Below, piece after piece: positions 1 through 64,000 of a stretch of DNA of 64,000 nucleotides; position 1 is the first letter of the stretch; every line of letters starts with the position of its first letter. Both the position numbers and the translations under genes were made by a program. Under the pieces are notes generated by a model. That model made no database searches, was not told where the DNA came from, and worked only from the letters and a program-made list of their open reading frames with translations. This stretch comes from Ignavibacteria bacterium (GTDB lineage: Bacteria > Bacteroidota > Ignavibacteria > Tepidaquicellales > OLB5), in NCBI GenBank assembly GCA_030835025.1, contig JAUQWS010000071.1:103730-167729 (forward strand), read 5' to 3'.

Positions 1-1
1 A

Positions 2-607
2 ATGTATATTCCGAAACATTTTGAGGAAGTTGATAAGAAGAAACTTGTTGAATTTATGCGTGAGTATAATTTCGCAGTTATTGTCAGCTCCGCAAAGAAA
101 CGCTACTGGGCAACACACATTCCTTTTTTAATAACTGAAACAGGCGATGACGTAATACTCCGCGCGCACATGGCGAAGGCAAATCCCCAGTGGGCTAACT
201 TTAAGAATGAAGAAGAAATTCTCGTAATATTCCAGGAACCGCATTCTTATATCTCACCCTCGCTTTATGAAAATCCCGTCAGCGTGCCGACATGGAATTA
301 TATAGCTGTGCATGCATACGGCATCCCGAAAATTCTCCCTTCGCTTGAGGACAGGATAAAAATGCTGGAGGATAGCTTCAAAGAGTTTGAGCCCAAGTTC
401 AAAGAACAGTGGGATACTCTGCCGGAAGACTACAAATCCGACCTTCTTGACGGTATCACGGCATTTGAGGTTCGCATAACAAGACTTGACGGCAAATTCA
501 AGCTCAGCCAAAACCGCTCTTCCGGTGACCGTACGAGGATAATAGAAAAACTGGACTCTTCCGGCGAAAAGGTTAAACAGGATATTGCCAAATTTATGAA
601 GCAGTAG
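2..607 (+). CDS. PaiB-like FMN-binding negative transcriptional regulator
   Basis: The 201-residue protein opens with MYIPKHFEE and later has the paired motifs HSYISPSLY and VPTWNYIAVHAYG (about residues 81-107). These are the conserved core of the PaiB/FMN-binding split-barrel family, and the length is the family norm. Family members bind flavin and are described as negative regulators, for example of sporulation and protease genes in Bacillus; the target here cannot be read from sequence. The ATG lies two bases into the window and fits the family N-terminus, so the gene is probably complete, but its promoter and ribosome site are outside. No obvious partner gene follows. Confidence 0.85.
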   Translation: MYIPKHFEEVDKKKLVEFMREYNFAVIVSSAKKRYWATHIPFLITETGDDVILRAHMAKANPQWANFKNEEEILVIFQEPHSYISPSLYENPVSVPTWNYIAVHAYGIPKILPSLEDRIKMLEDSFKEFEPKFKEQWDTLPEDYKSDLLDGITAFEVRITRLDGKFKLSQNRSSGDRTRIIEKLDSSGEKVKQDIAKFMKQ

Positions 608-763
608 CTCCCACGACTTACGCTTTAATTAACTGTAATATCAATTACTTAATTTTTTCCCCGCCTAACGTCTTTAAGGTATTCCAACATAATGATTATT
701 GACATATTTTGCTGGACTAAAGGATTTATATTATTGAATACAGCAAATTTCCGGGAGTTTAGT

Positions 764-976
764 ATGGCTCAGTTCAACAAGCCCGTGACGGTTCTGGCAT
801 CTGCAAACAGCTCGATAATATCGGTTGCAGAGTCATTGCTGAAAGAAGCAGGAATTACATATTCCATAAGCTTAAACGGTGTTACAGAGATCCTTGTACG
901 GGGTGATGAAGACAGTTTTAAAGCCAGAAAAATACTTGCTGATCTGGAAGAGCTCGATTTCAGCGATGAGAAATAA
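764..976 (+). CDS. small DUF2007-like (putative signal-transducing) protein
   Basis: A 70-residue protein starting MAQFNKPVTVLAS. It shows the beta-alpha-beta pattern of DUF2007 proteins: a strand, the helix SVAESLLKEAGI, a strand ending EILV, then a second helix KARKILADLEEL. I chose the ATG at 764 because GGGAG sits 7 bases upstream; a longer frame opens at 692 but its extra residues look non-coding. The DUF2007 fold is a small ACT/PII-like domain of unknown ligand, so the function is not known. It is followed directly by a strong terminator, so it is transcribed separately from the epimerase. Confidence 0.6.
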   Translation: MAQFNKPVTVLASANSSIISVAESLLKEAGITYSISLNGVTEILVRGDEDSFKARKILADLEELDFSDEK

Positions 977-1016
977 TAAATAGATTTTGATTTGGTAAAT
1001 TAGTTTCTATTTTTGA

Positions 1017-1042
1017 GCGGGGTTTTTGCCCCGCTTTTTTTA
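1017..1042 (+). terminator. Rho-independent terminator
   Basis: The stem GCGGGG / CCCCGC with a TTTTTG loop is followed by a run of seven T residues. It ends the DUF2007-like transcript about 40 bases after its stop codon. Confidence 0.85.
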
Positions 1043-1079
1043 TTTCATAACCCGGCTCTCACCAGAAAGTAAAACTAAC

Positions 1080-2072
1080 ATGAAAAAGATCCTGATCCTG
1101 GGCGGCACCGGATTTGTCGGCCGCATTCTCACCGAAAACCTCATCACAGAAGGAAATCCACCTGTACTTTTTAACCGGGGCAAACGCAATGCCGGAATTT
1201 TCCCCGAACTGCGGAAGATCACCGGAGACAGATTAACAGATGATATTAAACAGATTGCAAATGAATCATGGGATGTTGTTATCGATTTCAGCTGCATGAT
1301 GCCGGATAACCTTGATGATATTACTGATATGCTCAAGGGAAAAACCGCGAGATATATTTTTGTTTCAACCGTGAGCGTATTCCCTATGGATGATGCTGAT
1401 TACTGGAAGAATCCGGTTACTGAAAATTCCGAAACTCTGACATGCACTGCAGAACAGAGAAAAGATCCGGACGTAACCGCAACTTATGGGCAAAAAAAAG
1501 CTGAATGCGAAAGGATCCTGCTCGGGAAAGACTGGCTGGATAGCATAACTTTCCGCCCCGGTTTGATTTACGGCAGATATGATTACACCGACAGATTCTA
1601 TTATTGGCTCTACCGAGCAGCAAAGGTAAGTGAAATATTGCTTCCTGAAGAGGGCAGGGAGAGATTCACTGCAACCCACAGTGAAGATTTTGCAAAGCTG
1701 ATTAGAAGCGCAGTTGACGTCCCGGTTCACAACAAAATATACAACGCTGTAACCCATTCACCTGTAAGTCTGAAACAATGCATAGATACTGCTTCAGGAA
1801 TTATCGGTACCAGACCGAAGTTCGTTAATGCTCCAATGGATTTCATCGAGTCCCAAAAACTGGAGCCGTGGACAGACTTGCCGGCATGGGTAGGGAATAT
1901 GGAATTAATTGTTGATAATTCCCGTGCACTTAAAGATTTCCCACTTGAATTCATGAGCTTTGAAGAGAGCATCAGGTCCTGTATTGATTATTATACCTCA
2001 TTAGACTGGCCCGTTCCAAAAGCCGGCATAACTCCCCAAAAAGAGCAGGAATTAATAGAAAAGCTAAGATAG
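1080..2072 (+). CDS. NAD-dependent epimerase/dehydratase (SDR family)
   Basis: The protein has 330 residues. The Rossmann motif GGTGFVGR lies at about residues 8-15, a strand ends YIFVSTVSVF, and the catalytic tyrosine region is TYGQKKAECE (YxxxK). It therefore belongs to the extended SDR superfamily that reduces, oxidises or epimerises nucleotide sugars and related substrates. The substrate cannot be assigned. The ATG at 1080 places the Rossmann strand right at the N-terminus. A longer frame from a TTG at 1026 would start inside the terminator and is rejected. No sugar-pathway neighbours are adjacent. Confidence 0.8.
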   Translation: MKKILILGGTGFVGRILTENLITEGNPPVLFNRGKRNAGIFPELRKITGDRLTDDIKQIANESWDVVIDFSCMMPDNLDDITDMLKGKTARYIFVSTVSVFPMDDADYWKNPVTENSETLTCTAEQRKDPDVTATYGQKKAECERILLGKDWLDSITFRPGLIYGRYDYTDRFYYWLYRAAKVSEILLPEEGRERFTATHSEDFAKLIRSAVDVPVHNKIYNAVTHSPVSLKQCIDTASGIIGTRPKFVNAPMDFIESQKLEPWTDLPAWVGNMELIVDNSRALKDFPLEFMSFEESIRSCIDYYTSLDWPVPKAGITPQKEQELIEKLR

Positions 2073-2086
2073 CAGAATTGTCCCTA

Positions 2087-2133
2087 AAACAGTGCTGTTT
2101 CAAGTTTATTAGATTCTGAAACAAGTTCAGAAT
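2087..2133. repeat. two small hairpins, the second REP-like
   Basis: AAACAG-TG-CTGTTT (2087-2100) is followed by ATTCTGAA-ACAAG-TTCAGAAT (2113-2133, 8-bp perfect stem). The second resembles the short dispersed palindromes often found between genes in Bacteroidota. Either could help end the epimerase transcript, but there is no T-run. Confidence 0.45.
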
Positions 2134-2173
2134 GACAACATTAACCCCCTGATTTCCCTAACCGGAATCACCC

Positions 2174-2220
2174 TTGACAATTCCTTCAATTTCCATTAAC
2201 TTTGTACTGCAAAGTACTTT
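2174..2220 (+). promoter_or_regulatory. Bacteroidota-type promoter with overlapping operator-like palindromes
   Basis: TTGACA (2174-2179), a 17-base spacer and TAACTTTG (2197-2204) match the -33/-7 layout TTG...TAnnTTTG. Two overlapping palindromes cover the -7 element and the expected start: CTTTG-TACTG-CAAAG (2200-2214) and the perfect decamer AAAGTACTTT (2211-2220). A regulator bound here would block initiation. The winged-helix protein encoded two genes downstream is the obvious candidate (inference). Confidence 0.65.
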
Positions 2221-2240
2221 CAAATGGAAATCAAAACAAT

Positions 2241-2867
2241 ATGGATAGCAATCAGGAACATCTAAAAAACCTCAGTGAGATACGCTCGCTTATGGAGCGC
2301 TCTTCAAGCTTCATTTCGCTCAGCGGGCTCTCGGGAGTCAGTGCGGGGATAATCGGGATAATTACAGCATTTATTCTGCACAGCAGGCTGAATCCTTACC
2401 TGAACCCGAATATTGATATTATTCTCCGGCAGGAAAAAAGAACTGAGCTGATAGTTTTTGGAATTCTGTTATCTGCCGGAGTTTTGCTTCTGACATTTGC
2501 GCTCGCAATTTTTTTCACTACGAGGAAAGCCAAGAAAGGAGGGCTCCCGATATGGGACGGCTCAGCAAAACGACTGGTTCTGAATCTTTTTATTCCCCTC
2601 ATTACGGGCGGTGTGTTCTGTCTGCTTCTCATCTATCATTATTATGACTGGCTTGTACTTCCTTCAATGCTCGTATTCTTCGGTCTTGCACTTGTTAACG
2701 CCGCCAAATTTACTTTGCACGAAATAAGGTGGCTAGGCATCACAGAAATTGTTCTGGGCCTGCTTGCGGTTCTTTTCATTGAATATGCCATCTGGTTTTG
2801 GGGACTCGGTTTCGGGCTGATGAATATTGTGTACGGACTCATGATGTATTTCAAGTATGAAAGATGA
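2241..2867 (+). CDS. multi-pass membrane protein of an HTH/DUF4153 operon
   Basis: A 208-residue protein with a short acidic N-terminus (MDSNQEHLKNLSEIRSLMER), then about six hydrophobic segments: roughly residues 28-45, 73-93, 117-135, 141-158, 170-185 and 190-203. No catalytic motif is seen. Proteins of this shape commonly precede small winged-helix regulators in Bacteroidota, where they are annotated only as hypothetical membrane proteins. The ATG at 2241 follows the promoter/operator closely, and the 3' end overlaps the regulator gene by 11 bases, so the two are probably translationally coupled. The function is unknown. Confidence 0.7.
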   Translation: MDSNQEHLKNLSEIRSLMERSSSFISLSGLSGVSAGIIGIITAFILHSRLNPYLNPNIDIILRQEKRTELIVFGILLSAGVLLLTFALAIFFTTRKAKKGGLPIWDGSAKRLVLNLFIPLITGGVFCLLLIYHYYDWLVLPSMLVFFGLALVNAAKFTLHEIRWLGITEIVLGLLAVLFIEYAIWFWGLGFGLMNIVYGLMMYFKYER

Positions 2868-3189
2868 ATCATCCGAAATGAATACGAAGGTTAAAGATAT
2901 TCTGGTAAACATCAACAGGCTGTTTGAAAGCAGGGTGAGGCTTGGAATAATGTCAATGCTCATGGTAAACTCAAGCGTTGACTTCAATACACTGAAATCA
3001 CACCTTGATATTACCGACGGCAATCTGGCAAGCCATATCACATCACTTGAAAAAGCAAAATACATAAAGGTGAATAAATCATTTATCGGCAAAAAACCTA
3101 ATACAACATACTCGGCAACAACACAGGGAAGGAAGGCATTTAACGAACATTTAGACGCTTTGGAACAATTAATAAACCGTTCGGTTTAA
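2857..3189 (+). CDS. winged-helix transcriptional regulator (HTH_34/MarR-like)
   Basis: A 110-residue protein containing RVRLGIMSMLMVNSSVDFNTLKSHL and DGNLASHITSLEKAKYI, the classic helix-turn-helix plus recognition helix of the small winged-helix family found beside DUF4153-type membrane genes. The wing contains KPNTTYSATTQGR. It overlaps the upstream membrane gene and precedes a DUF4173 gene by 21 bases, so it is embedded in the operon it probably controls. The palindrome AAAGTACTTT over the operon promoter is its likely operator (inference). A shorter start at ATG 2878 is possible. Confidence 0.85.
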   Translation: MKDESSEMNTKVKDILVNINRLFESRVRLGIMSMLMVNSSVDFNTLKSHLDITDGNLASHITSLEKAKYIKVNKSFIGKKPNTTYSATTQGRKAFNEHLDALEQLINRSV

Positions 3190-3210
3190 CTTAAAACGAT
3201 CGATAAACTT

Positions 3211-4806
3211 ATGGATAAACGAATCAAAGCGTACATATCTCTGCTGATACTGCTTGTGATGTTCAACTTCTTCTTTTGGGGAGAAATGCTGGGACTGAAC
3301 CTCTTCATTTTTCTATTGCTGTCATCAATTGTCCTTATTCTGCTGAATGATGAAAATCTTAGGAACAAGAACGTAATTGTCTCATTGCTTGCTGTTCTTT
3401 ACTCGCTTGCAATGGTGGTTGTTGTTAATTCAGAGTTTACCATAATCGCAGCTATAATCTCTTTTATGGTCTATACGGGCTTTATTCACCAGGCGGGACT
3501 CAAAACCGTATTCAACGCTGCTTTTACCGCAATGGCTGATCTTATCATATTCCCTTACAATATTATTGTTGAGCTTCAGTATTACTCGGGGAAGTTCAAG
3601 CCGTTAAGATCCTTTTTTAAAATAACCCGGATTGCCTTCATACCTGTAATAATATTCGTAGTATTCTATTCTATTTACGCGTATTCAAACCCCGTATTTA
3701 ATTCATATTCAGTTTCATTCTGGGATACGATCGGAAAATATCTGTACGATATTTTCAAAAATTATCCCGTGCTCAGGTTCTTTTACATATTCTTTGGATT
3801 ATTCCTCATAACCGGAATTATTTTCAACCGTAACATAAGAACGTTTGCAGATATTGACGGTTCTTTTCTTGATATACTTTTGCGGGATAAAACATATAAA
3901 GTGCACTCAAGGGTTAAGCCTGTTCCCAAAAAAGCTGTGCTGTATGACCTGTTCTCATATCGATTCAAGTTCAACACCCTTAAACTTGAGTACCGAATGG
4001 GGCTGATACTCATATTTCTGATGAATGCTCTGCTCTTTTTGCTGAATGTAGTAGACATTCAATTCACCTGGCTTGGATTTGACGTAAAACAGGTTGATAA
4101 CCTTGCATATTACGTGCATAACGGAACCTACCTGCTGATATTCAGCATACTGCTTTCTATGGCAATCCTGCTGTACTTCTTTCGCGGCAATCAGAATTAC
4201 TTCACAAAGAACAAATTGCTTAAATACGGCGCGTATTTGTGGATAGTACAAAACGGCATTATGGCAATATCGGTAGCGCTGCGTAATGTTTACTATATAG
4301 ATTACTATTACGCGCTTTCATACAAGAGAATTGGCGTTATGATATTCCTTTTGCTTACATTTACGGGACTCATCACTATGTTCATGAAAATTTACAGCAA
4401 AAAAACTACATTCTGGCTTCTCAAGGTTAACAGCGCCGCCGCTTTTGTTGTGATGCTCTTGATGGCATCAACAAGCTGGGATGTTCCGATAGCAAAGTTC
4501 AATTTGCAGAATCCCGAAAAGCAGAAAATTGATATCGATTACCTCCTCAGGCTATCAGATGAAACTCTTCCCCTGCTTGAGAGTGAAAAAGAACTTCTGA
4601 ACCGGGAGTACTACCAGTATAACTTCATGTTCGGTGATTATGCAAACGGATTGCATGAGTATAACCTTAGGGTTAAGGGTTTCATAGAAAGGCAGAACCG
4701 TTATTCATGGCTTTCATGGAATCTGCCTGACCATAATACAATGAATTATTATAAGGATTTTGATATCAGCAGGTTTGATGACAAATTAAGGGTAGAACCG
4801 GATTGA
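3211..4806 (+). CDS. DUF4173/DUF4153-like integral membrane protein
   Basis: A 531-residue protein with roughly ten to twelve hydrophobic segments spread from residue 8 to about 420. A soluble C-terminal region of about 100 residues follows, rich in Asp, Asn and Tyr (DIDYLLRLSDETLPLLESEKELLNREYYQYN). This architecture matches the DUF4153/DUF4173 family, whose biochemical role is unknown. It lies third in the operon, after the winged-helix regulator. Its stop codon overlaps the TTG start of the next gene (TTGA), which indicates coupled translation. Confidence 0.75.
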   Translation: MDKRIKAYISLLILLVMFNFFFWGEMLGLNLFIFLLLSSIVLILLNDENLRNKNVIVSLLAVLYSLAMVVVVNSEFTIIAAIISFMVYTGFIHQAGLKTVFNAAFTAMADLIIFPYNIIVELQYYSGKFKPLRSFFKITRIAFIPVIIFVVFYSIYAYSNPVFNSYSVSFWDTIGKYLYDIFKNYPVLRFFYIFFGLFLITGIIFNRNIRTFADIDGSFLDILLRDKTYKVHSRVKPVPKKAVLYDLFSYRFKFNTLKLEYRMGLILIFLMNALLFLLNVVDIQFTWLGFDVKQVDNLAYYVHNGTYLLIFSILLSMAILLYFFRGNQNYFTKNKLLKYGAYLWIVQNGIMAISVALRNVYYIDYYYALSYKRIGVMIFLLLTFTGLITMFMKIYSKKTTFWLLKVNSAAAFVVMLLMASTSWDVPIAKFNLQNPEKQKIDIDYLLRLSDETLPLLESEKELLNREYYQYNFMFGDYANGLHEYNLRVKGFIERQNRYSWLSWNLPDHNTMNYYKDFDISRFDDKLRVEPD

Positions 4807-5183
4807 GAGAAATTGAAAAATATTTCACTCCGGGTGTATTTGCCCCACTATGTTTAACGGTACCGGCAACGATAATCATTGTAACTTTCTTTCTCGGAGC
4901 ATTTAATATCCATTTACCTTTCGAAAAGGTCATGAACCTGCAGAGAACTCACAATCTGGTTTCATGGGCTTTATTCATGTGCATTGCTTCGATTCTGTTA
5001 ACATTTATTGATCTCATTGTGCTCAATTATTCAGCCAGTCAGAAACATTTTAAACCTGAATTCATCATGAACAAAAGTTATTTCAATACAGCACTGATTG
5101 CATTTCCGTATTTCTACTTCATCATCCTTTTCTTTTTTATTGAGTTAGATAAATTCGGAAATATTCCGGTGGGGAGGAATTAA
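4803..5183 (+). CDS. small four-helix membrane protein in the DUF4153 operon
   Basis: A 126-residue protein with hydrophobic segments near residues 14-34, 50-72 and 93-115 and no recognisable enzymatic motif. The start is TTG at 4803, sharing bases with the stop of the upstream DUF4173 gene; no ATG lies near enough to keep the first membrane segment. Its place between two DUF4153-type genes suggests a subunit or accessory of the same unknown membrane system. I do not recognise the family. Confidence 0.55.
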   Translation: MREIEKYFTPGVFAPLCLTVPATIIIVTFFLGAFNIHLPFEKVMNLQRTHNLVSWALFMCIASILLTFIDLIVLNYSASQKHFKPEFIMNKSYFNTALIAFPYFYFIILFFFIELDKFGNIPVGRN

Positions 5184-5237
5184 TGAGTGTTTGATACTTA
5201 CTAATTTCAATCAACAGAACATTTTGGGGAGATTAAA

Positions 5238-6515
5238 ATGAAAGAAGAAATAATAAACAACATAAGCGATGCTCATTTTCTTGAGCAGTTGTACCGGAAA
5301 AACAAATCCGGATTTGCGGAGAGCTTCGATGAAATATACGATTCTATAAAACACATGCCGCAAGCAGAGTTTTGGCATTACAGGCTTGAGGCGGAATTAT
5401 TGCCTGAAATCAGTGAAAAATCCACAGAATTTATAGAAGAAAAGCCAAAAGAAGGGAAGTTCAATCTTATCTTCACGGTCGCAGCCGCATTTCTTGCGGG
5501 AACAATCGTAAAGCTCCCCGAAATCTTCTCATTCCCGCAGGAAATGTACATAGTCTCAAATCTTGCATTTTTCGTTCTTCCTTTCTTCATGATATTCTAC
5601 GCTGTTAAGAACAAGCTGGAGTTAAGGCAATCAGTATTCTTTTCTGCGATTATTGTTTTATCTATAGCATTTGTGAACATTGTGCCGGGGGCTGTAGAAA
5701 GCCAGACAAGGGTACTTACCACAATTCATCTAATATTTCTAAATTGGTTTTTGCTTGGCGTTATCTTTGTGTGGAAAGACCTCAGGTCAACAGAGCTTAA
5801 GCTTTCATTCTTAAAGCGAAATGGTGATGTTGTGATTTTGACGGCGATAATCCTTATTTGCGGCGGACTCTTAACCGGATTAACTATGGGGCTTTTTAAC
5901 ATAATAAAAGTGGATATAAAAGAATTCTACTTTACATACATTGTTGTTTACGGATTGGTTGCATCGCCGATGGTCGCAAACTATATGCTGGAAAACTCAC
6001 CAAACATTATCAACCGTGTTGCACCATTCATTTCAAAGATTTTCGCTCCTCTTATACTTATTATGATGCTTGGTTTTCTGGTGGCTCTGGCATTTTTTGC
6101 CAAAGACCCGTTCAATAACAGGGAAGAACTTATTGTATTCAACGCACTACTTGTAGTAAATCTGGCAGTTATCCTGTTTTCATTTTCAGGCGGCAGGATC
6201 GAACCCGCATCTTATCTATTCAAAGTACTCTTAGCTCTATCGCTTGTTGCCATAGTTATTAACTGCATTGCCGCATCTTCGATAATATACAGGATAGCGG
6301 CATTCGGAATTACGCCCAACCGGCTTGCAGTCTTAGGCGCAAATGTACTGATGTTCATTAACCTCATCATTATAACGATTCGACTGTACAAATACCAGAA
6401 GGGCAGTGCTGAGATTGAAGACGTTGGAAGCAGCATAACGGCACTTATGCCATGGTATGCAGCCTGGGCTGTTGTCGTCTCATTTGCATTCCCGTTCATA
6501 TTCTGGTTCAGTTAA
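5238..6515 (+). CDS. DUF4153 domain-containing membrane protein
   Basis: A 425-residue protein. An approximately 70-residue cytoplasmic N-terminus (KSGFAESFDEIYDSIKHMP) is followed by about eleven membrane segments, the arrangement typical of DUF4153. A good ribosome site, GGGGAG, lies 7 bases before the ATG. It is the last gene of the operon started at about 2.2 kb, with a 54-base gap after the small membrane protein. The gap contains no clear terminator, so co-transcription is likely. The biochemical activity of the family is not established. Confidence 0.8.
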   Translation: MKEEIINNISDAHFLEQLYRKNKSGFAESFDEIYDSIKHMPQAEFWHYRLEAELLPEISEKSTEFIEEKPKEGKFNLIFTVAAAFLAGTIVKLPEIFSFPQEMYIVSNLAFFVLPFFMIFYAVKNKLELRQSVFFSAIIVLSIAFVNIVPGAVESQTRVLTTIHLIFLNWFLLGVIFVWKDLRSTELKLSFLKRNGDVVILTAIILICGGLLTGLTMGLFNIIKVDIKEFYFTYIVVYGLVASPMVANYMLENSPNIINRVAPFISKIFAPLILIMMLGFLVALAFFAKDPFNNREELIVFNALLVVNLAVILFSFSGGRIEPASYLFKVLLALSLVAIVINCIAASSIIYRIAAFGITPNRLAVLGANVLMFINLIIITIRLYKYQKGSAEIEDVGSSITALMPWYAAWAVVVSFAFPFIFWFS

Positions 6516-6632
6516 AGAGGTTTTCTAAAACAAAGGACTTCAATTCTTTTATTAACTGGTATGCATATTGGTTTTAGAAATCAGTCAATTCAGTGTAATC
6601 AGTGATTTCTTTCATTCTTAATTACTTTTCCT

Positions 6633-6640
6633 TAAATTTG
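6633..6640 (+). promoter_or_regulatory. -7 element TAAATTTG upstream of the VOC gene
   Basis: The octamer is an exact match to the Bacteroidota TAnnTTTG element, 24 bases before the ATG at 6665. No convincing -33 partner is seen. Confidence 0.45.
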
Positions 6641-6664
6641 CTCAATTAACCAGGGGAAAATCAC

Positions 6665-7042
6665 ATGGATGAAACCAAGATTCTTTCCATAAATATGGGC
6701 AGCATTTACGCCGAAGATTATGAAACCTGCTTTTCGTTCTACCATGATATTCTGGGACTTGAAGGTGCAAGTCCCACAGGCAGCAAATCATGCTATTTCA
6801 ATATCGGCAAAAATCAGGGGTTGTATCTTGAAGGCGGATATGAACCGTCTGAGGGTAATGCAAAAACTGCGCGGACTACATTTACACTTGAAGTCAGTTC
6901 TGCAGCTGCAATGTTTGAAAAGCTGAAGAAAAAAGGCATCCGCACAATTCAAAAAGAACCCATGAAAATGGCTGAGAATATCTTCTGGTTCCAGTGTTTC
7001 GATCCCTGCGGTAACATGGTTGAGTTCATGGGAGGGGAGTAG
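6665..7042 (+). CDS. VOC-fold (glyoxalase/bleomycin-resistance-like) protein
   Basis: A 125-residue protein with the paired beta-alpha-beta-beta-beta modules of the vicinal oxygen chelate fold. The pattern CFSFYHDILGLEG follows the first strand, and the C-terminus is FQCFDPCGNMVEFMGG, where the Glu is the usual metal ligand. Members include glyoxalases, dioxygenases and antibiotic-binding proteins; the substrate cannot be predicted here. The ATG is preceded by AGGGGAAAA, a clear ribosome site. It is monocistronic and ends just before a strong hairpin. Confidence 0.75.
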   Translation: MDETKILSINMGSIYAEDYETCFSFYHDILGLEGASPTGSKSCYFNIGKNQGLYLEGGYEPSEGNAKTARTTFTLEVSSAAAMFEKLKKKGIRTIQKEPMKMAENIFWFQCFDPCGNMVEFMGGE

Positions 7043-7048
7043 TTACTG

Positions 7049-7079
7049 CTCATCCGATGACTTTGAGTCATCGGATGAG
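7049..7079. terminator. bidirectional hairpin between convergent genes
   Basis: A perfect 13-bp stem, CTCATCCGATGAC / GTCATCGGATGAG, with a 5-base loop lies between the convergent VOC and esterase genes. There is no T-run, so it may act as a Rho-assisted terminator or mRNA-end stabiliser. Confidence 0.6.
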
Positions 7080-7094
7080 TGACAGATCAAATTC

Positions 7095-7829
7095 TTATAA
7101 CTTTGAATCAATAAAATACGGCAGCATTTTGCGCCATGAAGGCCAGTCATGGGGAATATCATAACCCCACAGGTCAAGCTCATGGTCTATTCCTTTTGCA
7201 TTCAGCACGTTTGAAAGATTCTTCGATGCTTCAGGATTTTCATAGCTTCCTTGACCCGTTGTAATATAAATATGCTTCTTTGATTTTATCTGATTCAATA
7301 TACTGTCATCGCTTAGATTCGAAAGATAATCAACCGGTGAATTGAAGTAAACATTCTCGTCGTAATAGCCTTTGGAATAGTCCTTCAGGTCATATGAACC
7401 GCTCATCGCAATAGTTCCGTCAAAAAGATCCGGCCTGCGGAAAAATGAATTTGCAGCATGCAGCGCTCCAAACGAGGCTCCCGTAGTAATTATCTGCACA
7501 TCAATACCGCATACTTGTTTGATAAAAGGGACAACCTCATTCACAACGTACTCATTGAATTGCTTATGTCTGTCAGATTTATACTCAGGGTGGTTCTCAT
7601 CATTCAGCCAGCTTTCGCTGTTAATGCTGTTGATTGAAAACGCGCGCACTTTCCCGCTGTTAATGTAGGGAGTTATTGATTCGATCAGGTGGAATCTTTC
7701 GTATTCTAAAAAATCTGCGGCAGCCGTGGGGAACATGAGCAAAGCATACTTATTCCCTGTGCCGTAAACAACTATTTCCATTTCCTTGTTAAGGTTCGGA
7801 CTCCACCATTTGTGAATTTCTCTGTGCAT
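7095..7829 (-). CDS. alpha/beta-hydrolase fold esterase
   Basis: The protein has 244 residues from the ATG at 7829. It carries the nucleophile elbow TTGASFGALHAANSFFRRP (Ser in GASFG) and a C-terminal region DIPHDWPSWRKMLPYF that supplies the His. This matches the 'putative esterase' (esterase D-like) family, in which these proteins hydrolyse carboxyl esters or thioesters. The frame stays open to an ATG at 7913. The extra 28 residues (MVRVPFNSPM...) look less coding-like and the family begins near HKWWSPNL, so I prefer 7829. The gene stands alone, converging on the VOC gene. Confidence 0.75.
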   Translation of the reverse strand: MHREIHKWWSPNLNKEMEIVVYGTGNKYALLMFPTAAADFLEYERFHLIESITPYINSGKVRAFSINSINSESWLNDENHPEYKSDRHKQFNEYVVNEVVPFIKQVCGIDVQIITTGASFGALHAANSFFRRPDLFDGTIAMSGSYDLKDYSKGYYDENVYFNSPVDYLSNLSDDSILNQIKSKKHIYITTGQGSYENPEASKNLSNVLNAKGIDHELDLWGYDIPHDWPSWRKMLPYFIDSKL

Positions 7830-8027
7830 ATTGTATGTTTTTAAAGAATTTTCAGGTAAGCAATTCCACGAAAATAATGAAATCATCGGGGAGTTAAAAG
7901 GCACTCGAACCATTTAATTGTATAGGATTAACGGGAAAATAATTTTATAATTAAGACGTCAATCTCACTATAAATCCGTCAATTTTCTTTAATTTTAGCC
8001 AAAAACACAGGCTAAAGGAAAAATATT

Positions 8028-8705
8028 ATGGCAAAGAAAACCAAATCATCCAAAAGAACCACTTCTAAAAAAGCGAAATCAAAAGCTTCAAAGAAAGAGG
8101 CCGGCACAAAGCCAAAAAAGAATTCAAAACCAAAAGTCAACAAAACAGAAGCAAAAATGCAGGGCTTAATGAATGACATTTCTTCGGCAAGGAAGAAACT
8201 CATCAAATTGAACTCAAAGATCGGTAAGATGGATGTTCAGGACTACACGCTTAAGGATACTTCCGGTATGGAAGTAAAGCTCTCTGAAATGTTCGGCGAT
8301 AAAGAGAACCTCATACTTGTGCATAATATGGGGAAGTCCTGCTCATATTGCACGCTCTGGGCTGATGGATTCAGCGGAGTTACATACTTTATCGAAAAGA
8401 AAGCTGCGTTCGTTCTTGTTTCGCCTGATACCCCCGAAGTACAGAGAGAATTTGCTGCCTCACGCGGGTGGAAGTTCAGAACTTACTCCGGTGCAGGGTC
8501 AACTTTCATAAGTGATATGGGATATTACAACGAAAAAGACGGGTATTGGCCGGGCGTTTCAGTGTTTCATAAAGATAGTGAAGGTAAAATAACGCGTATT
8601 GCAAAAGATGATTTCGGGCCGGGTGATTTTTACAGCAGCCCGTTCCATTTATTTGACCTGCTTCCTGAAGAATCAAGTAACGGTAAATCCGCTGAGCAGG
8701 AATGA
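8028..8705 (+). CDS. DUF899 thioredoxin-like protein with Lys-rich N-terminal tail
   Basis: 225 residues. Residues 1-45 are about half Lys with Ala, Ser and Thr (KKTKSSKRTTSKKAKSKASK), like histone H1 tails. A short helical linker follows, then from about residue 67 a DUF899/thioredoxin-like domain with HNMGKSCSYCTLWADGFSG. CSYC occupies the redox-motif position, and AFVLVSPD and GWKFRTYS follow as in the family. DUF899 proteins are uncharacterised thioredoxin-fold proteins. The basic tail is unusual and could bind nucleic acid or acidic polymers (inference). It is coupled to the next gene by an ATGA overlap. Confidence 0.75.
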   Translation: MAKKTKSSKRTTSKKAKSKASKKEAGTKPKKNSKPKVNKTEAKMQGLMNDISSARKKLIKLNSKIGKMDVQDYTLKDTSGMEVKLSEMFGDKENLILVHNMGKSCSYCTLWADGFSGVTYFIEKKAAFVLVSPDTPEVQREFAASRGWKFRTYSGAGSTFISDMGYYNEKDGYWPGVSVFHKDSEGKITRIAKDDFGPGDFYSSPFHLFDLLPEESSNGKSAEQE

Positions 8706-9262
8706 AAGTGCAATTAACAAATGAACTTCAGAAGCTTGCTGATGATTTCTTGAAGATGAAATCGGATGCGGGAAATTTCTTTGCAAAACTGAATGACGCG
8801 AAGTTTAATAAACGTCCTGCAAATAACGGCTGGTCAATTGCCGAGTGTATCGATCACCTGATAGTTACAGGCGATGATTACTGCAATAAATTTGAAGAGG
8901 CGCTTAAGATCGCTGCTGATAAAGGTCTCAGGAAAACAGATGATTACAGGTATTCATGGTTCGGAAGCCGTTTTATTAGTTTTGTTGAACCCCCGGTAAG
9001 ATTTAAGATCAAATCACCCAAAAAATGGCGGCCGGATTCCGCCATCAACCGTCAAAAGGCATCGGCTGCATATATTCAGCTCCAGGATAGATGGGTTGAT
9101 CTTATTAACAGGTCAGTTGGCTGGGATATCACCAAAGTGAAGCTTCCTTCTCCGGCATCAAATGTTATCAAATTCACGGCATTTGAAATACTTGCCGTGA
9201 ATGCGGCTCACCAGCACAGACATTTCTTGCAGGCAAAAAAAGTTTTTGAAGAGATAAAATAG
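8702..9262 (+). CDS. DinB-family (DinB_2) four-helix protein
   Basis: 186 residues with NNGWSIAECIDHLIVTGDDY (about residues 41-60) and the C-terminal AAHQHRHFLQAKKV. The spaced His residues form the metal site of the DinB/YfiT four-helix fold. Family members include thiol-dependent transferases such as bacillithiol S-transferases and mycothiol-dependent isomerases. Others remain uncharacterised DNA-damage-induced proteins. It starts within the stop of the DUF899 gene (ATGA), so the two are co-translated; the pairing with a redox-motif protein is suggestive but untested. Confidence 0.8.
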   Translation: MKVQLTNELQKLADDFLKMKSDAGNFFAKLNDAKFNKRPANNGWSIAECIDHLIVTGDDYCNKFEEALKIAADKGLRKTDDYRYSWFGSRFISFVEPPVRFKIKSPKKWRPDSAINRQKASAAYIQLQDRWVDLINRSVGWDITKVKLPSPASNVIKFTAFEILAVNAAHQHRHFLQAKKVFEEIK

Positions 9263-9292
9263 TTTTAATATATCTTAAAAGGAGTAATTACA

Positions 9293-9808
9293 ATGTCACT
9301 ATCATCATTCAACTTTAAGCAGTGGATAGAAGAAAACCGCCATCTCCTTAAACCGCCGGTGGGGAATAAGTGCATGGTCGATGGCGATCTGATAGTAATG
9401 GTCGTCGGGGGTCCCAATGCCAGGAAAGATTATCACTTCGAAGACGGCGCGGAGTTCTTTTACCAGATCGAGGGAGATATAGTTGTAAAAGTCATAGAAG
9501 ACGGCAAGCCGCATGATGTGCATATTAAAGAGGGAGAAATGTTCTACCTTCCCCCCAATACTCCGCACTCGCCGCAAAGGCCTGCAAATACTATCGGTCT
9601 TGTGATTGAGCGCAAACGCGATGAAAAAGAGTTTGATGCTTTCCAGTGGTACTGCGAAAATTGCGGCAATAAGCTCTACGAAGAATTTGTTAAGCTTGAT
9701 AACATTGTGACCCAGCTTCCTCCTATATTTGAGAGATTCTGGAATGACCTTGATAAGCGCACGTGCAAGCAATGCGGAACAGTAATGCAGCCGCCGGAGA
9801 AAAAATAA
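9293..9808 (+). CDS. nbaC: 3-hydroxyanthranilate 3,4-dioxygenase
   Basis: The 171-residue cupin matches the bacterial 3-hydroxyanthranilate dioxygenase pattern. Metal ligands are seen as His48, Glu54 and His92 (RKDYHFEDGAEFF, PPNTPHSPQRP). A rubredoxin-like C-terminal iron site has Cys121/Cys124 and Cys158/Cys161. It opens the ring of 3-hydroxyanthranilate to 2-amino-3-carboxymuconate semialdehyde in tryptophan breakdown. A strong AAGGAG lies 10 bases before the ATG. It is the first gene of the kynurenine cluster and is followed by an inserted four-helix-bundle cassette that separates it from the rest. Confidence 0.92.
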   Translation: MSLSSFNFKQWIEENRHLLKPPVGNKCMVDGDLIVMVVGGPNARKDYHFEDGAEFFYQIEGDIVVKVIEDGKPHDVHIKEGEMFYLPPNTPHSPQRPANTIGLVIERKRDEKEFDAFQWYCENCGNKLYEEFVKLDNIVTQLPPIFERFWNDLDKRTCKQCGTVMQPPEKK

Positions 9809-9843
9809 ATTACGAATTACGAATTACGAAATAGGAATTACGA
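9809..9843. repeat. left heptad array flanking four-helix-bundle cassette 1
   Basis: Five consecutive 7-base units: ATTACGA three times, AATAGGA, then ATTACGA, in exact 7-base register. They start right after the dioxygenase stop codon. An inverted array of the same unit lies at 10197-10224 on the other side of the pseudogene. Confidence 0.8.
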
Positions 9844-9855
9844 AATAATCGTTGA

Positions 9856-10209
9856 ATGAAAGACAATATAATTCTTGAAAAATCATACAAGTTTGCAGTC
9901 AGGATAATTAAGCTTTACCTGTTTTTAAAAGAAAAGAAAGAATTTGAGCTGGGAAACCAGATATTGAGAAGCGGAACTTCAATTGGTTCAAATGTTGAAT
10001 AAGCTGTCGGAGGATATTCAAGAAAAGATTTTTCCGCAAAGCTTGGTATAGCATACAGAGAAGCAAGAGAAACAAGATTCCGATTAAGGTTACTGAATGA
10101 TACGGGTTTTATAGATAAAAAACTCTTTGATTCGTTGTATGAGGATTGTGAAGAGATATTGAAAATTATCGGGACGATTCAAAAAACACTAAAGAAGAAT
10201 AATTCCTAA
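9856..10209 (+). pseudogene. four-helix-bundle (S23/TIGR02436-type) gene with in-frame stop
   Basis: Reading from the ATG at 9856 gives 117 codons that match the four-helix-bundle family. The sequence includes QILRSGTSIGSNVE and, later, AVGGYSRKDFSAKLGIAYREARETRFRL. Codon 49 (10000-10002) is TAA where family members have a second Glu (NVEEAVGG), so a single G-to-T change (GAA to TAA) breaks the gene. The downstream frame is otherwise intact to the TAA at 10207, so the mutation looks recent. The last codons and the stop lie inside the right-hand heptad array. Family members are small helical proteins linked to 23S rRNA insertions and to DGR accessory (Avd) proteins; none of those contexts is present here. 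Confidence 0.8.
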
Positions 10210-10224
10210 TTCGTAATTCCAAAT
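10197..10224. repeat. right heptad array flanking cassette 1, inverted
   Basis: GAATAAT, TCCTAAT, TCGTAAT and TCCAAAT run in 7-base register. On the minus strand they read ATTTGGA, ATTACGA, ATTAGGA, ATTATTC, the inverse of the left array at 9809-9843. Confidence 0.75.
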
Positions 10225-10228
10225 TGAT

Positions 10229-10684
10229 ATGGATCTAACTATAGTGACCCTCGAGCCCAAACCCGCCATTGCAATAAGAGACACTTGCACAGCAGATGAG
10301 CTTGGAGATAAGTTCGGTGAGATTTACCGGGAAATAGGTGTATACATGAAGGTGAATTCAGTCAATATGACCGGTCCACCGTTCGGGATATATCATGCAT
10401 ACTCGGCTGATAGTATTGACCTGGAAGCAGGTTATCCGGCTGACAGTATCCCGCCCGAAGGTTCAAGAATTCACTCTATCTCAACCTATGATGGAAAAGC
10501 CGCAATGTCCGAATTCCGGGGTCATTATGACGGACTGAGTGCCGCATGGAAAGAATTTGCAGAACTTGTGGATAATGCCGGGTATAAACTGGCTGGTCCC
10601 TGTTTTGAAGTTTACATTACAGATCCGTTTAAAGAACCGGATACTGATAAGTGGATTACGGAACTTTACACACCCATTGAATGA
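10229..10684 (+). CDS. GyrI-like effector-binding domain protein
   Basis: A 151-residue stand-alone GyrI-like domain. It shows PAIAIRDTCTADELGDKFGEIYREIGVYM, GPPFGIYH, a central AMSEFRGHYDGLSAAWKEF and a C-terminal FEVYITDPFKEPD...ELYTPI. These are the conserved segments of the domain found at the C-terminus of AraC-type regulators and in SbmC/GyrI. Such domains bind amphipathic small molecules, and some hydrolyse them. Its stop overlaps the ACMSD start (ATGA), so it probably serves the kynurenine route, perhaps binding or clearing a reactive intermediate (inference). Confidence 0.8.
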   Translation: MDLTIVTLEPKPAIAIRDTCTADELGDKFGEIYREIGVYMKVNSVNMTGPPFGIYHAYSADSIDLEAGYPADSIPPEGSRIHSISTYDGKAAMSEFRGHYDGLSAAWKEFAELVDNAGYKLAGPCFEVYITDPFKEPDTDKWITELYTPIE

Positions 10685-11703
10685 AAATAGACGTTCACAC
10701 ACACATCCTGCCTGAAAATTGGCCGGACCTGAACAAAAAGTACAACACTCACGGTTTTGTCACTATTGAGCATCACAAGCCTTGCTGCGCTAAAATGATG
10801 ATTGGGGATAAGGTATTCCGTGAGATCACAGATAATTCATGGGAACCGAAAACGCGAATCGATGACTGCGATAAGCATGGTGTAAATATGCAGGTGCTTT
10901 CAACTGTGCCCGTTATGTTCAACTACTGGGCCAAGCCTGAAGAAACTTATGACCTTTCACGCTATCTTAACGATCATATTGCGCAGGTTGTGAACGATAA
11001 TCCAAAAAGATTTTCAGGTCTTGGTACTCTGCCTATGCAGGATACGAAGCTTGCAGTAAAAGAACTTGAAAGATGCGTGAAAGATCTGGGGCTTAAAGGA
11101 ATTGAAGTCGGCACACACATTCACGGGAGAAACCTGGATGATCCTGAAGTGTTCGAAATATTCCGCGCGTGTGAAGAATTGGGTGCTGCTGTGTTCATTC
11201 ACCCGTGGGATATGCTCGGCAAAGACAGGATGCCCGAATACTGGCTTCCGTGGCTTGTCGGTATGCCCGCTGAAACATCTCTTGCCATATGCTCGATGAT
11301 ATTCGGGGGAGTGTTTGAACGGCTGAAGGATCTCAAGGTATGTTTTGCCCATGGCGGCGGTTCATTCCCGTTTTCTATAGGCAGGATCGAGCATGGATTC
11401 AACGTTAGGCCGGATCTTGTAGCAACTAAAAACAGGGTTAACCCGCGGAATTACCTGGGCAAGTTTTACCTGGATTCACTTGTGCTGGATGAACTGGCAC
11501 TTAAGTTCCTTATTGATCTTATTGGTGAAGACAGCATTGTCATGGGTTCTGACTATCCTTTTCCATTGGGTGAACACTCTCCAGGGAAGCTGATCGAAGA
11601 AATGGCAGAGCTTAACAGCGTTGTCAAAGAAAAGCTGCTGTGGAAAAACGCAGCAGAGTTTTTAGGACTTCAGGAAGATGTTATCCTGAAGGCACTTTTA
11701 TAG
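10681..11703 (+). CDS. nbaD: 2-amino-3-carboxymuconate-6-semialdehyde decarboxylase (ACMSD)
   Basis: A 340-residue amidohydrolase-fold protein. The metal ligands are visible: His6-x-His8 (DVHTHILPENWP), His174 (VFIHPWDM), His224 (FAHGGGSFPF) and Asp291 (MGSDYPFPLGE). The segment around CCAKMMIGDKVFREI is also characteristic of ACMSD. The enzyme decarboxylates the ring-opened product of 3-hydroxyanthranilate to 2-aminomuconate semialdehyde, steering carbon away from quinolinate and NAD and toward breakdown. Length is normal and the start is fixed by overlap with the GyrI-like gene. Confidence 0.93.
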   Translation: MKIDVHTHILPENWPDLNKKYNTHGFVTIEHHKPCCAKMMIGDKVFREITDNSWEPKTRIDDCDKHGVNMQVLSTVPVMFNYWAKPEETYDLSRYLNDHIAQVVNDNPKRFSGLGTLPMQDTKLAVKELERCVKDLGLKGIEVGTHIHGRNLDDPEVFEIFRACEELGAAVFIHPWDMLGKDRMPEYWLPWLVGMPAETSLAICSMIFGGVFERLKDLKVCFAHGGGSFPFSIGRIEHGFNVRPDLVATKNRVNPRNYLGKFYLDSLVLDELALKFLIDLIGEDSIVMGSDYPFPLGEHSPGKLIEEMAELNSVVKEKLLWKNAAEFLGLQEDVILKALL

Positions 11704-11782
11704 ACTGAGTTAGAATAGTTCATAATATCTTGCCGGTCCTCAAATCTCCTTTATTTACCTGTAACTTAAGTAATGTTATCAT

Positions 11783-11790
11783 TAAATTTG
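11783..11790 (+). promoter_or_regulatory. -7 element TAAATTTG, four bases before an ATG
   Basis: This exact TAnnTTTG match lies only 4 bases before the formamidase ATG at 11795. If used, transcription would start at or next to the ATG and give a leaderless message. The -33 element is not evident. Confidence 0.45.
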
Positions 11791-11794
11791 CGCT

Positions 11795-12610
11795 ATGCGG
11801 CTTGAATTTGTAGTAAATAATAAAGATTACATTATAGATAGCACTGAACCGCTTGATATTTCAATTCCACTGAATTTTGGCGGTGAACAGCCGAATATTT
11901 ACGACGCTCAAAAGGCAAGCTCAAAAGCCTGTGAGATAGGCACGTTTGTTGGTGATACCAGAAGAGGCGGAAGCTGTAATTTTGAGGAGTACACACTTAT
12001 TGCTCACTGCAACGGCACACATACGGAGTGTGTTGGCCATATCACAGATGAGAGAATTTCGATCCGCAACGTTCTGAATGATTCTTTTATCCCGGCTGTT
12101 TTGATCACAGTTGAGCCTGAAAAAGCTTTTGACACACCTGACACCTACTTTTCCAACAAGAATGAAAGCGATTTTCTTATCACGCAATTGAATTTAAGCG
12201 AGGCTTTGCGCTTCAAAGAGGTTGGATTTCTTGAGGGACTTATCATAAGGACTCTCCCGAATGACGTTTCAAAAAAATCACGGAGATATATGGATAACCT
12301 CCCGCCGTTTTTATCACGCCAGGCCATGGAGTATATTGTTAAACTCGGAGTCAAACATCTTCTCCTTGATATCCCCTCGGTTGACCGCGCATTTGATGAG
12401 GGCAAACTTACCGCACATCACCTGTACTGGGGTGTTGAAGAAGGAAGCCATAAGATTGATCCTCGTGACTACTCCCTCAAAACTATTACAGAAATGATCT
12501 ATGTACCGGATATCGTTAAAGACGGACTTTATCTGCTGAATCTGCAGATCGCACCATTCCAAAGCGATGCGTCGCCTTCAAGGCCGCTTCTATATGCAAT
12601 TAACAATTAG
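11795..12610 (+). CDS. cyclase-family protein, probable kynurenine formamidase
   Basis: 271 residues of the cyclase/arylformamidase (PF04199) fold. The metal motif appears as HCNGTHTECVGH (His71, His76, His82), close to the family pattern HxGTHxDxxxH but with Glu for Asp and wider spacing. LLLDIPSVDRAFDEGKLTAHHLYWG near residue 190 and the ending NLQIAPFQSDASPSRPLLYAI support the family. In this cluster the obvious job is hydrolysis of N-formylkynurenine to kynurenine and formate. It is longer than typical KynB (about 210 residues), so the exact substrate is less certain. Confidence 0.75.
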   Translation: MRLEFVVNNKDYIIDSTEPLDISIPLNFGGEQPNIYDAQKASSKACEIGTFVGDTRRGGSCNFEEYTLIAHCNGTHTECVGHITDERISIRNVLNDSFIPAVLITVEPEKAFDTPDTYFSNKNESDFLITQLNLSEALRFKEVGFLEGLIIRTLPNDVSKKSRRYMDNLPPFLSRQAMEYIVKLGVKHLLLDIPSVDRAFDEGKLTAHHLYWGVEEGSHKIDPRDYSLKTITEMIYVPDIVKDGLYLLNLQIAPFQSDASPSRPLLYAINN

Positions 12611-12670
12611 CAATTAACAAACTCTTAGATACAATAGTTAAATAAAATAATTAAGGAACAATATTATAAA

Positions 12671-13432
12671 ATGAAAAAACTCATAATATTAATTGCTCTC
12701 ATATTCACCACCGGGCTTTTTGCAGGTGATACCGTGACAACTTCATCAGGATTAAAGTACATCGTCCTTAAAAAAGGGAAAGGAAAAAAAGCCGTTATCG
12801 GTAAGATTGCCGAAGTGCATTACACAGGCTGGCTGCTGGACGGCAAGAAATTCGATTCCTCACGCGACCGCGGCGAGACTTTTGAGTTTACGCTAGGCGC
12901 AAAGCAGGTAATTAAGGGATGGGATGAAGGCGTTGCTTTGATGAGGATCGGAGACGAGTTCCGCCTCATACTGCCGCCTGAGCTTGCATATGGCGAGCGC
13001 GGTGCTGGTGAAGTAATTCCCCCGAATGCAACTCTTGTCTTTGATGTTGAGCTTTTCGGAGTACACAAACCTAAGAGATCATTTGTTGATTCACTTCTTG
13101 CCATAGCTGTTGAAAAGAATGTTGAAACTGCAATTGATGTTTATTGGGACCTGAAGGATAATTATGAAGATGAATACAATTTCAAAGAAAGCCAGCTCAA
13201 TATTCTGGGGTATGAATTGCTGCAGGCAGGAAAGAACAAAGAAGCAATTGCGATATTTAAGCTCAATGTTGAACAGTACCCGAAATCTTTCAATGTTTAT
13301 GATAGCCTCGGCGAAGGCTGCATGCTGGATGGCGACAAGAAAAATGCAATCAAGTTCTATGAAAAATCCCTTGAGTTGAACCCTGATAACGAGAATGCAA
13401 AAAAAATGCTGGAAACTTTAAGATCAAATTAA
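12671..13432 (+). CDS. exported FKBP-type peptidyl-prolyl isomerase with TPR tail
   Basis: 253 residues. A signal peptide (MKKLIILIALIFTTGLFA) is followed by a full FKBP domain at about 25-135 (VHYTGWLLDGKKFDSS, QVIKGWDEGVALMRIGD, PPELAYGERGAGEVIPPNATLVFDVEL). The C-terminus has two TPR-like helical pairs (KNKEAIAIFKLNVEQYP and DKKNAIKFYEKSLELNPDNENAK). It should catalyse proline isomerisation outside the cytoplasm, with the TPR binding partners. Its presence among cytoplasmic catabolic genes is odd; it may be a passenger. An AAGGAACA ribosome site precedes the ATG by about 13 bases. Confidence 0.88.
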   Translation: MKKLIILIALIFTTGLFAGDTVTTSSGLKYIVLKKGKGKKAVIGKIAEVHYTGWLLDGKKFDSSRDRGETFEFTLGAKQVIKGWDEGVALMRIGDEFRLILPPELAYGERGAGEVIPPNATLVFDVELFGVHKPKRSFVDSLLAIAVEKNVETAIDVYWDLKDNYEDEYNFKESQLNILGYELLQAGKNKEAIAIFKLNVEQYPKSFNVYDSLGEGCMLDGDKKNAIKFYEKSLELNPDNENAKKMLETLRSN

Positions 13433-13436
13433 AATT

Positions 13437-13916
13437 ATGGAATTAAGCGAGCTTGAATTAATGATCGGTAAATGGCACGGTAAAGGCATTGCAGAGCTGA
13501 ATTCCGTTAAAGCCGCCGATTATGACGAAGAAACTGTATATGAATACGGCAAAAACAAAGAGATCATTTTCTACGTTCAAAAGACGTGGAAAACCTTTCA
13601 TGGCAAAAGAATAGAAACACTGCACCTTGAATCAGGGTTCATAAGGAAAAATGAAAGCGGGATTACACAGCTTTCCAACTCGCAGGGCAACGGGCGCGTT
13701 GAAGTTCTGGAGCTTGCGAAGACAACCAAAACAGAGAATAGTGTTAAGCTTGTGTTCAATTCGCTGATGCACGGCAACGATCCAAGAATGCTGGCAACGG
13801 TAAGGGAATTTACACTTGGGCACGGTAAGCTGAAATACGCTATGAAAATGTCTACAACCATGAACAAGGGTTTGAAAGGCCACCTGCACGCAGAACTGGA
13901 AAGAATACCGGAATGA
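13437..13916 (+). CDS. nitrobindin-like heme-binding beta-barrel (FABP-like) protein
   Basis: A 159-residue beta-barrel protein. It has LMIGKWHGKGIAEL near the start (the GxWxGxG loop of nitrobindins), VQKTWKTFHGKRIETLHLESGFIR in the middle and the C-terminal GHLHAELERI, whose His fits the heme-ligand position in nitrobindin/THAP4-C-like proteins. Such proteins bind heme and react with NO or peroxynitrite. It sits 4 bases after the FKBP gene and overlaps the kynureninase start (ATGA), so it is translated with kynureninase. A role in protecting oxygen-dependent steps is possible but inferred. Confidence 0.7.
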   Translation: MELSELELMIGKWHGKGIAELNSVKAADYDEETVYEYGKNKEIIFYVQKTWKTFHGKRIETLHLESGFIRKNESGITQLSNSQGNGRVEVLELAKTTKTENSVKLVFNSLMHGNDPRMLATVREFTLGHGKLKYAMKMSTTMNKGLKGHLHAELERIPE

Positions 13917-15190
13917 GCTTTGAAAATACCAGGGAATTTGCGTTAAAGCTTGATAAGGAAGATCCGTTAAAGGAATTCCGCAGCCGGTTCCACATTCCTC
14001 AAAAAGCAAACGGCAAAGAGCAGATCTACTTTGCAGGCAACTCGCTCGGACTCCAGCCCAAGACCGTTAGAGCCTATGTTGAACAGGAGCTTAAGGACTG
14101 GGAAACAATGGGTGTTGAAGGCCATATGCGCGCACAGAATCCCTGGCTGCCATACCATGAATTTTTGACAGGGCAGACTTCGCGGCTTGTTGGCGCTATG
14201 CCTGAAGAAGTAGTGAACATGAATTCCCTGACGGTCAATCTTCATTTGATGATGGTTTCATTCTACCGCCCGAGTCCGCAGCGTCATAAAATTCTCATCG
14301 AAGCAAATGCATTTCCATCGGACCATTACGCGGTGCAATCGCAATTGCGCTACCACGGATATGATCCCGCAGAAGCGCTGCTTGAAATAAAGCCGCGTGA
14401 GGGAGAAGTTTTCATCCGGACAGAGGATATTGAAGACTACCTGAAAAAACACGGCAGTGAAATTGCTCTTGTTATGTTTGCGGGAGTGAATTATTACACC
14501 GGTCAGGCTTTTGAGTTTGAGCGGATAACAAAAGCGGCACACAATGAAGGCTGCAGGGTTGGATTTGACCTGGCGCACGCGGCCGGCAACCTTGAGCTTA
14601 AGCTTCATGATTGGGATATTGATTTTGCAGTATGGTGTTCGTATAAATATTTAAATGGGGGACCCGGTGCTATTGCAGGCGCATTTGTTCACAAAAAACA
14701 TCTGCTTGATATGAATATCCCCAAGTTCTGGGGATGGTGGGGACAGGATAAGGTCACACGGTTTTTGATGCATCATAACTTTCAGCCGATACCTACTGTG
14801 GAAAGCTGGCAGTTAAGCAATCCGCCTATACTTCAGCTTGCTGCGCTCCGAGCATCGCTTGATATTTTTGATGAAGCCGGAATGAAGGCACTTAGAGCCA
14901 AAAGCGAACAGCTTACAGGATATACGGAATTTTTGATCAGCGAAAAGAGTGACGGCAATATTGAGATTATCACCCCCGCTGATAAGAACCAGCGCGGATG
15001 CCAGCTTTCATTAAGAGCAAAACAGAACGGGAAAGCCATTCACAAAAAACTTAATGATAGCGGGGTAATATGCGATTGGCGCGAGCCCGATGTTATCCGT
15101 GTTGCTCCGGCGCCGCTATATAACAGCTATATGGATGTTTTTGAATTTGTAAATGTATTATTTGGTGAGAATAGACCTGCCAGGTTTTAG
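13913..15190 (+). CDS. kynU: kynureninase
   Basis: 425 residues of a fold-type I PLP enzyme. Family marks are YFAGNSLGLQPK at about 39-50, the Asp of GFDLAHAAGN for the pyridine nitrogen, the PLP Lys245 in WCSYKYLNGGPG, and FWGWWGQDKVTRF. It cleaves kynurenine or 3-hydroxykynurenine to anthranilate or 3-hydroxyanthranilate plus alanine; the neighbouring monooxygenase and dioxygenase point to the hydroxylated route. The last five residues (RPARF) and the stop are encoded by the left arm and loop of a palindrome belonging to the downstream RAYT element, so the native C-terminus was probably altered slightly. Confidence 0.95.
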   Translation: MSFENTREFALKLDKEDPLKEFRSRFHIPQKANGKEQIYFAGNSLGLQPKTVRAYVEQELKDWETMGVEGHMRAQNPWLPYHEFLTGQTSRLVGAMPEEVVNMNSLTVNLHLMMVSFYRPSPQRHKILIEANAFPSDHYAVQSQLRYHGYDPAEALLEIKPREGEVFIRTEDIEDYLKKHGSEIALVMFAGVNYYTGQAFEFERITKAAHNEGCRVGFDLAHAAGNLELKLHDWDIDFAVWCSYKYLNGGPGAIAGAFVHKKHLLDMNIPKFWGWWGQDKVTRFLMHHNFQPIPTVESWQLSNPPILQLAALRASLDIFDEAGMKALRAKSEQLTGYTEFLISEKSDGNIEIITPADKNQRGCQLSLRAKQNGKAIHKKLNDSGVICDWREPDVIRVAPAPLYNSYMDVFEFVNVLFGENRPARF

Positions 15191-15203
15191 AAACCTGGCA
15201 GGT
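15175..15203. repeat. REP palindrome upstream of the RAYT
   Basis: A perfect 13-bp inverted repeat, ACCTGCCAGGTTT / AAACCTGGCAGGT, with the 3-base loop TAG. The loop is the stop codon of kynureninase. A related hairpin lies just after the transposase at 15768-15794. Confidence 0.9.
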
Positions 15204-15214
15204 TTGCCTGCACA

Positions 15215-15763
15215 ATGGAATTAATAAAAGGAAACTACTACCACATATTCAACCGTGCGAATGGTGAATCTCTATTGTTTTATGAAAATGACAATTACAT
15301 ATATTTTCTTTCAAAGCTAAAGGAATACTTAAATGAATATCTGAATTTCTATTCATACTGCCTGATCCCAAATCATTTCCATCTATTAGTAAGTGTAAAG
15401 GAAATTGAGGGAGAAACTAATCTGTCAAAAGTATTCTCAAACTTCTTTAATTGTTATTCAAAATCAATAAATAAGCAGCAATCAAGACAGGGCTCATTAT
15501 TCAATAAACCATTTAAAAGAAAACTCATAGATAAACCGGAATATTTATACGTTTTGGTAAATTATATACATAGGAACCCAGTTCATCATGGTTTAACTAC
15601 AAGTGTGGAAGAATACGATTGGACATCTTACAATTCAATAATGAACAATGATGAAAGCCTCTTGGACTTAAGAACATTGATCGATTGGTACGGTGATTTG
15701 GAAACATTCGATAAATCTGTAAAAGAAGCTATCTTGGATTTCAAGAATCTGGAAATAGAGTAG
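15215..15763 (+). mobile_element. REP-associated tyrosine transposase (RAYT, Y1/IS200-like)
   Basis: A 182-residue Y1-type transposase of the RAYT group. It has the N-terminal NYYHIFNRANG, the HUH metal motif in LIPNHFHLLVS (His54-Phe-His56), and the catalytic Tyr117 in VNYIHRNPVHHGL. RAYTs nick and move or spread REP palindromes as single strands. Here one palindrome lies 12 bases before the ATG and another 5 bases after the stop, the classical arrangement. The gene shares the strand of the kynurenine genes and splits kynureninase from the monooxygenase. No frameshift is seen, so it may be active. Confidence 0.92.
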
Positions 15764-15767
15764 AAGA

Positions 15768-15794
15768 CCTGGCAGGTTCTAAAAACCTGCCAGG
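15768..15794. repeat. REP palindrome downstream of the RAYT
   Basis: CCTGGCAGGTT / AACCTGCCAGG, an 11-bp perfect stem with the 5-base loop CTAAA. It shares its core with the upstream palindrome, in the opposite arm order. Confidence 0.88.
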
Positions 15795-15815
15795 ATTGCT
15801 AATTGAAACAATTTG

Positions 15816-17183
15816 ATGCAAAATAACATTACAATCGTTGGTGCCGGACTCGCCGGTTCACTCCTTGCAGTCTACCTTGCACAAAAGGGGTACACCGTTA
15901 ACGTATATGAGCGCAGGGGAGATATGCGCAAAGCCGATACCGGCGGCGGGAAATCTATCAACCTGGCGCTTTCCACGCGCGGCATACACGCGCTGAAGGA
16001 AGTTGGGTTATATGAAAAGATAAAAGAGATCGCAATTCCGATGTATGGCAGGATGATCCACTCCATTGACGGCAAAACTCAGCTTCAGCCTTACGGCAGG
16101 GATATGAGTGAATACATCAATTCGGTTTCACGGGCAGAGCTTAACAAAATGCTTATGGATCTTGCCGAAGAATACCCCGGCGTAAAAATGCATTTCAATA
16201 TGAGATGCACGGGAATGGATTTAAGTGCATGTGAGATCCACTATCATAACCACGAAACAAGTGCAGACCAAAAGATAAAAAGCAATGTGACCATTGCAAC
16301 AGATGGTGCAACATCAGCCATCAGGATGGAAATGCTTAAGATTCCGCGCTTCAATTTCTCGCAAGTATATGAAAATTATGGATATAAGGAGCTGCACATT
16401 CCCCCAAGATCCGGTGGCTCTTTCCAAATGGAAACTAATGCTCTCCATATCTGGCCGAGAGGTTCATTCATGCTCATTGCGCTCCCGAACATGGATGGCA
16501 GCTTTACCTGCACTCTGTTTCTGGCTTATGATTCTTCTTTAGGAGGAATTAACAGCTTTGAGCATCTCGATTCAAAAGAGAAGGTAACGGAGTTCTTTAA
16601 GAAAAACTTCACTGATGCACTGGAACTAATGCCGACGCTGCTGGAGGATTTCTTTCATAACCCAACAGGTACCTTAATGACAGTGAAATGTTACCCGTGG
16701 GTTATGGGCGGAAAACTGGCTTTGCTTGGAGATGCATGTCATGCAATTGTTCCTTTTTTCGGGCAGGGCATGAATGCGGCTTTCGAAGACTGCATCTATC
16801 TTAATGAATGCATCGGTAAACACAGCGGCAATTGGGAAAAGATATTCAGTGAATACCAGGAACTCCGCAAAGCAAACACAGATGCAATTGCTGACCTTGC
16901 ACAGGAGAACTTCATCGAAATGCGCGATCTTGTTGCCGATGCCCGGTTTCAGCTTAAGAAGAAAATTGAATCAGAGCTTTATAAGATCTACCCCGATACT
17001 TTTGTTCCCAAATATACCATGGTTACCTTCCTCAGGATTCCCTACAGCACAGCCTTAAAGAGAGGTAGAATTCAGGAAAGTATACTTAATGAACTCAGTG
17101 CAGGCATAAAAAAACCTGAAGAGTTTGATAAGGCAAAGGCAGATAAACTTATAAAAGAAAATCTTGAAAACCTTCAATCATAA
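15816..17183 (+). CDS. kmo: kynurenine 3-monooxygenase
   Basis: A 455-residue flavoprotein hydroxylase. The FAD-binding GxGxxG is at the N-terminus (ITIVGAGLAGSLLAVYLA), followed by YERRGDMRKADTGGGKSINLALSTRG, a KMO hallmark. The second FAD motif is LLGDACHAIVPFFGQGMNAAFEDC near residue 305. It adds a hydroxyl to kynurenine using NADPH and O2, giving 3-hydroxykynurenine. I chose the ATG at 15816 over a TTG one codon upstream. A partly hydrophobic C-terminal region contains TMVTFLRIPYSTALKRG. It closes the kynurenine cluster; its message may be cut off from kynureninase by the inserted RAYT and hairpins. Confidence 0.95.
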   Translation: MQNNITIVGAGLAGSLLAVYLAQKGYTVNVYERRGDMRKADTGGGKSINLALSTRGIHALKEVGLYEKIKEIAIPMYGRMIHSIDGKTQLQPYGRDMSEYINSVSRAELNKMLMDLAEEYPGVKMHFNMRCTGMDLSACEIHYHNHETSADQKIKSNVTIATDGATSAIRMEMLKIPRFNFSQVYENYGYKELHIPPRSGGSFQMETNALHIWPRGSFMLIALPNMDGSFTCTLFLAYDSSLGGINSFEHLDSKEKVTEFFKKNFTDALELMPTLLEDFFHNPTGTLMTVKCYPWVMGGKLALLGDACHAIVPFFGQGMNAAFEDCIYLNECIGKHSGNWEKIFSEYQELRKANTDAIADLAQENFIEMRDLVADARFQLKKKIESELYKIYPDTFVPKYTMVTFLRIPYSTALKRGRIQESILNELSAGIKKPEEFDKAKADKLIKENLENLQS

Positions 17184-17208
17184 AATTAACTATTTTCACA
17201 CATATAAC

Positions 17209-17913
17209 ATGCGGACCATAAGAACATTGAACTTAACGATTACCGGAATCTCTAAGCACTCTATTAGTATGCTGCTGTTCATTTTATTAGCGGTATTTTT
17301 TGCAGGCTGCCTCAACCTTGAACAAAAGACTGTTCTTAAGCAGGACGGCTCCGGAACTATGAAGATCCACTACTGGTCAAAGATCTCAAATCTGAATATC
17401 AGTAAAGATATCGGAGGCTTCAGTTTTGATGAATCCCGTGCCAGGCAGAACTTTTCCTCACCGAATACGGAAATTATCAACTCTAAGCTTGAAGAGAATA
17501 TGAATGACTCTACTTCACATATGAATGTGGAGCTTAAGTTCAAAGATATAAATCAGCTCAGCAGTGCAGCGGGATTTAAAACAGTGAGGGTCTCATGGAA
17601 AGAAACGGGCGGCGGAATGGAGTTTTCATATACAATCCCCGAAGACAGTTCAAACTCGCATAATGTTTATGTAAAAAGCTCTAAGCTGATCTACGAAGTA
17701 GAATTCCCCGCAGAGGTCAAAGAAACCAACGGCACAAAAAACGGTAATAAAGTTGTGTGGAACAGAACAATCGCAGATCTTAAAACAGACCTGGTAATGA
17801 CTGCTATTGTGGAGAAAGAAGGGAGATCCTGCGGACTCTTCGGTGTGGAGTTCCCGCTCCTGGCTCTTGCAGGCATCATAATGATCTCAATAAAGGCAAA
17901 GAAAAAAAAGTAA
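17209..17913 (+). CDS. lipoprotein with C-terminal membrane anchor (LppM-like)
   Basis: 234 residues from the ATG at 17209. A long signal segment (MLLFILLAVFFAGC) ends in the lipobox FAGC, followed by a soluble domain beginning LNLEQKTVLKQDGSGTMKIHYWSK. The C-terminus is a hydrophobic stretch (LLALAGIIMISI) and a KAKKKK tail, so the protein is lipid-anchored at one end and probably membrane-spanning at the other. The layout resembles LppM/DUF3153-type proteins, whose role is unknown. A longer frame from a TTG inside the upstream kmo gene is rejected. Confidence 0.65.
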   Translation: MRTIRTLNLTITGISKHSISMLLFILLAVFFAGCLNLEQKTVLKQDGSGTMKIHYWSKISNLNISKDIGGFSFDESRARQNFSSPNTEIINSKLEENMNDSTSHMNVELKFKDINQLSSAAGFKTVRVSWKETGGGMEFSYTIPEDSSNSHNVYVKSSKLIYEVEFPAEVKETNGTKNGNKVVWNRTIADLKTDLVMTAIVEKEGRSCGLFGVEFPLLALAGIIMISIKAKKKK

Positions 17914-18053
17914 TTCACTTTACCAAAAATTTTTCACTTCCAATCAACAGAAGCAAACCGCTTTCCGCCGCTTAATTTACGGGCGCGATAAGACTTTATT
18001 CTTTAACTTAATTTGGTGATTTTGCATCATAAGAAAGAAACATTAAACTGAAA

Positions 18054-20618
18054 ATGAATAAGCGAATTCTGATTTCAACTATCCTTTTATTGATTGTAAG
18101 TATCGGTATTTACATAAGTTATGGCACAAATTATGAAACCGGACAGGCAATTTTGAAAGTAAAAAAGCAGGCTCCGGGCGATTGGTTCTACCTCCAGCGT
18201 GCATATCCTTTTGAGGATATTCCCTACGAAAAATACTTTGCTGCAATAGAAGAAAAAAAGGTTATGGAGCAAACGGATAACCCTACTTCCCAGGTTGCGT
18301 GGGTTCCTAATGGTCCTTACAACATTGGCGGCAGAATTACAGCCATTGCAGTCAATCCGTCAAATCCAAGCATTATAATTGTTGGCGCAGCTGCAGGCGG
18401 AATATTTAAGACAACAAACGGGGGAGTGAACTGGTCTGCTAAGACCGATAACTGGCCAAGCCTTTCCGTGGGTGCACTCGTAATGCATCCTTCAAATCCT
18501 AACATAATATACTGCGGCACAGGCGAAGGAAACAGCGCTATTGACGTTTACCCCGGTTTTGGTGTGCTTAAATCTACCGATATGGGTGATACGTGGAATA
18601 TTGTTGGCTTAACCGAGGCTCTGCATATTCCCTCAATGGATATTCACCCGCTTAACCCGAACATACTCTATGCATCTGTTATGGCATTCCGCTCGTTCGG
18701 GCAGAATAAAGGAATATACAAATCAACCAATGGCGGTGTGAACTGGACGCGAATGCTTTTTGTTTCGGATTCAACTTCGGGAGTTGACGTGAAAGTTTCG
18801 CCGGATGAGCTGAATACTGTTTATGCCGCAATGTGGGAGCGAATCAGAACGCCTCCCTCTATTTCTAAAACGGGCGGTATCTCCAGCGGTCTTTACCGCT
18901 CATCAAACGGGGGAGCTAACTGGCAGCTGCTTGGTACATCTCAGGGAATCCCGGCACCCGCAGCCACAACAGGAAGGATTAGCATTGCAGTAGCGCGCTC
19001 TAACCCGAATTTTGTTTACTCTGTTTTCAGAACAACGACAGGAAATAATATCAGCGGAATTTATAAATCAACAAATAAAGGATTGAACTGGACTTCAATG
19101 TCAATGTCCGGGGTTCAGTCCTCCGGGTTTGACTGGTATTTTGGGCTTCTGGAAGTTGATCCGGCAAATCCGAACACTGTTTATGTAGGCAGCATTGACC
19201 TGTTCAGATCAACTAACGGCACTAACTGGGTAAACCTTACAAACTCATACTCAGGAACTTTTGACCAGCAGCACCCCGATCAGCATGTACTGTGGATAAA
19301 CCCTGCAAACTCATCTAATCTGATAGTTGGTAATGACGGCGGTGTGTTTACATCTCAAACCGGCGCAGCTCCGTGGACTAAAAGCTATGACCTGCCGATA
19401 ACGCAATTCTACGCTACTGATATTGATGAGCTTAATCCTCAGCGCAAGATCGGCGGCTCGCAGGATAACGGTTCCAAGATAACCTATACAGGTTCTACTT
19501 CCAACTGGGAAGTAATTTACGGCGGCGACGGTTTTACGGCGCATGTTGATTATACAAATTCAAATATTATATACTGCACCTCGCAAAACGGCGGACTGGG
19601 CAGGAGCACAAATAACGGTGCGAGTTTTACAAGTATTACTGCCGGACTTTCAGGCAGGTTCAACTGGTCAACTCCTTACATACTCGATATCCAGAACCCT
19701 GCAATACTTTATGTTGGCAGCCATATGCTCTTCCGCTCCACCAACCGCGGTTCATCGTGGAGCGCCATAAGCGGTGACCTGACGCGCGGGCCCAACGGCA
19801 GGCTTGGAACTATTACATGTATTACCAGCGGTGTGCTTGGCAGCGGCGAAAGGGTAATTTACACGGGTACTGATGATGCGAAGATATCCGTCACAACAAA
19901 CTCAGGCGTAAACTGGGCAGATGTTACAGGATTCCTTCCAAACAGGTATGTTACAGATATAATTTGCGACAGGAGGAATCCCGCAATAGCCTTTGTTACG
20001 CTCAGCGGGTTTAACATAGATAATACCAATACACATGTTTTCAGGACAACGGACTATGGCGCAAGCTGGTCCAATATTTCAGGCAACCTGCTTAATGTTC
20101 CGGTCAATTCTGTGATTGTTGACCACGTGAGGGATTCAGTTCTCTTTATAGGATGTGATGCAGGGGTTTATTACACAACGAACCTTGGAACGACATGGGC
20201 AATACTCGGAACCGGTTTGCCGAACGCACCCGTGTTTGATATTAATTACCATGCAGGTTCGCAGATACTCTGTGCCGGGACTCACGGCAGATCGATGTTC
20301 GAAATAAGTGTAGCAAATATTCCCATCGGCATCATCAGCAGCTCTGAAGTTGCGGATAAATACTCTCTTGGGCAGAATTACCCGAACCCGTTCAATCCAA
20401 AGACCATAATAAAATTCAGCATACCTGAAGCCGATTATGTAAGTCTGAAAATATATGATATTAACGGCAGGGAAACTGCAGTGCTCATCAGCAAAAACAT
20501 GATTAAAGGCGAGTACACTTATGAATTTGACGGTGCAAGCCTTTCAAGCGGTATATATTTCTACACATTAAAGACCGAACAATTCTCATCCACTAGAAAG
20601 ATGATCCTTGTTAAGTAA
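18054..20618 (+). CDS. secreted BNR/sortilin-like beta-propeller protein with T9SS sorting domain
   Basis: 854 residues. An N-terminal signal anchor (ILISTILLLIVSIGIYIS) is followed by many repeats of the type NPNIIYxGxGEG...GxxKSTxxGxNW, the Asp-box/BNR signature of sialidase- and Vps10-type propellers; Asp is often replaced by Asn or Thr. From about residue 770 a type A T9SS sorting domain begins at GQNYPNPFNPKTIIKFSIP and ends with SSGIYFYTLKTEQFSSTRKMILVK. The protein should be exported by type IX secretion and attached to or released from the surface. Sialidase activity is not implied: a catalytic set is not evident. Confidence 0.85.
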   Translation: MNKRILISTILLLIVSIGIYISYGTNYETGQAILKVKKQAPGDWFYLQRAYPFEDIPYEKYFAAIEEKKVMEQTDNPTSQVAWVPNGPYNIGGRITAIAVNPSNPSIIIVGAAAGGIFKTTNGGVNWSAKTDNWPSLSVGALVMHPSNPNIIYCGTGEGNSAIDVYPGFGVLKSTDMGDTWNIVGLTEALHIPSMDIHPLNPNILYASVMAFRSFGQNKGIYKSTNGGVNWTRMLFVSDSTSGVDVKVSPDELNTVYAAMWERIRTPPSISKTGGISSGLYRSSNGGANWQLLGTSQGIPAPAATTGRISIAVARSNPNFVYSVFRTTTGNNISGIYKSTNKGLNWTSMSMSGVQSSGFDWYFGLLEVDPANPNTVYVGSIDLFRSTNGTNWVNLTNSYSGTFDQQHPDQHVLWINPANSSNLIVGNDGGVFTSQTGAAPWTKSYDLPITQFYATDIDELNPQRKIGGSQDNGSKITYTGSTSNWEVIYGGDGFTAHVDYTNSNIIYCTSQNGGLGRSTNNGASFTSITAGLSGRFNWSTPYILDIQNPAILYVGSHMLFRSTNRGSSWSAISGDLTRGPNGRLGTITCITSGVLGSGERVIYTGTDDAKISVTTNSGVNWADVTGFLPNRYVTDIICDRRNPAIAFVTLSGFNIDNTNTHVFRTTDYGASWSNISGNLLNVPVNSVIVDHVRDSVLFIGCDAGVYYTTNLGTTWAILGTGLPNAPVFDINYHAGSQILCAGTHGRSMFEISVANIPIGIISSSEVADKYSLGQNYPNPFNPKTIIKFSIPEADYVSLKIYDINGRETAVLISKNMIKGEYTYEFDGASLSSGIYFYTLKTEQFSSTRKMILVK

Positions 20619-20639
20619 GATCATTTTCCGGCAAACAAT

Positions 20640-20665
20640 AAAAGACGACTTACCGGTCGTCTTTT
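20640..20665. terminator. bidirectional terminator between convergent T9SS genes
   Basis: The perfect 10-bp stem AAAAGACGAC / GTCGTCTTTT with loop TTACCG gives a T-rich 3' arm on both strands. It serves the BNR gene (plus) and can serve the beta-helix gene (minus). Confidence 0.8.
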
Positions 20666-20733
20666 ATTGAAGTCCCTCTGTTTTTTGTATTTTTTACTTT
20701 CCAGCGTTACTTGCTGGTCTCGGACTGGCGGGA

Positions 20734-23700
20734 TTATTTCAAAAGCACCATCTTCTTCACATCCCTGAATTCCCCGTTGTTGGTGTTATCACCAACAACA
20801 AGTTCGTAGAAATACAGCCCCGATGCAAGATTTGTTCCGTCAAATCTTACTTCATAACTCCCTGCAGTTTTGTATTCATTTAAAGTAAATACTTCCCTGC
20901 CCAACAGATCGTATACTTTGATAGTGACTGCATTATCAGCCGGAATATCGTACTTGATCATCGTTATCGGATTGAAAGGATTCGGGTAGTTTTGATGAAG
21001 CTTAAATGCAAACGGTAAAGTGCTGTTTGTTCTTGTTTGATCGTTCTTTATATCTTTGCCAAGAATTAAAGCAAGAATGTTTGCTTTGTGTTCGTTTGAG
21101 CCTGCTGTACCCTGAGTATTATCGCCCTGTATCATATTGGTTAAGCACATAGCATTGAGCAAAGCATGAAGCCCTTTTGAAGTGTTGGGATAATTCTGGT
21201 AAATAGTATTGTAATCAGATATTGCATCTTCTATCATTCCCTGTTTTACTTTAGATTTTATCCTGTAATCTTCTGATGTTTCCCTTACGCCTGCAGGGTA
21301 ACTTGTATCAGACCTTATGCTGTTGTAATAGCTCTGTGCAGTCTGGTAAACTGAAACAGGGCTGTTTGCTTTCTCAAGACAGTTAAATATCCTTGAAAGA
21401 GATACAGGTGCATAAAATGAAGTCCTGTAATCTGAAATGACGTTTTTGTACTTGTTTACTGCAATTACATAATTGCCGTTCATTTCATTATTATAAGCCT
21501 GCATGAATAAAGATGCAGCACTTGGGTTGTCACCCAAGTCCTTCACGAATACCGTATCATATAATCCAAAACCAAGAGAATTAAGGTCGTAATAGTCAGT
21601 TCCGGGCAGTTCCGAACCGTCATAAGCCGGGTTGTACTCAAATGATGAGCCTGAAACATCAAATAGCGATTGCTCCGGCGGGTCATCATACCAGTTATTT
21701 ACCGTAAAGTTTATGAATGAAGCCAGAATACCGCTCATATAAACTGAGCCGTTTACATTGGTTACATTATAGCCTGAATCCATCATTGGGTATGCATATT
21801 CTTCGAATGTTATGCCTGCTTCTGTTGGTTCACCTGAAATGAAGTTATTACCGCCGAGCCAAAGAAGAGTCGAACCTGAAACAACAGGCCTCATTACAGG
21901 TACAGAATATGCAGTAAGTTCCATGTTCTTGGTCTGGGCGTCTGAGAATGTGTTTTTGAACATATAAGGAGATGAATAATAACAGGAAACCGATCTATCG
22001 TAATTATACACCCTATTATATTCAATTGTACCGTTTGAATTGTCTAATGAAATACCAATACCTGTATTTGTAATCCCGTTCAGTGTATTTCGGGCAATGT
22101 AGGGTGATGACTGAATTACTGTAATGCCAGTTTCTGCATAATTTACAGTATTATCTACAATTATTACACCGTTTACAGGGCAGTATTCTACAATGAAAGC
22201 AGAAGTAAATCCTCCTGTAGATGTTTTTACCATATCACAGCCTTTAACAAGCACATTCTGGCTGTTATTGGCATAAACACAATTAAGTATTGCAGTTGAT
22301 GTTGAGTTCTTGAATGTACAGTTTTCAATCAAAGTTGCAGGTACCGGATCATTTATACCCGAAATTACTTTATTTTCAATATTTATTCCGCTTGCAGCAT
22401 TTTGGAAAGTACAGTTTCTCAATGTATCTCTTGAAAGGCCGCTCAGATAAATACCGGACCAAACATCCGAAGAATCATAGCTGACAAATCTGCAGTTATT
22501 TGCATTTATCCTTGCGCCATCCTGAAATATCAGTTTTGAACCTTTACCGAATTTGATCGTTGAGTTGTCTTTACAGGTCAAGGCTGTTTCAGTTCCCTCA
22601 AAAATGTAAGAGGTACTATCAGGGATCTCAAATGTTGCATCTTCATCAATCACGAACTTTACACTGTCATCAACAATATTATCAGTGCATGGACTTATAT
22701 TGCAACTCGGAAATTTAACTATACCCTGTACAATAAATTGACCAGCTCCGGAAATTCTGCCCCCACGATTACAAAATCTGCTACCTCCTTCCATTATGAC
22801 TTTTGAGCCATTCCCTATGACAAGTTTACTGTAACATTCAAGCACCAGCCAATTGGAATTCTCTATTTTAAGCTGAGCATTACCATTATAAAGCAGGAGC
22901 ACGCTATTTTCCTTCAGATATACTTGATTATACCATGAGGGCTCCTGTGAAATCTCTGAGTCATAGAGTACCGATACGGTACAAGCGGGGTTTACTTTTA
23001 ATGTGCAGCCTTGTGATATTACTATTTGTGTCGGTGCTTCATATCTTTCTCCTTCATGGATAAAAAGTCTTGTTCTGATATTTTTATCAATCGTAAGATT
23101 TAATGACAGTCTGCCGGTTCCGTAGCCACCCAAGAAGTTTGCATTTATAAAACTCTCATTTCCGCAGTCTTGTCTAAAGTCTTGAGGCAATAAAGTATAT
23201 GTATTATTTTCATCGTCAGTATAGACATAGTTTCCGTAATTTTTAGCTCTGATTGTTCCGCACCAGTTGTCTTCCCATGATTTTATGTGTTTATTAGTTG
23301 CGTTTATGTTTCTTTCACCACAAGTTGACGGCCAAGTATACATAATCCTTGGTCCCCCACCAAGTGAGTCATCATAATAAATGAGATTAAGGTCACCAAA
23401 ATTGCTTGCATCAAATTCAATGAGGCAAGTATCTGTTCCAATACCCCAATGAAATTCCACCTTATACATTCCATAAGCGAATATACCCTGAGATCCGTCA
23501 GATTGTGCATCTCTTTCATGTTGAAAACCGACAGAATTACCTGGGTTTAAAGTATGTGAAATTACTGTTGAATATATCCATGTCTGGTTCAAAGTATCCC
23601 ATACCCTACTTCTATTCCCCGTAGTAGCATAATTGTACACTGTATTCCCAGTATTATCACCATATTTTGTGTGCAAATCATAAAAACCGTTTGAATTCAT

Positions 23701-23868
23701 AATCATACTAACTGGGTAAATCACTATCTCTAAATTTCTTCCATATATTGAATTGTTTTTGAAGCCAACTTCATCTACAACAGGTGGCGGGTCACCATCT
23801 TGAGTAAGACTAGTTTTGGTCAAAATCAATACAATGAAAATGACCATAAGATACTTAAATGTTCTCAT
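20734..23868 (-). CDS. secreted parallel beta-helix protein with T9SS sorting domain
   Basis: 1044 residues from the ATG at 23868. The signal peptide is RTFKYLMVIFIVLILTKTSLTQ. A long central region of short Asn/Ser/Gly-rich turns follows (KGCDMVKTSTGG, IENCTFKNSTST, NSNGTIEYNRVYNYD), as in right-handed beta-helix (PbH1) proteins. A mostly helical section near residues 800-930 comes next (ALLNAMCLTNMIQG), then the type A T9SS domain HQNYPNPFNPITMIKYDIP to the C-terminus KKMVLLK. It is predicted to be a surface-exposed structural or carbohydrate-related protein. GGAG lies 9 bases before the ATG; a TTG two codons earlier is less likely. Confidence 0.8.
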   Translation of the reverse strand: MRTFKYLMVIFIVLILTKTSLTQDGDPPPVVDEVGFKNNSIYGRNLEIVIYPVSMIMNSNGFYDLHTKYGDNTGNTVYNYATTGNRSRVWDTLNQTWIYSTVISHTLNPGNSVGFQHERDAQSDGSQGIFAYGMYKVEFHWGIGTDTCLIEFDASNFGDLNLIYYDDSLGGGPRIMYTWPSTCGERNINATNKHIKSWEDNWCGTIRAKNYGNYVYTDDENNTYTLLPQDFRQDCGNESFINANFLGGYGTGRLSLNLTIDKNIRTRLFIHEGERYEAPTQIVISQGCTLKVNPACTVSVLYDSEISQEPSWYNQVYLKENSVLLLYNGNAQLKIENSNWLVLECYSKLVIGNGSKVIMEGGSRFCNRGGRISGAGQFIVQGIVKFPSCNISPCTDNIVDDSVKFVIDEDATFEIPDSTSYIFEGTETALTCKDNSTIKFGKGSKLIFQDGARINANNCRFVSYDSSDVWSGIYLSGLSRDTLRNCTFQNAASGINIENKVISGINDPVPATLIENCTFKNSTSTAILNCVYANNSQNVLVKGCDMVKTSTGGFTSAFIVEYCPVNGVIIVDNTVNYAETGITVIQSSPYIARNTLNGITNTGIGISLDNSNGTIEYNRVYNYDRSVSCYYSSPYMFKNTFSDAQTKNMELTAYSVPVMRPVVSGSTLLWLGGNNFISGEPTEAGITFEEYAYPMMDSGYNVTNVNGSVYMSGILASFINFTVNNWYDDPPEQSLFDVSGSSFEYNPAYDGSELPGTDYYDLNSLGFGLYDTVFVKDLGDNPSAASLFMQAYNNEMNGNYVIAVNKYKNVISDYRTSFYAPVSLSRIFNCLEKANSPVSVYQTAQSYYNSIRSDTSYPAGVRETSEDYRIKSKVKQGMIEDAISDYNTIYQNYPNTSKGLHALLNAMCLTNMIQGDNTQGTAGSNEHKANILALILGKDIKNDQTRTNSTLPFAFKLHQNYPNPFNPITMIKYDIPADNAVTIKVYDLLGREVFTLNEYKTAGSYEVRFDGTNLASGLYFYELVVGDNTNNGEFRDVKKMVLLK

Positions 23869-23934
23869 TTTCAATTTCTCCGTTATGTAAAGATATTTGC
23901 CCTAAGTTACTAGGTTTACCTGAATATCAGGATA

Positions 23935-25431
23935 TTATTTCATTAGTACGAGTTTTTGAGTTTGAATAAAGCCCGGTCCCGCCTGAAGAGTTATGAAGTA
24001 TACCCCTGATGATAAGTCTAGATTTTGAGAAGAAAATTTGTAATGATATGTCCCTGCTAATTTGTTTTCATTCAATAAGATATCAATCAATCTTCCTGTT
24101 ACATCATATAGTGAAAGCATCACGCGGGTGGATTTAGGAATCTCAAATCTTAATACAGTTTCTGGGTTAAACGGATTTGGATAAGCAGGATTCAACTTAA
24201 ACAATTTGGGAATTATATTTTCATAATTAATTATTCCGATCGGCGGAAAGTTGAGCATACTGTCTGTTCTGACGACATATACATCCGTTGAATCATTGTC
24301 AGTAAGTTCGGAATGTCCTGCAAAAATCAGGTCACCATTTGCAGCAGGCAGAATTGAATTCAGCCAGATATATCCGGCAGAGTATGGAGTTGTTACAATT
24401 TTTTCTTTGATGATATTTCCAAGTGAATCTGTTATCAATATCTTTGAACTTAATATTTCAAAGGTAGAATCCCGGGTCAATGTAAATAAATACCTGTTCG
24501 AACTCAAAACATTCATATCCCATAAAGCCTCATTTTTTGTGGAGTGAAACCTTTTAACATATCTAACATTACCGGAGGTATCAATCTTCATGAAATATGC
24601 AACACTGGTTGCACCTGTTGTGTCGCCGGTTGTTCCGCCAATTAAATATCCCTTGTCAACTTTAATTATCTTCTTTGCATTGCCATCTATGCCATAAATT
24701 GTATATCTTTTATCCCACGAAATATTGCCTGACTCGTTTATCCTTGTAACTAAGACCTGCTGAGTATCAAGTATATCGTCCATTACTGCACCACAAAGCA
24801 CATATCCGCCATTATCCGCCAATTCCACTCCTTCGTATCCTCTATATTCGGTTGATGGATAAAGATGCTGCCACTGTAAATTACCCGAGGAATCAATCCT
24901 CATTGCATATCCATACCAGTCGCCACTCAAGCGCATGCCTGCTGCAATGTATCCCCCATCGATTGCTTTTTTAATATCAAAACACTGTACAAATCTAAGC
25001 CCGTAATTTTTCCACCATCTCAAATTTCCGTTTGAATCGAATCTTGCAGTAAAAGAAGTATCGCCATCGCCGGTAATCACACATCCGCCATTTCCATCCG
25101 AAACACTTGTTTGACCGAAAATCTGACCTTCCCATCCATTGATTTTTGTCCAGATCGTATCTCCGTATTGGTTTAGCTTCAGTACATAAAGGTATCTTAT
25201 GAATGGATTTGTTGTATGATATGTATAACCAACAACATAGAAATTGTTTCCATCTGAAGGGCAAAGACTGTTTGCTCCTTCCTTATATTGAAATGGTCCG
25301 TCATAGGTTTTTTGCCATGTTATTGATTGGCTCCAACAATTACCAAATATTAAGAAGAAATAAATGATGCAAAGCAAAATACATGATCTGCAATTTGTTT
25401 TGGCATTTCGTATTGGCTTACATACGTACAT
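23935..25431 (-). CDS. secreted propeller-like protein with T9SS sorting domain
   Basis: 498 residues from the ATG at 25431. A signal peptide (CILLCIIYFFLIFGNCWSQS) is followed by six or seven repeats of the form WxKxYG/DxxxxAxDGGYIxAGxxxxD...RxDSSGNLxW. This repeat type is common in Ignavibacteria secreted proteins annotated as 'T9SS type A sorting domain-containing'. The C-terminal sorting domain starts NPAYPNPFNPETVLRFEIP and ends QTQKLVLMK. No enzymatic motif is seen. It sits 66 bases downstream of the beta-helix gene start and may have its own promoter. Confidence 0.75.
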   Translation of the reverse strand: MYVCKPIRNAKTNCRSCILLCIIYFFLIFGNCWSQSITWQKTYDGPFQYKEGANSLCPSDGNNFYVVGYTYHTTNPFIRYLYVLKLNQYGDTIWTKINGWEGQIFGQTSVSDGNGGCVITGDGDTSFTARFDSNGNLRWWKNYGLRFVQCFDIKKAIDGGYIAAGMRLSGDWYGYAMRIDSSGNLQWQHLYPSTEYRGYEGVELADNGGYVLCGAVMDDILDTQQVLVTRINESGNISWDKRYTIYGIDGNAKKIIKVDKGYLIGGTTGDTTGATSVAYFMKIDTSGNVRYVKRFHSTKNEALWDMNVLSSNRYLFTLTRDSTFEILSSKILITDSLGNIIKEKIVTTPYSAGYIWLNSILPAANGDLIFAGHSELTDNDSTDVYVVRTDSMLNFPPIGIINYENIIPKLFKLNPAYPNPFNPETVLRFEIPKSTRVMLSLYDVTGRLIDILLNENKLAGTYHYKFSSQNLDLSSGVYFITLQAGPGFIQTQKLVLMK

Positions 25432-25553
25432 AATATCTCTGTTTGAATTCTCCAGCAAGAGTCCCGCAGTATTTGAGTACTACAAAAATAATACAATTTA
25501 ATTCGCTTGACAAGATGAAAAGCAGCTATAAAATTGTAGCGGATAATAATCAT

Positions 25554-25578
25554 AAAAAAAGGCGACACTACGCCGCCT
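25554..25578 (-). terminator. Rho-independent terminator of the choice-of-anchor B operon
   Basis: On the minus strand, AGGCG-gcgtagtgt-CGCCT is followed by seven T residues (25560-25554). It lies about 30 bases after the stop of the gene at 25607-27028. Confidence 0.8.
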
Positions 25579-25606
25579 GATTTTCTTATTATTTGTCTTC
25601 AAAATT

Positions 25607-27028
25607 CTACTTCGCCACAACCATTTTTTTGGTTGAACTGAATATAACCCCGTTGTTGGTGTTATCACCAACTACAAGCCTGTAAAAATACACTCCCGTT
25701 GCGAGATTCGCTGCATCAAAGTTTACTTCGTAATTACCCGGTGTAAGATCTTTGTTAACCAGAGTTGTGACCTGTTTACCTGTTAAATCGTAAACATTCA
25801 GTTTTGTGAACACACCCCGGCCTTCGGCCACCCCTCTCAAGAGGGGAATACTGAATTCTATTTTTGTTTCGGGATTAAACGGATTCGGGTAATTCTGCCC
25901 AAGAATGAATTGGTCCGGCACTTCATTTCCGATTTGCTGTATTCCAATGGGACTACCGAACCTGAGCACATACAGCCCGGTCTTAATATCAGAGCCGATG
26001 AATTTCCCCGAATTGTAATACGGAAAAACATTCCACGCGCCCTGGTATGCTGTTCCCGTTCCGGGATAGGTATCATAATATCCTATAACCGTCGGCTGAG
26101 AGGGCAGGTTCGAGACATCCAGAGCCACTATTCCCGCCCTGTAATGCGCCATAAAGATAGTATCGCCTTTAAAATACGCATTATGAACCATCGCTAATTC
26201 ATACGGAATATATTCATAGACTAAAGTAATGTTAGATAAATTCTCGGCATTCCATATCCTTAAGTGGTTTGAGCCGCCCTCGTCAGTGGTTAAAAGCCAT
26301 TTCCTGTCGTCCGATGTCCATACATTATGGCAAACAGGATTGGGATATGTGAATGAAGTTATAAGTGAAGGTGCATCTTTATTCGCCACATTAATTATAG
26401 ACATTTTGCTTGGAGGGTAAACATTGGCTGCATATAAAGTATCGTTCTTAATGAAGCAGTCATGTGAATATGGAGCTGGTCCGTTGCCGCGCTTAACGGG
26501 GTTTTCTCTATCGGTAATATCAAGTATTACTACTCCGCCGCCGTTATAATTTGCACCGTTTAAGTAAAGGTAATTTCCTGAACTTTTTATTGTATGAGTA
26601 GTTGTATAGCCTGTAAAAGTCCAGTTCTTAACATGCCTTACCGAGTCAGGCAAATACTGCAGGTCAACAATCTGCAGCCCTGCATTATTGTTCGAGCCTT
26701 CTGATACAATGTAAAGATAATGGTCAACAACTGTGAACTCCCTGTAATTGTAGAACGATGTAGGTCCGGGGACTGTATCACACTGCACTACATTTTCGGT
26801 ATTTGTAATATCATATATTGCCGTTCCGTTCCAATAACCAATTACTGCATACTCGCGGTTTGTTGGTGAGGTCCACCCTATACACGATGCGTAATGCCAG
26901 TCAGCGGGAGTGCCGCCGGCGTTATGGTCATCCTTTTGGGCAAGCAAAGTCATGTTAAGGCTCGATTGCGCCTTAACACTGCTGAGGGCTAGTAGAACTG
27001 CTGCTAGAGCTACTATAAATGTTTTCAT
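25607..27028 (-). CDS. choice-of-anchor B family protein with T9SS sorting domain
   Basis: 473 residues. The signal peptide (FIVALAAVLLALSSVKAQ) is followed by LVIVD-type repeats: YAVIGYWNGTAIYDITNTENV, LQIVDLQYLPDSV, VVILDITDRENPVKRG and GIVALDVSNLPSQPTVIG. TPADWHYASCIGWT near the start is characteristic of choice-of-anchor B proteins. The T9SS domain starts GQNYPNPFNPETKIEFSIP. Within it an extra segment, LLRGVAEGRGV, is encoded by a palindromic GC-rich insert (25811-25847) between two beta-strands. Function is unknown; it is last in an operon with two lipoproteins. Confidence 0.85.
   Translation of the reverse strand: MKTFIVALAAVLLALSSVKAQSSLNMTLLAQKDDHNAGGTPADWHYASCIGWTSPTNREYAVIGYWNGTAIYDITNTENVVQCDTVPGPTSFYNYREFTVVDHYLYIVSEGSNNNAGLQIVDLQYLPDSVRHVKNWTFTGYTTTHTIKSSGNYLYLNGANYNGGGVVILDITDRENPVKRGNGPAPYSHDCFIKNDTLYAANVYPPSKMSIINVANKDAPSLITSFTYPNPVCHNVWTSDDRKWLLTTDEGGSNHLRIWNAENLSNITLVYEYIPYELAMVHNAYFKGDTIFMAHYRAGIVALDVSNLPSQPTVIGYYDTYPGTGTAYQGAWNVFPYYNSGKFIGSDIKTGLYVLRFGSPIGIQQIGNEVPDQFILGQNYPNPFNPETKIEFSIPLLRGVAEGRGVFTKLNVYDLTGKQVTTLVNKDLTPGNYEVNFDAANLATGVYFYRLVVGDNTNNGVIFSSTKKMVVAK
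25811..25847. repeat. REP-like palindromic insert translated inside a T9SS domain
   Basis: GGCC-TTC-GGCC (25819-25829) and CCCCTC-TCAA-GAGGGG (25831-25846) form two adjacent hairpins in the otherwise AT-rich coding sequence. On the coding strand the insert reads in frame as LLRGVAEGRGV, which sibling sorting domains lack. Confidence 0.7.
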
Positions 27029-27051
27029 TTTATTGAATTAGTTTTATGGTC

Positions 27052-28050
27052 TCAATTTGTTGTGAGCCTTAGAGTTGCTGTTGGTATGAAACTAAGAGGG
27101 GTGTTAAAGTTCGGAAGTGTTTTAACTGTGCCATAAGATGAGGGTGTAATTGTGCCGTAAAACAACTTCAGATAAAACGGTTTGTTTACGGCAGTTTCAA
27201 ATCTCGGTTCAAGTGTTATAAGCAGTTTGTAAAAACCGTTATTCAGGTCAGTAATTGAAGTAAGCGAAGCCGGACAATTCGGCTGTATCCAGTCCTGCCC
27301 CGGCACCTGCCAGCTTGCAGCAGGGGGAGTGAATTCACACTGATGATAATCATCTGCTTCATTTGAAGCGTTGAACCTGCCAATATTGTAGATCAGGTTT
27401 ACGCTGTCCCGTGAATCTATAACATATGCCTGATAAGTCCAGTCAAGCGTATCGGGAATTGAAGGGAGGGTCAATCCCGCCGGTGTACCGCTTGTGCCCT
27501 GGGAGAACCATACTCCCTTATTGAACTGCAGTGTATCTCCTGTAGTGGGCGAAGCAAGAAGATATTTAGCTTCCGCAGCAGCGAACTGTGATGCTATTGT
27601 GCCAAGTATTTCAGAATATCCCATATTCATTTCGATAACAATGGAACTTCCCTGAACGGATTTCACTCCCCCAAGGAAGCGTATGTTGCCCGGAACAGTA
27701 TCATTATCACCGGGAGATTCAATTGTAATAAGCCCGTCTTCAATCATATTCAGATTTGCCACTTTGCCTGCATTTACATTGAATGCATTGCCCGAGGCAT
27801 CAACCAGTCCCCCGGATGTGCCGATATTGAACCTGCCAAGTGTTCTGTAAGCATTATCACCATGTTCAAGCCCTGTTTCAACGCTCACCCAAAGCTCATA
27901 AATGCCTTCGGAGTTCTGTTCAAGCCGTTTCAGATAATCAGTGCTAAGCTGTCCCGAGTTGACGGGAGCCGTTGTTCCTGATTCGCCGCAACTGAAAGCA
28001 ATTACGGATGAGGCTAATAACAGTATATATAGAAAATAGTTTGTTTTCAA
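27052..28050 (-). CDS. hypothetical lipoprotein
   Basis: 332 residues. The signal peptide ends in a lipobox-like ASSVIAFSC (Cys21). The mature part has mixed beta content: IYELWVSVETG near residue 55, SQFAAAEAKYLLASPTTGD, and a second similar stretch, DWTYQAYVIDSRDSVNLIYNIGRFN, in which IGRFN echoes LGRFNIG near residue 72. An internal duplication is therefore possible. The start is TTG followed by Lys, with no ATG nearby. It lies 6 bases after the upstream cytochrome-like propeller gene and 23 bases before the anchor-B gene. I do not recognise the family. Confidence 0.65.
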   Translation of the reverse strand: MKTNYFLYILLLASSVIAFSCGESGTTAPVNSGQLSTDYLKRLEQNSEGIYELWVSVETGLEHGDNAYRTLGRFNIGTSGGLVDASGNAFNVNAGKVANLNMIEDGLITIESPGDNDTVPGNIRFLGGVKSVQGSSIVIEMNMGYSEILGTIASQFAAAEAKYLLASPTTGDTLQFNKGVWFSQGTSGTPAGLTLPSIPDTLDWTYQAYVIDSRDSVNLIYNIGRFNASNEADDYHQCEFTPPAASWQVPGQDWIQPNCPASLTSITDLNNGFYKLLITLEPRFETAVNKPFYLKLFYGTITPSSYGTVKTLPNFNTPLSFIPTATLRLTTN

Positions 28051-28056
28051 AGTTCT

Positions 28057-29544
28057 TTAATTTCCCTTTCCGGGAGTGATCGAAATACCCGCGGGGAACG
28101 ATGCCATTTCAATATCTTTTACCTTAACATGCCCGCCCCAAACATCCACAACACAAGTTGTACCCGGAGTACTTCCCGCTACAGGAGGATGATGAACAAA
28201 TATTCCGAGTGTAGATTCGCATGTTATATAAGCATAATGCCCGTCTTCGGTGAAATCAACTTTATGCGGTTTTTCGCCGATATTAGGTATGGTCTTCACA
28301 ACAGTTCTGCTGTTTACATCTATTACGCTTACTGAGTTTGATGCCTGATTTGGAACATAACACCACCTGCCGTCGGGAGATATCTCAAGCGCAAGAGGAT
28401 TCAGCCCAACGGGAATATTCTGAACAAATGTTCTTGCTGCAATATCAAATATTCTCACATCTCTTGAAATCCTGCATGAAACAAATGCAAAGTTATCATC
28501 CGGGGTTATTGCAATCTGGTATGGAATAAAATTCCCTGTTCCGGTTCCAACAGGAGGCACACTTGGGTCAACCCCAACAACATCAAGTATCTGGTTATCG
28601 GACGTGCTGATTACATAAAGCAATTCGCTTGTCTGTGTTGCCGTCAATAACAGTGAACCGTCATGTGTTAATCTCAGTCCGTGCGGCCTTTTCATTCTCT
28701 GATCATCAATGCTTCCGGTAATTGTCATATTCTCTGTATCAAATACCTTTATGCTTCCCGGAGTTGTGAAATCTGTTATATATCCTTTTGTTCCGTCAGA
28801 TGTAATGACAATATGTGCAGGAGATGTCCCGATAAATACTCTTCCCATTTTTTGGTATGTACGGGCATCAAATTTTTCCATAAATCCTTCCTGAATAAGA
28901 CTCACATAAAAGTATCTTCCCTGCTCATCTGTTATTATCACGTGCGGCGCATCCAGCTGCTGTGTGGCATTATCCCTGCTGCCAACATCAATCAGCCTCA
29001 CCAGATGATTGTTATCAAGGTTCACTACCGCAACAAGATCCGAAGCCTGGTTGGTAATAAAAGCTTTGCGTGTAATGTTTGAAAACGCAACTTCTCCGTA
29101 ATCGTTCTTTGCTCCCTGCTTTATCCAGTTCATTATTACTTCCACTTTGGCTCTTGAAAGGGGCTCTCCAGTTGTGTAAGGTCTCAGCTCTTTAGGCATC
29201 AGCGGCTCCGAAAACGGTGAGATGTTTGTATCAACCCTGTTGATATGCTGCATCAAATGGCTCCACTTTGAGTTGTACGGAATTATCTCCGCCCCGAAAT
29301 TCGAGCCGTTTATCATAATGCCCTGCCAGCTAGTGAGGTCTATTCCGGCTTGTTTATCCGTTGAGTTATGGCATCCGGGCATATTGCAGCTTTCTTCAAA
29401 TATCGGAAGTACATCCCCTGAGAAGCTGACCGGTGTCCCCGGCGTCAGGGGGCTGCCTCCGGAATCGCATCCCCAAAAACTGATCGTGTACAATAATAGT
29501 GTTGCAGTAAGGATACCTGTGTAAAAAACGACTAATTTGTTCAA
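28057..29544 (-). CDS. lipoprotein with cytochrome c-like domain and YVTN beta-propeller
   Basis: 495 residues. The signal segment ends at FWGC (Cys26). Next comes a cytochrome-like region, VLPIFEESCNMPGCHNSTDKQ, holding a CxxxxCH heme motif rather than CxxCH, with MPKE and a helix VEVIMNWIKQGAKND as in the planctomycete cytochrome c family. From about residue 150 a YVTN-type propeller follows, with blades such as NNHLVRLIDVGSRD, GTKGYITDFTTPGSIKVFD and NSVSVIDVNSRTVVKTIPN. It is predicted to be an outer-surface or periplasmic electron-transfer or sensing protein. The start codon is TTG. It leads the operon that ends at the terminator near 25.55 kb. Confidence 0.75.
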   Translation of the reverse strand: MNKLVVFYTGILTATLLLYTISFWGCDSGGSPLTPGTPVSFSGDVLPIFEESCNMPGCHNSTDKQAGIDLTSWQGIMINGSNFGAEIIPYNSKWSHLMQHINRVDTNISPFSEPLMPKELRPYTTGEPLSRAKVEVIMNWIKQGAKNDYGEVAFSNITRKAFITNQASDLVAVVNLDNNHLVRLIDVGSRDNATQQLDAPHVIITDEQGRYFYVSLIQEGFMEKFDARTYQKMGRVFIGTSPAHIVITSDGTKGYITDFTTPGSIKVFDTENMTITGSIDDQRMKRPHGLRLTHDGSLLLTATQTSELLYVISTSDNQILDVVGVDPSVPPVGTGTGNFIPYQIAITPDDNFAFVSCRISRDVRIFDIAARTFVQNIPVGLNPLALEISPDGRWCYVPNQASNSVSVIDVNSRTVVKTIPNIGEKPHKVDFTEDGHYAYITCESTLGIFVHHPPVAGSTPGTTCVVDVWGGHVKVKDIEMASFPAGISITPGKGN

Positions 29545-29716
29545 TTTTACCTTAAATTTTGCGTAAATCTAAAGATTCTAATTGTGATTTACAATCTTAT
29601 ATTTTGCGTATGTACTACCTAAACTGCCTGAATTCATATAAAATTTCAAAAAATCATTTAAAAAAGGATATTAAGTTTAGGAAATTACCCGTAAATTTAC
29701 TGTTTAAGCGTGCAGA

Positions 29717-30883
29717 ATGAAAAATATTGCCGTTTTAGGCTCAACAGGTTCAATAGGTAAAAATACGCTGGAAGTTGTAAGGAACCTTAACAGGAACGGT
29801 TATCCCGTCACGGTAAAGTATATTTCTGCAAACTCGAATTTTGAACTTGTTGCTCAGCAGATAGAAGAGTTCAAGCCTAAAGCCGCGGTTATATTTGATA
29901 AATCTGCGTACCTAAAGCTTAGGGAACGTTCTTTAAAACATAAATGCGAAATTCTGTGCGGACAGGAAGGTGTTAACGAAATAGCCGGACGCGATGATTT
30001 TGAGCTTGTTGTAAATGCGCTGGTAGGTTTCAGCGGACTGGTTCCGACAATTGAGGCTATCAAAAACGGCAAGGATATTGCACTGGCGAATAAGGAATCT
30101 CTGGTGGTTGCCGGGAGCCTAATTTATTCAATGCTTGAAATGAGCAAGACTAACCTGCTCCCGATTGATAGTGAACACAGTGCCATATTGCAGTGTTTGC
30201 GCGGTGAGGAATCGAAGAGCATTGATAAGCTTATACTTACTGCATCAGGCGGGCCTTTCAGGGATACTGATATTACTGAGCTGGAAAATGTTACGTTAGA
30301 GCAGGCGCTTAATCATCCGAACTGGAAGATGGGGAACAAGATAACAATTGATTCCGCCACGTTAATGAACAAAGGCTTTGAAATTATTGAGGCAAAATGG
30401 TTGTTCAACTTAGAAGTGAACCGTATCGAAGTTTTGATACATCCGCAGTCAATAATTCACTCAATGGTTGAGTTTTCCGATGGTTCAGTTAAGGCGCAAT
30501 TGGGTGTTCCGGATATGAAAATACCGATACAGTATGCGATAACGTATCCCAAAAGAGTTGAGTCAGATTTCCCGAGGATTGATTTTAAATCCCTGAAAAA
30601 CCTGACATTTGAAGAACCTGATTTCAGGAAGTTTGAGTGCCTTAGCCTGGCATATGAGGTTATCAAATCAGGCGGTACCTATCCCGTTGTTTTGAACGGG
30701 GCAAATGAAGCAGCGGTTGACCTGTTCCTGAACAGGAAAATAAAGTTCCTTGATATACCGGCGCTGATAAGATCTGCGCTGGATAAACATACTGACGGGG
30801 CAAAGCCTGATCTTGAAAATATAATTGAGATCGATGGTCGCTCAAGGAAGTTTGTGTATGAACAGGCAGCTGTGGCCGTTTGA
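29717..30883 (+). CDS. dxr: 1-deoxy-D-xylulose 5-phosphate reductoisomerase
   Basis: 388 residues with the NADPH motif NIAVLGSTGSIGKNTLEVV at the N-terminus, KDIALANKESLVVAGSL, LLPIDSEHSAILQCL, the substrate-loop segment LTASGGPFRDT and MNKGFEIIEAKWLF. It converts DXP to 2-C-methyl-erythritol 4-phosphate, the committed step of the MEP isoprenoid pathway. Length is standard. The ATG at 29717 follows a 170-base AT-rich gap that must hold its promoter (a near-match TAAATTTA lies at about 29694). rseP follows 53 bases later, a common bacterial pairing. Confidence 0.95.
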   Translation: MKNIAVLGSTGSIGKNTLEVVRNLNRNGYPVTVKYISANSNFELVAQQIEEFKPKAAVIFDKSAYLKLRERSLKHKCEILCGQEGVNEIAGRDDFELVVNALVGFSGLVPTIEAIKNGKDIALANKESLVVAGSLIYSMLEMSKTNLLPIDSEHSAILQCLRGEESKSIDKLILTASGGPFRDTDITELENVTLEQALNHPNWKMGNKITIDSATLMNKGFEIIEAKWLFNLEVNRIEVLIHPQSIIHSMVEFSDGSVKAQLGVPDMKIPIQYAITYPKRVESDFPRIDFKSLKNLTFEEPDFRKFECLSLAYEVIKSGGTYPVVLNGANEAAVDLFLNRKIKFLDIPALIRSALDKHTDGAKPDLENIIEIDGRSRKFVYEQAAVAV

Positions 30884-30936
30884 AATATGCTTTGCCAAAA
30901 CAGCATTAAAACGATAAAGGAGAAAATTAATTCTAT

Positions 30937-32262
30937 ATGGAAGTTGTAACAACGATACTTTACTTTTTAATTACGATAGTAATACTGGTATTTGTTCATG
31001 AGTTCGGGCATTTTGCTGCGGCAAAGCTGTGCAAAATGAGGGTGGATAAGTTCTACCTGTTTTTCGATTTCTTTAACCTGAAAATATTCAAGTTCGTAAA
31101 AGGTGATACCGAGTACGGGCTTGGTGTATTTCCTCTTGGCGGTTATGTTAAGGTTGCAGGTATGATAGATGAGAGCATGGATAAAGAGTTTATCAACCAG
31201 CCTCCCCAGCCGTGGGAATTCCGCTCAAAGCCTGTTTGGCAGAGAATGTTCGTAATCACCGCCGGTGTAATTATGAATACGCTTCTGGCATTTGCTATAT
31301 TCTATACCATCAATCTTGCCCAGGGCAAGACAAGAATGGAAACCAGTACGATAGGTTATGTTGCGGAGAATTCACTTGCTTCCAAATTCGGAATTATGCC
31401 GGGTGATAAGATAATTTCCGTTAACGGAAAAAAAGTTGAGTTCTGGGATGAAGTGCGCGGTGATATTTTCATCGAAAGCATGGGTGAGGACGTTACACTT
31501 CGCACATCAAGAAGCGGTGTTGAAAAGGATATTTTCTTATCGAAAGATAACCTTAGAGACCTGAATGAAAGAACACTTGGGATATTCCCTGAAAAGATGG
31601 TCCCTGAAATTCAGCAGGTTGAATCAACAAGGCCAGCAGGTAAGCTTGGTCTGCAAAAGGGTGATGTTATCACTGAAGCAAACGGTATTGGCATTGTTCA
31701 CTCACAGCATTTTGTTGATGTTATTAAAAGCAGCCCGGGCAAAGATATTTCTGTCAAATGGATGCGCGGTTCAAATGAAATGACAGGTACAGTTAAACCT
31801 GATGCCGACAGTACTATCGGAATTGCCATTGGTACGTATGCCGGAACTGTAAAGACTGTTAACTATAATGTTATCTCAGCGATTCCACAGGGATTCAACG
31901 ACCTGTGGCATTACGGTGTTGTGCTGTTCGTAAAATCAATGTGGAAGATCATCAAGGGCGATATAGCTTTTTCAAAGGCTGTTGGCGGACCCGTAAAGAT
32001 CGCGCAGTATGCAGGGCAGTCTGCTGAAGGCGGTCTGCTTTCATTCCTCGGCTTTATGGCAATGCTTTCTATCACTCTTGCAATTATAAACATACTGCCG
32101 TTCCCTGCGCTTGATGGCGGGCACTTTATGTTCCTGCTTTATGAGGGTATTTTCAGAAAACCGGTTTCTCATAAAATACAGATAGTCGTACAGAATGTAG
32201 GATTCCTTTTGCTTATGGCGTTTATGGCATTCGTTGTCTATAACGATATAATTCATATATAG
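30937..32262 (+). CDS. rseP: RseP-type site-2 zinc metalloprotease
   Basis: 441 residues. The zinc motif HEFGH (His21, Glu22, His25) lies in the first membrane helix, followed by GLGVFPLGGYVKVAGM. Two PDZ domains are seen (KFGIMPGDKIISVNGKKVEFW and KLGLQKGDVITEANGIG). The C-terminal NILPFPALDGGHFMFLLYE carries the LDG Asp ligand between membrane helices. It cleaves membrane proteins within the bilayer, for example anti-sigma factors or signal-peptide remnants. Its TAG stop abuts the left repeat array of the second four-helix-bundle cassette. Confidence 0.95.
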   Translation: MEVVTTILYFLITIVILVFVHEFGHFAAAKLCKMRVDKFYLFFDFFNLKIFKFVKGDTEYGLGVFPLGGYVKVAGMIDESMDKEFINQPPQPWEFRSKPVWQRMFVITAGVIMNTLLAFAIFYTINLAQGKTRMETSTIGYVAENSLASKFGIMPGDKIISVNGKKVEFWDEVRGDIFIESMGEDVTLRTSRSGVEKDIFLSKDNLRDLNERTLGIFPEKMVPEIQQVESTRPAGKLGLQKGDVITEANGIGIVHSQHFVDVIKSSPGKDISVKWMRGSNEMTGTVKPDADSTIGIAIGTYAGTVKTVNYNVISAIPQGFNDLWHYGVVLFVKSMWKIIKGDIAFSKAVGGPVKIAQYAGQSAEGGLLSFLGFMAMLSITLAIINILPFPALDGGHFMFLLYEGIFRKPVSHKIQIVVQNVGFLLLMAFMAFVVYNDIIHI

Positions 32263-32293
32263 TGAATTTGTGATTTTGCGATTTGGTGATTTA
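32262..32293. repeat. left octad array flanking four-helix-bundle cassette 2
   Basis: Four 8-base units in exact register: GTGAATTT, GTGATTTT, GCGATTTG, GTGATTTA. They begin at the last base of the rseP stop and end at the first base of the next ATG. An inverted partner array lies at 32631-32668. Confidence 0.75.
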
Positions 32294-32649
32294 TGAATGC
32301 CCAAGAGCTAAGAGACAGGACAAAGAACTTTGCATTACGAATAATAAGGTTATTTAAGGCCCTTCCAAAAAATGTAGAATCACAGGTTATTGGCAAACAG
32401 CTTCTAAGGTCAGCACTTTCCGTAGCAGCCAATTACCGTGCTGCCTGCAGGGCAAGATCCCGCCGGGAGTTCATCTCCAAAATTTCAATTGTAGTTGAAG
32501 AAGCAGACGAGGTACTTTGCTGGCTTGAAATGCTCTCCGATGCCGGAATAGTTACTGAAAAAAGGCTGCAGAATATTTCGACAGAAGCTCTTGAGATTCT
32601 CAAAATAATGGCTTCATCCAGAAAAACCACTGCATCACCCAATCACTAA
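32293..32649 (+). CDS. four-helix-bundle protein (S23/TIGR02436-type)
   Basis: 118 residues, almost entirely helical: NAQELRDRTKNFALRIIRLFKAL, IGKQLLRSALSVAANYRAACRARS, REFISKISIVVEEADEVLCWLEMLSDAG, and a C-terminal helix EALEILKIMASS. The second helix motif (QLLRSxxSVAANYxAACRARS) is the family signature. Such proteins are found in 23S rRNA intervening sequences and as Avd accessory factors of diversity-generating retroelements; neither is present here. The last codons (SPNH) and the stop fall inside the right repeat array, as in the broken copy near 10 kb. It is inserted between rseP and the serine-biosynthesis fusion, on the same strand. Confidence 0.88.
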   Translation: MNAQELRDRTKNFALRIIRLFKALPKNVESQVIGKQLLRSALSVAANYRAACRARSRREFISKISIVVEEADEVLCWLEMLSDAGIVTEKRLQNISTEALEILKIMASSRKTTASPNH

Positions 32650-32668
32650 TTCACAATTCACAAATTGC
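32631..32668. repeat. right array flanking cassette 2, inverted
   Basis: TGCATCAC, CCAATCAC, TAATTCAC, AATTCAC, AAATTGC are 7-8-base units, the inverse of GTGAATTT/GTGATTGG. The array contains the stop of the four-helix-bundle gene and the TTG start of the next gene. Confidence 0.7.
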
Positions 32669-34554
32669 ACGATAAGTATTTCATACTCGATTTCGACAGC
32701 ACTTTCATCAAAGTAGAAGCTCTTGATGAACTTGCCGCTATATCCCTTAATAAGGATAAAGATAAAGAAACCAAGCTTGCACAGATCAGGAAGCTTACAG
32801 AGCGGGCTATGAACGGGGAAATGTCCTTTTCCGTATCCCTTTCACAAAGGCTAAGGCTGATGAACGCGACTAAGCAGCATCTGGAAAAGCTTGTGAAAAA
32901 ACTCTCGAGTGAGGTTTCCAGATCAATTAAAACAAACAGGCATTTCTTCAGCAAAAATTCCGGTAATGTTATCATCATATCAGGCGGATTCAAAGAATAC
33001 ATATGTCCCATAACCCGTAAATTCGGCATACCGGATAGCAATGTGTATGCCAATAAACTGATTATTAACTCCAAAGGAATAATTACCGGGTTTGACAAAA
33101 AGTGCAGACTGGCCAAGCCAAACGGCAAAGTTAAGCAGCTTAAGGCTCTCAGACTAAAGGGAGAATTGATAGTGATTGGTGACGGTTATACTGATTATGA
33201 GCTTAAGAAATCCGGACTCATCAGCAGGTTCTATGCTTTTACGGAAAATGTTTCACGCAAGACTGTGACTGATGAAGCTGACCACATTGCACCGAGCTTT
33301 GATGAATTCCTTTATGACAGCAGGCTCCCGATGTCAATTTCATACCCAAAGAACAGGATAAAGGTTCTCTTGCTTGAAAATATCCATAAGAATGCAGTGA
33401 GATTATTCCGCACTGAGGGTTATTCAGTGGAATCGATCAGCAGAAGCATCGGCGAAGCGGAGCTTGCTGAAAAGATAAAAGATGTATCGATACTTGGAAT
33501 TCGTTCCAAAACAAACGTAACCGAAAAAGTTCTGGTAAATGCCAAAAAGCTGCTTGCTATTGGCGCTTTTTGCGTCGGGACAAACCAGATCGATCTTGCT
33601 GCAAGCTCCAAAAGGGGAGTGATAGTCTTCAACGCGCCATTCAGTAATACCCGCAGCGTTGTTGAGCTTGCACTTGGCGAGATTATAATGCTGATGCGCG
33701 GTATTACCGATAAGAGCAAAAGACTGCATAAAGGGGAGTGGGATAAAACCTCCGAGGGCAGCTATGAAGTGCGCGGAAAAAAACTCGGCATTATCGGGTA
33801 CGGCAAGATAGGCTCGCAGCTATCTGTACTTGCAGAAGATATGGGCATGGAAGTTTATTATTATGATAAAGTGGAAAAGCTTGCGCTTGGTAATGCAAAA
33901 AGAGCCCTTTCTCTTAAAGAGCTTCTCAAAAAATCGGATATTGTTACTCTGCATGTTGATGGAAGTCCCGATAATGTGAATATGATGGGTGAGAAGGAAT
34001 TCAGCCTGATGAAAGACGGGGTTATCTTCCTTAACTTGAGCAGGGGATTTGTTGTGGATATTGCAGCACTCAAAAATGCAGTCAGGAGCGGTAAAGTTAG
34101 GGGGGCAGCAATCGATGTATTTCCCAAAGAGCCGGAAAGCAATGATGAGAAGTTCAAAAGCCCGCTGCAAAACCTACCGAATGTAATACTCACTCCCCAC
34201 ATTGGCGGCAGTACAGATGAAGCACAGGTTAATATTGCAAATTTTGTGCCGGGCAAAGTTATTGATTTCATTAACAGCGGCAACTCTTATTACAGTGTTA
34301 ACTTCCCGAATATTCAGCTGCCTGCATTTTCCGGAGCGCACAGGCTTATACACATTCACCGTAATGTACCCGGAATACTCGCAGAGATAAATTCCGTTTT
34401 TGCACGCCACAGCATTAATATTATCGGGCAGTATTTAAAGACTGATGAGATTATCGGTTACGTAATTACCGATATAAGCCGCAAATACAATCCCAGTCTG
34501 ATCAATGAGCTGAAAGCGGTCGCATACACTGTAAGGTTCAGGATTTTGTATTAA
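32665..34554 (+). CDS. fused phosphoserine phosphatase and D-3-phosphoglycerate dehydrogenase
   Basis: 629 residues. Residues 1-210 form a HAD phosphatase: ILDFDSTFIKVEALDEL with Asp9 and Asp11, IIISGGFKEYI, and VIGDGYTDYELKKSG. From about 230 onward is a D-2-hydroxyacid dehydrogenase of the PGDH type: GAFCVGTNQIDLAAS, LGIIGYGKIGSQ for NAD, NLSRGFVVDIAAL, and LTPHIGGSTDEAQ with the catalytic His. An ACT domain closes the protein (HRNVPGILAEINSVFARHSINIIGQY). It would join the first and last steps of serine synthesis in one chain; the transaminase is not here. The only plausible start is a TTG inside the repeat flanking cassette 2. Confidence 0.9.
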   Translation: MHDKYFILDFDSTFIKVEALDELAAISLNKDKDKETKLAQIRKLTERAMNGEMSFSVSLSQRLRLMNATKQHLEKLVKKLSSEVSRSIKTNRHFFSKNSGNVIIISGGFKEYICPITRKFGIPDSNVYANKLIINSKGIITGFDKKCRLAKPNGKVKQLKALRLKGELIVIGDGYTDYELKKSGLISRFYAFTENVSRKTVTDEADHIAPSFDEFLYDSRLPMSISYPKNRIKVLLLENIHKNAVRLFRTEGYSVESISRSIGEAELAEKIKDVSILGIRSKTNVTEKVLVNAKKLLAIGAFCVGTNQIDLAASSKRGVIVFNAPFSNTRSVVELALGEIIMLMRGITDKSKRLHKGEWDKTSEGSYEVRGKKLGIIGYGKIGSQLSVLAEDMGMEVYYYDKVEKLALGNAKRALSLKELLKKSDIVTLHVDGSPDNVNMMGEKEFSLMKDGVIFLNLSRGFVVDIAALKNAVRSGKVRGAAIDVFPKEPESNDEKFKSPLQNLPNVILTPHIGGSTDEAQVNIANFVPGKVIDFINSGNSYYSVNFPNIQLPAFSGAHRLIHIHRNVPGILAEINSVFARHSINIIGQYLKTDEIIGYVITDISRKYNPSLINELKAVAYTVRFRILY

Positions 34555-34556
34555 CA

Positions 34557-34925
34557 TTACCTTACCTTTACAGGCAATTCACTTCCGATGAAGAACTGGC
34601 CGTTAATGCTTTGAATATCTACCGGTATTTTGTCACCAAAAACCGTTCTGCCGTTTACTGACTTAATGTCAACTTCAAGCTGGCGGCTTGAACTGCCGTC
34701 AATTCTTTGAATATCTATCGGTACATAACTCCCCGAAAAAGAAGAACCGTTTATCGATTTCAGGTTAACATCCTGCACGGTATCATAGGCATTCACTTCT
34801 TTTGGTGAAAAGTAAATATTTGCTGTCATCAGCATCAGGCAGAATGCAATTACCGATAATACAATTTTAGAGTATTTATCGAGGCAAACCGTAATATTGC
34901 TGCTATTTTCTGTTAAGTTAAGCAT
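34557..34925 (-). CDS. small membrane-anchored protein with four short repeats
   Basis: 122 residues. One membrane segment lies at about 20-37 (IVLSVIAFCLMLMTANIYF). The exported part then consists of four repeats of 15-18 residues following (V/I)DIxSINGxxFxGxxxPV, at about 53-70, 71-85, 86-102 and 103-119. Each looks like two short strands, so a small beta-roll is plausible. I do not recognise the family. It converges on the serine fusion gene with 2 bases between the stop codons. Confidence 0.6.
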   Translation of the reverse strand: MLNLTENSSNITVCLDKYSKIVLSVIAFCLMLMTANIYFSPKEVNAYDTVQDVNLKSINGSSFSGSYVPIDIQRIDGSSSRQLEVDIKSVNGRTVFGDKIPVDIQSINGQFFIGSELPVKVR

Positions 34926-34970
34926 TTTCAGGGTATTCCTTTCCTGTTTATTAGAGATTGTTTTATTTAG

Positions 34971-34978
34971 TATATTTG
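34971..34978 (+). promoter_or_regulatory. -7 element TATATTTG, possible promoter of the CNNM gene
   Basis: An exact TAnnTTTG match 92 bases before the ATG at 35071, in an AT-rich divergent gap. The -33 element is not clear. Confidence 0.35.
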
Positions 34979-35070
34979 TTATATTTACCTGTAAAATAGG
35001 GTTTTTGTTTCATTAAATAAAGAAAAAGCCTGATTTTTATGCCGAAGACAGGGATAAACTACTAATAAAT

Positions 35071-36369
35071 ATGCTGATTGAAAGTATACTTTTTGAGATC
35101 ATTGTTGTAATTATACTTGTCTTTGCAAACGCTTTTTTTGTGGCAGCAGAGTTTGCCATCGTTAAAGTACGTACAACCCAAATACAGCCCCTTGCAGAAA
35201 AACAGAAGAAGGCAAAAGTTGCCCTCAAAGTCATATCTCATCTTGATGAATACTTATCTGCCACTCAGCTCGGTATTACCATCACTTCACTTGGATTGGG
35301 GTGGATCGGCGAACCGGTAACCGCAAAAATACTTGAGCCGGTGTTTCATCTGTTCGGAATCACAAATCCCGCGGTTTCCCATACGATTTCACTGACTGTC
35401 GGGTTCATTATAATTACCATGCTTCATATTGTGTTGGGCGAGCTGGCTCCAAAATCAATGGCAATAAGATTTTCCAAAGCAACCACGCTGTTTGTGGCCC
35501 TTCCGCTGCAGTTATTCTACGTTATTTTTAAACCAGCAATTTGGGTGCTGAATAATCTTGCAAACCTTATTCTAAGAGCTATTGGCATTCAGCCTGTAAC
35601 TGAATCCGAAAGATTCCACTCAGAAGAAGAGCTCCGTCTGCTTATAACAGAAGGAAGGAAATCCGGAGCTATTGACCAGACTGAACACCAGCTTATAGAA
35701 AAGATATTTGAATTTAACGATAAGATGGTGAAGGAGATCATGGTTCCGAGGAATCTTATGATAGCTCTTGATATTGATGATTCACGTGAGAAGATATTCC
35801 AGGCAGTTACCGAGGAAGGATTTTCGCGTCTTCCTGTCTATAAAGACAAGATAGATAATATCATAGGTGTCATATACACCAAAGACCTCATATCAGCTGC
35901 AGAGCACAGGGAGCTGATCGCACTGCAGGATATAATCCGCCCGGCATATTTTGTTTCTGATACCAAACAGATAGGCAATCTTCTGAAAGAAATGCAGCGA
36001 AATAAAGTGCATATGGCTATCGTAGTTGATGAATACGGCGGAGTTGAAGGACTGGTAACGATTGAAGATATAATTGAAGAAATTGTAGGTGAGATACAGG
36101 ATGAGTACGACGTTGAGATGCAGGAAGTACAGAATGAAAAAAGCGGTGTTTACCTTGTTAACCCGATAATTTCAATAGATAATTTTAACAAGCGATTCAA
36201 ATCAAACATCCCAGATGACCCGGATTATCAGACCTTAAGCGGATTTCTTCAGAAAGTAACCGGGCACATACCCGAAATATACGAAAGAATTGACCATAAA
36301 GGCTTGAGTTATGTTGTTACAAAGAAAGCCGGGAATACTATTCTTCAGGTGCGGGTCCAGAAGATCTGA
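35071..36369 (+). CDS. CNNM/CorC-type membrane protein (hemolysin family)
   Basis: 432 residues. A DUF21/CNNM transmembrane region spans about 1-195 (NAFFVAAEFAIVKVRTTQIQ, LSATQLGITITSLGLGWIGEP, HIVLGELAPKSMAIRF). Two CBS domains follow (VKEIMVPRNLMIALDID and DIIRPAYFVSDTKQIGNLL, with MAIVVDEYGGVEGLVTIEDIIEEIVGEI). The protein ends in a CorC_HlyC transporter-associated domain. Homologues handle Mg2+ or other divalent cations, or sodium-coupled efflux; 'hemolysin' is historical. It is separately transcribed and its end faces the polysaccharide locus. Confidence 0.9.
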   Translation: MLIESILFEIIVVIILVFANAFFVAAEFAIVKVRTTQIQPLAEKQKKAKVALKVISHLDEYLSATQLGITITSLGLGWIGEPVTAKILEPVFHLFGITNPAVSHTISLTVGFIIITMLHIVLGELAPKSMAIRFSKATTLFVALPLQLFYVIFKPAIWVLNNLANLILRAIGIQPVTESERFHSEEELRLLITEGRKSGAIDQTEHQLIEKIFEFNDKMVKEIMVPRNLMIALDIDDSREKIFQAVTEEGFSRLPVYKDKIDNIIGVIYTKDLISAAEHRELIALQDIIRPAYFVSDTKQIGNLLKEMQRNKVHMAIVVDEYGGVEGLVTIEDIIEEIVGEIQDEYDVEMQEVQNEKSGVYLVNPIISIDNFNKRFKSNIPDDPDYQTLSGFLQKVTGHIPEIYERIDHKGLSYVVTKKAGNTILQVRVQKI

Positions 36370-36374
36370 TTTCT

Positions 36375-36396
36375 TTGTTCTCATTACGGTGAACAA
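36375..36396. terminator. weak hairpin between convergent genes
   Basis: TTGTTC / GAACAA with a 10-base loop lies between the CNNM gene (plus) and the last gene of the polysaccharide locus (minus). Without a T-run the terminator call is tentative. Confidence 0.3.
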
Positions 36397-36399
36397 GCC

Positions 36400-37848
36400 T
36401 CACTCTGCATCGCCTTCCTTTGATTTCTTCAATTTACTGACAAGGGTTTTGAACTCAACGCTGCTACTATAACTGTAATAAATAAATAATGCGGAAAAAA
36501 TAAAATATATTATTGAAACAAATATCCTGAACAAAATACTAAGATCAAGATAATAGGAGACCAGAATAATTGCAATTGTAGGGAGTATCATTATGAGTAT
36601 CCTTCCGAATCTAAAATCTATCCAATAGTACTTCTGAGAAATCAGATATGTCAGCAGGAAGATCAGGAAGTTTGCAAACATGATGCAGAAAGCAGCCCCA
36701 ACCGCACCGTACCATGGAGTTAAAACAAAATTCAGGCCAATGTTCACTATTGCACTTACAATAGTAATCCAAATAGTATGCTGAAGCTTTTTGGTTAGGT
36801 TTATTCCGATGGATATTAAGAAATACCCATTTGAAAAGAACACACTAGCGCATAAGAACGGTACTACAGCTTTTGCCGAATAGAAATCAGGCTGTGTAAA
36901 TACCTTCAATATGTCTATTGCGAACATTGAGATTCCGAAGATCATTATTGCGCTGACGTAACAGAAAAGCTGAAAGACTTTTGAATAGATCTGCTTCGCA
37001 TTTTGTTCATATTGTATATCCAATGCATAAGGTCCCCAGGCCATTTGCAGTGCACCGCCCACAATTCCTATAATGCTCCCCAGTTTAGCACCAACAGCAT
37101 AGATCCCCACAGAAGATAAGCTTGCATAATGTGCAAGGAAATATCTGTCAGTTGAATTAAGTACCCAGACGGCAACTCCTGTCCCAATAAGCGGGAACCC
37201 GTATGATAAGATGCGTTTGATCCATATACCTGAATATCCGAAACCGTATCTTTTGAAAACATAGATAATGGTATAGATAAAAACTAATCCGTATGAAATA
37301 GCCTGTGCCAATAAGGCTCCATAGACTCCCTGTTTAAGAATGAGGACAAAATAAATGGTAAGCAGTATGCTCACAAGTATGCTTATTGTAGAGGCAATGG
37401 TATACAGCCATACTCTGAATTCCAGTCTCAACAGGTTAAATAAAAAAGAATGAAGCGCCTGGAAAAGTATGGTGATGCCTGTGATAACAACAAATAAACT
37501 AAGGTCCTTTCCGAAGAGAATCTGAGAAATATAGGGGGCACCCAAGAGAATAATCAAAAAACCTGTTACCGAGAAGAATATCCTTGTATATAAAGAAGAA
37601 ATTATGATTACAGGTCTTTCATCTGCGTGTTCTTTTCTGAAGTAATAGTATCCCACTGATGTATCAGTTCCGGATAAGATCAGGAAAGTGCTTACAATTA
37701 CTATAGTGCCTAACAGGTCAAGAATTCCATAGTCCTCGGGTGAAAGTACTGCTGTATATAAAGGCAAAAGGAATAAAGAAATGGATTTACTGATATATCC
37801 GCTTAAACCGTAAACAAAGGATTCCTTAGCCAGCCGTTTGAGGCTCAT
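36400..37848 (-). CDS. Wzx-type polysaccharide flippase (MOP/MATE-like)
   Basis: 482 residues with about 14 membrane segments. The opening MSLKRLAKESFVYGLSGYISKSISLFLLPLYTAVLSPEDYGILDLL is the signature of O-antigen/polysaccharide flippases. It should carry lipid-linked glycan repeat units across the inner membrane. It is the last gene of the minus-strand polysaccharide locus and overlaps the upstream glycosyltransferase stop by 4 bases (ATGA-type). Confidence 0.9.
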   Translation of the reverse strand: MSLKRLAKESFVYGLSGYISKSISLFLLPLYTAVLSPEDYGILDLLGTIVIVSTFLILSGTDTSVGYYYFRKEHADERPVIIISSLYTRIFFSVTGFLIILLGAPYISQILFGKDLSLFVVITGITILFQALHSFLFNLLRLEFRVWLYTIASTISILVSILLTIYFVLILKQGVYGALLAQAISYGLVFIYTIIYVFKRYGFGYSGIWIKRILSYGFPLIGTGVAVWVLNSTDRYFLAHYASLSSVGIYAVGAKLGSIIGIVGGALQMAWGPYALDIQYEQNAKQIYSKVFQLFCYVSAIMIFGISMFAIDILKVFTQPDFYSAKAVVPFLCASVFFSNGYFLISIGINLTKKLQHTIWITIVSAIVNIGLNFVLTPWYGAVGAAFCIMFANFLIFLLTYLISQKYYWIDFRFGRILIMILPTIAIILVSYYLDLSILFRIFVSIIYFIFSALFIYYSYSSSVEFKTLVSKLKKSKEGDAE

Positions 37849-38885
37849 TTATTTTCACCTACAGTTAATTTTAATATATCATATGAATTCCTGACATAAT
37901 CATGATATTTCTCAGCGAATGCTCTTCCTTTTTTGCCATATTCAGGTAGCTTTTCTTTCTCAAGAATGAGCTTTTTTAATCCTTCAGTCAGGTTATCAGG
38001 GTTCAGATTGATAATCGGATTATCAGGAAGGTAGTTATATAACTCGTCACGCAAATAACAAACAGTTGTTTTTCCCAGCGCCATTGCCTCTATACTTATT
38101 AAACCGTACCAGCCGGTCACCATCTGGTCTATTAGTATATCGGCATTCTTGATAGAGGTTATTGTTTCGCTATGGGACTTGTTCTTCAAAAGTTCAAAAT
38201 CAAATTCAATTCCCGAATCCTTAAGGTCATTAATCGCTTTTAGAACATAGTTAGTACCTTTAATACCGTCATCACTTGGTGCATGAAGGATCTTTATTCT
38301 TTTCCCTGGTTTAATCGAGTAATCGGGGGTGTACTTATCCAGTTCAAGCAGTAGATACAGATAATGGTATTTTCCGTTTAGTATCATAGCATCAAAGGGG
38401 TGTGAAAATGAAGCATCAATAGCTTCCTGTATCTTCTTAGCTTCATTTTTTTTTATTTCCATAATGCAGCCAACCATATTCTGGTAAGAGTCACTGCAAT
38501 TCCTGCAAACGGTATATTTAGATTCGCTGTTAAGGTAAAAATCCTTATCTCTTATGTCACAGCCTACATAGATCATAGCGGTTTTTTTTCCCAGTTTACG
38601 GAGTATTTTAAGGTCTCCTTTTCTGGAAAGCATTGTGGTCCTGGTATTGAAAATGAACACATCATATAGCAAGGTATGTTTTATGAAATAATAGTATTTG
38701 ATCAATCGGTTAATAAAACCCGGTTTATTTCCCCAAAAGTACAGCTTTTTGTGGTACGGGTAAGAAAAAATATGATCATCAATTACAACTGAATCGGCTT
38801 TGATACCGTTTTTTCTCAATCCTTCGGCGATCTTGTAAGCTATTCCCCCTGTATTACTATATCCGCAAAAAACTCTAACCTTCAT
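37845..38885 (-). CDS. glycosyltransferase (GT4-like) with Cys cluster
   Basis: 346 residues from the ATG at 38885. The N-terminus MKVRVFCGYSNTGGIAYKIAEGL is followed later by IKILHAPSDDGIKGTNYVLKAI and the donor-site pattern TGWYGLISIEAMALGKTTVCYL, as in GT-B retaining transferases. An unusual segment, YVGCDIRDKD...VCRNCSDSYQNMVGC, near residues 110-140 holds four Cys that could bind metal. A TTG three codons upstream is possible but would overlap the preceding gene. Sugar specificity is not predictable. Confidence 0.75.
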   Translation of the reverse strand: MKVRVFCGYSNTGGIAYKIAEGLRKNGIKADSVVIDDHIFSYPYHKKLYFWGNKPGFINRLIKYYYFIKHTLLYDVFIFNTRTTMLSRKGDLKILRKLGKKTAMIYVGCDIRDKDFYLNSESKYTVCRNCSDSYQNMVGCIMEIKKNEAKKIQEAIDASFSHPFDAMILNGKYHYLYLLLELDKYTPDYSIKPGKRIKILHAPSDDGIKGTNYVLKAINDLKDSGIEFDFELLKNKSHSETITSIKNADILIDQMVTGWYGLISIEAMALGKTTVCYLRDELYNYLPDNPIINLNPDNLTEGLKKLILEKEKLPEYGKKGRAFAEKYHDYVRNSYDILKLTVGENK

Positions 38886-38890
38886 CAGGG

Positions 38891-39628
38891 TCAAATTTTT
38901 TGAAGTTTAAAGAAAACGGCTTTACCGTAAGGCTTCATAAAGCTTTTTCCCAGTATTATATCAAGAAGCGGGAGAGTAAATCCAAAATGCAGGTATTCTT
39001 TGGTTATTCTTTTCAAAAGCTTAAGTATTTTCAGATCAAACTGCGTTGAGATTATTTTCGTTATTCTAAATCCATATTTATTCGAATAATCATTAATTTC
39101 ATCAAAATCAATTAAACAGCAGTAATCATTAATTATTCCATCAGGATTTGAAAAAATAATCTCTTTGCTCACCCCGTAATCGCCATAAAGATAAGCTTTT
39201 TTTGAGGGTATGCTAAAAACAAAGTTTCCGTCTTTTTTCAGGACGCGGGAAGCTTCCTTGAAAACATCTTCCCTGTCATTTTTCTTAATGACATGAACAA
39301 GCATATCTATGCTTAAGATGGTTTCGATACTGTTTTCTTCAAAAGACAAGTTTTGTGCAGGATTGTTGAATGTGACATACCCTTTTGCTTTGGCTTTCTC
39401 CAGTCTTTCCTTAGAGATATCAATACCGTAAACAACTTCATAATTTTTACTTTTTATGATGTTCCAATATGTACCTCCGGCACAGCCAAGTTCAGCGATT
39501 ATTCCACCCTTTGAAACCGGAAGGAGTTTTAGAACAGCTTTTTCATGAGAATACCTGTGGTAAGAGTTATAAATGTAGCTATCGCCGTAATCTAAATATG
39601 TGGTGCCTATTTTAGCTTCAAAATCCAA
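38891..39628 (-). CDS. class I SAM-dependent methyltransferase
   Basis: 245 residues. SAM motif I is GGIIAELGCAGGTYWNII at about 38-55, followed by VVYGIDISKERLEKAK and TILSIDMLVHVIKKNDREDVFKEASRVLKKDGNFVFSIP, the motifs of Methyltransf_11/25. In a polysaccharide locus it probably methylates a sugar hydroxyl or an amino-sugar substituent. The start is TTG (no ATG is near); the stop is 5 bases before the glycosyltransferase ATG. Confidence 0.75.
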   Translation of the reverse strand: MDFEAKIGTTYLDYGDSYIYNSYHRYSHEKAVLKLLPVSKGGIIAELGCAGGTYWNIIKSKNYEVVYGIDISKERLEKAKAKGYVTFNNPAQNLSFEENSIETILSIDMLVHVIKKNDREDVFKEASRVLKKDGNFVFSIPSKKAYLYGDYGVSKEIIFSNPDGIINDYCCLIDFDEINDYSNKYGFRITKIISTQFDLKILKLLKRITKEYLHFGFTLPLLDIILGKSFMKPYGKAVFFKLQKI

Positions 39629-39759
39629 TTTAACTCCGGTAATGCTCCTGTATCTAATATATTAATTCTGTATCTTTTTGAAGTCTTTTCATTTGTAACC
39701 GGTAATTCTAAACTTACGAATTGTTCAAAATTAATGATAAATTATCAAAGATGTATTCA

Positions 39760-40473
39760 TCAAATGCTGTTTTGAAGGCAGAGATAAGCTATTTCTTTCA
39801 AATTGTGGGTTTGTACTTTTTTACTCTTGCAGTGTTTTAACAGGTTAATAAATAAATCTCTGGTGCCGGGGACTTCACTATTGCGGTAACTTAGAAGTTT
39901 CTTGTGGTCATTCATGAATTTCTTTGCTTCATTATACCTGTATTTGTTTTCAGTGTTAAGATAAATATGAATAGGGTGGAAATCAAAGATCAGCAGTCCT
40001 TCAGAACTGATATCTATTCTGCTGTCATCAAATGAATACCCGTATGCCCAGTGCACATCGTCCTCCCAGTTGTATGGAATTCTTACCAAACTGTTCCAAA
40101 GCTTAAATGCCCGGAGACCTGTTTGATAAGGTAGAAGGTTATTTGAGTCATATAACAGCTTCTTTTCGCTGAATTTCTGTAACAAAGCAACATTTTGAAA
40201 CAATGTGTGACATCTGACTCCCTGCGCATCCGGATGAATATCAAGAATCTCATCAAGTATATCATCAATTGATTTGCCCGAATCACCGTTAAATACCGGC
40301 GTGAAATCAGGATGGATGCCGATCTCAAACAACTTCTTGCTGCATTTTGAAAGCAATAATGAATGATGTGTCGAGAAAATTGTACACTTAACACCAAAAA
40401 GCTCAAACAAATTCAACGTGTCTTCAATAATCTCCTCGGATGCCCAGTCAATATCGCATGTGAATGCTATCAA
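39760..40473 (-). CDS. WbmS-like polysaccharide deacetylase-fold protein (copy 1)
   Basis: 237 residues, closely similar to the gene at 45223-45936. Shared segments are (S/C)DIDWA-EEIIEDTL-LF, VKCT-FSTHHS, HPDAQGVR, IRIPYNWEDDVHWAYG and LLIFDFHPIHIYLN. The N-terminal DIDW and the His-rich motifs fit a NodB-type TIM barrel. WbmS-like proteins occur in Bordetella O-antigen loci and are presumed sugar N-deacetylases. The start is TTG. Gaps of 131 and 255 bases flank it, so it may have its own promoter. Confidence 0.7.
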   Translation of the reverse strand: MIAFTCDIDWASEEIIEDTLNLFELFGVKCTIFSTHHSLLLSKCSKKLFEIGIHPDFTPVFNGDSGKSIDDILDEILDIHPDAQGVRCHTLFQNVALLQKFSEKKLLYDSNNLLPYQTGLRAFKLWNSLVRIPYNWEDDVHWAYGYSFDDSRIDISSEGLLIFDFHPIHIYLNTENKYRYNEAKKFMNDHKKLLSYRNSEVPGTRDLFINLLKHCKSKKVQTHNLKEIAYLCLQNSI

Positions 40474-40728
40474 TAGAATTCTTTCCGATCTATACTATTG
40501 TTTTAGAGTAAATTACAAATATTTTGAGAAAATTATAAGGATATAATTATATACAGCTTATGATATAGTTACCCGGCAATATTGATCCATTTTTGAACTT
40601 GCATGGTGTAATTCAAATTATTTGTTCAGGGAGTTTCACTCAATATCCAAACGGAAAATAAATATTCGCTTCATTTTGATCTGAACCAGTTTATAATAAG
40701 CCGCTGAATAGAGGTGAATGCTCACTTT

Positions 40729-41433
40729 CTATTCCATTCTGTATTCTTTAAGGATTTTCATGATCCCTTCAGCTCCGATATTAAACAATGGGTCAACAAA
40801 ACAGAGCCCGTTTTGAAATTGTTTGCCTTTCTGTTTGTAAGGATTATCATTCAAATAAGAATACATATCCTGGTAGATAAGTCTGATTCCGTTGCTTTCA
40901 AAATGCGCCTTATCCTGGTATGCACTTGCAGCAGCGCCGCTTATGTATTCATCCCCATTAAAGTGTTTAATAATATTGATAACGGATTCTTCTTTCTTAC
41001 CCGGTATGTGATAATTGCTGGTGCGGACTATCGTTCTTGAAATGCCAAGCAATTTTAATATGTCATCCAGAATTTGGAGATTCAGTTCGGTTAGATTGTT
41101 AATATATTTTGTCCTGAAAATAGTGTACTCTATAAACTCAATATTTTCTTTAAATAAAGAGTGATTTCTGTAATTATTGAATATTTTATAAACGTGTTTG
41201 TTTCTCCAGTTTTCATTATTGATCTTAAGGTTTATTATTTTTTCGAAATCACTGTGGCTTTCCAAAGGAATATCAAGATACGATTCCGAATCTAATTTTG
41301 CTCTGCGGGTGAAATCTTTTTTTTCAAATTCACTGGAATCGTTTATGACAAAGACATCACAGCTGTATACCTTGTGTAAAAAGCCCAGCCAGGGCAAATA
41401 ATACGGTTGGTGAATTGCAATTTTTCTGGCCAT
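40729..41433 (-). CDS. WbqC-family protein (copy 1)
   Basis: 234 residues. The WbqC signature IAIHQPYYLPWLGFLHKVYSCDVFVINDSSEF opens the protein, with RRAKLDSESYLDIPL after it. YISGAAASAYQDKAHFESNGIRL and PLFNIGAEGIMKIL lie near the end. WbqC proteins occur in O-antigen loci; their activity is not established, with an acyl- or amino-transfer role to sugars proposed. It pairs with a second, diverged copy just upstream in the transcript (41563-42264). Confidence 0.85.
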   Translation of the reverse strand: MARKIAIHQPYYLPWLGFLHKVYSCDVFVINDSSEFEKKDFTRRAKLDSESYLDIPLESHSDFEKIINLKINNENWRNKHVYKIFNNYRNHSLFKENIEFIEYTIFRTKYINNLTELNLQILDDILKLLGISRTIVRTSNYHIPGKKEESVINIIKHFNGDEYISGAAASAYQDKAHFESNGIRLIYQDMYSYLNDNPYKQKGKQFQNGLCFVDPLFNIGAEGIMKILKEYRME

Positions 41434-41562
41434 TTTGTAATTGGTTTTATTTTCTCTAAAAAGGGAAAAATATAATTTGTTTTGAAAGTGAGACTGTCCA
41501 CAACAGCCTTGTTAGTATTTCAATGAACATCAGGTGAAATCGACAAACATACTGCGTAAACT

Positions 41563-42264
41563 CTATAGTTTCAGCAACGCTCTGGTTGATTCAACTCCGC
41601 AATTACATAATGCATCAATTATGGATAATCCCGGAACAAAATCGGGTGTATTAAACTGTGTATATACAGGATGTTCAAAACTTTGACTGGAAAGTTTTAT
41701 GTTATTTTCAGCAAACATATGATCTTGTTGATACTTGTGTGCTCCCCCACCATACATGTACTCAGTTGCATTTATTTCTTTGAGTATTGAAATAAGAAGC
41801 TCAGTGGCATTTCCAACACAATTTAAGCTCGAGCCCAATACAATTTTGGAGGTATTTATACCAAGCAGCGAGCAAAATGAAAAAATTATCCGATAATTGA
41901 ACTTTGCAAGGTTTGTGTCTTCATTGTTCAGAAGCTCAGTTACAATAGGAAATATCTCTGAAAAGTAAGCAGCTTTTTTATAATTGACTTCAATTGTCTT
42001 GAGCAGTTTTTCGTTCCATTTCTTGGAATTATCGATCTCGATCTCATTTATTAATTTTGTTCCGTTGTAAGTGCGGTTGATCGGGACCGTGATCCATTTT
42101 GGCTCTCCGCTTATGATCAATTTCACGCGGTTTGCCCAATAACCCCCTGTTTTCGGAAACTGGACATTGTCAAGTAATACAAAAATATCCGATCTAATTA
42201 TTTTGTCAAAAAAGCCTAACCACGGAAGAAATGATGGCTGATGAATTGCCGCTAACAAGTTCAA
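41563..42264 (-). CDS. WbqC-family protein (copy 2)
   Basis: 233 residues with AAIHQPSFLPWLGFFDKIIRSDIFVLLDNVQFPK, WANRVKLIISGEPKWITVPI, TEYMYGGGAHKYQQDHMFAENNIKL and LSIIDALCNCGVESTRALL. It aligns along its length with the copy at 40729-41433 but at low identity, so the two probably act on different sugars rather than being a recent duplicate. The start is TTG, and 60 bases separate it from the deacetylase-like gene upstream. Confidence 0.85.
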   Translation of the reverse strand: MNLLAAIHQPSFLPWLGFFDKIIRSDIFVLLDNVQFPKTGGYWANRVKLIISGEPKWITVPINRTYNGTKLINEIEIDNSKKWNEKLLKTIEVNYKKAAYFSEIFPIVTELLNNEDTNLAKFNYRIIFSFCSLLGINTSKIVLGSSLNCVGNATELLISILKEINATEYMYGGGAHKYQQDHMFAENNIKLSSQSFEHPVYTQFNTPDFVPGLSIIDALCNCGVESTRALLKL

Positions 42265-42324
42265 GTCCTTTTAAAATATGTTATCAATTGTTCCCGATAA
42301 TTTGATGAACCGGTAGAAACTGTC

Positions 42325-43065
42325 TCAGATAATATCTTTTACAACAATATTTGCAATCGATTCATGCTGAGCAATCTGCTTTTCGGCATTTGCTCTGATA
42401 GCATTTTTAAGCTTATCGAACTGAGGTATTCTATCTTCGGTCCACCAGGTGTCATGTGTATTTACCTGCACCTTTTTCACAGATTCATCTTCCAGTAAGT
42501 CCCGAATAGTTTTCTCTCTCCATCTGCCGTTTGAGTCTGATACATAGTGAATATCACTTCCAAACAATTGAGGATTATAAGCATTTACCAGTCCGGCGTA
42601 GTTTTCTTTGTATTTCAGGCTTTCAGAGTTGGGGTTATGATAAGAAAAAGACCGAATTTCGGTTTTCAATTCCCTTTCCATAAAGGAAGCTTCATAAGCA
42701 ATATGTTCCTCAATATTCTTGAATACTTCATTACCGTAAAAACTGCAGTCAAAATGTAGTCCGATATCGTGGCCTATTTTTGTCCAGTTCCTGAAAACTG
42801 CAATATTCTCCTTATCCCAGAAGTTGTAATGGTTCGAATGAAGCTGGATGAATAATGTAGACCTAATTCCCTGAGAGTGATCAAGCTTTGCAAGAATATC
42901 CATCTGGTCAACATTATATTCAACGTCATGCCTCCAGATAACAAATGAATCTAAATTACCGAAATCTGTGTAACCAACTGAAGTGAATCTGGATTTTGCA
43001 AGTTTTAAAAGGCTTGTATACTCATTAAGAGTAAAAGGGCAGTTGGTTTTGATAAAATTAGTCAT
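42325..43065 (-). CDS. polysaccharide deacetylase-like protein
   Basis: 246 residues with SFVIWRHDVEYNVDQMDILAKLDHSQGIRSTLFIQLHS near residue 45, where the HD pair resembles the NodB metal/base Asp. IGHDIGLHFDCSFYG and VQVNTHDTWWTED follow. It is a distant NodB/CE4-like barrel, related in style but not closely in sequence to the WbmS pair. The likely role is to remove an acyl group from a nucleotide- or lipid-linked sugar. It overlaps the aminotransferase stop/start by one base. Confidence 0.65.
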   Translation of the reverse strand: MTNFIKTNCPFTLNEYTSLLKLAKSRFTSVGYTDFGNLDSFVIWRHDVEYNVDQMDILAKLDHSQGIRSTLFIQLHSNHYNFWDKENIAVFRNWTKIGHDIGLHFDCSFYGNEVFKNIEEHIAYEASFMERELKTEIRSFSYHNPNSESLKYKENYAGLVNAYNPQLFGSDIHYVSDSNGRWREKTIRDLLEDESVKKVQVNTHDTWWTEDRIPQFDKLKNAIRANAEKQIAQHESIANIVVKDII

Positions 43066-44231
43066 TATGAAAAATGTTTGATTGTCTTACTTAAGCCTTC
43101 TGCGTAGATCTCAATCTTCTCATCTTCTATTGGACTTAAAACCGTATTAAACATTCGGGGTACAAGATATTCAGCATTAGGGCAGGAACCGCCGGAGTAA
43201 TCCACTTTGCCTTCGTAATGCGGGCATGCAGTTGGGCAGCCTTTTGTATATGCCATAGGCACCTGGAAGATGGGGTATCTGTAAACCGGACTTGGTTCAA
43301 GACCAAATGCTCCATACGGCATGAATGCAGGAAGAAAATATGTAGCACCGTTCTCCTTAAGAACTTCCATAAACTTCTTGTAATCTATGCCAAATTCTTC
43401 ACCTTTGAAAGTACATGCCCAAATATGGTATGAACTCCAGTTCTTGGGGAGCACTTGCTGCTCGATCAGCCACTCACATCCTTTTATGGCTTCTGCATAT
43501 AGCTTTGCCAATTCGTGATCTTTTCGGACATATTCTTTTGCATGTTTCCACTGTGCTATTGCAATTGCTGCAATTATTCCGGGCATTTGGTAGTTCCAGT
43601 TAATCCTTTCCGGGATCCTGCCAAACTTTGTAAAGTTTGATCTTTGGCCAAAATCTTTATTGTTTATAGCCAGGAATCCGCCCTGTCCCGTACTCAGCTG
43701 CTTTCTATGATTAAAACTGAATGCCGCAAAATCACCGTGCAGCCCCGCGTACTTTCCATTTTGCTGTGCAAACAAGGCATGTGCACAATCTTCTATCACC
43801 GGGATATTGTTCGCTTTCGCAATTTCCATGATCTTATCCATATCACACATGCTTCCAAACAGATGAGTACAAATAATTGCTTTAGTCCTGGATGTGATCT
43901 TGCTTTCAATGGATTCCGGATCTGCGTTCATTGTGTTAAGATCCACATCTGCAAAAACCGGTACACCATTATGATACATTACAGCCATTCCGGCAAAAGT
44001 AACAATAGGATCTACAATTACTTCATCACCCGGACCAATACCTACAGTCTGAAGTGCAATGTGCAGAGCACCCATGCAGGAATTAACAGCTATTATTTTT
44101 TCGGCGGCAAAGTCTTTTGAAATAACATCCACCAGTTCTTCAATTACTTTCTCTGAAGCACTGTCCTGATTGTTATCAAGCCAGCGCCTCAACATATCAA
44201 ATTCCTCGTTTGTATATCTTTTAGTTGCCAT
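43065..44231 (-). CDS. DegT/DnrJ/EryC1/StrS aminotransferase (copy 1)
   Basis: 388 residues. Features include VNSCMGALHIALQTVGIGPGDEVIVDP, the Asp of PVIEDCAHALFAQQNG, and the PLP Lys within AAFSFNHRKQLSTGQGG. It transfers an amino group from glutamate to a keto-sugar. A Cys-rich stretch near residue 345 (KGCPTACPHYEGKVDYSGG, with CP again just after) is uncommon in the family. The downstream oxidoreductase-deacetylase-formyltransferase group may act on the same sugar. Confidence 0.85.
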   Translation of the reverse strand: MATKRYTNEEFDMLRRWLDNNQDSASEKVIEELVDVISKDFAAEKIIAVNSCMGALHIALQTVGIGPGDEVIVDPIVTFAGMAVMYHNGVPVFADVDLNTMNADPESIESKITSRTKAIICTHLFGSMCDMDKIMEIAKANNIPVIEDCAHALFAQQNGKYAGLHGDFAAFSFNHRKQLSTGQGGFLAINNKDFGQRSNFTKFGRIPERINWNYQMPGIIAAIAIAQWKHAKEYVRKDHELAKLYAEAIKGCEWLIEQQVLPKNWSSYHIWACTFKGEEFGIDYKKFMEVLKENGATYFLPAFMPYGAFGLEPSPVYRYPIFQVPMAYTKGCPTACPHYEGKVDYSGGSCPNAEYLVPRMFNTVLSPIEDEKIEIYAEGLSKTIKHFS

Positions 44232-44233
44232 TA

Positions 44234-45226
44234 CTATAATTTAACGGATTTGTTCGTATTTACGGATGTTTCTATTGCTTTGATCAGGCTGAAATTCAAA
44301 TAGCTTTCATCAAACGAGTTCAAGGGTACTTTATTGTTCTCTATAGAGAATATAAGCTCATCGAATTGCAGCATCAAATCTATTTTCGGCTGTTGCACAT
44401 CAATTGTTGTACTTTCGAGCACATTCTTTTCTTTATAAAATAAATCGCTGCCCGAAATACTTTTTTGAGTTCCCCAGATATCCAGATTGAAGTCACTTTT
44501 GACCGTGGCGGAAGCGGAACACAGAAACTCCCCGATTGCACCGCTTTCAAACTCAATAATTACGGCAAAAGTATCCTTTATCCACTCTTTTTTCAATTCA
44601 AAAGCATTCCCAAAAGCCGAAACTCTCAGGATCCTGCCACCAATCCATCTTAAAAGATCAAGGGCATGTATGGCACCGGTATGAAGAAACGGGTAAATAT
44701 CTCCCGGATAATTGAGCCACCACTTCTTTTCTTTTAATCTGATTGACGAAACCAGATCGAACACATATGTCCCCCTCACTAATTTGATCGCACCAAGCTC
44801 ACCGGAATCTGCCATTCTCTTTGCATTTACAAACTGTTGTCTATAACGGCAATTCATTCCCACCTGGAGAATCTTTCCGCTTTTCAGAATCGCTGCTTTA
44901 ATATTCTTGTATTCGGATTCAGAATAAGCCAATGGTTTTTCACAAAAAACGTGTTTTTCATTATTCAGAGATTTTGTCACATGTTCTTCGTGAAGGTGAT
45001 TTGGTGAGATGATCAATACTATATCGATTTCCTTATTCTTAATTGCATCATCAAGGTTTGTATCAACAGAATAAAACCCAAACTCTTTCCCGAACGCGGT
45101 ATTTTTCTCACTTTCTTCCGCCACAACCAATGTTTTTAAAGATGCACGTGGGTCATTCATTAAGGCAACACAATGTTTTCTGGCCATGAACCCGGAACCC
45201 ACCACGCATATGTCGTACTTTTTCAA
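44234..45226 (-). CDS. Gfo/Idh/MocA-family oxidoreductase
   Basis: 330 residues. The Rossmann strand CVVGSGFMARKHCVAL is followed by VLIISPNHLHEEHVTKSLNNEKHVFCEKPLAYSESEY (EKP motif) and YPFLHTGAIHALDLLRWIGG, where the His lies near the active site. It would oxidise or reduce a sugar (for example at C3) using NAD(P), the usual step before a DegT aminotransferase, which is the next gene in the transcript (gap of 2 bases). The start is TTG and overlaps the WbmS stop. Confidence 0.85.
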   Translation of the reverse strand: MKKYDICVVGSGFMARKHCVALMNDPRASLKTLVVAEESEKNTAFGKEFGFYSVDTNLDDAIKNKEIDIVLIISPNHLHEEHVTKSLNNEKHVFCEKPLAYSESEYKNIKAAILKSGKILQVGMNCRYRQQFVNAKRMADSGELGAIKLVRGTYVFDLVSSIRLKEKKWWLNYPGDIYPFLHTGAIHALDLLRWIGGRILRVSAFGNAFELKKEWIKDTFAVIIEFESGAIGEFLCSASATVKSDFNLDIWGTQKSISGSDLFYKEKNVLESTTIDVQQPKIDLMLQFDELIFSIENNKVPLNSFDESYLNFSLIKAIETSVNTNKSVKL

Positions 45227-45936
45227 AATGTTGCTCCTGAACTAAAATCTTTTGCAATCTCAAATTGGGTTTTCGTTACAAGCTTGTGTTCCTTAATATG
45301 CTCCAATAATCTTATCAATAAATCCCGTGAGCCCTCAGTTTTGCTATTTCGAAAAGTCCTGAGTTTTGAAGGATTCTTATAGAAAACTTTAGCGTCATTA
45401 TATCTCTGTTCATTCTCTGTGTTCAAAAATATGTGTATTGGATGAAAATTGAAAATGTTCAGCCCGGAATCATTCAGGTCCATTTTGTGGTCGTCAAATC
45501 CATGGCCGTAAGACCAATGAATATCGTCTTCCCAATTGAACGGAATCCGGATCATACCCGTCCACAATTTGTATGGCTTCACTTTTGAGTGGTACGGAAG
45601 GAAGTGATTTGATTCATAAACAAACCCCTTCTCTGAGAATTTCTGAATTAACTGGCTGCTTTGCAGCATTGAATGAGACCGGACTCCTTTTGCATCAGGA
45701 TGGATTTCGAGCAGCTCATCAATTATCCGGTCAATACTTTTTGAATTATCCGAAAAGAGAGGATTGAAGTTTGGATGTACTGCAATTTCAAACAGATCTT
45801 TATTACAGTTCTTCAGTATTTCAGAATAGTGTGTAGAAAAAAATGTGCATTTCACTCTGTACTTATCAAAGAGTTCAAGTGTATCTTCAATTAGCTCATC
45901 CGGAGCCCAGTCTATATCAGAGGTAAATGATATCAT
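45223..45936 (-). CDS. WbmS-like polysaccharide deacetylase-fold protein (copy 2)
   Basis: 237 residues, the same length as copy 1 at 39760-40473 and clearly paralogous. Matching segments are SDIDWAPDELIEDTLELF, KCTFFSTHYSEILK, HPDAKGVRSHSMLQ, MIRIPFNWEDDIHWSYGHGFDD and NIFNFHPIHIFLNTENEQRYNDAK. A NodB-like deacetylase role on an N-acylated sugar is likely. Its ATG overlaps the stop of the formyltransferase gene, linking deacetylation with formylation: a free amine exposed by one could be formylated by the other (inference). Confidence 0.75.
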   Translation of the reverse strand: MISFTSDIDWAPDELIEDTLELFDKYRVKCTFFSTHYSEILKNCNKDLFEIAVHPNFNPLFSDNSKSIDRIIDELLEIHPDAKGVRSHSMLQSSQLIQKFSEKGFVYESNHFLPYHSKVKPYKLWTGMIRIPFNWEDDIHWSYGHGFDDHKMDLNDSGLNIFNFHPIHIFLNTENEQRYNDAKVFYKNPSKLRTFRNSKTEGSRDLLIRLLEHIKEHKLVTKTQFEIAKDFSSGATF

Positions 45937-46709
45937 AAATCTTCAATATCAGCATCCCATATTTTTATTTTTTTCCCGTTAATTATAGTAAATGCTCCGG
46001 GATAAGGCCTGGTTTGCGCACGAATAAAATTACGAATTTCAGTTGAACTCATTCCCCAGTCTATTTCACCGTCTTTCGGTTCTCTTTGCGGGAAGTAAGT
46101 TGCTTGTGATTCGTCTTGAGACACGCGTGGTGCTGAACCATCGGAGATCATTGGAATGTATTTTTCGACTATGTCCAGAGCCGCTTCAGTTGCTTTATCT
46201 ATCAGATGTTTGATATTATCTTCAGGACTGATAAGGAACTTATTTTGAGCAATTATATCCCCGTTATCAATTCCATCCTCCAAATAGAAGAACGTCAATC
46301 CGGTTTCAGTCTCACCATTGATAATTGACCACACAAGCGGGGCTCCTCCTCTGTACTTCGGAAGCAAAGACGCATGCATGCCGGCACATCCAAGCGATGC
46401 TATTTCCCTGATCTTCTTTGGTATCATGTAATACCATCCGATTACAAGAAGAAAGTCGGGGTTTGTTTCCCTGATCTTATCGTAATAAGTGCCCATTTTA
46501 GATGTGACTTCAATAACCGGTATATTAAACTCCTGCCCAAGTTGGTGAAAATCTGTAAACAGGACATTATGAACCTTTGACTCCGAATATGAGATCTTGA
46601 ACTCGCGCGGTATAGTGAAAATAGTTGTAACCTCCGCAAGTTTTTTTTCTATGATGCGTTTGCAGCACTCATAGCCTAATTCAGTAGCTCCAAAAAATAC
46701 AAGCTTCAT
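45933..46709 (-). CDS. formyltransferase (methionyl-tRNA formyltransferase-like, sugar type)
   Basis: 258 residues. The N10-formyl-THF transferase domain shows KLVFFGATELGYECCKRI, DFLLVIGWYYMIPKKI, GMHASLLPKYRGGAPLVWSIINGE and LEDGIDNGDIIAQNKF. The catalytic His and Asp are present. The Asn two residues before the His in Fmt and ArnA is Gly here. A C-terminal segment resembles the Fmt OB region (DWGMSSTEIRNFIRAQTRPYPGAFT). In this locus it most likely formylates an amino sugar rather than Met-tRNA. Confidence 0.8.
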   Translation of the reverse strand: MKLVFFGATELGYECCKRIIEKKLAEVTTIFTIPREFKISYSESKVHNVLFTDFHQLGQEFNIPVIEVTSKMGTYYDKIRETNPDFLLVIGWYYMIPKKIREIASLGCAGMHASLLPKYRGGAPLVWSIINGETETGLTFFYLEDGIDNGDIIAQNKFLISPEDNIKHLIDKATEAALDIVEKYIPMISDGSAPRVSQDESQATYFPQREPKDGEIDWGMSSTEIRNFIRAQTRPYPGAFTIINGKKIKIWDADIEDL

Positions 46710-46712
46710 AAT

Positions 46713-48590
46713 TTACTTATTAAAGACTTTGTTCCACCATTCAAAACACAATAACGACCATATGAGAAGACGCCTGTTGGTTTTACCCTCAAAATGTTCA
46801 TTCAAGAGTTCCTGAACGAGCTTGGGCTGTATATAGTCGTAAATCCTCGCTCTTTTATCCAGTAACAGGCTTTTTATATAGTCTATACTTTGACCCTTAA
46901 ACCAACTTGCATCGGGAGCCGAGAATCCCTGTTTCTTCCCCACAGTATAAGAACCGGGCACATATTTTGAAAGTGCTTTTCGCAGAATTGTCTTACCGTC
47001 ATTGTTCTGTTCGTAGAATTTTTCGGTCTTAGCTCCGGGTTCATTTTCGTTTATTCTGATGACTTCGCGGAGGTTTTTCAATTTATATTTCACAGGGATC
47101 TTCATTGCAAAATCCACAAGGTCGTTATCAAGAAATGGGACCCTCGTTTCTAGGCTATGTGCCATACTAAGCTTATCTTCAACAATAAGGATACCGTGCA
47201 TAAAAGTTTTGATCTCAAAATATAACGAAAGGTTCACGTATTCTTCATGTGAAATTGATCTATCTGCCTTATTTCGCAGTACATTTCTGAATGCATCTAT
47301 TGTCTCATGGCCTTTGATCTCTTCATAAACAGAACTGCTGAAAAACCGCGGCTTATAGCTATCCGGTATAAGTCTTTGCCAATACTTATAGTACTTCTTA
47401 ATATAATGATCTCGATCATCGTTTACTACTGCTCTGTAATATCTCCACGGGTAACCGGCAAAGAGTTCGTCTCCGCCGGAGCCTGAAAGTATGACCTTGA
47501 CAAATTTGCTGGCAAGCCTGGCAATATAGAAGTTTGGGTAAGACTGTCCAATTCTCAGATCCTCCAGATGCCATATTAAGCTAGGCATTACTCTTTCCAT
47601 ATCGCCAGCTTTCAGCACAACTTCATAATGTTCGGTTTTGTAAATATTTGAAAGGAATTCCGCTTTATTTCTTTCATCAAATCCAAGCTCAAGACCGGAG
47701 GCTGAAGAAAGATCAAAACCGCAAGTGAATGTCTTTAGGTTCAAAAAGTTCTTTGCCGCTATAGACGTCACAGATCCAGAATCCATCCCCCCGCTTAAGT
47801 ATGAACCAATCTCCACATCGCTTATAAGCTGTCTGTTTACAGCCTGGTCAAACAGTCTCTTTAATTCTTCAACATACTCTCTCTCATCCTTCGTATCCTG
47901 GTCCTTGAAATCGTAATCCCAATACTCATGAAGTTTGAGAGAATTAATTTCACCCAGTTTAAGCGACAATGTGTGGGCTGCCGGCAGTATTTTTATGTCG
48001 CGGAAGATCGTCAGATCAGAAAAAACGTTTTGAAAGGAAAAATATTCATTCAAAGCCTCATTACAAACACTGACTGTTACGTCGTTATGTTCAAGGATTG
48101 CCTTGATTTCTGATGCAAAAATGAAAATGCCGTTTTTGTAATAATAATAGAGGGGTTTAATGCCGTATCTGTCTCTGGCTATGAACAGTTCATTTTTTTT
48201 ATTATTCCAGATAGCAAAACTGAACATTCCGTTGAACTTAAGAATACAATCCTTGCCCCAATGCTGAAAAGATTTCAGGATCACCTCTGTATCAGATTTG
48301 GAATTGAACTTGTATCCCAATGACTCCAGTTCAATCCGCAGATTCATAAAGTTGAATACTTCTCCATTATACGTAATTACGAAATTCCCATCGTCAGTTT
48401 GCATTGGCTGGTTCGCAAGAGGTGAGAGGTCAATTATCGCAAGCCTTCTGTGCGCAAGTCCAATATATGAATTTGACCAAATACCATCCCCATCCGGTCC
48501 TCGGTGTTTAATTGAATCCCTCATCCTTTTCAGCATACTGATCGAGACAGGCTGGGAATTAACATTAAATATACCTACTATTCCACACAT
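46713..48590 (-). CDS. asnB: glutamine-dependent asparagine synthase-like amidotransferase (copy 1)
   Basis: 625 residues. The N-terminal glutaminase domain has Cys2 (MCGIVGIFN), RGPDGDGIW and HRRLAIIDLSPLANQPM. The synthetase domain has the ATP loop SYLSGGMDSGSVTSIA near residue 265 and LSGSGGDELFAGYPWRYYRA. AsnB-like proteins in O-antigen loci amidate uronic acids instead of aspartate. Given two copies in a glycan locus, I favour that role, but sequence alone cannot exclude asparagine synthesis. It sits 3 bases upstream of the formyltransferase. Confidence 0.85.
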   Translation of the reverse strand: MCGIVGIFNVNSQPVSISMLKRMRDSIKHRGPDGDGIWSNSYIGLAHRRLAIIDLSPLANQPMQTDDGNFVITYNGEVFNFMNLRIELESLGYKFNSKSDTEVILKSFQHWGKDCILKFNGMFSFAIWNNKKNELFIARDRYGIKPLYYYYKNGIFIFASEIKAILEHNDVTVSVCNEALNEYFSFQNVFSDLTIFRDIKILPAAHTLSLKLGEINSLKLHEYWDYDFKDQDTKDEREYVEELKRLFDQAVNRQLISDVEIGSYLSGGMDSGSVTSIAAKNFLNLKTFTCGFDLSSASGLELGFDERNKAEFLSNIYKTEHYEVVLKAGDMERVMPSLIWHLEDLRIGQSYPNFYIARLASKFVKVILSGSGGDELFAGYPWRYYRAVVNDDRDHYIKKYYKYWQRLIPDSYKPRFFSSSVYEEIKGHETIDAFRNVLRNKADRSISHEEYVNLSLYFEIKTFMHGILIVEDKLSMAHSLETRVPFLDNDLVDFAMKIPVKYKLKNLREVIRINENEPGAKTEKFYEQNNDGKTILRKALSKYVPGSYTVGKKQGFSAPDASWFKGQSIDYIKSLLLDKRARIYDYIQPKLVQELLNEHFEGKTNRRLLIWSLLCFEWWNKVFNK

Positions 48591-48616
48591 ATAATTGAAT
48601 TAGTTTGCGGCTCTAT

Positions 48617-49570
48617 TTAGTATTTAGTTGCTACAACGGAATATCCGGATTCCTGAGAATCAAGGTGCTCTATCTCTAAACGGGCATTTCTGCAATATCT
48701 TTCCACTTCTTCTTTAGTGTGTCTGTGGCAATTCAACGGACGGAACCAGTCAAAATTAACAAGGTTCATTTCGTTTACATTAGCTTCCGGCCTGTACCAC
48801 ATTTTACATATATGCCAATAGAACAATCTCTGGATATCGATCTTTCCTTTCTTAATTCCCAGGTACGGAATATCCTCAGGTACGTCTATTTCAGTTTTAA
48901 GTTCCGATAATACTTTCCCCAGAAGTGTCAGAGGCATTAAAGCTTCCCATGCCTTTTCATTTGTCATTTCGGAAATGTAATGTCTAATGTGATCATCGGT
49001 AAACTCTCTTATTGGACTTTTTTTGGCGTAAACGTAAAACAGAAATTTACCGCTCTTTTTCAGTTTTGTAGAAAGGTAATTCAGTGAATTTTCAGTACTA
49101 TCGGTATGATGAAGTACGCCTTCACAAAAAATTATGTCTATTGAATTATCGGGTATTGGAATATCCGTTATCGAGGCCCTCATAAAATCACCCGGTAATT
49201 TGGCTTCAGCAAACCTCTGTTTGGCAACATCAATCGCGCTGGATATATCTACACCAAGGTAGAAATGATCTTTAATGTATTTGTCCCAGAATATCATCCC
49301 CGAATAACCTGCTCCGCAACCCGCATCCAATATGATCTTCTTTCCGCCTTCAAGCCATGAATCCATGACCGATTCATTACCGCCGCAATATCTATCTATT
49401 AACCACTTTCGCTGCAGCACTTTAATTTCCTCGTTCTCATAAAAGTCCCTCATTTCCCATTTGTAACCGAACGTAGATTCAGTTTGTACCTGAGTACTGG
49501 AATAATGTACCTTTGTCTTCTTCAATACATCTTCATCAATCTTCAATATTCTGAATAATTCAGAGTTCAT
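48617..49570 (-). CDS. class I SAM-dependent methyltransferase (copy 2)
   Basis: 317 residues. Motif I is KIILDAGCGAGYSGMIFWDKY near residues 88-108, followed by FYLGVDISSAIDVAKQRF, SIDIIFCEGVLHHTDSTENSLNYLSTKLKKSGKFLFYVY and a C-terminal helical part. The N-terminal 80 residues (TFGYKWEMRDFYENEEIKVLQRKW) are not part of the core fold. It overlaps the aminotransferase by 4 bases. A sugar or lipid-carrier glycan is the probable substrate. Confidence 0.78.
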   Translation of the reverse strand: MNSELFRILKIDEDVLKKTKVHYSSTQVQTESTFGYKWEMRDFYENEEIKVLQRKWLIDRYCGGNESVMDSWLEGGKKIILDAGCGAGYSGMIFWDKYIKDHFYLGVDISSAIDVAKQRFAEAKLPGDFMRASITDIPIPDNSIDIIFCEGVLHHTDSTENSLNYLSTKLKKSGKFLFYVYAKKSPIREFTDDHIRHYISEMTNEKAWEALMPLTLLGKVLSELKTEIDVPEDIPYLGIKKGKIDIQRLFYWHICKMWYRPEANVNEMNLVNFDWFRPLNCHRHTKEEVERYCRNARLEIEHLDSQESGYSVVATKY

Positions 49571-50733
49571 AACTTGTAATTTCTAATGGTTTCAGAAATG
49601 TATTCAAATTCAATATCAGTTAATGACGGAAAAAGCGGAAAAGCAATGGAGCATTCGCTGGCTATAAAACTGTTGGGATAATTTTCGGGCTTAAAGCCGT
49701 ATTTATTTCTATAGTAGTCTAGTAAGTGGACTGCATGGGTCCCCGGTCGGGTTGAAATACCCTTAGTTTGCAGATAATCCATAAACTCATTCCGCATGCC
49801 GCTTATCCTGTTTAAGTTTCCCATGTTTATTTCTTCGGGTTTAAATAAACATACATAAGCCTGGAAACCATGTTCGAAATTATTACCGGTAAACGGTTTT
49901 TCAAGCCAGCTAATCGTTTTGATGAGATCATTGTACTTATCTGCAACCATACTTCGTTTTTTGTGAATCGACTCAGCTCTATCCATTTGCGTAGAGCCAA
50001 TTGAGGCCTGAATATCAGTCATTCTGTAATTGTATCCCAGGTAGGGAAAATCCGGCAGTAAATATGGTTTACTTCCAAGATGTCTTTGATGGTCTGAGAT
50101 ACTTGCACCATGATCGCGCATAGATCTGAGTTGGATTGCAAGTTCGTTATCATTTGTTGTTATCATGCCTCCTTCACCGGTAGTGATCGCCTTCCTTGGA
50201 TGGAAACTGAAGCAGCCCGTATTACCGAAGTTTCCAACATGCATTCCATTATATTGTGCTCCAAATCCGCAAGCTGCATCTTCAACAACAAAAAGTTTGT
50301 ATTTTGAAGCCAGTTCATTAACCCTGTCCATTTCAGATGAAAGACCGAATAAGTGAACAGGTATTATTGCTTTTGTTCTGTCTGTTATATGTTTTTCGAT
50401 CTGAGACGTGTCAATGTTATAAGTACTGATATCAATATCACACAAAACAGGCTTAGCACCCAGATACTCAACTGAGTTTGCTGTTGCTATCCAGGTAAAT
50501 GAGGGAAGTATTACTTCATCCTCCCGCGAAATTCCTAATGCTGCAAGTGATAGATGAAGTGCAGTAGTGCAATTTGATACTGCAATTGAGTTCTTAGTAC
50601 CTGTAAAAGTGCACCATTTCTCTTCAAACTCTTTTACAAAAGACCCCTGAACTACCCATCCGGAACTTAGGGGTTTGTGAATATTTTCATATTCACTTTC
50701 TTCAAATACGGTTCTTGCAATTGGTATATTCAT
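49567..50733 (-). CDS. DegT/DnrJ/EryC1/StrS aminotransferase (copy 2)
   Basis: 388 residues. SNCTTALHLSLAALGISREDEVILPSFTWIATANSVEYLGAKPVLCDID, the Asp in FVVEDAACGFGAQYNG and the PLP Lys of GCFSFHPRKAITTGEGGMITTND are textbook. It is closer to the standard sugar aminotransferase pattern than copy 1. It adds an amine to a 3- or 4-keto sugar nucleotide. It abuts an SDR epimerase (1-base overlap), which could make or modify the same sugar. Confidence 0.88.
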   Translation of the reverse strand: MNIPIARTVFEESEYENIHKPLSSGWVVQGSFVKEFEEKWCTFTGTKNSIAVSNCTTALHLSLAALGISREDEVILPSFTWIATANSVEYLGAKPVLCDIDISTYNIDTSQIEKHITDRTKAIIPVHLFGLSSEMDRVNELASKYKLFVVEDAACGFGAQYNGMHVGNFGNTGCFSFHPRKAITTGEGGMITTNDNELAIQLRSMRDHGASISDHQRHLGSKPYLLPDFPYLGYNYRMTDIQASIGSTQMDRAESIHKKRSMVADKYNDLIKTISWLEKPFTGNNFEHGFQAYVCLFKPEEINMGNLNRISGMRNEFMDYLQTKGISTRPGTHAVHLLDYYRNKYGFKPENYPNSFIASECSIAFPLFPSLTDIEFEYISETIRNYKL

Positions 50734-51725
50734 TATTCAAATAGTTTCCATCTTGTTCCAAAGCGTTTCTTGTGTTCGGTTCTCCATTCGATAAGTTTCT
50801 TCAGCCCTTCTTCGAGACCCACTGATGCTCTGAAACCAATTTCTTTTTCAGCCTTTTCAGTCGATCCAACCCTGTTAGTAACAAACGTCTGACCTTGGGG
50901 AAGATACTCTACTTTTGAATTGCTGCCGTAGATTTTAAGCAGCATTTCGGTAAGTTCTTTGATAGAGGTCTTCTTACCCATTCCAACATTGTAAAAACTG
51001 TCAACTGAATCAGATTTCAGGGCACAAACATTGGCTCTTGCAGCATCCCCCACAAAGATAAAATCATATGACTGAGTGCCGTCCCCGTAAACAGTGGGAG
51101 CCTTTCCCTGATCCAGATTATCAAGAATTCTCATTATTACAGCTATATATGTTCCTTTGTAGTCCTGCCTGGGCCCATAAACATTCATATATCTCAAGCC
51201 GTTATATCTTAGATCGTACCTGGCAAAGAATGCTCTGGCCATTGCTTCTCCGGCAATCTTTGTTGCTCCGTAGAATGTCCTGTTGTTAAAAGGATGTTCT
51301 TCAGTCATTGGAATTTCAACTGCATCACCGTATACAGAGGCTGAAGAAGAATAGACTAACATTTGTATATTATTATTCCTGCATGCCTCAAGTACATTAA
51401 ATGTCCCTCTGATATTCACGTCAAAAGCTGATCTTGGAAACTCATGACATTGCAGCAGCCATAGTGCAGCCAGATGGATAACCATATCATTTTCGCTTAT
51501 TGCTGCATTCAAAATATCTGTTTGGAGAATATCTCCGCCCACCTCAAAAACTCTGGCTCTTGGGTCTTTTAAGGCAGACTCAATGTTGTCGGATGTTCCA
51601 CGAACAAAATTATCATAGATTGTGACTCCGGCAATATCCTCTTTTAGGAGTTCATCAACTACGTGAGAGCCAATGAATCCGGCTCCTCCGATTACTAGAA
51701 TCTTTTTTCCTCTAATCTCAGGCAT
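50733..51725 (-). CDS. nucleotide-sugar epimerase/dehydratase (extended SDR)
   Basis: 330 residues. ILVIGGAGFIGSHVVDELL (GxxGxxG), MLVYSSSASVYGDAVEIP, and the catalytic pair in RTFYGATKIAGEAMAR (YxxxK) are all present. GLRYMNVYGPRQDYKGTYIAVI and VYGDGTQSYDFIFVGDAARA are typical of UDP-glucose 4-epimerase and UDP-glucuronate-type enzymes. It provides or rearranges a nucleotide sugar for the locus. Its exact substrate is not resolved. Confidence 0.85.
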   Translation of the reverse strand: MPEIRGKKILVIGGAGFIGSHVVDELLKEDIAGVTIYDNFVRGTSDNIESALKDPRARVFEVGGDILQTDILNAAISENDMVIHLAALWLLQCHEFPRSAFDVNIRGTFNVLEACRNNNIQMLVYSSSASVYGDAVEIPMTEEHPFNNRTFYGATKIAGEAMARAFFARYDLRYNGLRYMNVYGPRQDYKGTYIAVIMRILDNLDQGKAPTVYGDGTQSYDFIFVGDAARANVCALKSDSVDSFYNVGMGKKTSIKELTEMLLKIYGSNSKVEYLPQGQTFVTNRVGSTEKAEKEIGFRASVGLEEGLKKLIEWRTEHKKRFGTRWKLFE

Positions 51726-51733
51726 TTTTACAA

Positions 51734-52909
51734 TTAAATTAATTTAAGTACTTCACCAAGCCTGCTTGCAGAGGCTTCCAATGAATAGTATTTTTTCACA
51801 CTTTCTCTCATGTTTTTGTATTTTCCCGGATGGTCCAGCACCTCTATTATAGCTTCCTTATATTCCTGTTCCGTTTTCGGTATTTCGCCTATTTCATCCA
51901 CATTATCACCCAGGTAATTGATCAGAGAAAAGGAAACTGCGGGAGTATTGCATGCAAGACTTTCCAATGGTGCAATTCCGGTACCTCCGAAATAGTCATT
52001 TCGCAGGGCCATCAAGACAAAAACATCTGCAGCAGAATAGTATTTATATAGCTCAACGTTCAGTACTCTTCCAAATATCTTAGCTCCGCTGTTGACTGCC
52101 AAATCATAATACTCTTCTCCCCATTTATCTTTTGTTTCGTTACCGATCATCATTAATTCTACTTCTGGTCTGGTTTTCTTTATTTCTTTCCAGATCTCAA
52201 TTAATCTATCAACTTGCTTCAGTTTGTACATTTTACCAACGTAAAGTATGTACTTTTTATCCAATTCAAGGCCAAGTTCTCTTCGTGCTTCATCCTTTGG
52301 AATACCTTTGAATTTATTAATATCTAATCCCGCAGAGAAGATCTTGTATCTCAATCTGGGATTGGATTTTGCAACATAAGGAACTTGATGAATATCACAA
52401 ATCAAAAAGAATTTCACATATCTAAAAGTAATTTTTTCAGCTATCATTCCCAAGAGAGCTTTTATTCTTCTCAAAAATGAGGTATTGTGGAATATAAAGA
52501 ATGGCGACCAATCCCCATGGTGAGTTGTGACTATTCTGGCATTCTTTAGTGCAAACAGTATCGGATATGTTTGCCATGTATGCGTATGAACTATCAGAAA
52601 AATTGGAAAGTCTGTTTTCTTGGCTTTCTTTATTTCTGATATGAATTGTCTTGAATAATGACCGAGCTTATAAATAGATCTTGCTTTAAATACTCTGTAC
52701 TTAATTCCATTTAGTGTCTTAGAGTAATATCTATCTTTACAGAAACAGTCTAATCTCCATACTTCGACTTCATAATCAGAGAGATAAGAACTAATCAAAT
52801 TGCCAAATGAATTTCCAAAGCCATAAGTATAAAACCGGTCCTCACTATCCGGCTCTTTTGGGAAATTACTTTCTTCATAATTGTTACATAAAACCAAAAC
52901 TCTGGACAT
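51734..52909 (-). CDS. glycosyltransferase family 4
   Basis: 391 residues. The protein begins SRVLVLCNNYEESNFPKEPDSED. A donor-domain strand KKYILYVGKMYKLKQVDRLIEIWKEIKKTRPEVELMMIG and the nucleotide-sugar site FVLMALRNDYFGGTGIAPLESLACNTPAVSF (Glu in PLESLACNTP) place it in GT4. It transfers a sugar to the growing lipid-linked repeat unit in the cytoplasm. It is followed 8 bases later by the epimerase gene. Confidence 0.85.
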   Translation of the reverse strand: MSRVLVLCNNYEESNFPKEPDSEDRFYTYGFGNSFGNLISSYLSDYEVEVWRLDCFCKDRYYSKTLNGIKYRVFKARSIYKLGHYSRQFISEIKKAKKTDFPIFLIVHTHTWQTYPILFALKNARIVTTHHGDWSPFFIFHNTSFLRRIKALLGMIAEKITFRYVKFFLICDIHQVPYVAKSNPRLRYKIFSAGLDINKFKGIPKDEARRELGLELDKKYILYVGKMYKLKQVDRLIEIWKEIKKTRPEVELMMIGNETKDKWGEEYYDLAVNSGAKIFGRVLNVELYKYYSAADVFVLMALRNDYFGGTGIAPLESLACNTPAVSFSLINYLGDNVDEIGEIPKTEQEYKEAIIEVLDHPGKYKNMRESVKKYYSLEASASRLGEVLKLI

Positions 52910-52932
52910 CGATTTCTAATTTTGTTTCATAA

Positions 52933-53595
52933 TTATAGTTTCAGATGATATATTTCAAATGCCTCAGCAAAATCAAGACCAAATTGAGCTCCCCTGGCTA
53001 TCATCAGGCTAATCATGACTTCTCTTGCAAAGTAATAGCCACCGCTTTTAGTAGTTGACCATTGGGATTCATAACTTTGAGCGGCACTGACCTTCAGGTC
53101 TACAATTTTCTTTGGAAGCTTCACATGCATATTAGGCATAAAGTCAAAACCACTTCTTATAACCTCGTATCCGAAAATAGTTTTTTCTCTGAAAAGACGG
53201 ATCACTTCTTCTGCAAGCACTATATGATCCTGATGAATATCATGAATTGGAGGAGTGAACACTATGTCAACATCCGAATTAACTGCAATATCGTAAAGTA
53301 TATTCCTGATCTTGGATCTATGGTCATGAAAGATTCGTGTCGGAATGTCATGAACAACACAAGGTACCTTGCTTAGTCCAAGAATTTTGAATGATTTGTC
53401 TTTTTCCTTGAGATCACGCATTTTACCGTCTTCATACCTATCAGACATAACAACGATTCTCAGGTTAATATCATGCAGAAATTTCAGGATGGTTCCGGCG
53501 CAGCCAACTTCAAAATCATCCGGGTGTGCACCAAAAACGATCACATTAACCTTCTTGTTCCTTCTTCTGTTTGAAGACATAATTTTTTCGATCAT
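52933..53595 (-). CDS. PIG-L/LmbE-family deacetylase
   Basis: 220 residues. The zinc motif is VFGAHPDDFEVGCAGTI, with the second ligand region TPPIHDIHQDHIVLAEE. YEVIRSGFDFMPNMHVKLPKKIVDLKVSAAQSYESQW is typical of the family. PIG-L enzymes remove acetyl groups from GlcNAc-type sugars; with the WbmS pair and a NodB-like gene this makes four deacetylase-type genes in the locus. The ATG at 53595 is used; a second ATG at 53580 is possible. Confidence 0.88.
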   Translation of the reverse strand: MIEKIMSSNRRRNKKVNVIVFGAHPDDFEVGCAGTILKFLHDINLRIVVMSDRYEDGKMRDLKEKDKSFKILGLSKVPCVVHDIPTRIFHDHRSKIRNILYDIAVNSDVDIVFTPPIHDIHQDHIVLAEEVIRLFREKTIFGYEVIRSGFDFMPNMHVKLPKKIVDLKVSAAQSYESQWSTTKSGGYYFAREVMISLMIARGAQFGLDFAEAFEIYHLKL

Positions 53596-53605
53596 ACTCT
53601 GCTAT

Positions 53606-54796
53606 TTATGGTTTCTTTACGGAAAATAGCCTCTTTGCAATTAGAAACAGAACTGAATTGATGTAGAAAATCAATATTACAAGATATAGAAAAGTTTTCA
53701 TACCAAAATAATAATTACCGTCTTTCTTTTCGGGGTAATTATTGGAATAAAGTATAGATCTGTAATTGAACTTTGAATATGCAATTGTCAGGAATTTCTT
53801 TACCACAACATTTTCAATCACGTTACTCCCAAATAAGACATTTTCATAAAACTTAAAGTAATCTCTGCCAACTATATTCTTTTTTACAACAAGAATAGAA
53901 TCCTGTTCTATTGCATCGTCACTTCCGAATGAATGCAGGACTGATAATTCTACTGCACTCATATAGGAATTGTTGTCTATATTCTTGAATCTTATGCCAT
54001 ATGACGGATCCGCTACATACCATTTGTTCTGGCTGGAAGAGTATATCTCACAAACAACGTGAAGCGGATAACCCAAACTGGTGCCGTAACCAGTCTCTTC
54101 AATATCACCTCCCTGAAGCCAAACCATCCTGCATGGCACACCGAATTTTGCACAAATGATTTTGAAAACATTGCAGTTTCTTCCGCATTCCGCAAGACTC
54201 AAATACGGTGCATTCTCATTAAAGTAATTGAAAACGTTATTAATAAGAGTATCGTTACTTATCAATAAAGAAGAAGACGCTAACGTCAAATCATTAATTC
54301 TGAACTCTTCAGGATCATCGGAGAGCTCATTTAAACTATTGACAATTACTGAACTGTAGAAGATCTGGTTATAAAAATAGTCATTGACTTCAGAATTTGA
54401 TACAACCAGATATACTGAATCCGGGCCAGTATTGTTTTCAAATTTCATAAAAATCTTATTCAAATTACTAAAACTTGTATCAGGAGGCACAATTACTATT
54501 GAATCAAAATAATCATAGTTTTTTGGATTTCCCTCATATATCAACCTGAATCTTCTATTGCCTTCAATAACAACCAAATCGTCAGAAATTAGGTGAAGAT
54601 TGATCTTATTAATGTTATCGTATTCCTTGGGGGGAGCATAGACAACATTTAAATTGACCAGTGGTACGGAACTTGTGCTTTCCCAATAATAATCAAAAAT
54701 ATTGCTAGTGAAATAAAATAGCGCGACAAAAGCAAAAGTTAAGAAGCCAATCCTTCTAAATGAATGTGACTCAATTATAAATCTGAACAAACGCAA
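53606..54796 (-). CDS. transglutaminase-like membrane protein
   Basis: 396 residues. A membrane anchor lies at about 15-33 and a second at the C-terminus (FLYLVILIFYINSVLFLIAKRLF), with an exported region between. The transglutaminase-like triad is visible: Cys in LAECGRNCNVFKIICAKFGVPCRM, His in LGYPLHVVCEIYS, and Asp in KWYVADPSYGIRF. Such domains act as proteases or peptide N-glycanases or cross-link substrates. In a polysaccharide locus the role is unknown. The start is TTG. Confidence 0.7.
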   Translation of the reverse strand: MRLFRFIIESHSFRRIGFLTFAFVALFYFTSNIFDYYWESTSSVPLVNLNVVYAPPKEYDNINKINLHLISDDLVVIEGNRRFRLIYEGNPKNYDYFDSIVIVPPDTSFSNLNKIFMKFENNTGPDSVYLVVSNSEVNDYFYNQIFYSSVIVNSLNELSDDPEEFRINDLTLASSSLLISNDTLINNVFNYFNENAPYLSLAECGRNCNVFKIICAKFGVPCRMVWLQGGDIEETGYGTSLGYPLHVVCEIYSSSQNKWYVADPSYGIRFKNIDNNSYMSAVELSVLHSFGSDDAIEQDSILVVKKNIVGRDYFKFYENVLFGSNVIENVVVKKFLTIAYSKFNYRSILYSNNYPEKKDGNYYFGMKTFLYLVILIFYINSVLFLIAKRLFSVKKP

Positions 54797-54917
54797 ATCC
54801 CTTGTTTTTGACTAAGTTCTATTAAAATTACTCTTAAAAAACTAAAAAAGATATGGAATTCATTGAATGTTTCGTGTTTAACTCAGAGGCTAAAAAGTAA
54901 GACGAACTCTTCTTGTC

Positions 54918-56879
54918 TTAATTCATTTTGTCCAAACTTGCACGATCGCTATAGAGCTTGAGTATTGATTCAAGACTTAACAGCCGCCAAATTTGCCAGC
55001 CATAATCCATTGTGCCTTCGAGATGATTCCTGATATTCATTCTCAATGCGTGTGAACTTACAAACTCATTAATTTTCGAATCCTTGCTGAGAAGTGTATC
55101 ATTCACAAAATCTTTTAGGATTGTTCTTGTCCATCTATCAAAAGGAACAGGGAATCCAAGCTTATCCTTCCTTTGATAAACCTCAGTTGGCAAAAAAGGC
55201 TTCATTGCATCCCTGAAAAGAGGCCTGGAAACTCCGTTATTAAAAAGAAATTCTGATTTTAGATTCAAACCGAATTCTACAATTCTGTAGTCCAGGAATG
55301 GAACTCTGCTTTCTATTGAATGTGCCATAGAAGAGCGGTCCTCGTAATGCAGCAACGCAGGAATTGTGACATTAAAAAGAAAATGGTAAGAGAGGTCCCT
55401 TAGAAATTCACCAAATTTCACGGGTGGTGTAAAATCAAACTCTGGCTTCGAAGTATTTGTGTCCGGATAAGCATCCTTGTTAAGAATTCTGTGTTTTCGT
55501 GATAACAATGACTTTGTTAATTTTGAATATTGTTTTGGAAAAACCCAACCGAATAATGAGTGTATTCCCTTTTCCGAGAAGAAATCTCGATACAAACCCC
55601 ATTCTGAAAGGATTTTGCTATACTTCTTATCTTTCACCAGACTTCTGAGGTAGGTACCCAATTGAAAATAACCACCAAAGATTTCGTCTCCTCCTTGACC
55701 GTCTAGGAGGACCTTAACCTTATCTTTGGCTTTTTTCATTACAAACCATTGCGGAAATAAGCCAGGGCCCTCACTCGGAATTTCCTGGTAATAATTTAGT
55801 TTCTTAAAATCACTTTCAAAGTCTATAGCGGACGGAATCACTTTGTTCGGGACACAATTAAATTTTTCGTTTACGATATCTATGTATTTTGACTCATCAC
55901 ATTCGGGTTCTTTCCAAACAGCAGAAAAAGTATTGAGTCTGTTAATTTTTAGGTTTTCTGAGAGTGCAACAATACTCGAAGAATCAAATCCCCCGCTTAG
56001 ACAAGTCCCCACAGGTACATCACTCCTGAATCTGAGCTTTATCGAATCAAGGAGTAATGAATATATTTCCTTTTTCAGTTCATCTGCGTCAGTGCTAACT
56101 GTTCCCGTTGAGCTTACGTCATAATATCTGCGCACTTGAATTTTGTTGTTCTCATAGATTAAGTAGTGAGAAGCCTGAAGAGAACTTATGCCGTTTAAAT
56201 AAGTGTCGTTTGAATTAAGCCTGTTTCCATATAGCACATAAAAGGGGATTTTTGCCGCATTCAATTGGGTTTTCTCAGAAAAAAGTTTTGCCAGGGGTTT
56301 TATCTCTGAACAAAACGAAAATGTTTCCTGATCGAAATAATAATATAGAGGCTTTACACCAAACCTGTCCCTTGCAGCAAATAGTTGTTTTTTCGTAGAA
56401 TCCCACAATGCAAAGGCCCACATGCCATTGAATTTCTTAAGACAATCTATACCCCACATCAAATAGGAATTAATAATTACCTCAGTATCAGTTTGTGTAA
56501 CAAATCTGAAACCCAATGAAATGAGTTCAGACCTTAGCTCGATATAATTGTATATTTCTCCATTATAGGTTATCCATATCTTTCCTTCAATATCGCTCAT
56601 AGGGCAATGACCCGTGGGGCTAAGGTCAATTATAGATAGTCTCCTGTGTCCAAATAATATATCAGCTGACGAAAGATCAGCAGTGTTTATATGTTTAAAT
56701 TTACTTTTAATAATTCCAATTGAATCATCGCCGGAATAATTAACAGCTTCTCCTTTTTTAGAATTCATAATAGTATAACCTTCATCATCAGGGCCACGAT
56801 GCCGGATCATACAGTTTAATTGTGTTATGCCGTTCTTAATTATACTGTTACTACTGATTATTCCACATATTCCGCACAT
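54918..56879 (-). CDS. asnB: glutamine-dependent asparagine synthase-like amidotransferase (copy 2)
   Basis: 653 residues with Cys2 (MCGICGIIS), RHRGPDDEGYTI, FGHRRLSIIDLSPTGHCPM, the ATP loop GTCLSGGFDSSSIVALSE and LLDGQGGDEIFGGYFQLG. Relative to copy 1 it has an insertion of about 30 residues before FGHRRLS (near residues 40-70). AsnB paralogues in glycan loci amidate uronic acids, consistent with two copies acting on different sugars. It is separated from the transglutaminase-like gene by 121 bases and follows the acetyltransferase by 33. Confidence 0.85.
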   Translation of the reverse strand: MCGICGIISSNSIIKNGITQLNCMIRHRGPDDEGYTIMNSKKGEAVNYSGDDSIGIIKSKFKHINTADLSSADILFGHRRLSIIDLSPTGHCPMSDIEGKIWITYNGEIYNYIELRSELISLGFRFVTQTDTEVIINSYLMWGIDCLKKFNGMWAFALWDSTKKQLFAARDRFGVKPLYYYFDQETFSFCSEIKPLAKLFSEKTQLNAAKIPFYVLYGNRLNSNDTYLNGISSLQASHYLIYENNKIQVRRYYDVSSTGTVSTDADELKKEIYSLLLDSIKLRFRSDVPVGTCLSGGFDSSSIVALSENLKINRLNTFSAVWKEPECDESKYIDIVNEKFNCVPNKVIPSAIDFESDFKKLNYYQEIPSEGPGLFPQWFVMKKAKDKVKVLLDGQGGDEIFGGYFQLGTYLRSLVKDKKYSKILSEWGLYRDFFSEKGIHSLFGWVFPKQYSKLTKSLLSRKHRILNKDAYPDTNTSKPEFDFTPPVKFGEFLRDLSYHFLFNVTIPALLHYEDRSSMAHSIESRVPFLDYRIVEFGLNLKSEFLFNNGVSRPLFRDAMKPFLPTEVYQRKDKLGFPVPFDRWTRTILKDFVNDTLLSKDSKINEFVSSHALRMNIRNHLEGTMDYGWQIWRLLSLESILKLYSDRASLDKMN

Positions 56880-56912
56880 GATCTAATGGGTTATATCTTT
56901 CAAACTAAAGAG

Positions 56913-57479
56913 TCAGCCTTTCTTAGAGCGTATTATCATATTATAACACAAATCTCTTACTGTTTTGGAGTCTGCTACCATCAAGATATCATCATCGTTC
57001 CCGTTTGTTTTGCTTCTAAATCCGGATTTGTAGTATAATGAAAATGCAGAGTGGTTTTTCCTATGACAATAGAGACTCAGTTTCTCAATCCCGTTCTCAA
57101 TGGCTGTCTGTGCAGTTCTTATCAGGACATATTTTGTCAGGTTTCTATTACGAAACTTCTCTACCACATACACCGAATGAAAATGAACTGAGTCCCCGTT
57201 TTTCAGAGAGTTTATGCAAACCATGCATATTTCGTCATTTTGGTTAAGTACAATATAACTGTATTGCCACTTTCCGGGAAGTTCAAGCAGGAAATATTCT
57301 TTATTTTCTTTTTTCCATCCGTAAAGGTCGCTGTATTGAAACCTGGTATCATTAATAACACTGCTGATATCAAGCAAACGTAAATGCATAAGTTCCTTAG
57401 TCAGTTGTTTAGCCCGAAATCCATTTTCAGCAAGCTCTTCGTCAACAAATTTACTGAAATCTACACCGGGATTTTGCAT
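56913..57479 (-). CDS. GNAT-family acetyltransferase
   Basis: 188 residues. The GNAT core is at about 100-150: VHFHSVYVVEKFRNRNLTKYVLIRTAQTAIENGIEKLSLYCHRKNHSAFSLYYKSGFR, with the acetyl-CoA loop partly degenerate (RNRNLTKYV in place of R/QxxGxG/A). N-acetylation of an amino sugar is the natural guess for this locus. The N-terminal 90 residues are unique. The start is ATG at 57479. Confidence 0.7.
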   Translation of the reverse strand: MQNPGVDFSKFVDEELAENGFRAKQLTKELMHLRLLDISSVINDTRFQYSDLYGWKKENKEYFLLELPGKWQYSYIVLNQNDEICMVCINSLKNGDSVHFHSVYVVEKFRNRNLTKYVLIRTAQTAIENGIEKLSLYCHRKNHSAFSLYYKSGFRSKTNGNDDDILMVADSKTVRDLCYNMIIRSKKG

Positions 57480-57506
57480 GTTGAGTTGATGATTACGAAC
57501 TATAAT

Positions 57507-57794
57507 CTAAGAGCCAAAATTTCGTTTAAGCACTTGCGATATTACATAAGCAACTGAAATTATAAGGACAAAATAGAATGCAAGCGTAATCAAAGAATAT
57601 TTGTTCATCATATATTTCTTCAGCATTCCTCTCCAGCCGCATTCTTTACATTTGTATAGATTTGCAATCCTAGAGGCTTTTACGGCAGATTCAAATATAG
57701 TCTTCGCTCTGCTTCTCCTGATCGTACCGATCTTACCGCAAGACGGGCATTTAGATGTTTCCGGGTATGTCTTAAAGAAGATTCTAAGCTGCAA
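57507..57794 (-). CDS. small zinc-ribbon membrane protein
   Basis: 95 residues. One Cys pair (SKCPSCGKIG) and a second 30 residues later (YKCKECGWRG) form a likely zinc ribbon. A single membrane helix follows (ITLAFYFVLIISVAYVISQVL) and a short tail. The start is TTG only two bases after the Wzc stop, so it is translated with Wzc. I do not recognise the family; an accessory to the kinase or to assembly of the export machine is possible. Confidence 0.55.
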   Translation of the reverse strand: MQLRIFFKTYPETSKCPSCGKIGTIRRSRAKTIFESAVKASRIANLYKCKECGWRGMLKKYMMNKYSLITLAFYFVLIISVAYVISQVLKRNFGS

Positions 57795-57796
57795 AA

Positions 57797-60118
57797 CTAA
57801 CTGGGCTTATTTTTTTGTGACATTGATTTAGAATCACTACCGTTACTACTAGTGGATACAGAACCATTCGCTGAGTTTTTCTCTTTGCTTTTCTCCGATC
57901 CGTAATAGTAATAATAATACTTGTAGTAACTTCCGTATGTTGCCTGATAATCAAAGTTATTCAAAACCACACCAATAAACGTATCATTAATCTTATTCAA
58001 AGTATCAATTGTATTTACAAGTAGGTCCAATCTTGTTTTGCTAGCCAGGCTGACTACTACTGTACCATCAACATAAGAGGAAAGCAGTTCAGCGTCAGTT
58101 ACAGTTGCCAGTGGGGGTGAGTCTATCAGTACATAATCGTACTTTGGTTTTATTTGATTAAGGAATGTTTGCATATGTTTTGAAGCTATAAGCTCAGCAG
58201 GATTAGTTGGAATTGTTCCGCAAGTTATTAGATGTAAATTTGGAAAGGATGTTTCTCTAATGCATTCTTCTAGTGATACAGTGCCGAATAAATAATCACA
58301 AAGCCCAGGGTATCTCTTCATATTGAAGATATTATGAAGACGCGGCTTTCTGAAATCACAATCCAGTAATAAAACCCTTGAAGATAAAGAGAAACTAGCC
58401 GCAAGATTTGATGAAATAATTGTCTTACCTTCTCTTGGTATCGAGCTTGTAATTAATATAGTTTTTATCGGTTCAGGTTCAAGCTTTGAAAACTGTAACC
58501 TAGTTCGGAGTGTCCTAAATGCTTCAGCTGGCGCTGAATCTGAGTTATAGGCCAAAATAAGTTCCTGTTCTGAATGAGTATGCCGTCCTGCTTTTGGCTC
58601 TCTCATAAAAGTTGGCACCCATCCAATCAGAGATATACCAATATTTTCGAGATCTTCCGGGGATTTGACTGATACATCAAGTATATTTCTCAAGAGTGCG
58701 AATCCGTATCCAAGCCCTAATCCTATGAGCAGTCCAATTGTTATTATAAGAAACCTATTTGGTTTAGACGGTGCTCTGGGAGCCTTACCGTAATCTATAA
58801 TCTTTACATTATTGGGCTGAGATTCCTCATTTATTAAGGCTTCCTGATACTTTTCCAGAAGCATAAGGTAGATTTTCTCATTTGCATTTCGTTCCCTTTC
58901 AAGATTTGCATATTCTATGATTTGGGCCGGCAATTTATTGAATTTCTCCTGATATTTACCCATGTAACCCTTGATAAGGTTTTCTCTTATCTTGAATTGA
59001 CTAGTCTGAAGTCTCGCGTCAAAATACTTTGCAGTTATACTTCTTACTTCATCGGGTGTGTTTGACATTGCACCATTTTTCAGAAATTCGATCTTTTCAT
59101 CCAGATTTCTCTTAAGTTCAGCAATTTTGCCGTTAATATCCCTTAAGGATTTTGAATCCTTAATGATATCTTCATTCCCAGTCTTGATGATATCGCGCTG
59201 AATCTCTAATTTGGCTATCTGTGACTGGAGCTCGTTAACATAAGGGTCTGTAATCTTACTTTCGAAATATACTGAAGCCTTAGGATCTAATTTATCAAGT
59301 TCATTTTTTATTTCAGAGAGTGCCTTGCTGGATGACTCAAAGTCGATCTTTGCTTTGTTGTAATCACTCTCTGCATAAGAAAGCAAACTTATTATGGAAT
59401 TAGCCTGGGAGTTTAATTCAACTACATTTTCAGTTCGCAGAAAATTAGTAAGCTTATCTTCAGTCTGAAGTAAAGCATTATATTTCTCCTGGGCTTGTTT
59501 CTCCAGAAATTCCCTGTTTAATGTTAAGTGTCCGCGATTGAACTTAAGTGAATAGTCTGCATAAGCTTCCGCATAACAATTGGCTATCAATGCGGCTTCT
59601 TGTGGTGATGGACTTTCGACTTTGATTGATACGATGTCCAAACCTCTTTTTTGAGAAATCTCAGTTATGAAAGGGAGTGTATTGGCAATTTGCGCTTTGG
59701 ACTTGGGTTCAACCGGATTCTCAGGGTTTTGTGCCAAAACCGAAAAAGATAATTTACCTTTATATATCTGAAATGAATCTAAAAGTGATGTAGCAGTTTT
59801 TTCCCTGATTGCATATGATCTCAGTATCTCTACTTCATTGTTAATGTATCTCTCCGGAAGTTCACTTTCAAAATCTGAAAAGATCTTATTCTCCAGCACA
59901 TTCTCTTTGGGTTTGGATAATCTTAATGAAGAAGCCGATGAGTAAATATCTACCTGAGAATATGCGTAAAAATAAGATACAATAAGTCCGACTGATAAAC
60001 TCAGAAGGATTGGTACCTTGTTCCTTAGAATAAGGTTAAAATAAAACCTTATGCTATGCGAAGATTTAATATTTGCATCCAGAGATGTCAAAGACTTTCC
60101 GTTTGTTTGAGAGTCCAT
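57797..60118 (-). CDS. polysaccharide biosynthesis tyrosine autokinase (Wzc-type)
   Basis: 773 residues. A Wzz/GumC chain-length domain runs from about 20 to 480, between two membrane helices (VPILLSLSVGLIVSYFYAYSQ and FLIITIGLLIGLGLGYGFALL), with long coiled coils in between. A cytoplasmic BY-kinase domain follows: Walker A TSSIPREGKTIISSNLA, Walker A' VLLLDCDFRKP, Walker B YDYVLIDSPPL. The tail holds a run of Tyr (YYKYYYYYYGSEKSKEK) that is the expected autophosphorylation cluster. It controls chain length and export of the locus glycan together with the SLBB protein encoded 5 bases upstream. Confidence 0.92.
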   Translation of the reverse strand: MDSQTNGKSLTSLDANIKSSHSIRFYFNLILRNKVPILLSLSVGLIVSYFYAYSQVDIYSSASSLRLSKPKENVLENKIFSDFESELPERYINNEVEILRSYAIREKTATSLLDSFQIYKGKLSFSVLAQNPENPVEPKSKAQIANTLPFITEISQKRGLDIVSIKVESPSPQEAALIANCYAEAYADYSLKFNRGHLTLNREFLEKQAQEKYNALLQTEDKLTNFLRTENVVELNSQANSIISLLSYAESDYNKAKIDFESSSKALSEIKNELDKLDPKASVYFESKITDPYVNELQSQIAKLEIQRDIIKTGNEDIIKDSKSLRDINGKIAELKRNLDEKIEFLKNGAMSNTPDEVRSITAKYFDARLQTSQFKIRENLIKGYMGKYQEKFNKLPAQIIEYANLERERNANEKIYLMLLEKYQEALINEESQPNNVKIIDYGKAPRAPSKPNRFLIITIGLLIGLGLGYGFALLRNILDVSVKSPEDLENIGISLIGWVPTFMREPKAGRHTHSEQELILAYNSDSAPAEAFRTLRTRLQFSKLEPEPIKTILITSSIPREGKTIISSNLAASFSLSSRVLLLDCDFRKPRLHNIFNMKRYPGLCDYLFGTVSLEECIRETSFPNLHLITCGTIPTNPAELIASKHMQTFLNQIKPKYDYVLIDSPPLATVTDAELLSSYVDGTVVVSLASKTRLDLLVNTIDTLNKINDTFIGVVLNNFDYQATYGSYYKYYYYYYGSEKSKEKNSANGSVSTSSNGSDSKSMSQKNKPS

Positions 60119-60123
60119 AGGAA

Positions 60124-60636
60124 TTACTTATTAGATAATGTTATGATGAGTGCTGTTATTGAAATCAAAGATGTAATTATTGGCAAATAGAAACTAACAT
60201 CTTCTCGGAAATTGTATCTTCTCATTTGAAGGACAATTACAACATCATTCGGGATGAGCATAGGATTTAACTTCTGAGTTGTTGAAACATTCTCTCCCCA
60301 TAACAAGTCATTGTAGTTTAATTTGATAATTTCCGGTTTCTTTTCGGGATCATTTCCGTTTCTCAATATTCTTATTTCTTCAAGGTTAGATTCATCAGTT
60401 GGCCCCCCTGAATACGACATTAGATCAAGAAATGATGTCTTTATGGGAACACGGTATCTTCCCGGAAATTTTACGAAACCCCATAGATTTACTTCCATGT
60501 TGATCCCCAGCGGGTCACTAAGGTCATATAGTGCTGCATTGTCGTTCCTAATATTGCCGAGAATGAGATCATCATTTTGAGCCAATACTTGAGTTGTTAC
60601 CAACAAAACAAAAAAAGGAAAAAACAGATGTTTCAT
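60124..60636 (-). CDS. SLBB-type polysaccharide export protein, short form
   Basis: 170 residues from the ATG at 60636, which has GGAG 7 bases upstream. A signal peptide (HLFFPFFVLLVTTQVLAQ) is followed by one SLBB-like beta-grasp (VNLWGFVKFPGRYRVPIKTSFLDLMSYSGGPTDES and IPNDVVIVLQ). A C-terminal membrane helix (FYLPIITSLISITALIITL) closes the protein. The Poly_export (Wza N-terminal) domain is missing, so this is not a complete Wza outer-membrane channel. It is the first gene of the locus and directly precedes Wzc. Confidence 0.75.
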   Translation of the reverse strand: MKHLFFPFFVLLVTTQVLAQNDDLILGNIRNDNAALYDLSDPLGINMEVNLWGFVKFPGRYRVPIKTSFLDLMSYSGGPTDESNLEEIRILRNGNDPEKKPEIIKLNYNDLLWGENVSTTQKLNPMLIPNDVVIVLQMRRYNFREDVSFYLPIITSLISITALIITLSNK

Positions 60637-61132
60637 GAAAACTCCATCAAGTTTAAGAATATAAATATCATTTTTGAACAAATATCCTACAATATATGTC
60701 TATGTAAAATAGTGAATTTTTGCTGATTATACAAAGCATTACTTTAAGAGGAAAGGGATACGCAGAGTGATAAAAGTCGGCAAAAGCAGCGTCTAAAATT
60801 GTGTACTATCAATATCTTAATCCCGTCGCCTTTTGGGTTGAAATTACGTTGGTATTCGATCGCTTTGACTGAAACTTTAGATTTGACATCAGTTTCATCT
60901 GCTTAGAATTTCACATTTTTGGAAGGGACTTGAAGAAAATCGTTATTGACTCAATCTCAGGGTGTCGGATAGCAGCTAAAGCTCTCAATAGTTCGTCCTG
61001 TGCCTTACAAATGAATTTCTTAAGAGATTGGAAATTGCAGGGAATTTTGTTACGAATCAACTACCTTACACAATTATCATACAGTACATTCACCCTACTA
61101 AAAAACTTTGTCAATTCATATATTTGTAAACT
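60637..61132. other. divergent intergenic region between the polysaccharide locus and fabD
   Basis: About 500 bases with no convincing gene. It must hold the promoter of the minus-strand polysaccharide locus (a near-match GATATTTG on the minus strand at about 60680-60690) and of fabD. An inverted repeat, TGAAACT (60870-60876) / AGTTTCA (60891-60897), lies near the middle. A 68-codon open frame at 60930-61136 shows no protein-like features. Confidence 0.5.
61119..61126 (+). promoter_or_regulatory. -7 element TATATTTG of fabD
   Basis: An exact TAnnTTTG match 6 bases before the fabD ATG at 61133. A transcript starting from it would be leaderless or nearly so. No -33 element is clear. Confidence 0.45.
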
Positions 61133-62050
61133 ATGAATACAGCATTTGTTTTTCCGGGTCAAGGTTCGCAGTATGTAGGTATGGGTAAGGATTTATACGA
61201 AACTTTTTCTGAAGTTAGAGATCTTTACCAAGGGGCAAAGGAAATACTCGGTTATGATATTTCCGAAGTGTGTTTTGAGGGTCCAGAAGATAGACTAAAA
61301 CAGACCGTTGTTACTCAGCCTGCAATACTTCTCCACTCTTTGGCTGTAACTAGGATTCTGAAAGATGTTGAACCATCATTCACGGCAGGTCATTCCTTGG
61401 GTGAATTCACTGCACTTATTGTTTCAGGAGCTTTGAGTTTTGAGGACGGTATAAAACTAGTAAAGTTGAGGGGTGAACTAATGCAAAGTGCTGGTGAACA
61501 GATAAAAGGAACTATGGCTGCAGTAATTGGGCTGGATAGAAACAAGATTGAGAATGTGTGTACTGTTGCTTCAAGCGAAGGCATTGTACAGGTTGCGAAT
61601 TACAATTCGCCTGGCCAGATAGTTATTTCAGGCAGCTTAGAGGGAGTTCATAAAGCCATGGTTCTGGCCAAGGAGCACGGTGCAAAGATTGTAAAAGAAC
61701 TTGTTGTACACGGAGCATTTCACTCAGAACTTATGTCCTCAGTAAAAAGCGATTTTAAGAAAGCCTTGGATAATACAGAATTCAAAAGAGTCAAAATTCC
61801 TCTATATTCAAATGTTACTGCATTACCTATTACAAAGGAAACTGATGTTGATGAGATTAAGCGGTTGCTTTATGATCAGTTAACATCCAGCGTGCGATGG
61901 GAGGAAAGCATTGAAAACATGATAAGGGACGGAGCAAAGAAATTTATAGAGATTGGTCCCGGAAAAGTACTTCAAGGACTGATTAAGAGAATCAATAATT
62001 CTGTCACAGTACAAGGATTTGACAAAGCAGAAGATTTTAATAAACTTTAG
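61133..62050 (+). CDS. fabD: malonyl-CoA:ACP transacylase
   Basis: 305 residues. AFVFPGQGSQYVGMGKDLYE opens the protein, the nucleophile Ser is in TAGHSLGEFTALIVSGAL, the Arg site is KLRGELMQ, and the catalytic His is in VVHGAFHSELM. It loads malonate onto acyl carrier protein to start fatty-acid elongation. Length is normal. fabG follows 18 bases later, but acpP and fabF, which often follow, are absent from the window. The upstream -7 element almost touches its ATG. Confidence 0.95.
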   Translation: MNTAFVFPGQGSQYVGMGKDLYETFSEVRDLYQGAKEILGYDISEVCFEGPEDRLKQTVVTQPAILLHSLAVTRILKDVEPSFTAGHSLGEFTALIVSGALSFEDGIKLVKLRGELMQSAGEQIKGTMAAVIGLDRNKIENVCTVASSEGIVQVANYNSPGQIVISGSLEGVHKAMVLAKEHGAKIVKELVVHGAFHSELMSSVKSDFKKALDNTEFKRVKIPLYSNVTALPITKETDVDEIKRLLYDQLTSSVRWEESIENMIRDGAKKFIEIGPGKVLQGLIKRINNSVTVQGFDKAEDFNKL

Positions 62051-62068
62051 AAGGTTGGCAAAAAGCAA

Positions 62069-62818
62069 ATGGGTGACTTATTAAAAGGGAAGAATTCTAT
62101 TATCACCGGAGGAGCCAGAGGAATCGGAAGGGCTATAGCAGAAGAATTTCTTGGTGAAGGTTCTTCTGTTACAATTCTGGATAAGTTTTTTCCGGACGAT
62201 TTTGAAATTTGGATTGAAAAGTTGTCCAAAGGCAGTAAGAATTTATTTTCAAGGTCACTCGATGTGACTAATACAACAGAAGTTGAACAGACATGTTCAG
62301 ATTTAGCAAAAGAAATGGGGAAAGTTGATATACTTGTAAATAATGCAGGGATAACCCGGGATAAACTTATAATGAGAATGAGTGAGGAAGATTGGGATTC
62401 AGTGCTTGCTGTAAATCTTAAGGGCGCATTTAACATGATGAAAGCTTTATCCATGGTAATGGCCAAACAACGGAGTGGAAAAATTATTAATATCAGCTCC
62501 GTGGTTGGAGTTACAGGAAATGCCGGACAGTCAAATTACTCTGCCTCTAAAGCCGGATTAATCGGTCTATCTAAATCAGTTGCAAAAGAACTTGCCTCCA
62601 GGAATGTTTGTGTAAATTGTGTCGCCCCAGGATTCGTTGAAACAGACATGACTGCAAAGCTTAACGAGGATCAAAGAGCTGCTATGTTAAGCGTTGTACC
62701 TATGAAGAGAACATCTCAACCAGCTGAAGTTGCCGGTGTTGTTGCTTTCCTAGCTTCCAATAAAGCTGACTATATCACCGGGCAAGTACTTTGTGTTGAC
62801 GGCGGAATGGTAATGTGA
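62069..62818 (+). CDS. fabG: 3-oxoacyl-ACP reductase
   Basis: 249 residues of a classical SDR. NADPH motif NSIITGGARGIGRAIAEEF, NNAG at DILVNNAGITRDKLIMRM, the catalytic Ser/Tyr/Lys in NISSVVGVTGNAGQSNYSASKAG, and the FabG C-terminus YITGQVLCVDGGMVM are all present. It reduces beta-ketoacyl-ACP in fatty-acid elongation. It is co-transcribed with fabD and converges on the DUF309 gene, with 18 bases between them and no strong terminator. Confidence 0.93.
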   Translation: MGDLLKGKNSIITGGARGIGRAIAEEFLGEGSSVTILDKFFPDDFEIWIEKLSKGSKNLFSRSLDVTNTTEVEQTCSDLAKEMGKVDILVNNAGITRDKLIMRMSEEDWDSVLAVNLKGAFNMMKALSMVMAKQRSGKIINISSVVGVTGNAGQSNYSASKAGLIGLSKSVAKELASRNVCVNCVAPGFVETDMTAKLNEDQRAAMLSVVPMKRTSQPAEVAGVVAFLASNKADYITGQVLCVDGGMVM

Positions 62819-62836
62819 TCAAACTGATAATCTGAA

Positions 62837-63199
62837 TTATTTATTTAACCGTCTTATCTTTGAGAATTCTTTTGGAATTCCCATGTTGTTTTCTACAGGG
62901 GATAAAATCATTTCGGAATCTTCTATAAGGGACTCAATATCGATTAGCAAATCTAATCTGATGAAATCATTCAGTTTAAAGATTACTTTCCTAATCTGAA
63001 GTACAGCCCCTTTCAAATTATTTTTATCTTTCAAGTGAAGAAAACCCACCGAGATGTGAAGTATTCCCTGATAAAAATTCCTGGTTTCACCTCGAACTTC
63101 AAACCATATATCTTCAAGGATTTCGTGGCACTGGAAGAACCCCTGCTTATTAAATAAAGTGATGGCGTGTACGAGGTCGTTTTCAATAGCTCCATCCAA
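62837..63199 (-). CDS. DUF309 family protein
   Basis: 120 residues. The helical DUF309 pattern is present: AITLFNKQGFFQCHEILEDIWFEVRGETRNFYQGILHISVGFLHLKDKNNLKGAV. FxxHExLEDxW and FYQGxLxxxVGF are the family motifs and could form a small helical binding site with the conserved His and Glu. The function is unknown. It lies 17 bases after the DoxX gene on the same strand and is probably co-transcribed with it. Confidence 0.85.
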   Translation of the reverse strand: MDGAIENDLVHAITLFNKQGFFQCHEILEDIWFEVRGETRNFYQGILHISVGFLHLKDKNNLKGAVLQIRKVIFKLNDFIRLDLLIDIESLIEDSEMILSPVENNMGIPKEFSKIRRLNK

Positions 63200-63216
63200 C
63201 TCTGTTCACTTGGACT

Positions 63217-63726
63217 TTAAGTGTCCTTCACTTCATCTGTCTGCCCAGTCGGAATATCGCTGATCACTTCAGCGTCTACAACATTACTCAGGGTTGGAGT
63301 TATCTTTTTCTTTTTCTTTCTGTCGAGCAGTGCATCAAAACTTAAGACGCCTGCACCTGCAAATAATGTCATCAAAAAACACGCCAGGAAAATCATATCC
63401 TTGTTGAACGGGACACCTTCGGTTGTGAATAATCCTCTCGATGAAATCTTTGTTAAAGTTATTAAAGCAAGGACAAGGCTTGAGGATGGAGTGAAGAACC
63501 CCATGATGTAAAGTCCTCCAAAAACTATTAGAAGAAAAGGAGTTGCAAACCCAATGATAAACGCTGTGTTTTCGCTAAAGAATTGAAGTGACTTTACACG
63601 TAATATATATGCTTCTATGTTTCTTGCTTGCATAATCCCAAGAGACAATGTGTAAATCCCGGCTGTAAGTCTGATTAGAAAAAGTCCGACAGAGGGAGAA
63701 CCGTGGGCTTTGAAGAGAACGCTCAT
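63217..63726 (-). CDS. DoxX-family membrane protein
   Basis: 169 residues with four hydrophobic segments: VGLFLIRLTAGIYTLSLGIMQ, AFIIGFATPFLLIVFGGLYIMGFF, SSLVLALITLTKI and MIFLACFLMTLFAGAGVLSFD. A basic then acidic cytoplasmic tail follows (DRKKKKKITPTL...). The topology and the GFATPFLLIVFGGLYIMGFFTP turn match DoxX/DoxD-like quinol-associated proteins. Its role here is not known. It is followed by DUF309 and lies downstream of two tRNA genes on the same strand. Confidence 0.78.
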   Translation of the reverse strand: MSVLFKAHGSPSVGLFLIRLTAGIYTLSLGIMQARNIEAYILRVKSLQFFSENTAFIIGFATPFLLIVFGGLYIMGFFTPSSSLVLALITLTKISSRGLFTTEGVPFNKDMIFLACFLMTLFAGAGVLSFDALLDRKKKKKITPTLSNVVDAEVISDIPTGQTDEVKDT

Positions 63727-63758
63727 AAATTTCGGAGTTAATTATGAGATTGAAAACT

Positions 63759-63835
63759 TGGAGGCGACGATCGGATTCGAACCGATGAATAAAAGTTTTG
63801 CAGACTTTCCTCTTAAGCCACTTGAGTACGTCGCC
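63759..63835 (-). tRNA. tRNA-Cys (GCA)
   Basis: The minus strand folds as a cloverleaf with acceptor GGCGACG / CGTCGCC, anticodon stem AAAGT / ACTTT with loop CTGCAAA (anticodon GCA), and T-arm ATCGG-TTCGAAT-CCGAT. The discriminator base is U and the 3' CCA is encoded (63761-63759). Confidence 0.93.
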
Positions 63836-63861
63836 TTAAAATTGATACACAAATAAACCAA

Positions 63862-63892
63862 AAAGCCCTAAATCTAGTGAATTCAGGGCTTT
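63862..63892 (-). terminator. hairpin between the two tRNA genes
   Basis: AAAGCCCT / AGGGCTTT encloses a 15-base loop and is followed on the minus strand by T residues. It lies 8 bases after the tRNA-Gly 3' end, so it may terminate that transcript; tRNA-Cys would then need its own promoter. Confidence 0.5.
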
Positions 63893-63899
63893 GGCTATG

Positions 63900-63972
63900 A
63901 GCGGGAAACGAGACTCGAACTCGCGACTTCAACCTTGGCAAGGTTGCGCTCTACCAACTGAGCTATTCCCGC
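63900..63972 (-). tRNA. tRNA-Gly (GCC)
   Basis: The minus strand reads GCGGGAATAGCTCAGTTGG... with acceptor GCGGGAA / TTTCCCGC, anticodon stem CAACC / GGTTG and loop TTGCCAA (anticodon GCC), and T-arm GCGAG-TTCGAGT-CTCGT. The discriminator is U; CCA is not encoded here, unlike in the neighbouring tRNA-Cys. Confidence 0.94.
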
Positions 63973-64000
63973 GTGATGAGCTACAATTATAGCGTAATTC

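Follow-up and report, generated by a model that had tools for sequence, protein, structure and literature searches.

Inverted arrays of short words, matched within a locus and differing between loci, bound a widespread compact cassette with a four-helix-bundle gene

How do the two ends of a small genetic unit come to share a word that most other copies of the unit do not use? This question is raised by the junction of rseP with a serB–serA fusion gene in an Ignavibacteria bacterium, which lies in a window of 64,000 nt (the whole stretch of DNA that was analysed). The source genome of the window, G000, measures 3.03 Mb. The upstream host gene, rseP (30937..32262, forward strand), encodes a RIP metalloprotease (TIGR00054, E=1.6e-89) and ends with a TAG stop codon at 32260–32262 that touches the left array (32262..32292, forward strand). 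This array, recognized from its sequence and from arm pairing, consists of four GTGAATTT-like units of 8, 8, 8 and 7 nt, reading GTGAATTT GTGATTTT GCGATTTG GTGATTT. It is followed directly by an intact four-helix-bundle (4HB) gene of the 23S rRNA IVP/S23 family, encoding 118 aa (32293..32649, forward strand; ATG at 32293, stop TAA at 32647–32649). The right array, recognized from its sequence, is inverted (reverse strand, about 32634..32662) and holds about four units, among them AATCACT and AATTCAC, the latter being the reverse complement of GTGAATT. The downstream host gene (phosphoserine phosphatase/phosphoglycerate dehydrogenase; 32665..34554, forward strand) has a TTG start and matches NF008759 (E=2.5e-192) and TIGR00338 (E=6.7e-22).

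An earlier note on this DNA had described a 4HB gene between inverted arrays of a short unit, and this layout was confirmed for 32262–32662. The arms at 32268–32290 and 32634–32656 are 83% complementary in an inverted-repeat search, their local score of 15.0 was reached by 0/2000 dinucleotide-shuffled pairs (shuffle maximum 13.5), the right arm scored best in its row of 53, and the arms are paired in the predicted MFE RNA fold of the cassette. The left array also begins and ends where the note had placed it, on the final base of the rseP stop and at the ATG. The 8-base unit that had been proposed for both arrays holds for the left array, but the right array is spaced at 7 nt; likewise, the right array does contain the 4HB stop, but the TTG start, which had been placed inside the array, follows it. 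The further claim that two copies in the window share an architecture and differ in their repeat was borne out by cassette 1, which has AATTACG-like units of 7 nt. Its left array (9808..9848, forward strand) starts in the TAA of the upstream gene, its 4HB gene (9856..10204, forward strand) contains one in-frame TAA, its right array (10198..10228, reverse strand) is inverted, and its arm score of 18.5 was equalled by 0/2000 dinucleotide-shuffled pairs. The stretch 32262–32662 is a copy of a compact cassette with a wide distribution, in which a small gene lies between two inverted arrays of one word of 7 to 9 nt.

The protein encoded at rseP–serBA belongs to the four-helix-bundle/23S rRNA IVP family, with matches to PF05635 (E=5.8e-19, 68.7 bits; cut-off 33.8) and TIGR02436 (E=3.7e-26, 91.5 bits; cut-off 24); PF05635 was the sole family matched by the cassette in a profile search. 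Its AlphaFold2 model is predicted to form four helices (pLDDT 94), and the best PDB match of this model is 2rld (query-normalised TM 0.88), with 2gsc also matched, both being S23-family crystal structures. A weaker match was to Avd (4dwl; query-normalised TM 0.75, Foldseek E 0.03), and the model also matches a chain of the DGR ribonucleoprotein 8ub7 (TM 0.77, E 0.018). The predicted fold is like that of the DGR accessory protein Avd, yet, unlike a diversity-generating retroelement, the cassette encodes only the 4HB gene and no reverse transcriptase. A Xanthomonas S23 protein is described in a passage of PMC4990558 as a homopentameric ring.

The generality of the layout was assessed with an arm test, in which the 200 nt upstream of a gene were aligned with the reverse-complemented 200 nt that cover its stop and the DNA beyond. 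The genus set comprised 58 TIGR02436 matches in 13 genomes, and 53 loci remained after removal of a weak partial match and of four matches whose flanks were too short. The mean arm score was 19.7 within loci versus 9.8 between loci, the best of 10000 permutations was not above 12.1, and 46/53 loci lay at or above the 95th percentile of mismatched pairs. Across the phylum, 4HB matches were found in 114 of 148 genomes. The phylum set, which was not random (30 loci returned and 40 picked among the best-scoring matches listed, yielding 72 gene hits, 69 with enough flank), gave 15.1 within versus 8.6 between, with 52/69 loci at or above the 95th percentile. The named set, the best 80 of at least 578 confirmed relatives, extended over Proteobacteria, Cyanobacteria, Planctomycetes, Acidobacteria, Chloroflexi, Spirochaetes, candidate phyla and Bacteroidota; its 77 loci with enough flank gave 20.4 within versus 8.5 between, 62 reaching the 95th percentile of mismatched pairs and 15 falling below it, and within-locus matching was also seen among loci with G-rich units. 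In neither of these two sets did any of 10000 permutations reach the observed mean. A control with ribosomal protein L29 (30 loci) gave 8.05 within versus 7.75 between, with 543/10000 permutations as high and 0/30 loci at an arm score of 13 or more. Arms that match within a locus and differ between loci are a general feature of 4HB loci.

The architecture, which the earlier note had attached to the 4HB gene, is not private to it. In an array-first scan of 800 kb of G005, a complete genome of the same genus, six inverted array pairs had an arm score of at least 16 (next best 12), four of them around 4HB genes and two around genes of the GxxExxY family (TIGR04256/PF13366, PDDEXK_3), a family of the PD-(D/E)XK superfamily and different from 4HB. 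The scan recovers roughly one in two known 4HB arms (59 left and 63 right of 122), and it missed a third GxxExxY cassette, L254 with an arm score of 19.5, that lies in the scanned stretch. G005 contains five 4HB and eight GxxExxY matches in all, and the genus contains 60 GxxExxY matches in 12 of 13 genomes. Thirty-two of these 60 were examined, and the 31 with enough flank gave arm scores of 15.5 within versus 9.3 between loci (0/10000 permutations reaching the mean; 22/31 at or above the 95th percentile). GxxExxY is present in 50 of 99 phylum genomes, and 29 of the 30 phylum loci returned gave 16.2 versus 9.3 (0/10000 permutations). GxxExxY cassettes are therefore of the same class, with inverted short-unit arrays that match within the locus. 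Both 4HB (S23) and GxxExxY genes have a wide distribution, and neither is given a specific role in the family libraries that were searched; the shared array layout makes these two orphan families parts of one element type.

The two cargoes are distinguished by the spacing of their units, which was judged on loci with an arm score of at least 13. The best spacing was 7 nt in 116/151 4HB loci (31/48 genus, 33/44 phylum and 52/59 named) versus 0/43 GxxExxY loci, in which 36/43 had a spacing of 8–10 nt. Among GxxExxY loci of the genus (23) the spacing was 9 nt in 14, 8 nt in seven and another value in two; in the phylum (20 loci), where the arms are less regular, it was 8 nt in three, 9 nt in six, 10 nt in five and another value in six. 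Array spacing depends on the cargo family, which suggests a protein that contacts the array at a fixed pitch.

The letters of the unit behave differently from its spacing, in that units differ between cassettes of one genome. When compared at equal protein similarity (0.6–0.8), 22/25 pairs at the same site shared a unit versus 4/13 (genus) and 3/20 (phylum) pairs at different sites, and because sharing is high at the same site and low across sites, units mostly change with insertion. A fixed terminal repeat, with so few different-site pairs sharing units, was rejected, as the earlier note had argued. That note had left a choice between an array made or expanded on insertion and an array that is a property of the target, and the latter was not supported: at the same junction a unit was shared in 0/3 pairs with unrelated 4HB proteins and in 1/6 pairs with 4HB proteins at similarity 0.5–0.6, and empty junctions free of arrays occur. 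Units are nevertheless partly heritable, since among different-site pairs with a similarity of at least 0.5 the unit was common to 20/212 versus 4.7 expected (0/5000 permutations). This signal appears only among close proteins; over all different-site pairs, unit and protein similarity were not correlated (Spearman −0.03; Mantel r 0.03, 224/2000 permutations as high). On these counts, a unit is tied to its insertion more closely than to protein or site, and is to some degree inherited. Concerted evolution of the two arms within orthologous sites was not supported, as in 9/11 sites the left arms of orthologues match each other as well as or better than a cassette's own two arms. Unit numbers, read by eye, vary between orthologues.

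Comparison of filled and empty junctions bears on how the cassettes arrive and leave. The rseP–serBA junction is filled in one of 13 genus genomes, and the other 12, in which the 4HB gene is lacking, have by eye a terminator-like hairpin in the rseP–serBA spacer that is absent in G000. The native spacer of about 60 nt, hairpin included, is thus gone in G000, a loss that simple insertion leaves unexplained. The earlier note had raised the possibility that one array unit pre-exists at the empty site; by eye, no pre-existing array was seen in 11/12 of these genomes, and in the remaining one, G008, a short GTGAAATAGAGAA array-like stub lies just after the rseP stop and may be a remnant. At livJ–livH six genomes are filled, four (G000, G002, G003 and G011) have 1 nt or less from stop to start, two have other spacers and one has no match. 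The junction in G000 itself is a clean TAATG, and G005, filled at this site, and G002, empty, are sisters in the species tree (support 100). By eye, no array was found at the empty livJ–livH junctions of these four genomes, at empty paaA–paaB in G002 and G003 or at empty 3HAO–ACMSD in G005 and G012. The UvrD–EVE junction carries a cassette in G005, G007, G011 and G012 and a solo array without a gene in G003 and G008. Because G003 falls among genomes that carry the cassette (support 99; support 65 for its precise position), the solo array is likelier to be the remnant of a lost cassette than a landing pad, although G001, G002 and G010, with neither cassette nor array there, make this reading tentative. 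A by-eye comparison of filled and empty sites at 3HAO–ACMSD, paaA–paaB, UvrD–EVE, livJ–livH and rseP placed the boundaries at stop and start and found no clear target-site duplication. The nearest proteins to that of the window cassette are those of the six livJ–livH cassettes (similarity 0.54–0.58), and in the protein tree it falls in one clade with livJ–livH and livF/livG cassettes that extends over four junctions. Hopping of the livJ–livH cassette itself to rseP was not supported, because the six livJ–livH proteins group together (support 86) to the exclusion of the window protein.

In the genus, ORFs were called on both sides of 52 4HB cassettes; 50 of these are flanked by two genes that run in the cassette's own direction, and none is antisense to both neighbours. 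This orientation is weaker elsewhere (phylum 48/64, six antisense to both; named 41/65, seven antisense to both), and ORF calling by length, which is noisy in GC-rich DNA, may add to the weaker counts. Arm placement was judged on loci whose arms match and which have a neighbour in sense. The distance from the upstream stop to the beginning of the 4HB left arm is at most 20 nt in 39/47 (genus), 30/37 (phylum) and 32/39 (named), and that from the end of the right arm to the next start is at most 20 nt in 28/45, 27/36 and 26/41, respectively; GxxExxY arms are placed less tightly (13/19 at the stop, 8/18 at the start). The sites include carA–carB, paaA–paaB, livJ–livH, livF–aminotransferase and UvrD–EVE, names that were read from flanking proteins and are not family calls. 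The stop/start placement may be a matter of what is tolerated rather than of targeting, and a need for expression may lie behind the sense orientation.

For the earlier note, similar inverted arrays in random intergenic regions without the gene would have spoken against its reading, and the outcome here was split: all six inverted pairs in the G005 stretch surround a 4HB or GxxExxY gene, but solo arrays of the same unit types without any gene are common there. In a first set of 22 non-coding arrays without a 4HB gene, chosen by eye in G005, 18 matched cassette arms of other genomes above column-shuffled controls (40 shuffles each), and 15 of the 16 between co-directional genes were in left orientation. 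An automatic count over the 800 kb of G005 gave 23 unambiguous solo arrays, of which 17 start at an upstream stop in left orientation and one in right orientation, against a null of 5–6%. This one-sidedness is not a detection bias, because left and right arms of known cassettes were detected equally well. Solo arrays are few in two other genomes (3 and 0 unambiguous per 400 kb, none at a stop). Probably, the solo left arrays were left by deletion of the gene and the right arm.

We tentatively favour, as a reading that may well be right, a minimal mobile cassette whose arrays are likely its fold-back ends, the movement being what we infer from the distribution of the copies. Such an element is the simplest way to account for arms that match within a locus, units that are private, junctions that are empty and a protein clade that occupies several sites. 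In our working hypothesis the arms would anneal into a panhandle on one DNA strand, and this panhandle would be the substrate for insertion and loss. The encoded protein (predicted to be S23/Avd-like, or PDDEXK-like in the case of GxxExxY) would bind the array at a pitch of its own, each insertion would bring a largely new unit sequence, loss of gene and right arm would leave the solo left array, and the host operon is predicted to provide expression. It is odd, for the predicted binding step, that a protein should tolerate many unit sequences, and no transposase is encoded in the cassette. A resident reverse transcriptase as the mover was not supported, since the complete genome G005 has cassettes and no reverse transcriptase match; such a match is absent, at E 0.001, in 8/13 genus genomes and present in 59/148 phylum genomes. 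Vertical inheritance with numerous clean losses, or an exchange of flanking DNA, could also produce the pattern of presence and absence of cassettes. A broader proposition, possible but rather doubtful, is that these are minimal mobile elements found domain-wide, in which the protein would set the array pitch, the letters would be rewritten at each insertion, the element would land at stop/start boundaries and solo arrays would be shed, with the intervening sequences (IVSs) of rRNA and orphan heptamer arrays as special cases. What the mobile-element account chiefly fails to predict is the strand specificity of the solo arrays, whose strong one-sidedness is not expected of ends that act as DNA. 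The solo arrays fit a regulatory or an RNA role better, and for this reason these rivals keep substantial weight.

One of these rivals, which we consider unlikely though well worth weighing, is that insertion is tolerated at the RNA level in the mode of a 23S IVS: the arrays would pair in the operon transcript, the small gene would be looped out and RNase III would cut, bringing the upstream stop beside the downstream start. The protein family shared with rRNA IVSs, the sense orientation of genus cassettes, arms that abut stop and start, and the pairing of the arms in the predicted fold of the window cassette all agree with this, as does the Coxiella IVS, for which a passage of PMC4990558 gives a terminal stem of 28 bp that RNase III cuts and, ahead of the ORF, heptamers in tandem. 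However, arm mismatches are unbiased, G-U numbering 168 versus A-C 176 in 173 loci (p=0.71), the sense duplex is stronger than the antisense duplex in just 113/230 loci, and a solo left array has nothing to loop out. Selected RNA pairing of the arms was not supported, as a G-U bias is lacking; the symmetry of the mismatches indicates pairing as DNA rather than selected pairing as RNA, and thus makes fold-back single-stranded DNA the likelier form. Regulation is the other rival: if the protein bound the unit in mRNA or DNA, cassettes would be self-regulated and the solo arrays would be the regulon. Consistent with this are the 18/22 solo arrays that match cassette arms of other genomes, the 17/23 that start at a stop in left orientation, the cargo-specific spacing and the predicted likeness to Avd of a retroelement ribonucleoprotein. 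We nevertheless regard it as improbable, as solo arrays are rare in the two other genomes, GxxExxY is unrelated to 4HB yet has the same layout, and units differ among the cassettes of one genome, so that one regulon per cassette would be needed. Neutral slippage in AT-rich spacers of operons, in which a small gene has come to lie by chance, would account for arrays that are degenerate, of low complexity and variable in unit number between orthologues (by eye), but it is very hard to reconcile with a cargo-specific spacing and with arm matching that is absent for L29 and strong for 4HB, including loci with G-rich units, and we give it little credence.

With the mobile cassette as the preferred reading, known systems offer partial parallels. 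In MITEs, insertion sequences and REP/RAYT systems, inverted ends flank a short mobile stretch, and derivatives without a gene occur. The cassettes are like these in their inverted ends and in the solo arrays as gene-less derivatives; unlike MITEs and insertion sequences they have no fixed terminal sequence, their ends being periodic arrays with cargo-specific spacing, and unlike REP/RAYT they contain no HUH Y1 transposase, only PF05635 being matched. Closest in content is the 23S rRNA IVS, which also has an S23-family (PF05635) ORF between complementary ends. That of Coxiella is described in parts of PMC4990558 as about 430 nt long with an S23p ORF and complementary ends, two or three tandem heptamers and a degenerate copy lying just before the ORF, and is termed a selfish genetic element in the abstract. 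The cassettes differ in that the ends are whole arrays with units that vary by insertion and in that the window cassette lies between the protein genes rseP and serBA, not in rRNA; being outside rRNA, they were not filed as IVSs. At the named loci, 40 of the 80 were scanned for rRNA families, with 0 matches, and one locus had two tRNAs. The array-bounded layout suggests a setting outside rRNA for 23S rRNA IVSs.

The cassettes also offer a source for unexplained intergenic heptamer arrays. Among the matches listed, open-access titles and abstract openings describe no arrays around 4HB or GxxExxY genes. In the P6b region of the Nostoc trnL intron, the relevant passage of PMC4476775 reports a heptanucleotide stem with paired arms of degenerate TDNGATT or NNTGAGT, replaced whole and repeatedly, and its authors raise mobile elements as a possibility; unlike a cassette, P6b lies within a group I intron, and this passage does not mention an ORF between the arms. 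Neither it nor the heptamer passage on Xanthomonas (PMC4692102) draws a link to a 4HB gene. The term 'helix bundle' was not found in the texts of PMC4692102 and PMC4679880, which under that name make no link to a 4HB gene, and, in the parts concerned, each of these papers treats one unit, unlike the many of the cassettes. According to these parts, the intergenic TAACTGA arrays of Beggiatoaceae stand mostly just before start codons (PMC4679880), and the GGGAATC arrays of Xanthomonas are intergenic and nearer the 5' neighbouring ORF, with 70 and 75 convergent pairs in two genomes (PMC4692102).

The spacer between rseP and serBA retains a hairpin (TGGCC or TGACC paired with a distal GGTCA) followed by a T run in all 12 of the other genomes of the genus (loci L036–L047), and in the genome that carries the window both the hairpin and the T run are absent and serBA is without an ATG start. 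In the window, serB and serA form one fused open reading frame (32665–34554), the TTG start of which lies at the edge of the array. In G008, a genome of the same subclade, a stub of approximately 20 nt directly follows the rseP stop (L047) and resembles the unit of the type found at the livJ–livH junction (GTGAAATAGAGAA); this stub is perhaps a leftover of the window's cassette.

The four-helix-bundle gene of cassette 1, the other cassette of the window, (9856–10204) is broken by a single in-frame TAA, and its flanking arrays remain well matched. On a contig of Vreelandella sedimenti, a four-helix-bundle gene lies within exceptionally long inverted arrays of a 7-nt unit (L327; aligned arm >170 nt), possibly a young or expanding copy. 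GTAGGCA arrays are common to several Mesorhizobium loci (L352, L366, L369 and L381), which provide useful material for testing movement at the level of strains.

Among cassettes carrying the unrelated GxxExxY family, a word similar to ACCAC or ACCGC often forms the outer beginning of the arms (L240, L243, L251, L254, L265 and other loci), and to judge from this recurrence the terminus may be more fixed there than in the four-helix-bundle cassettes.
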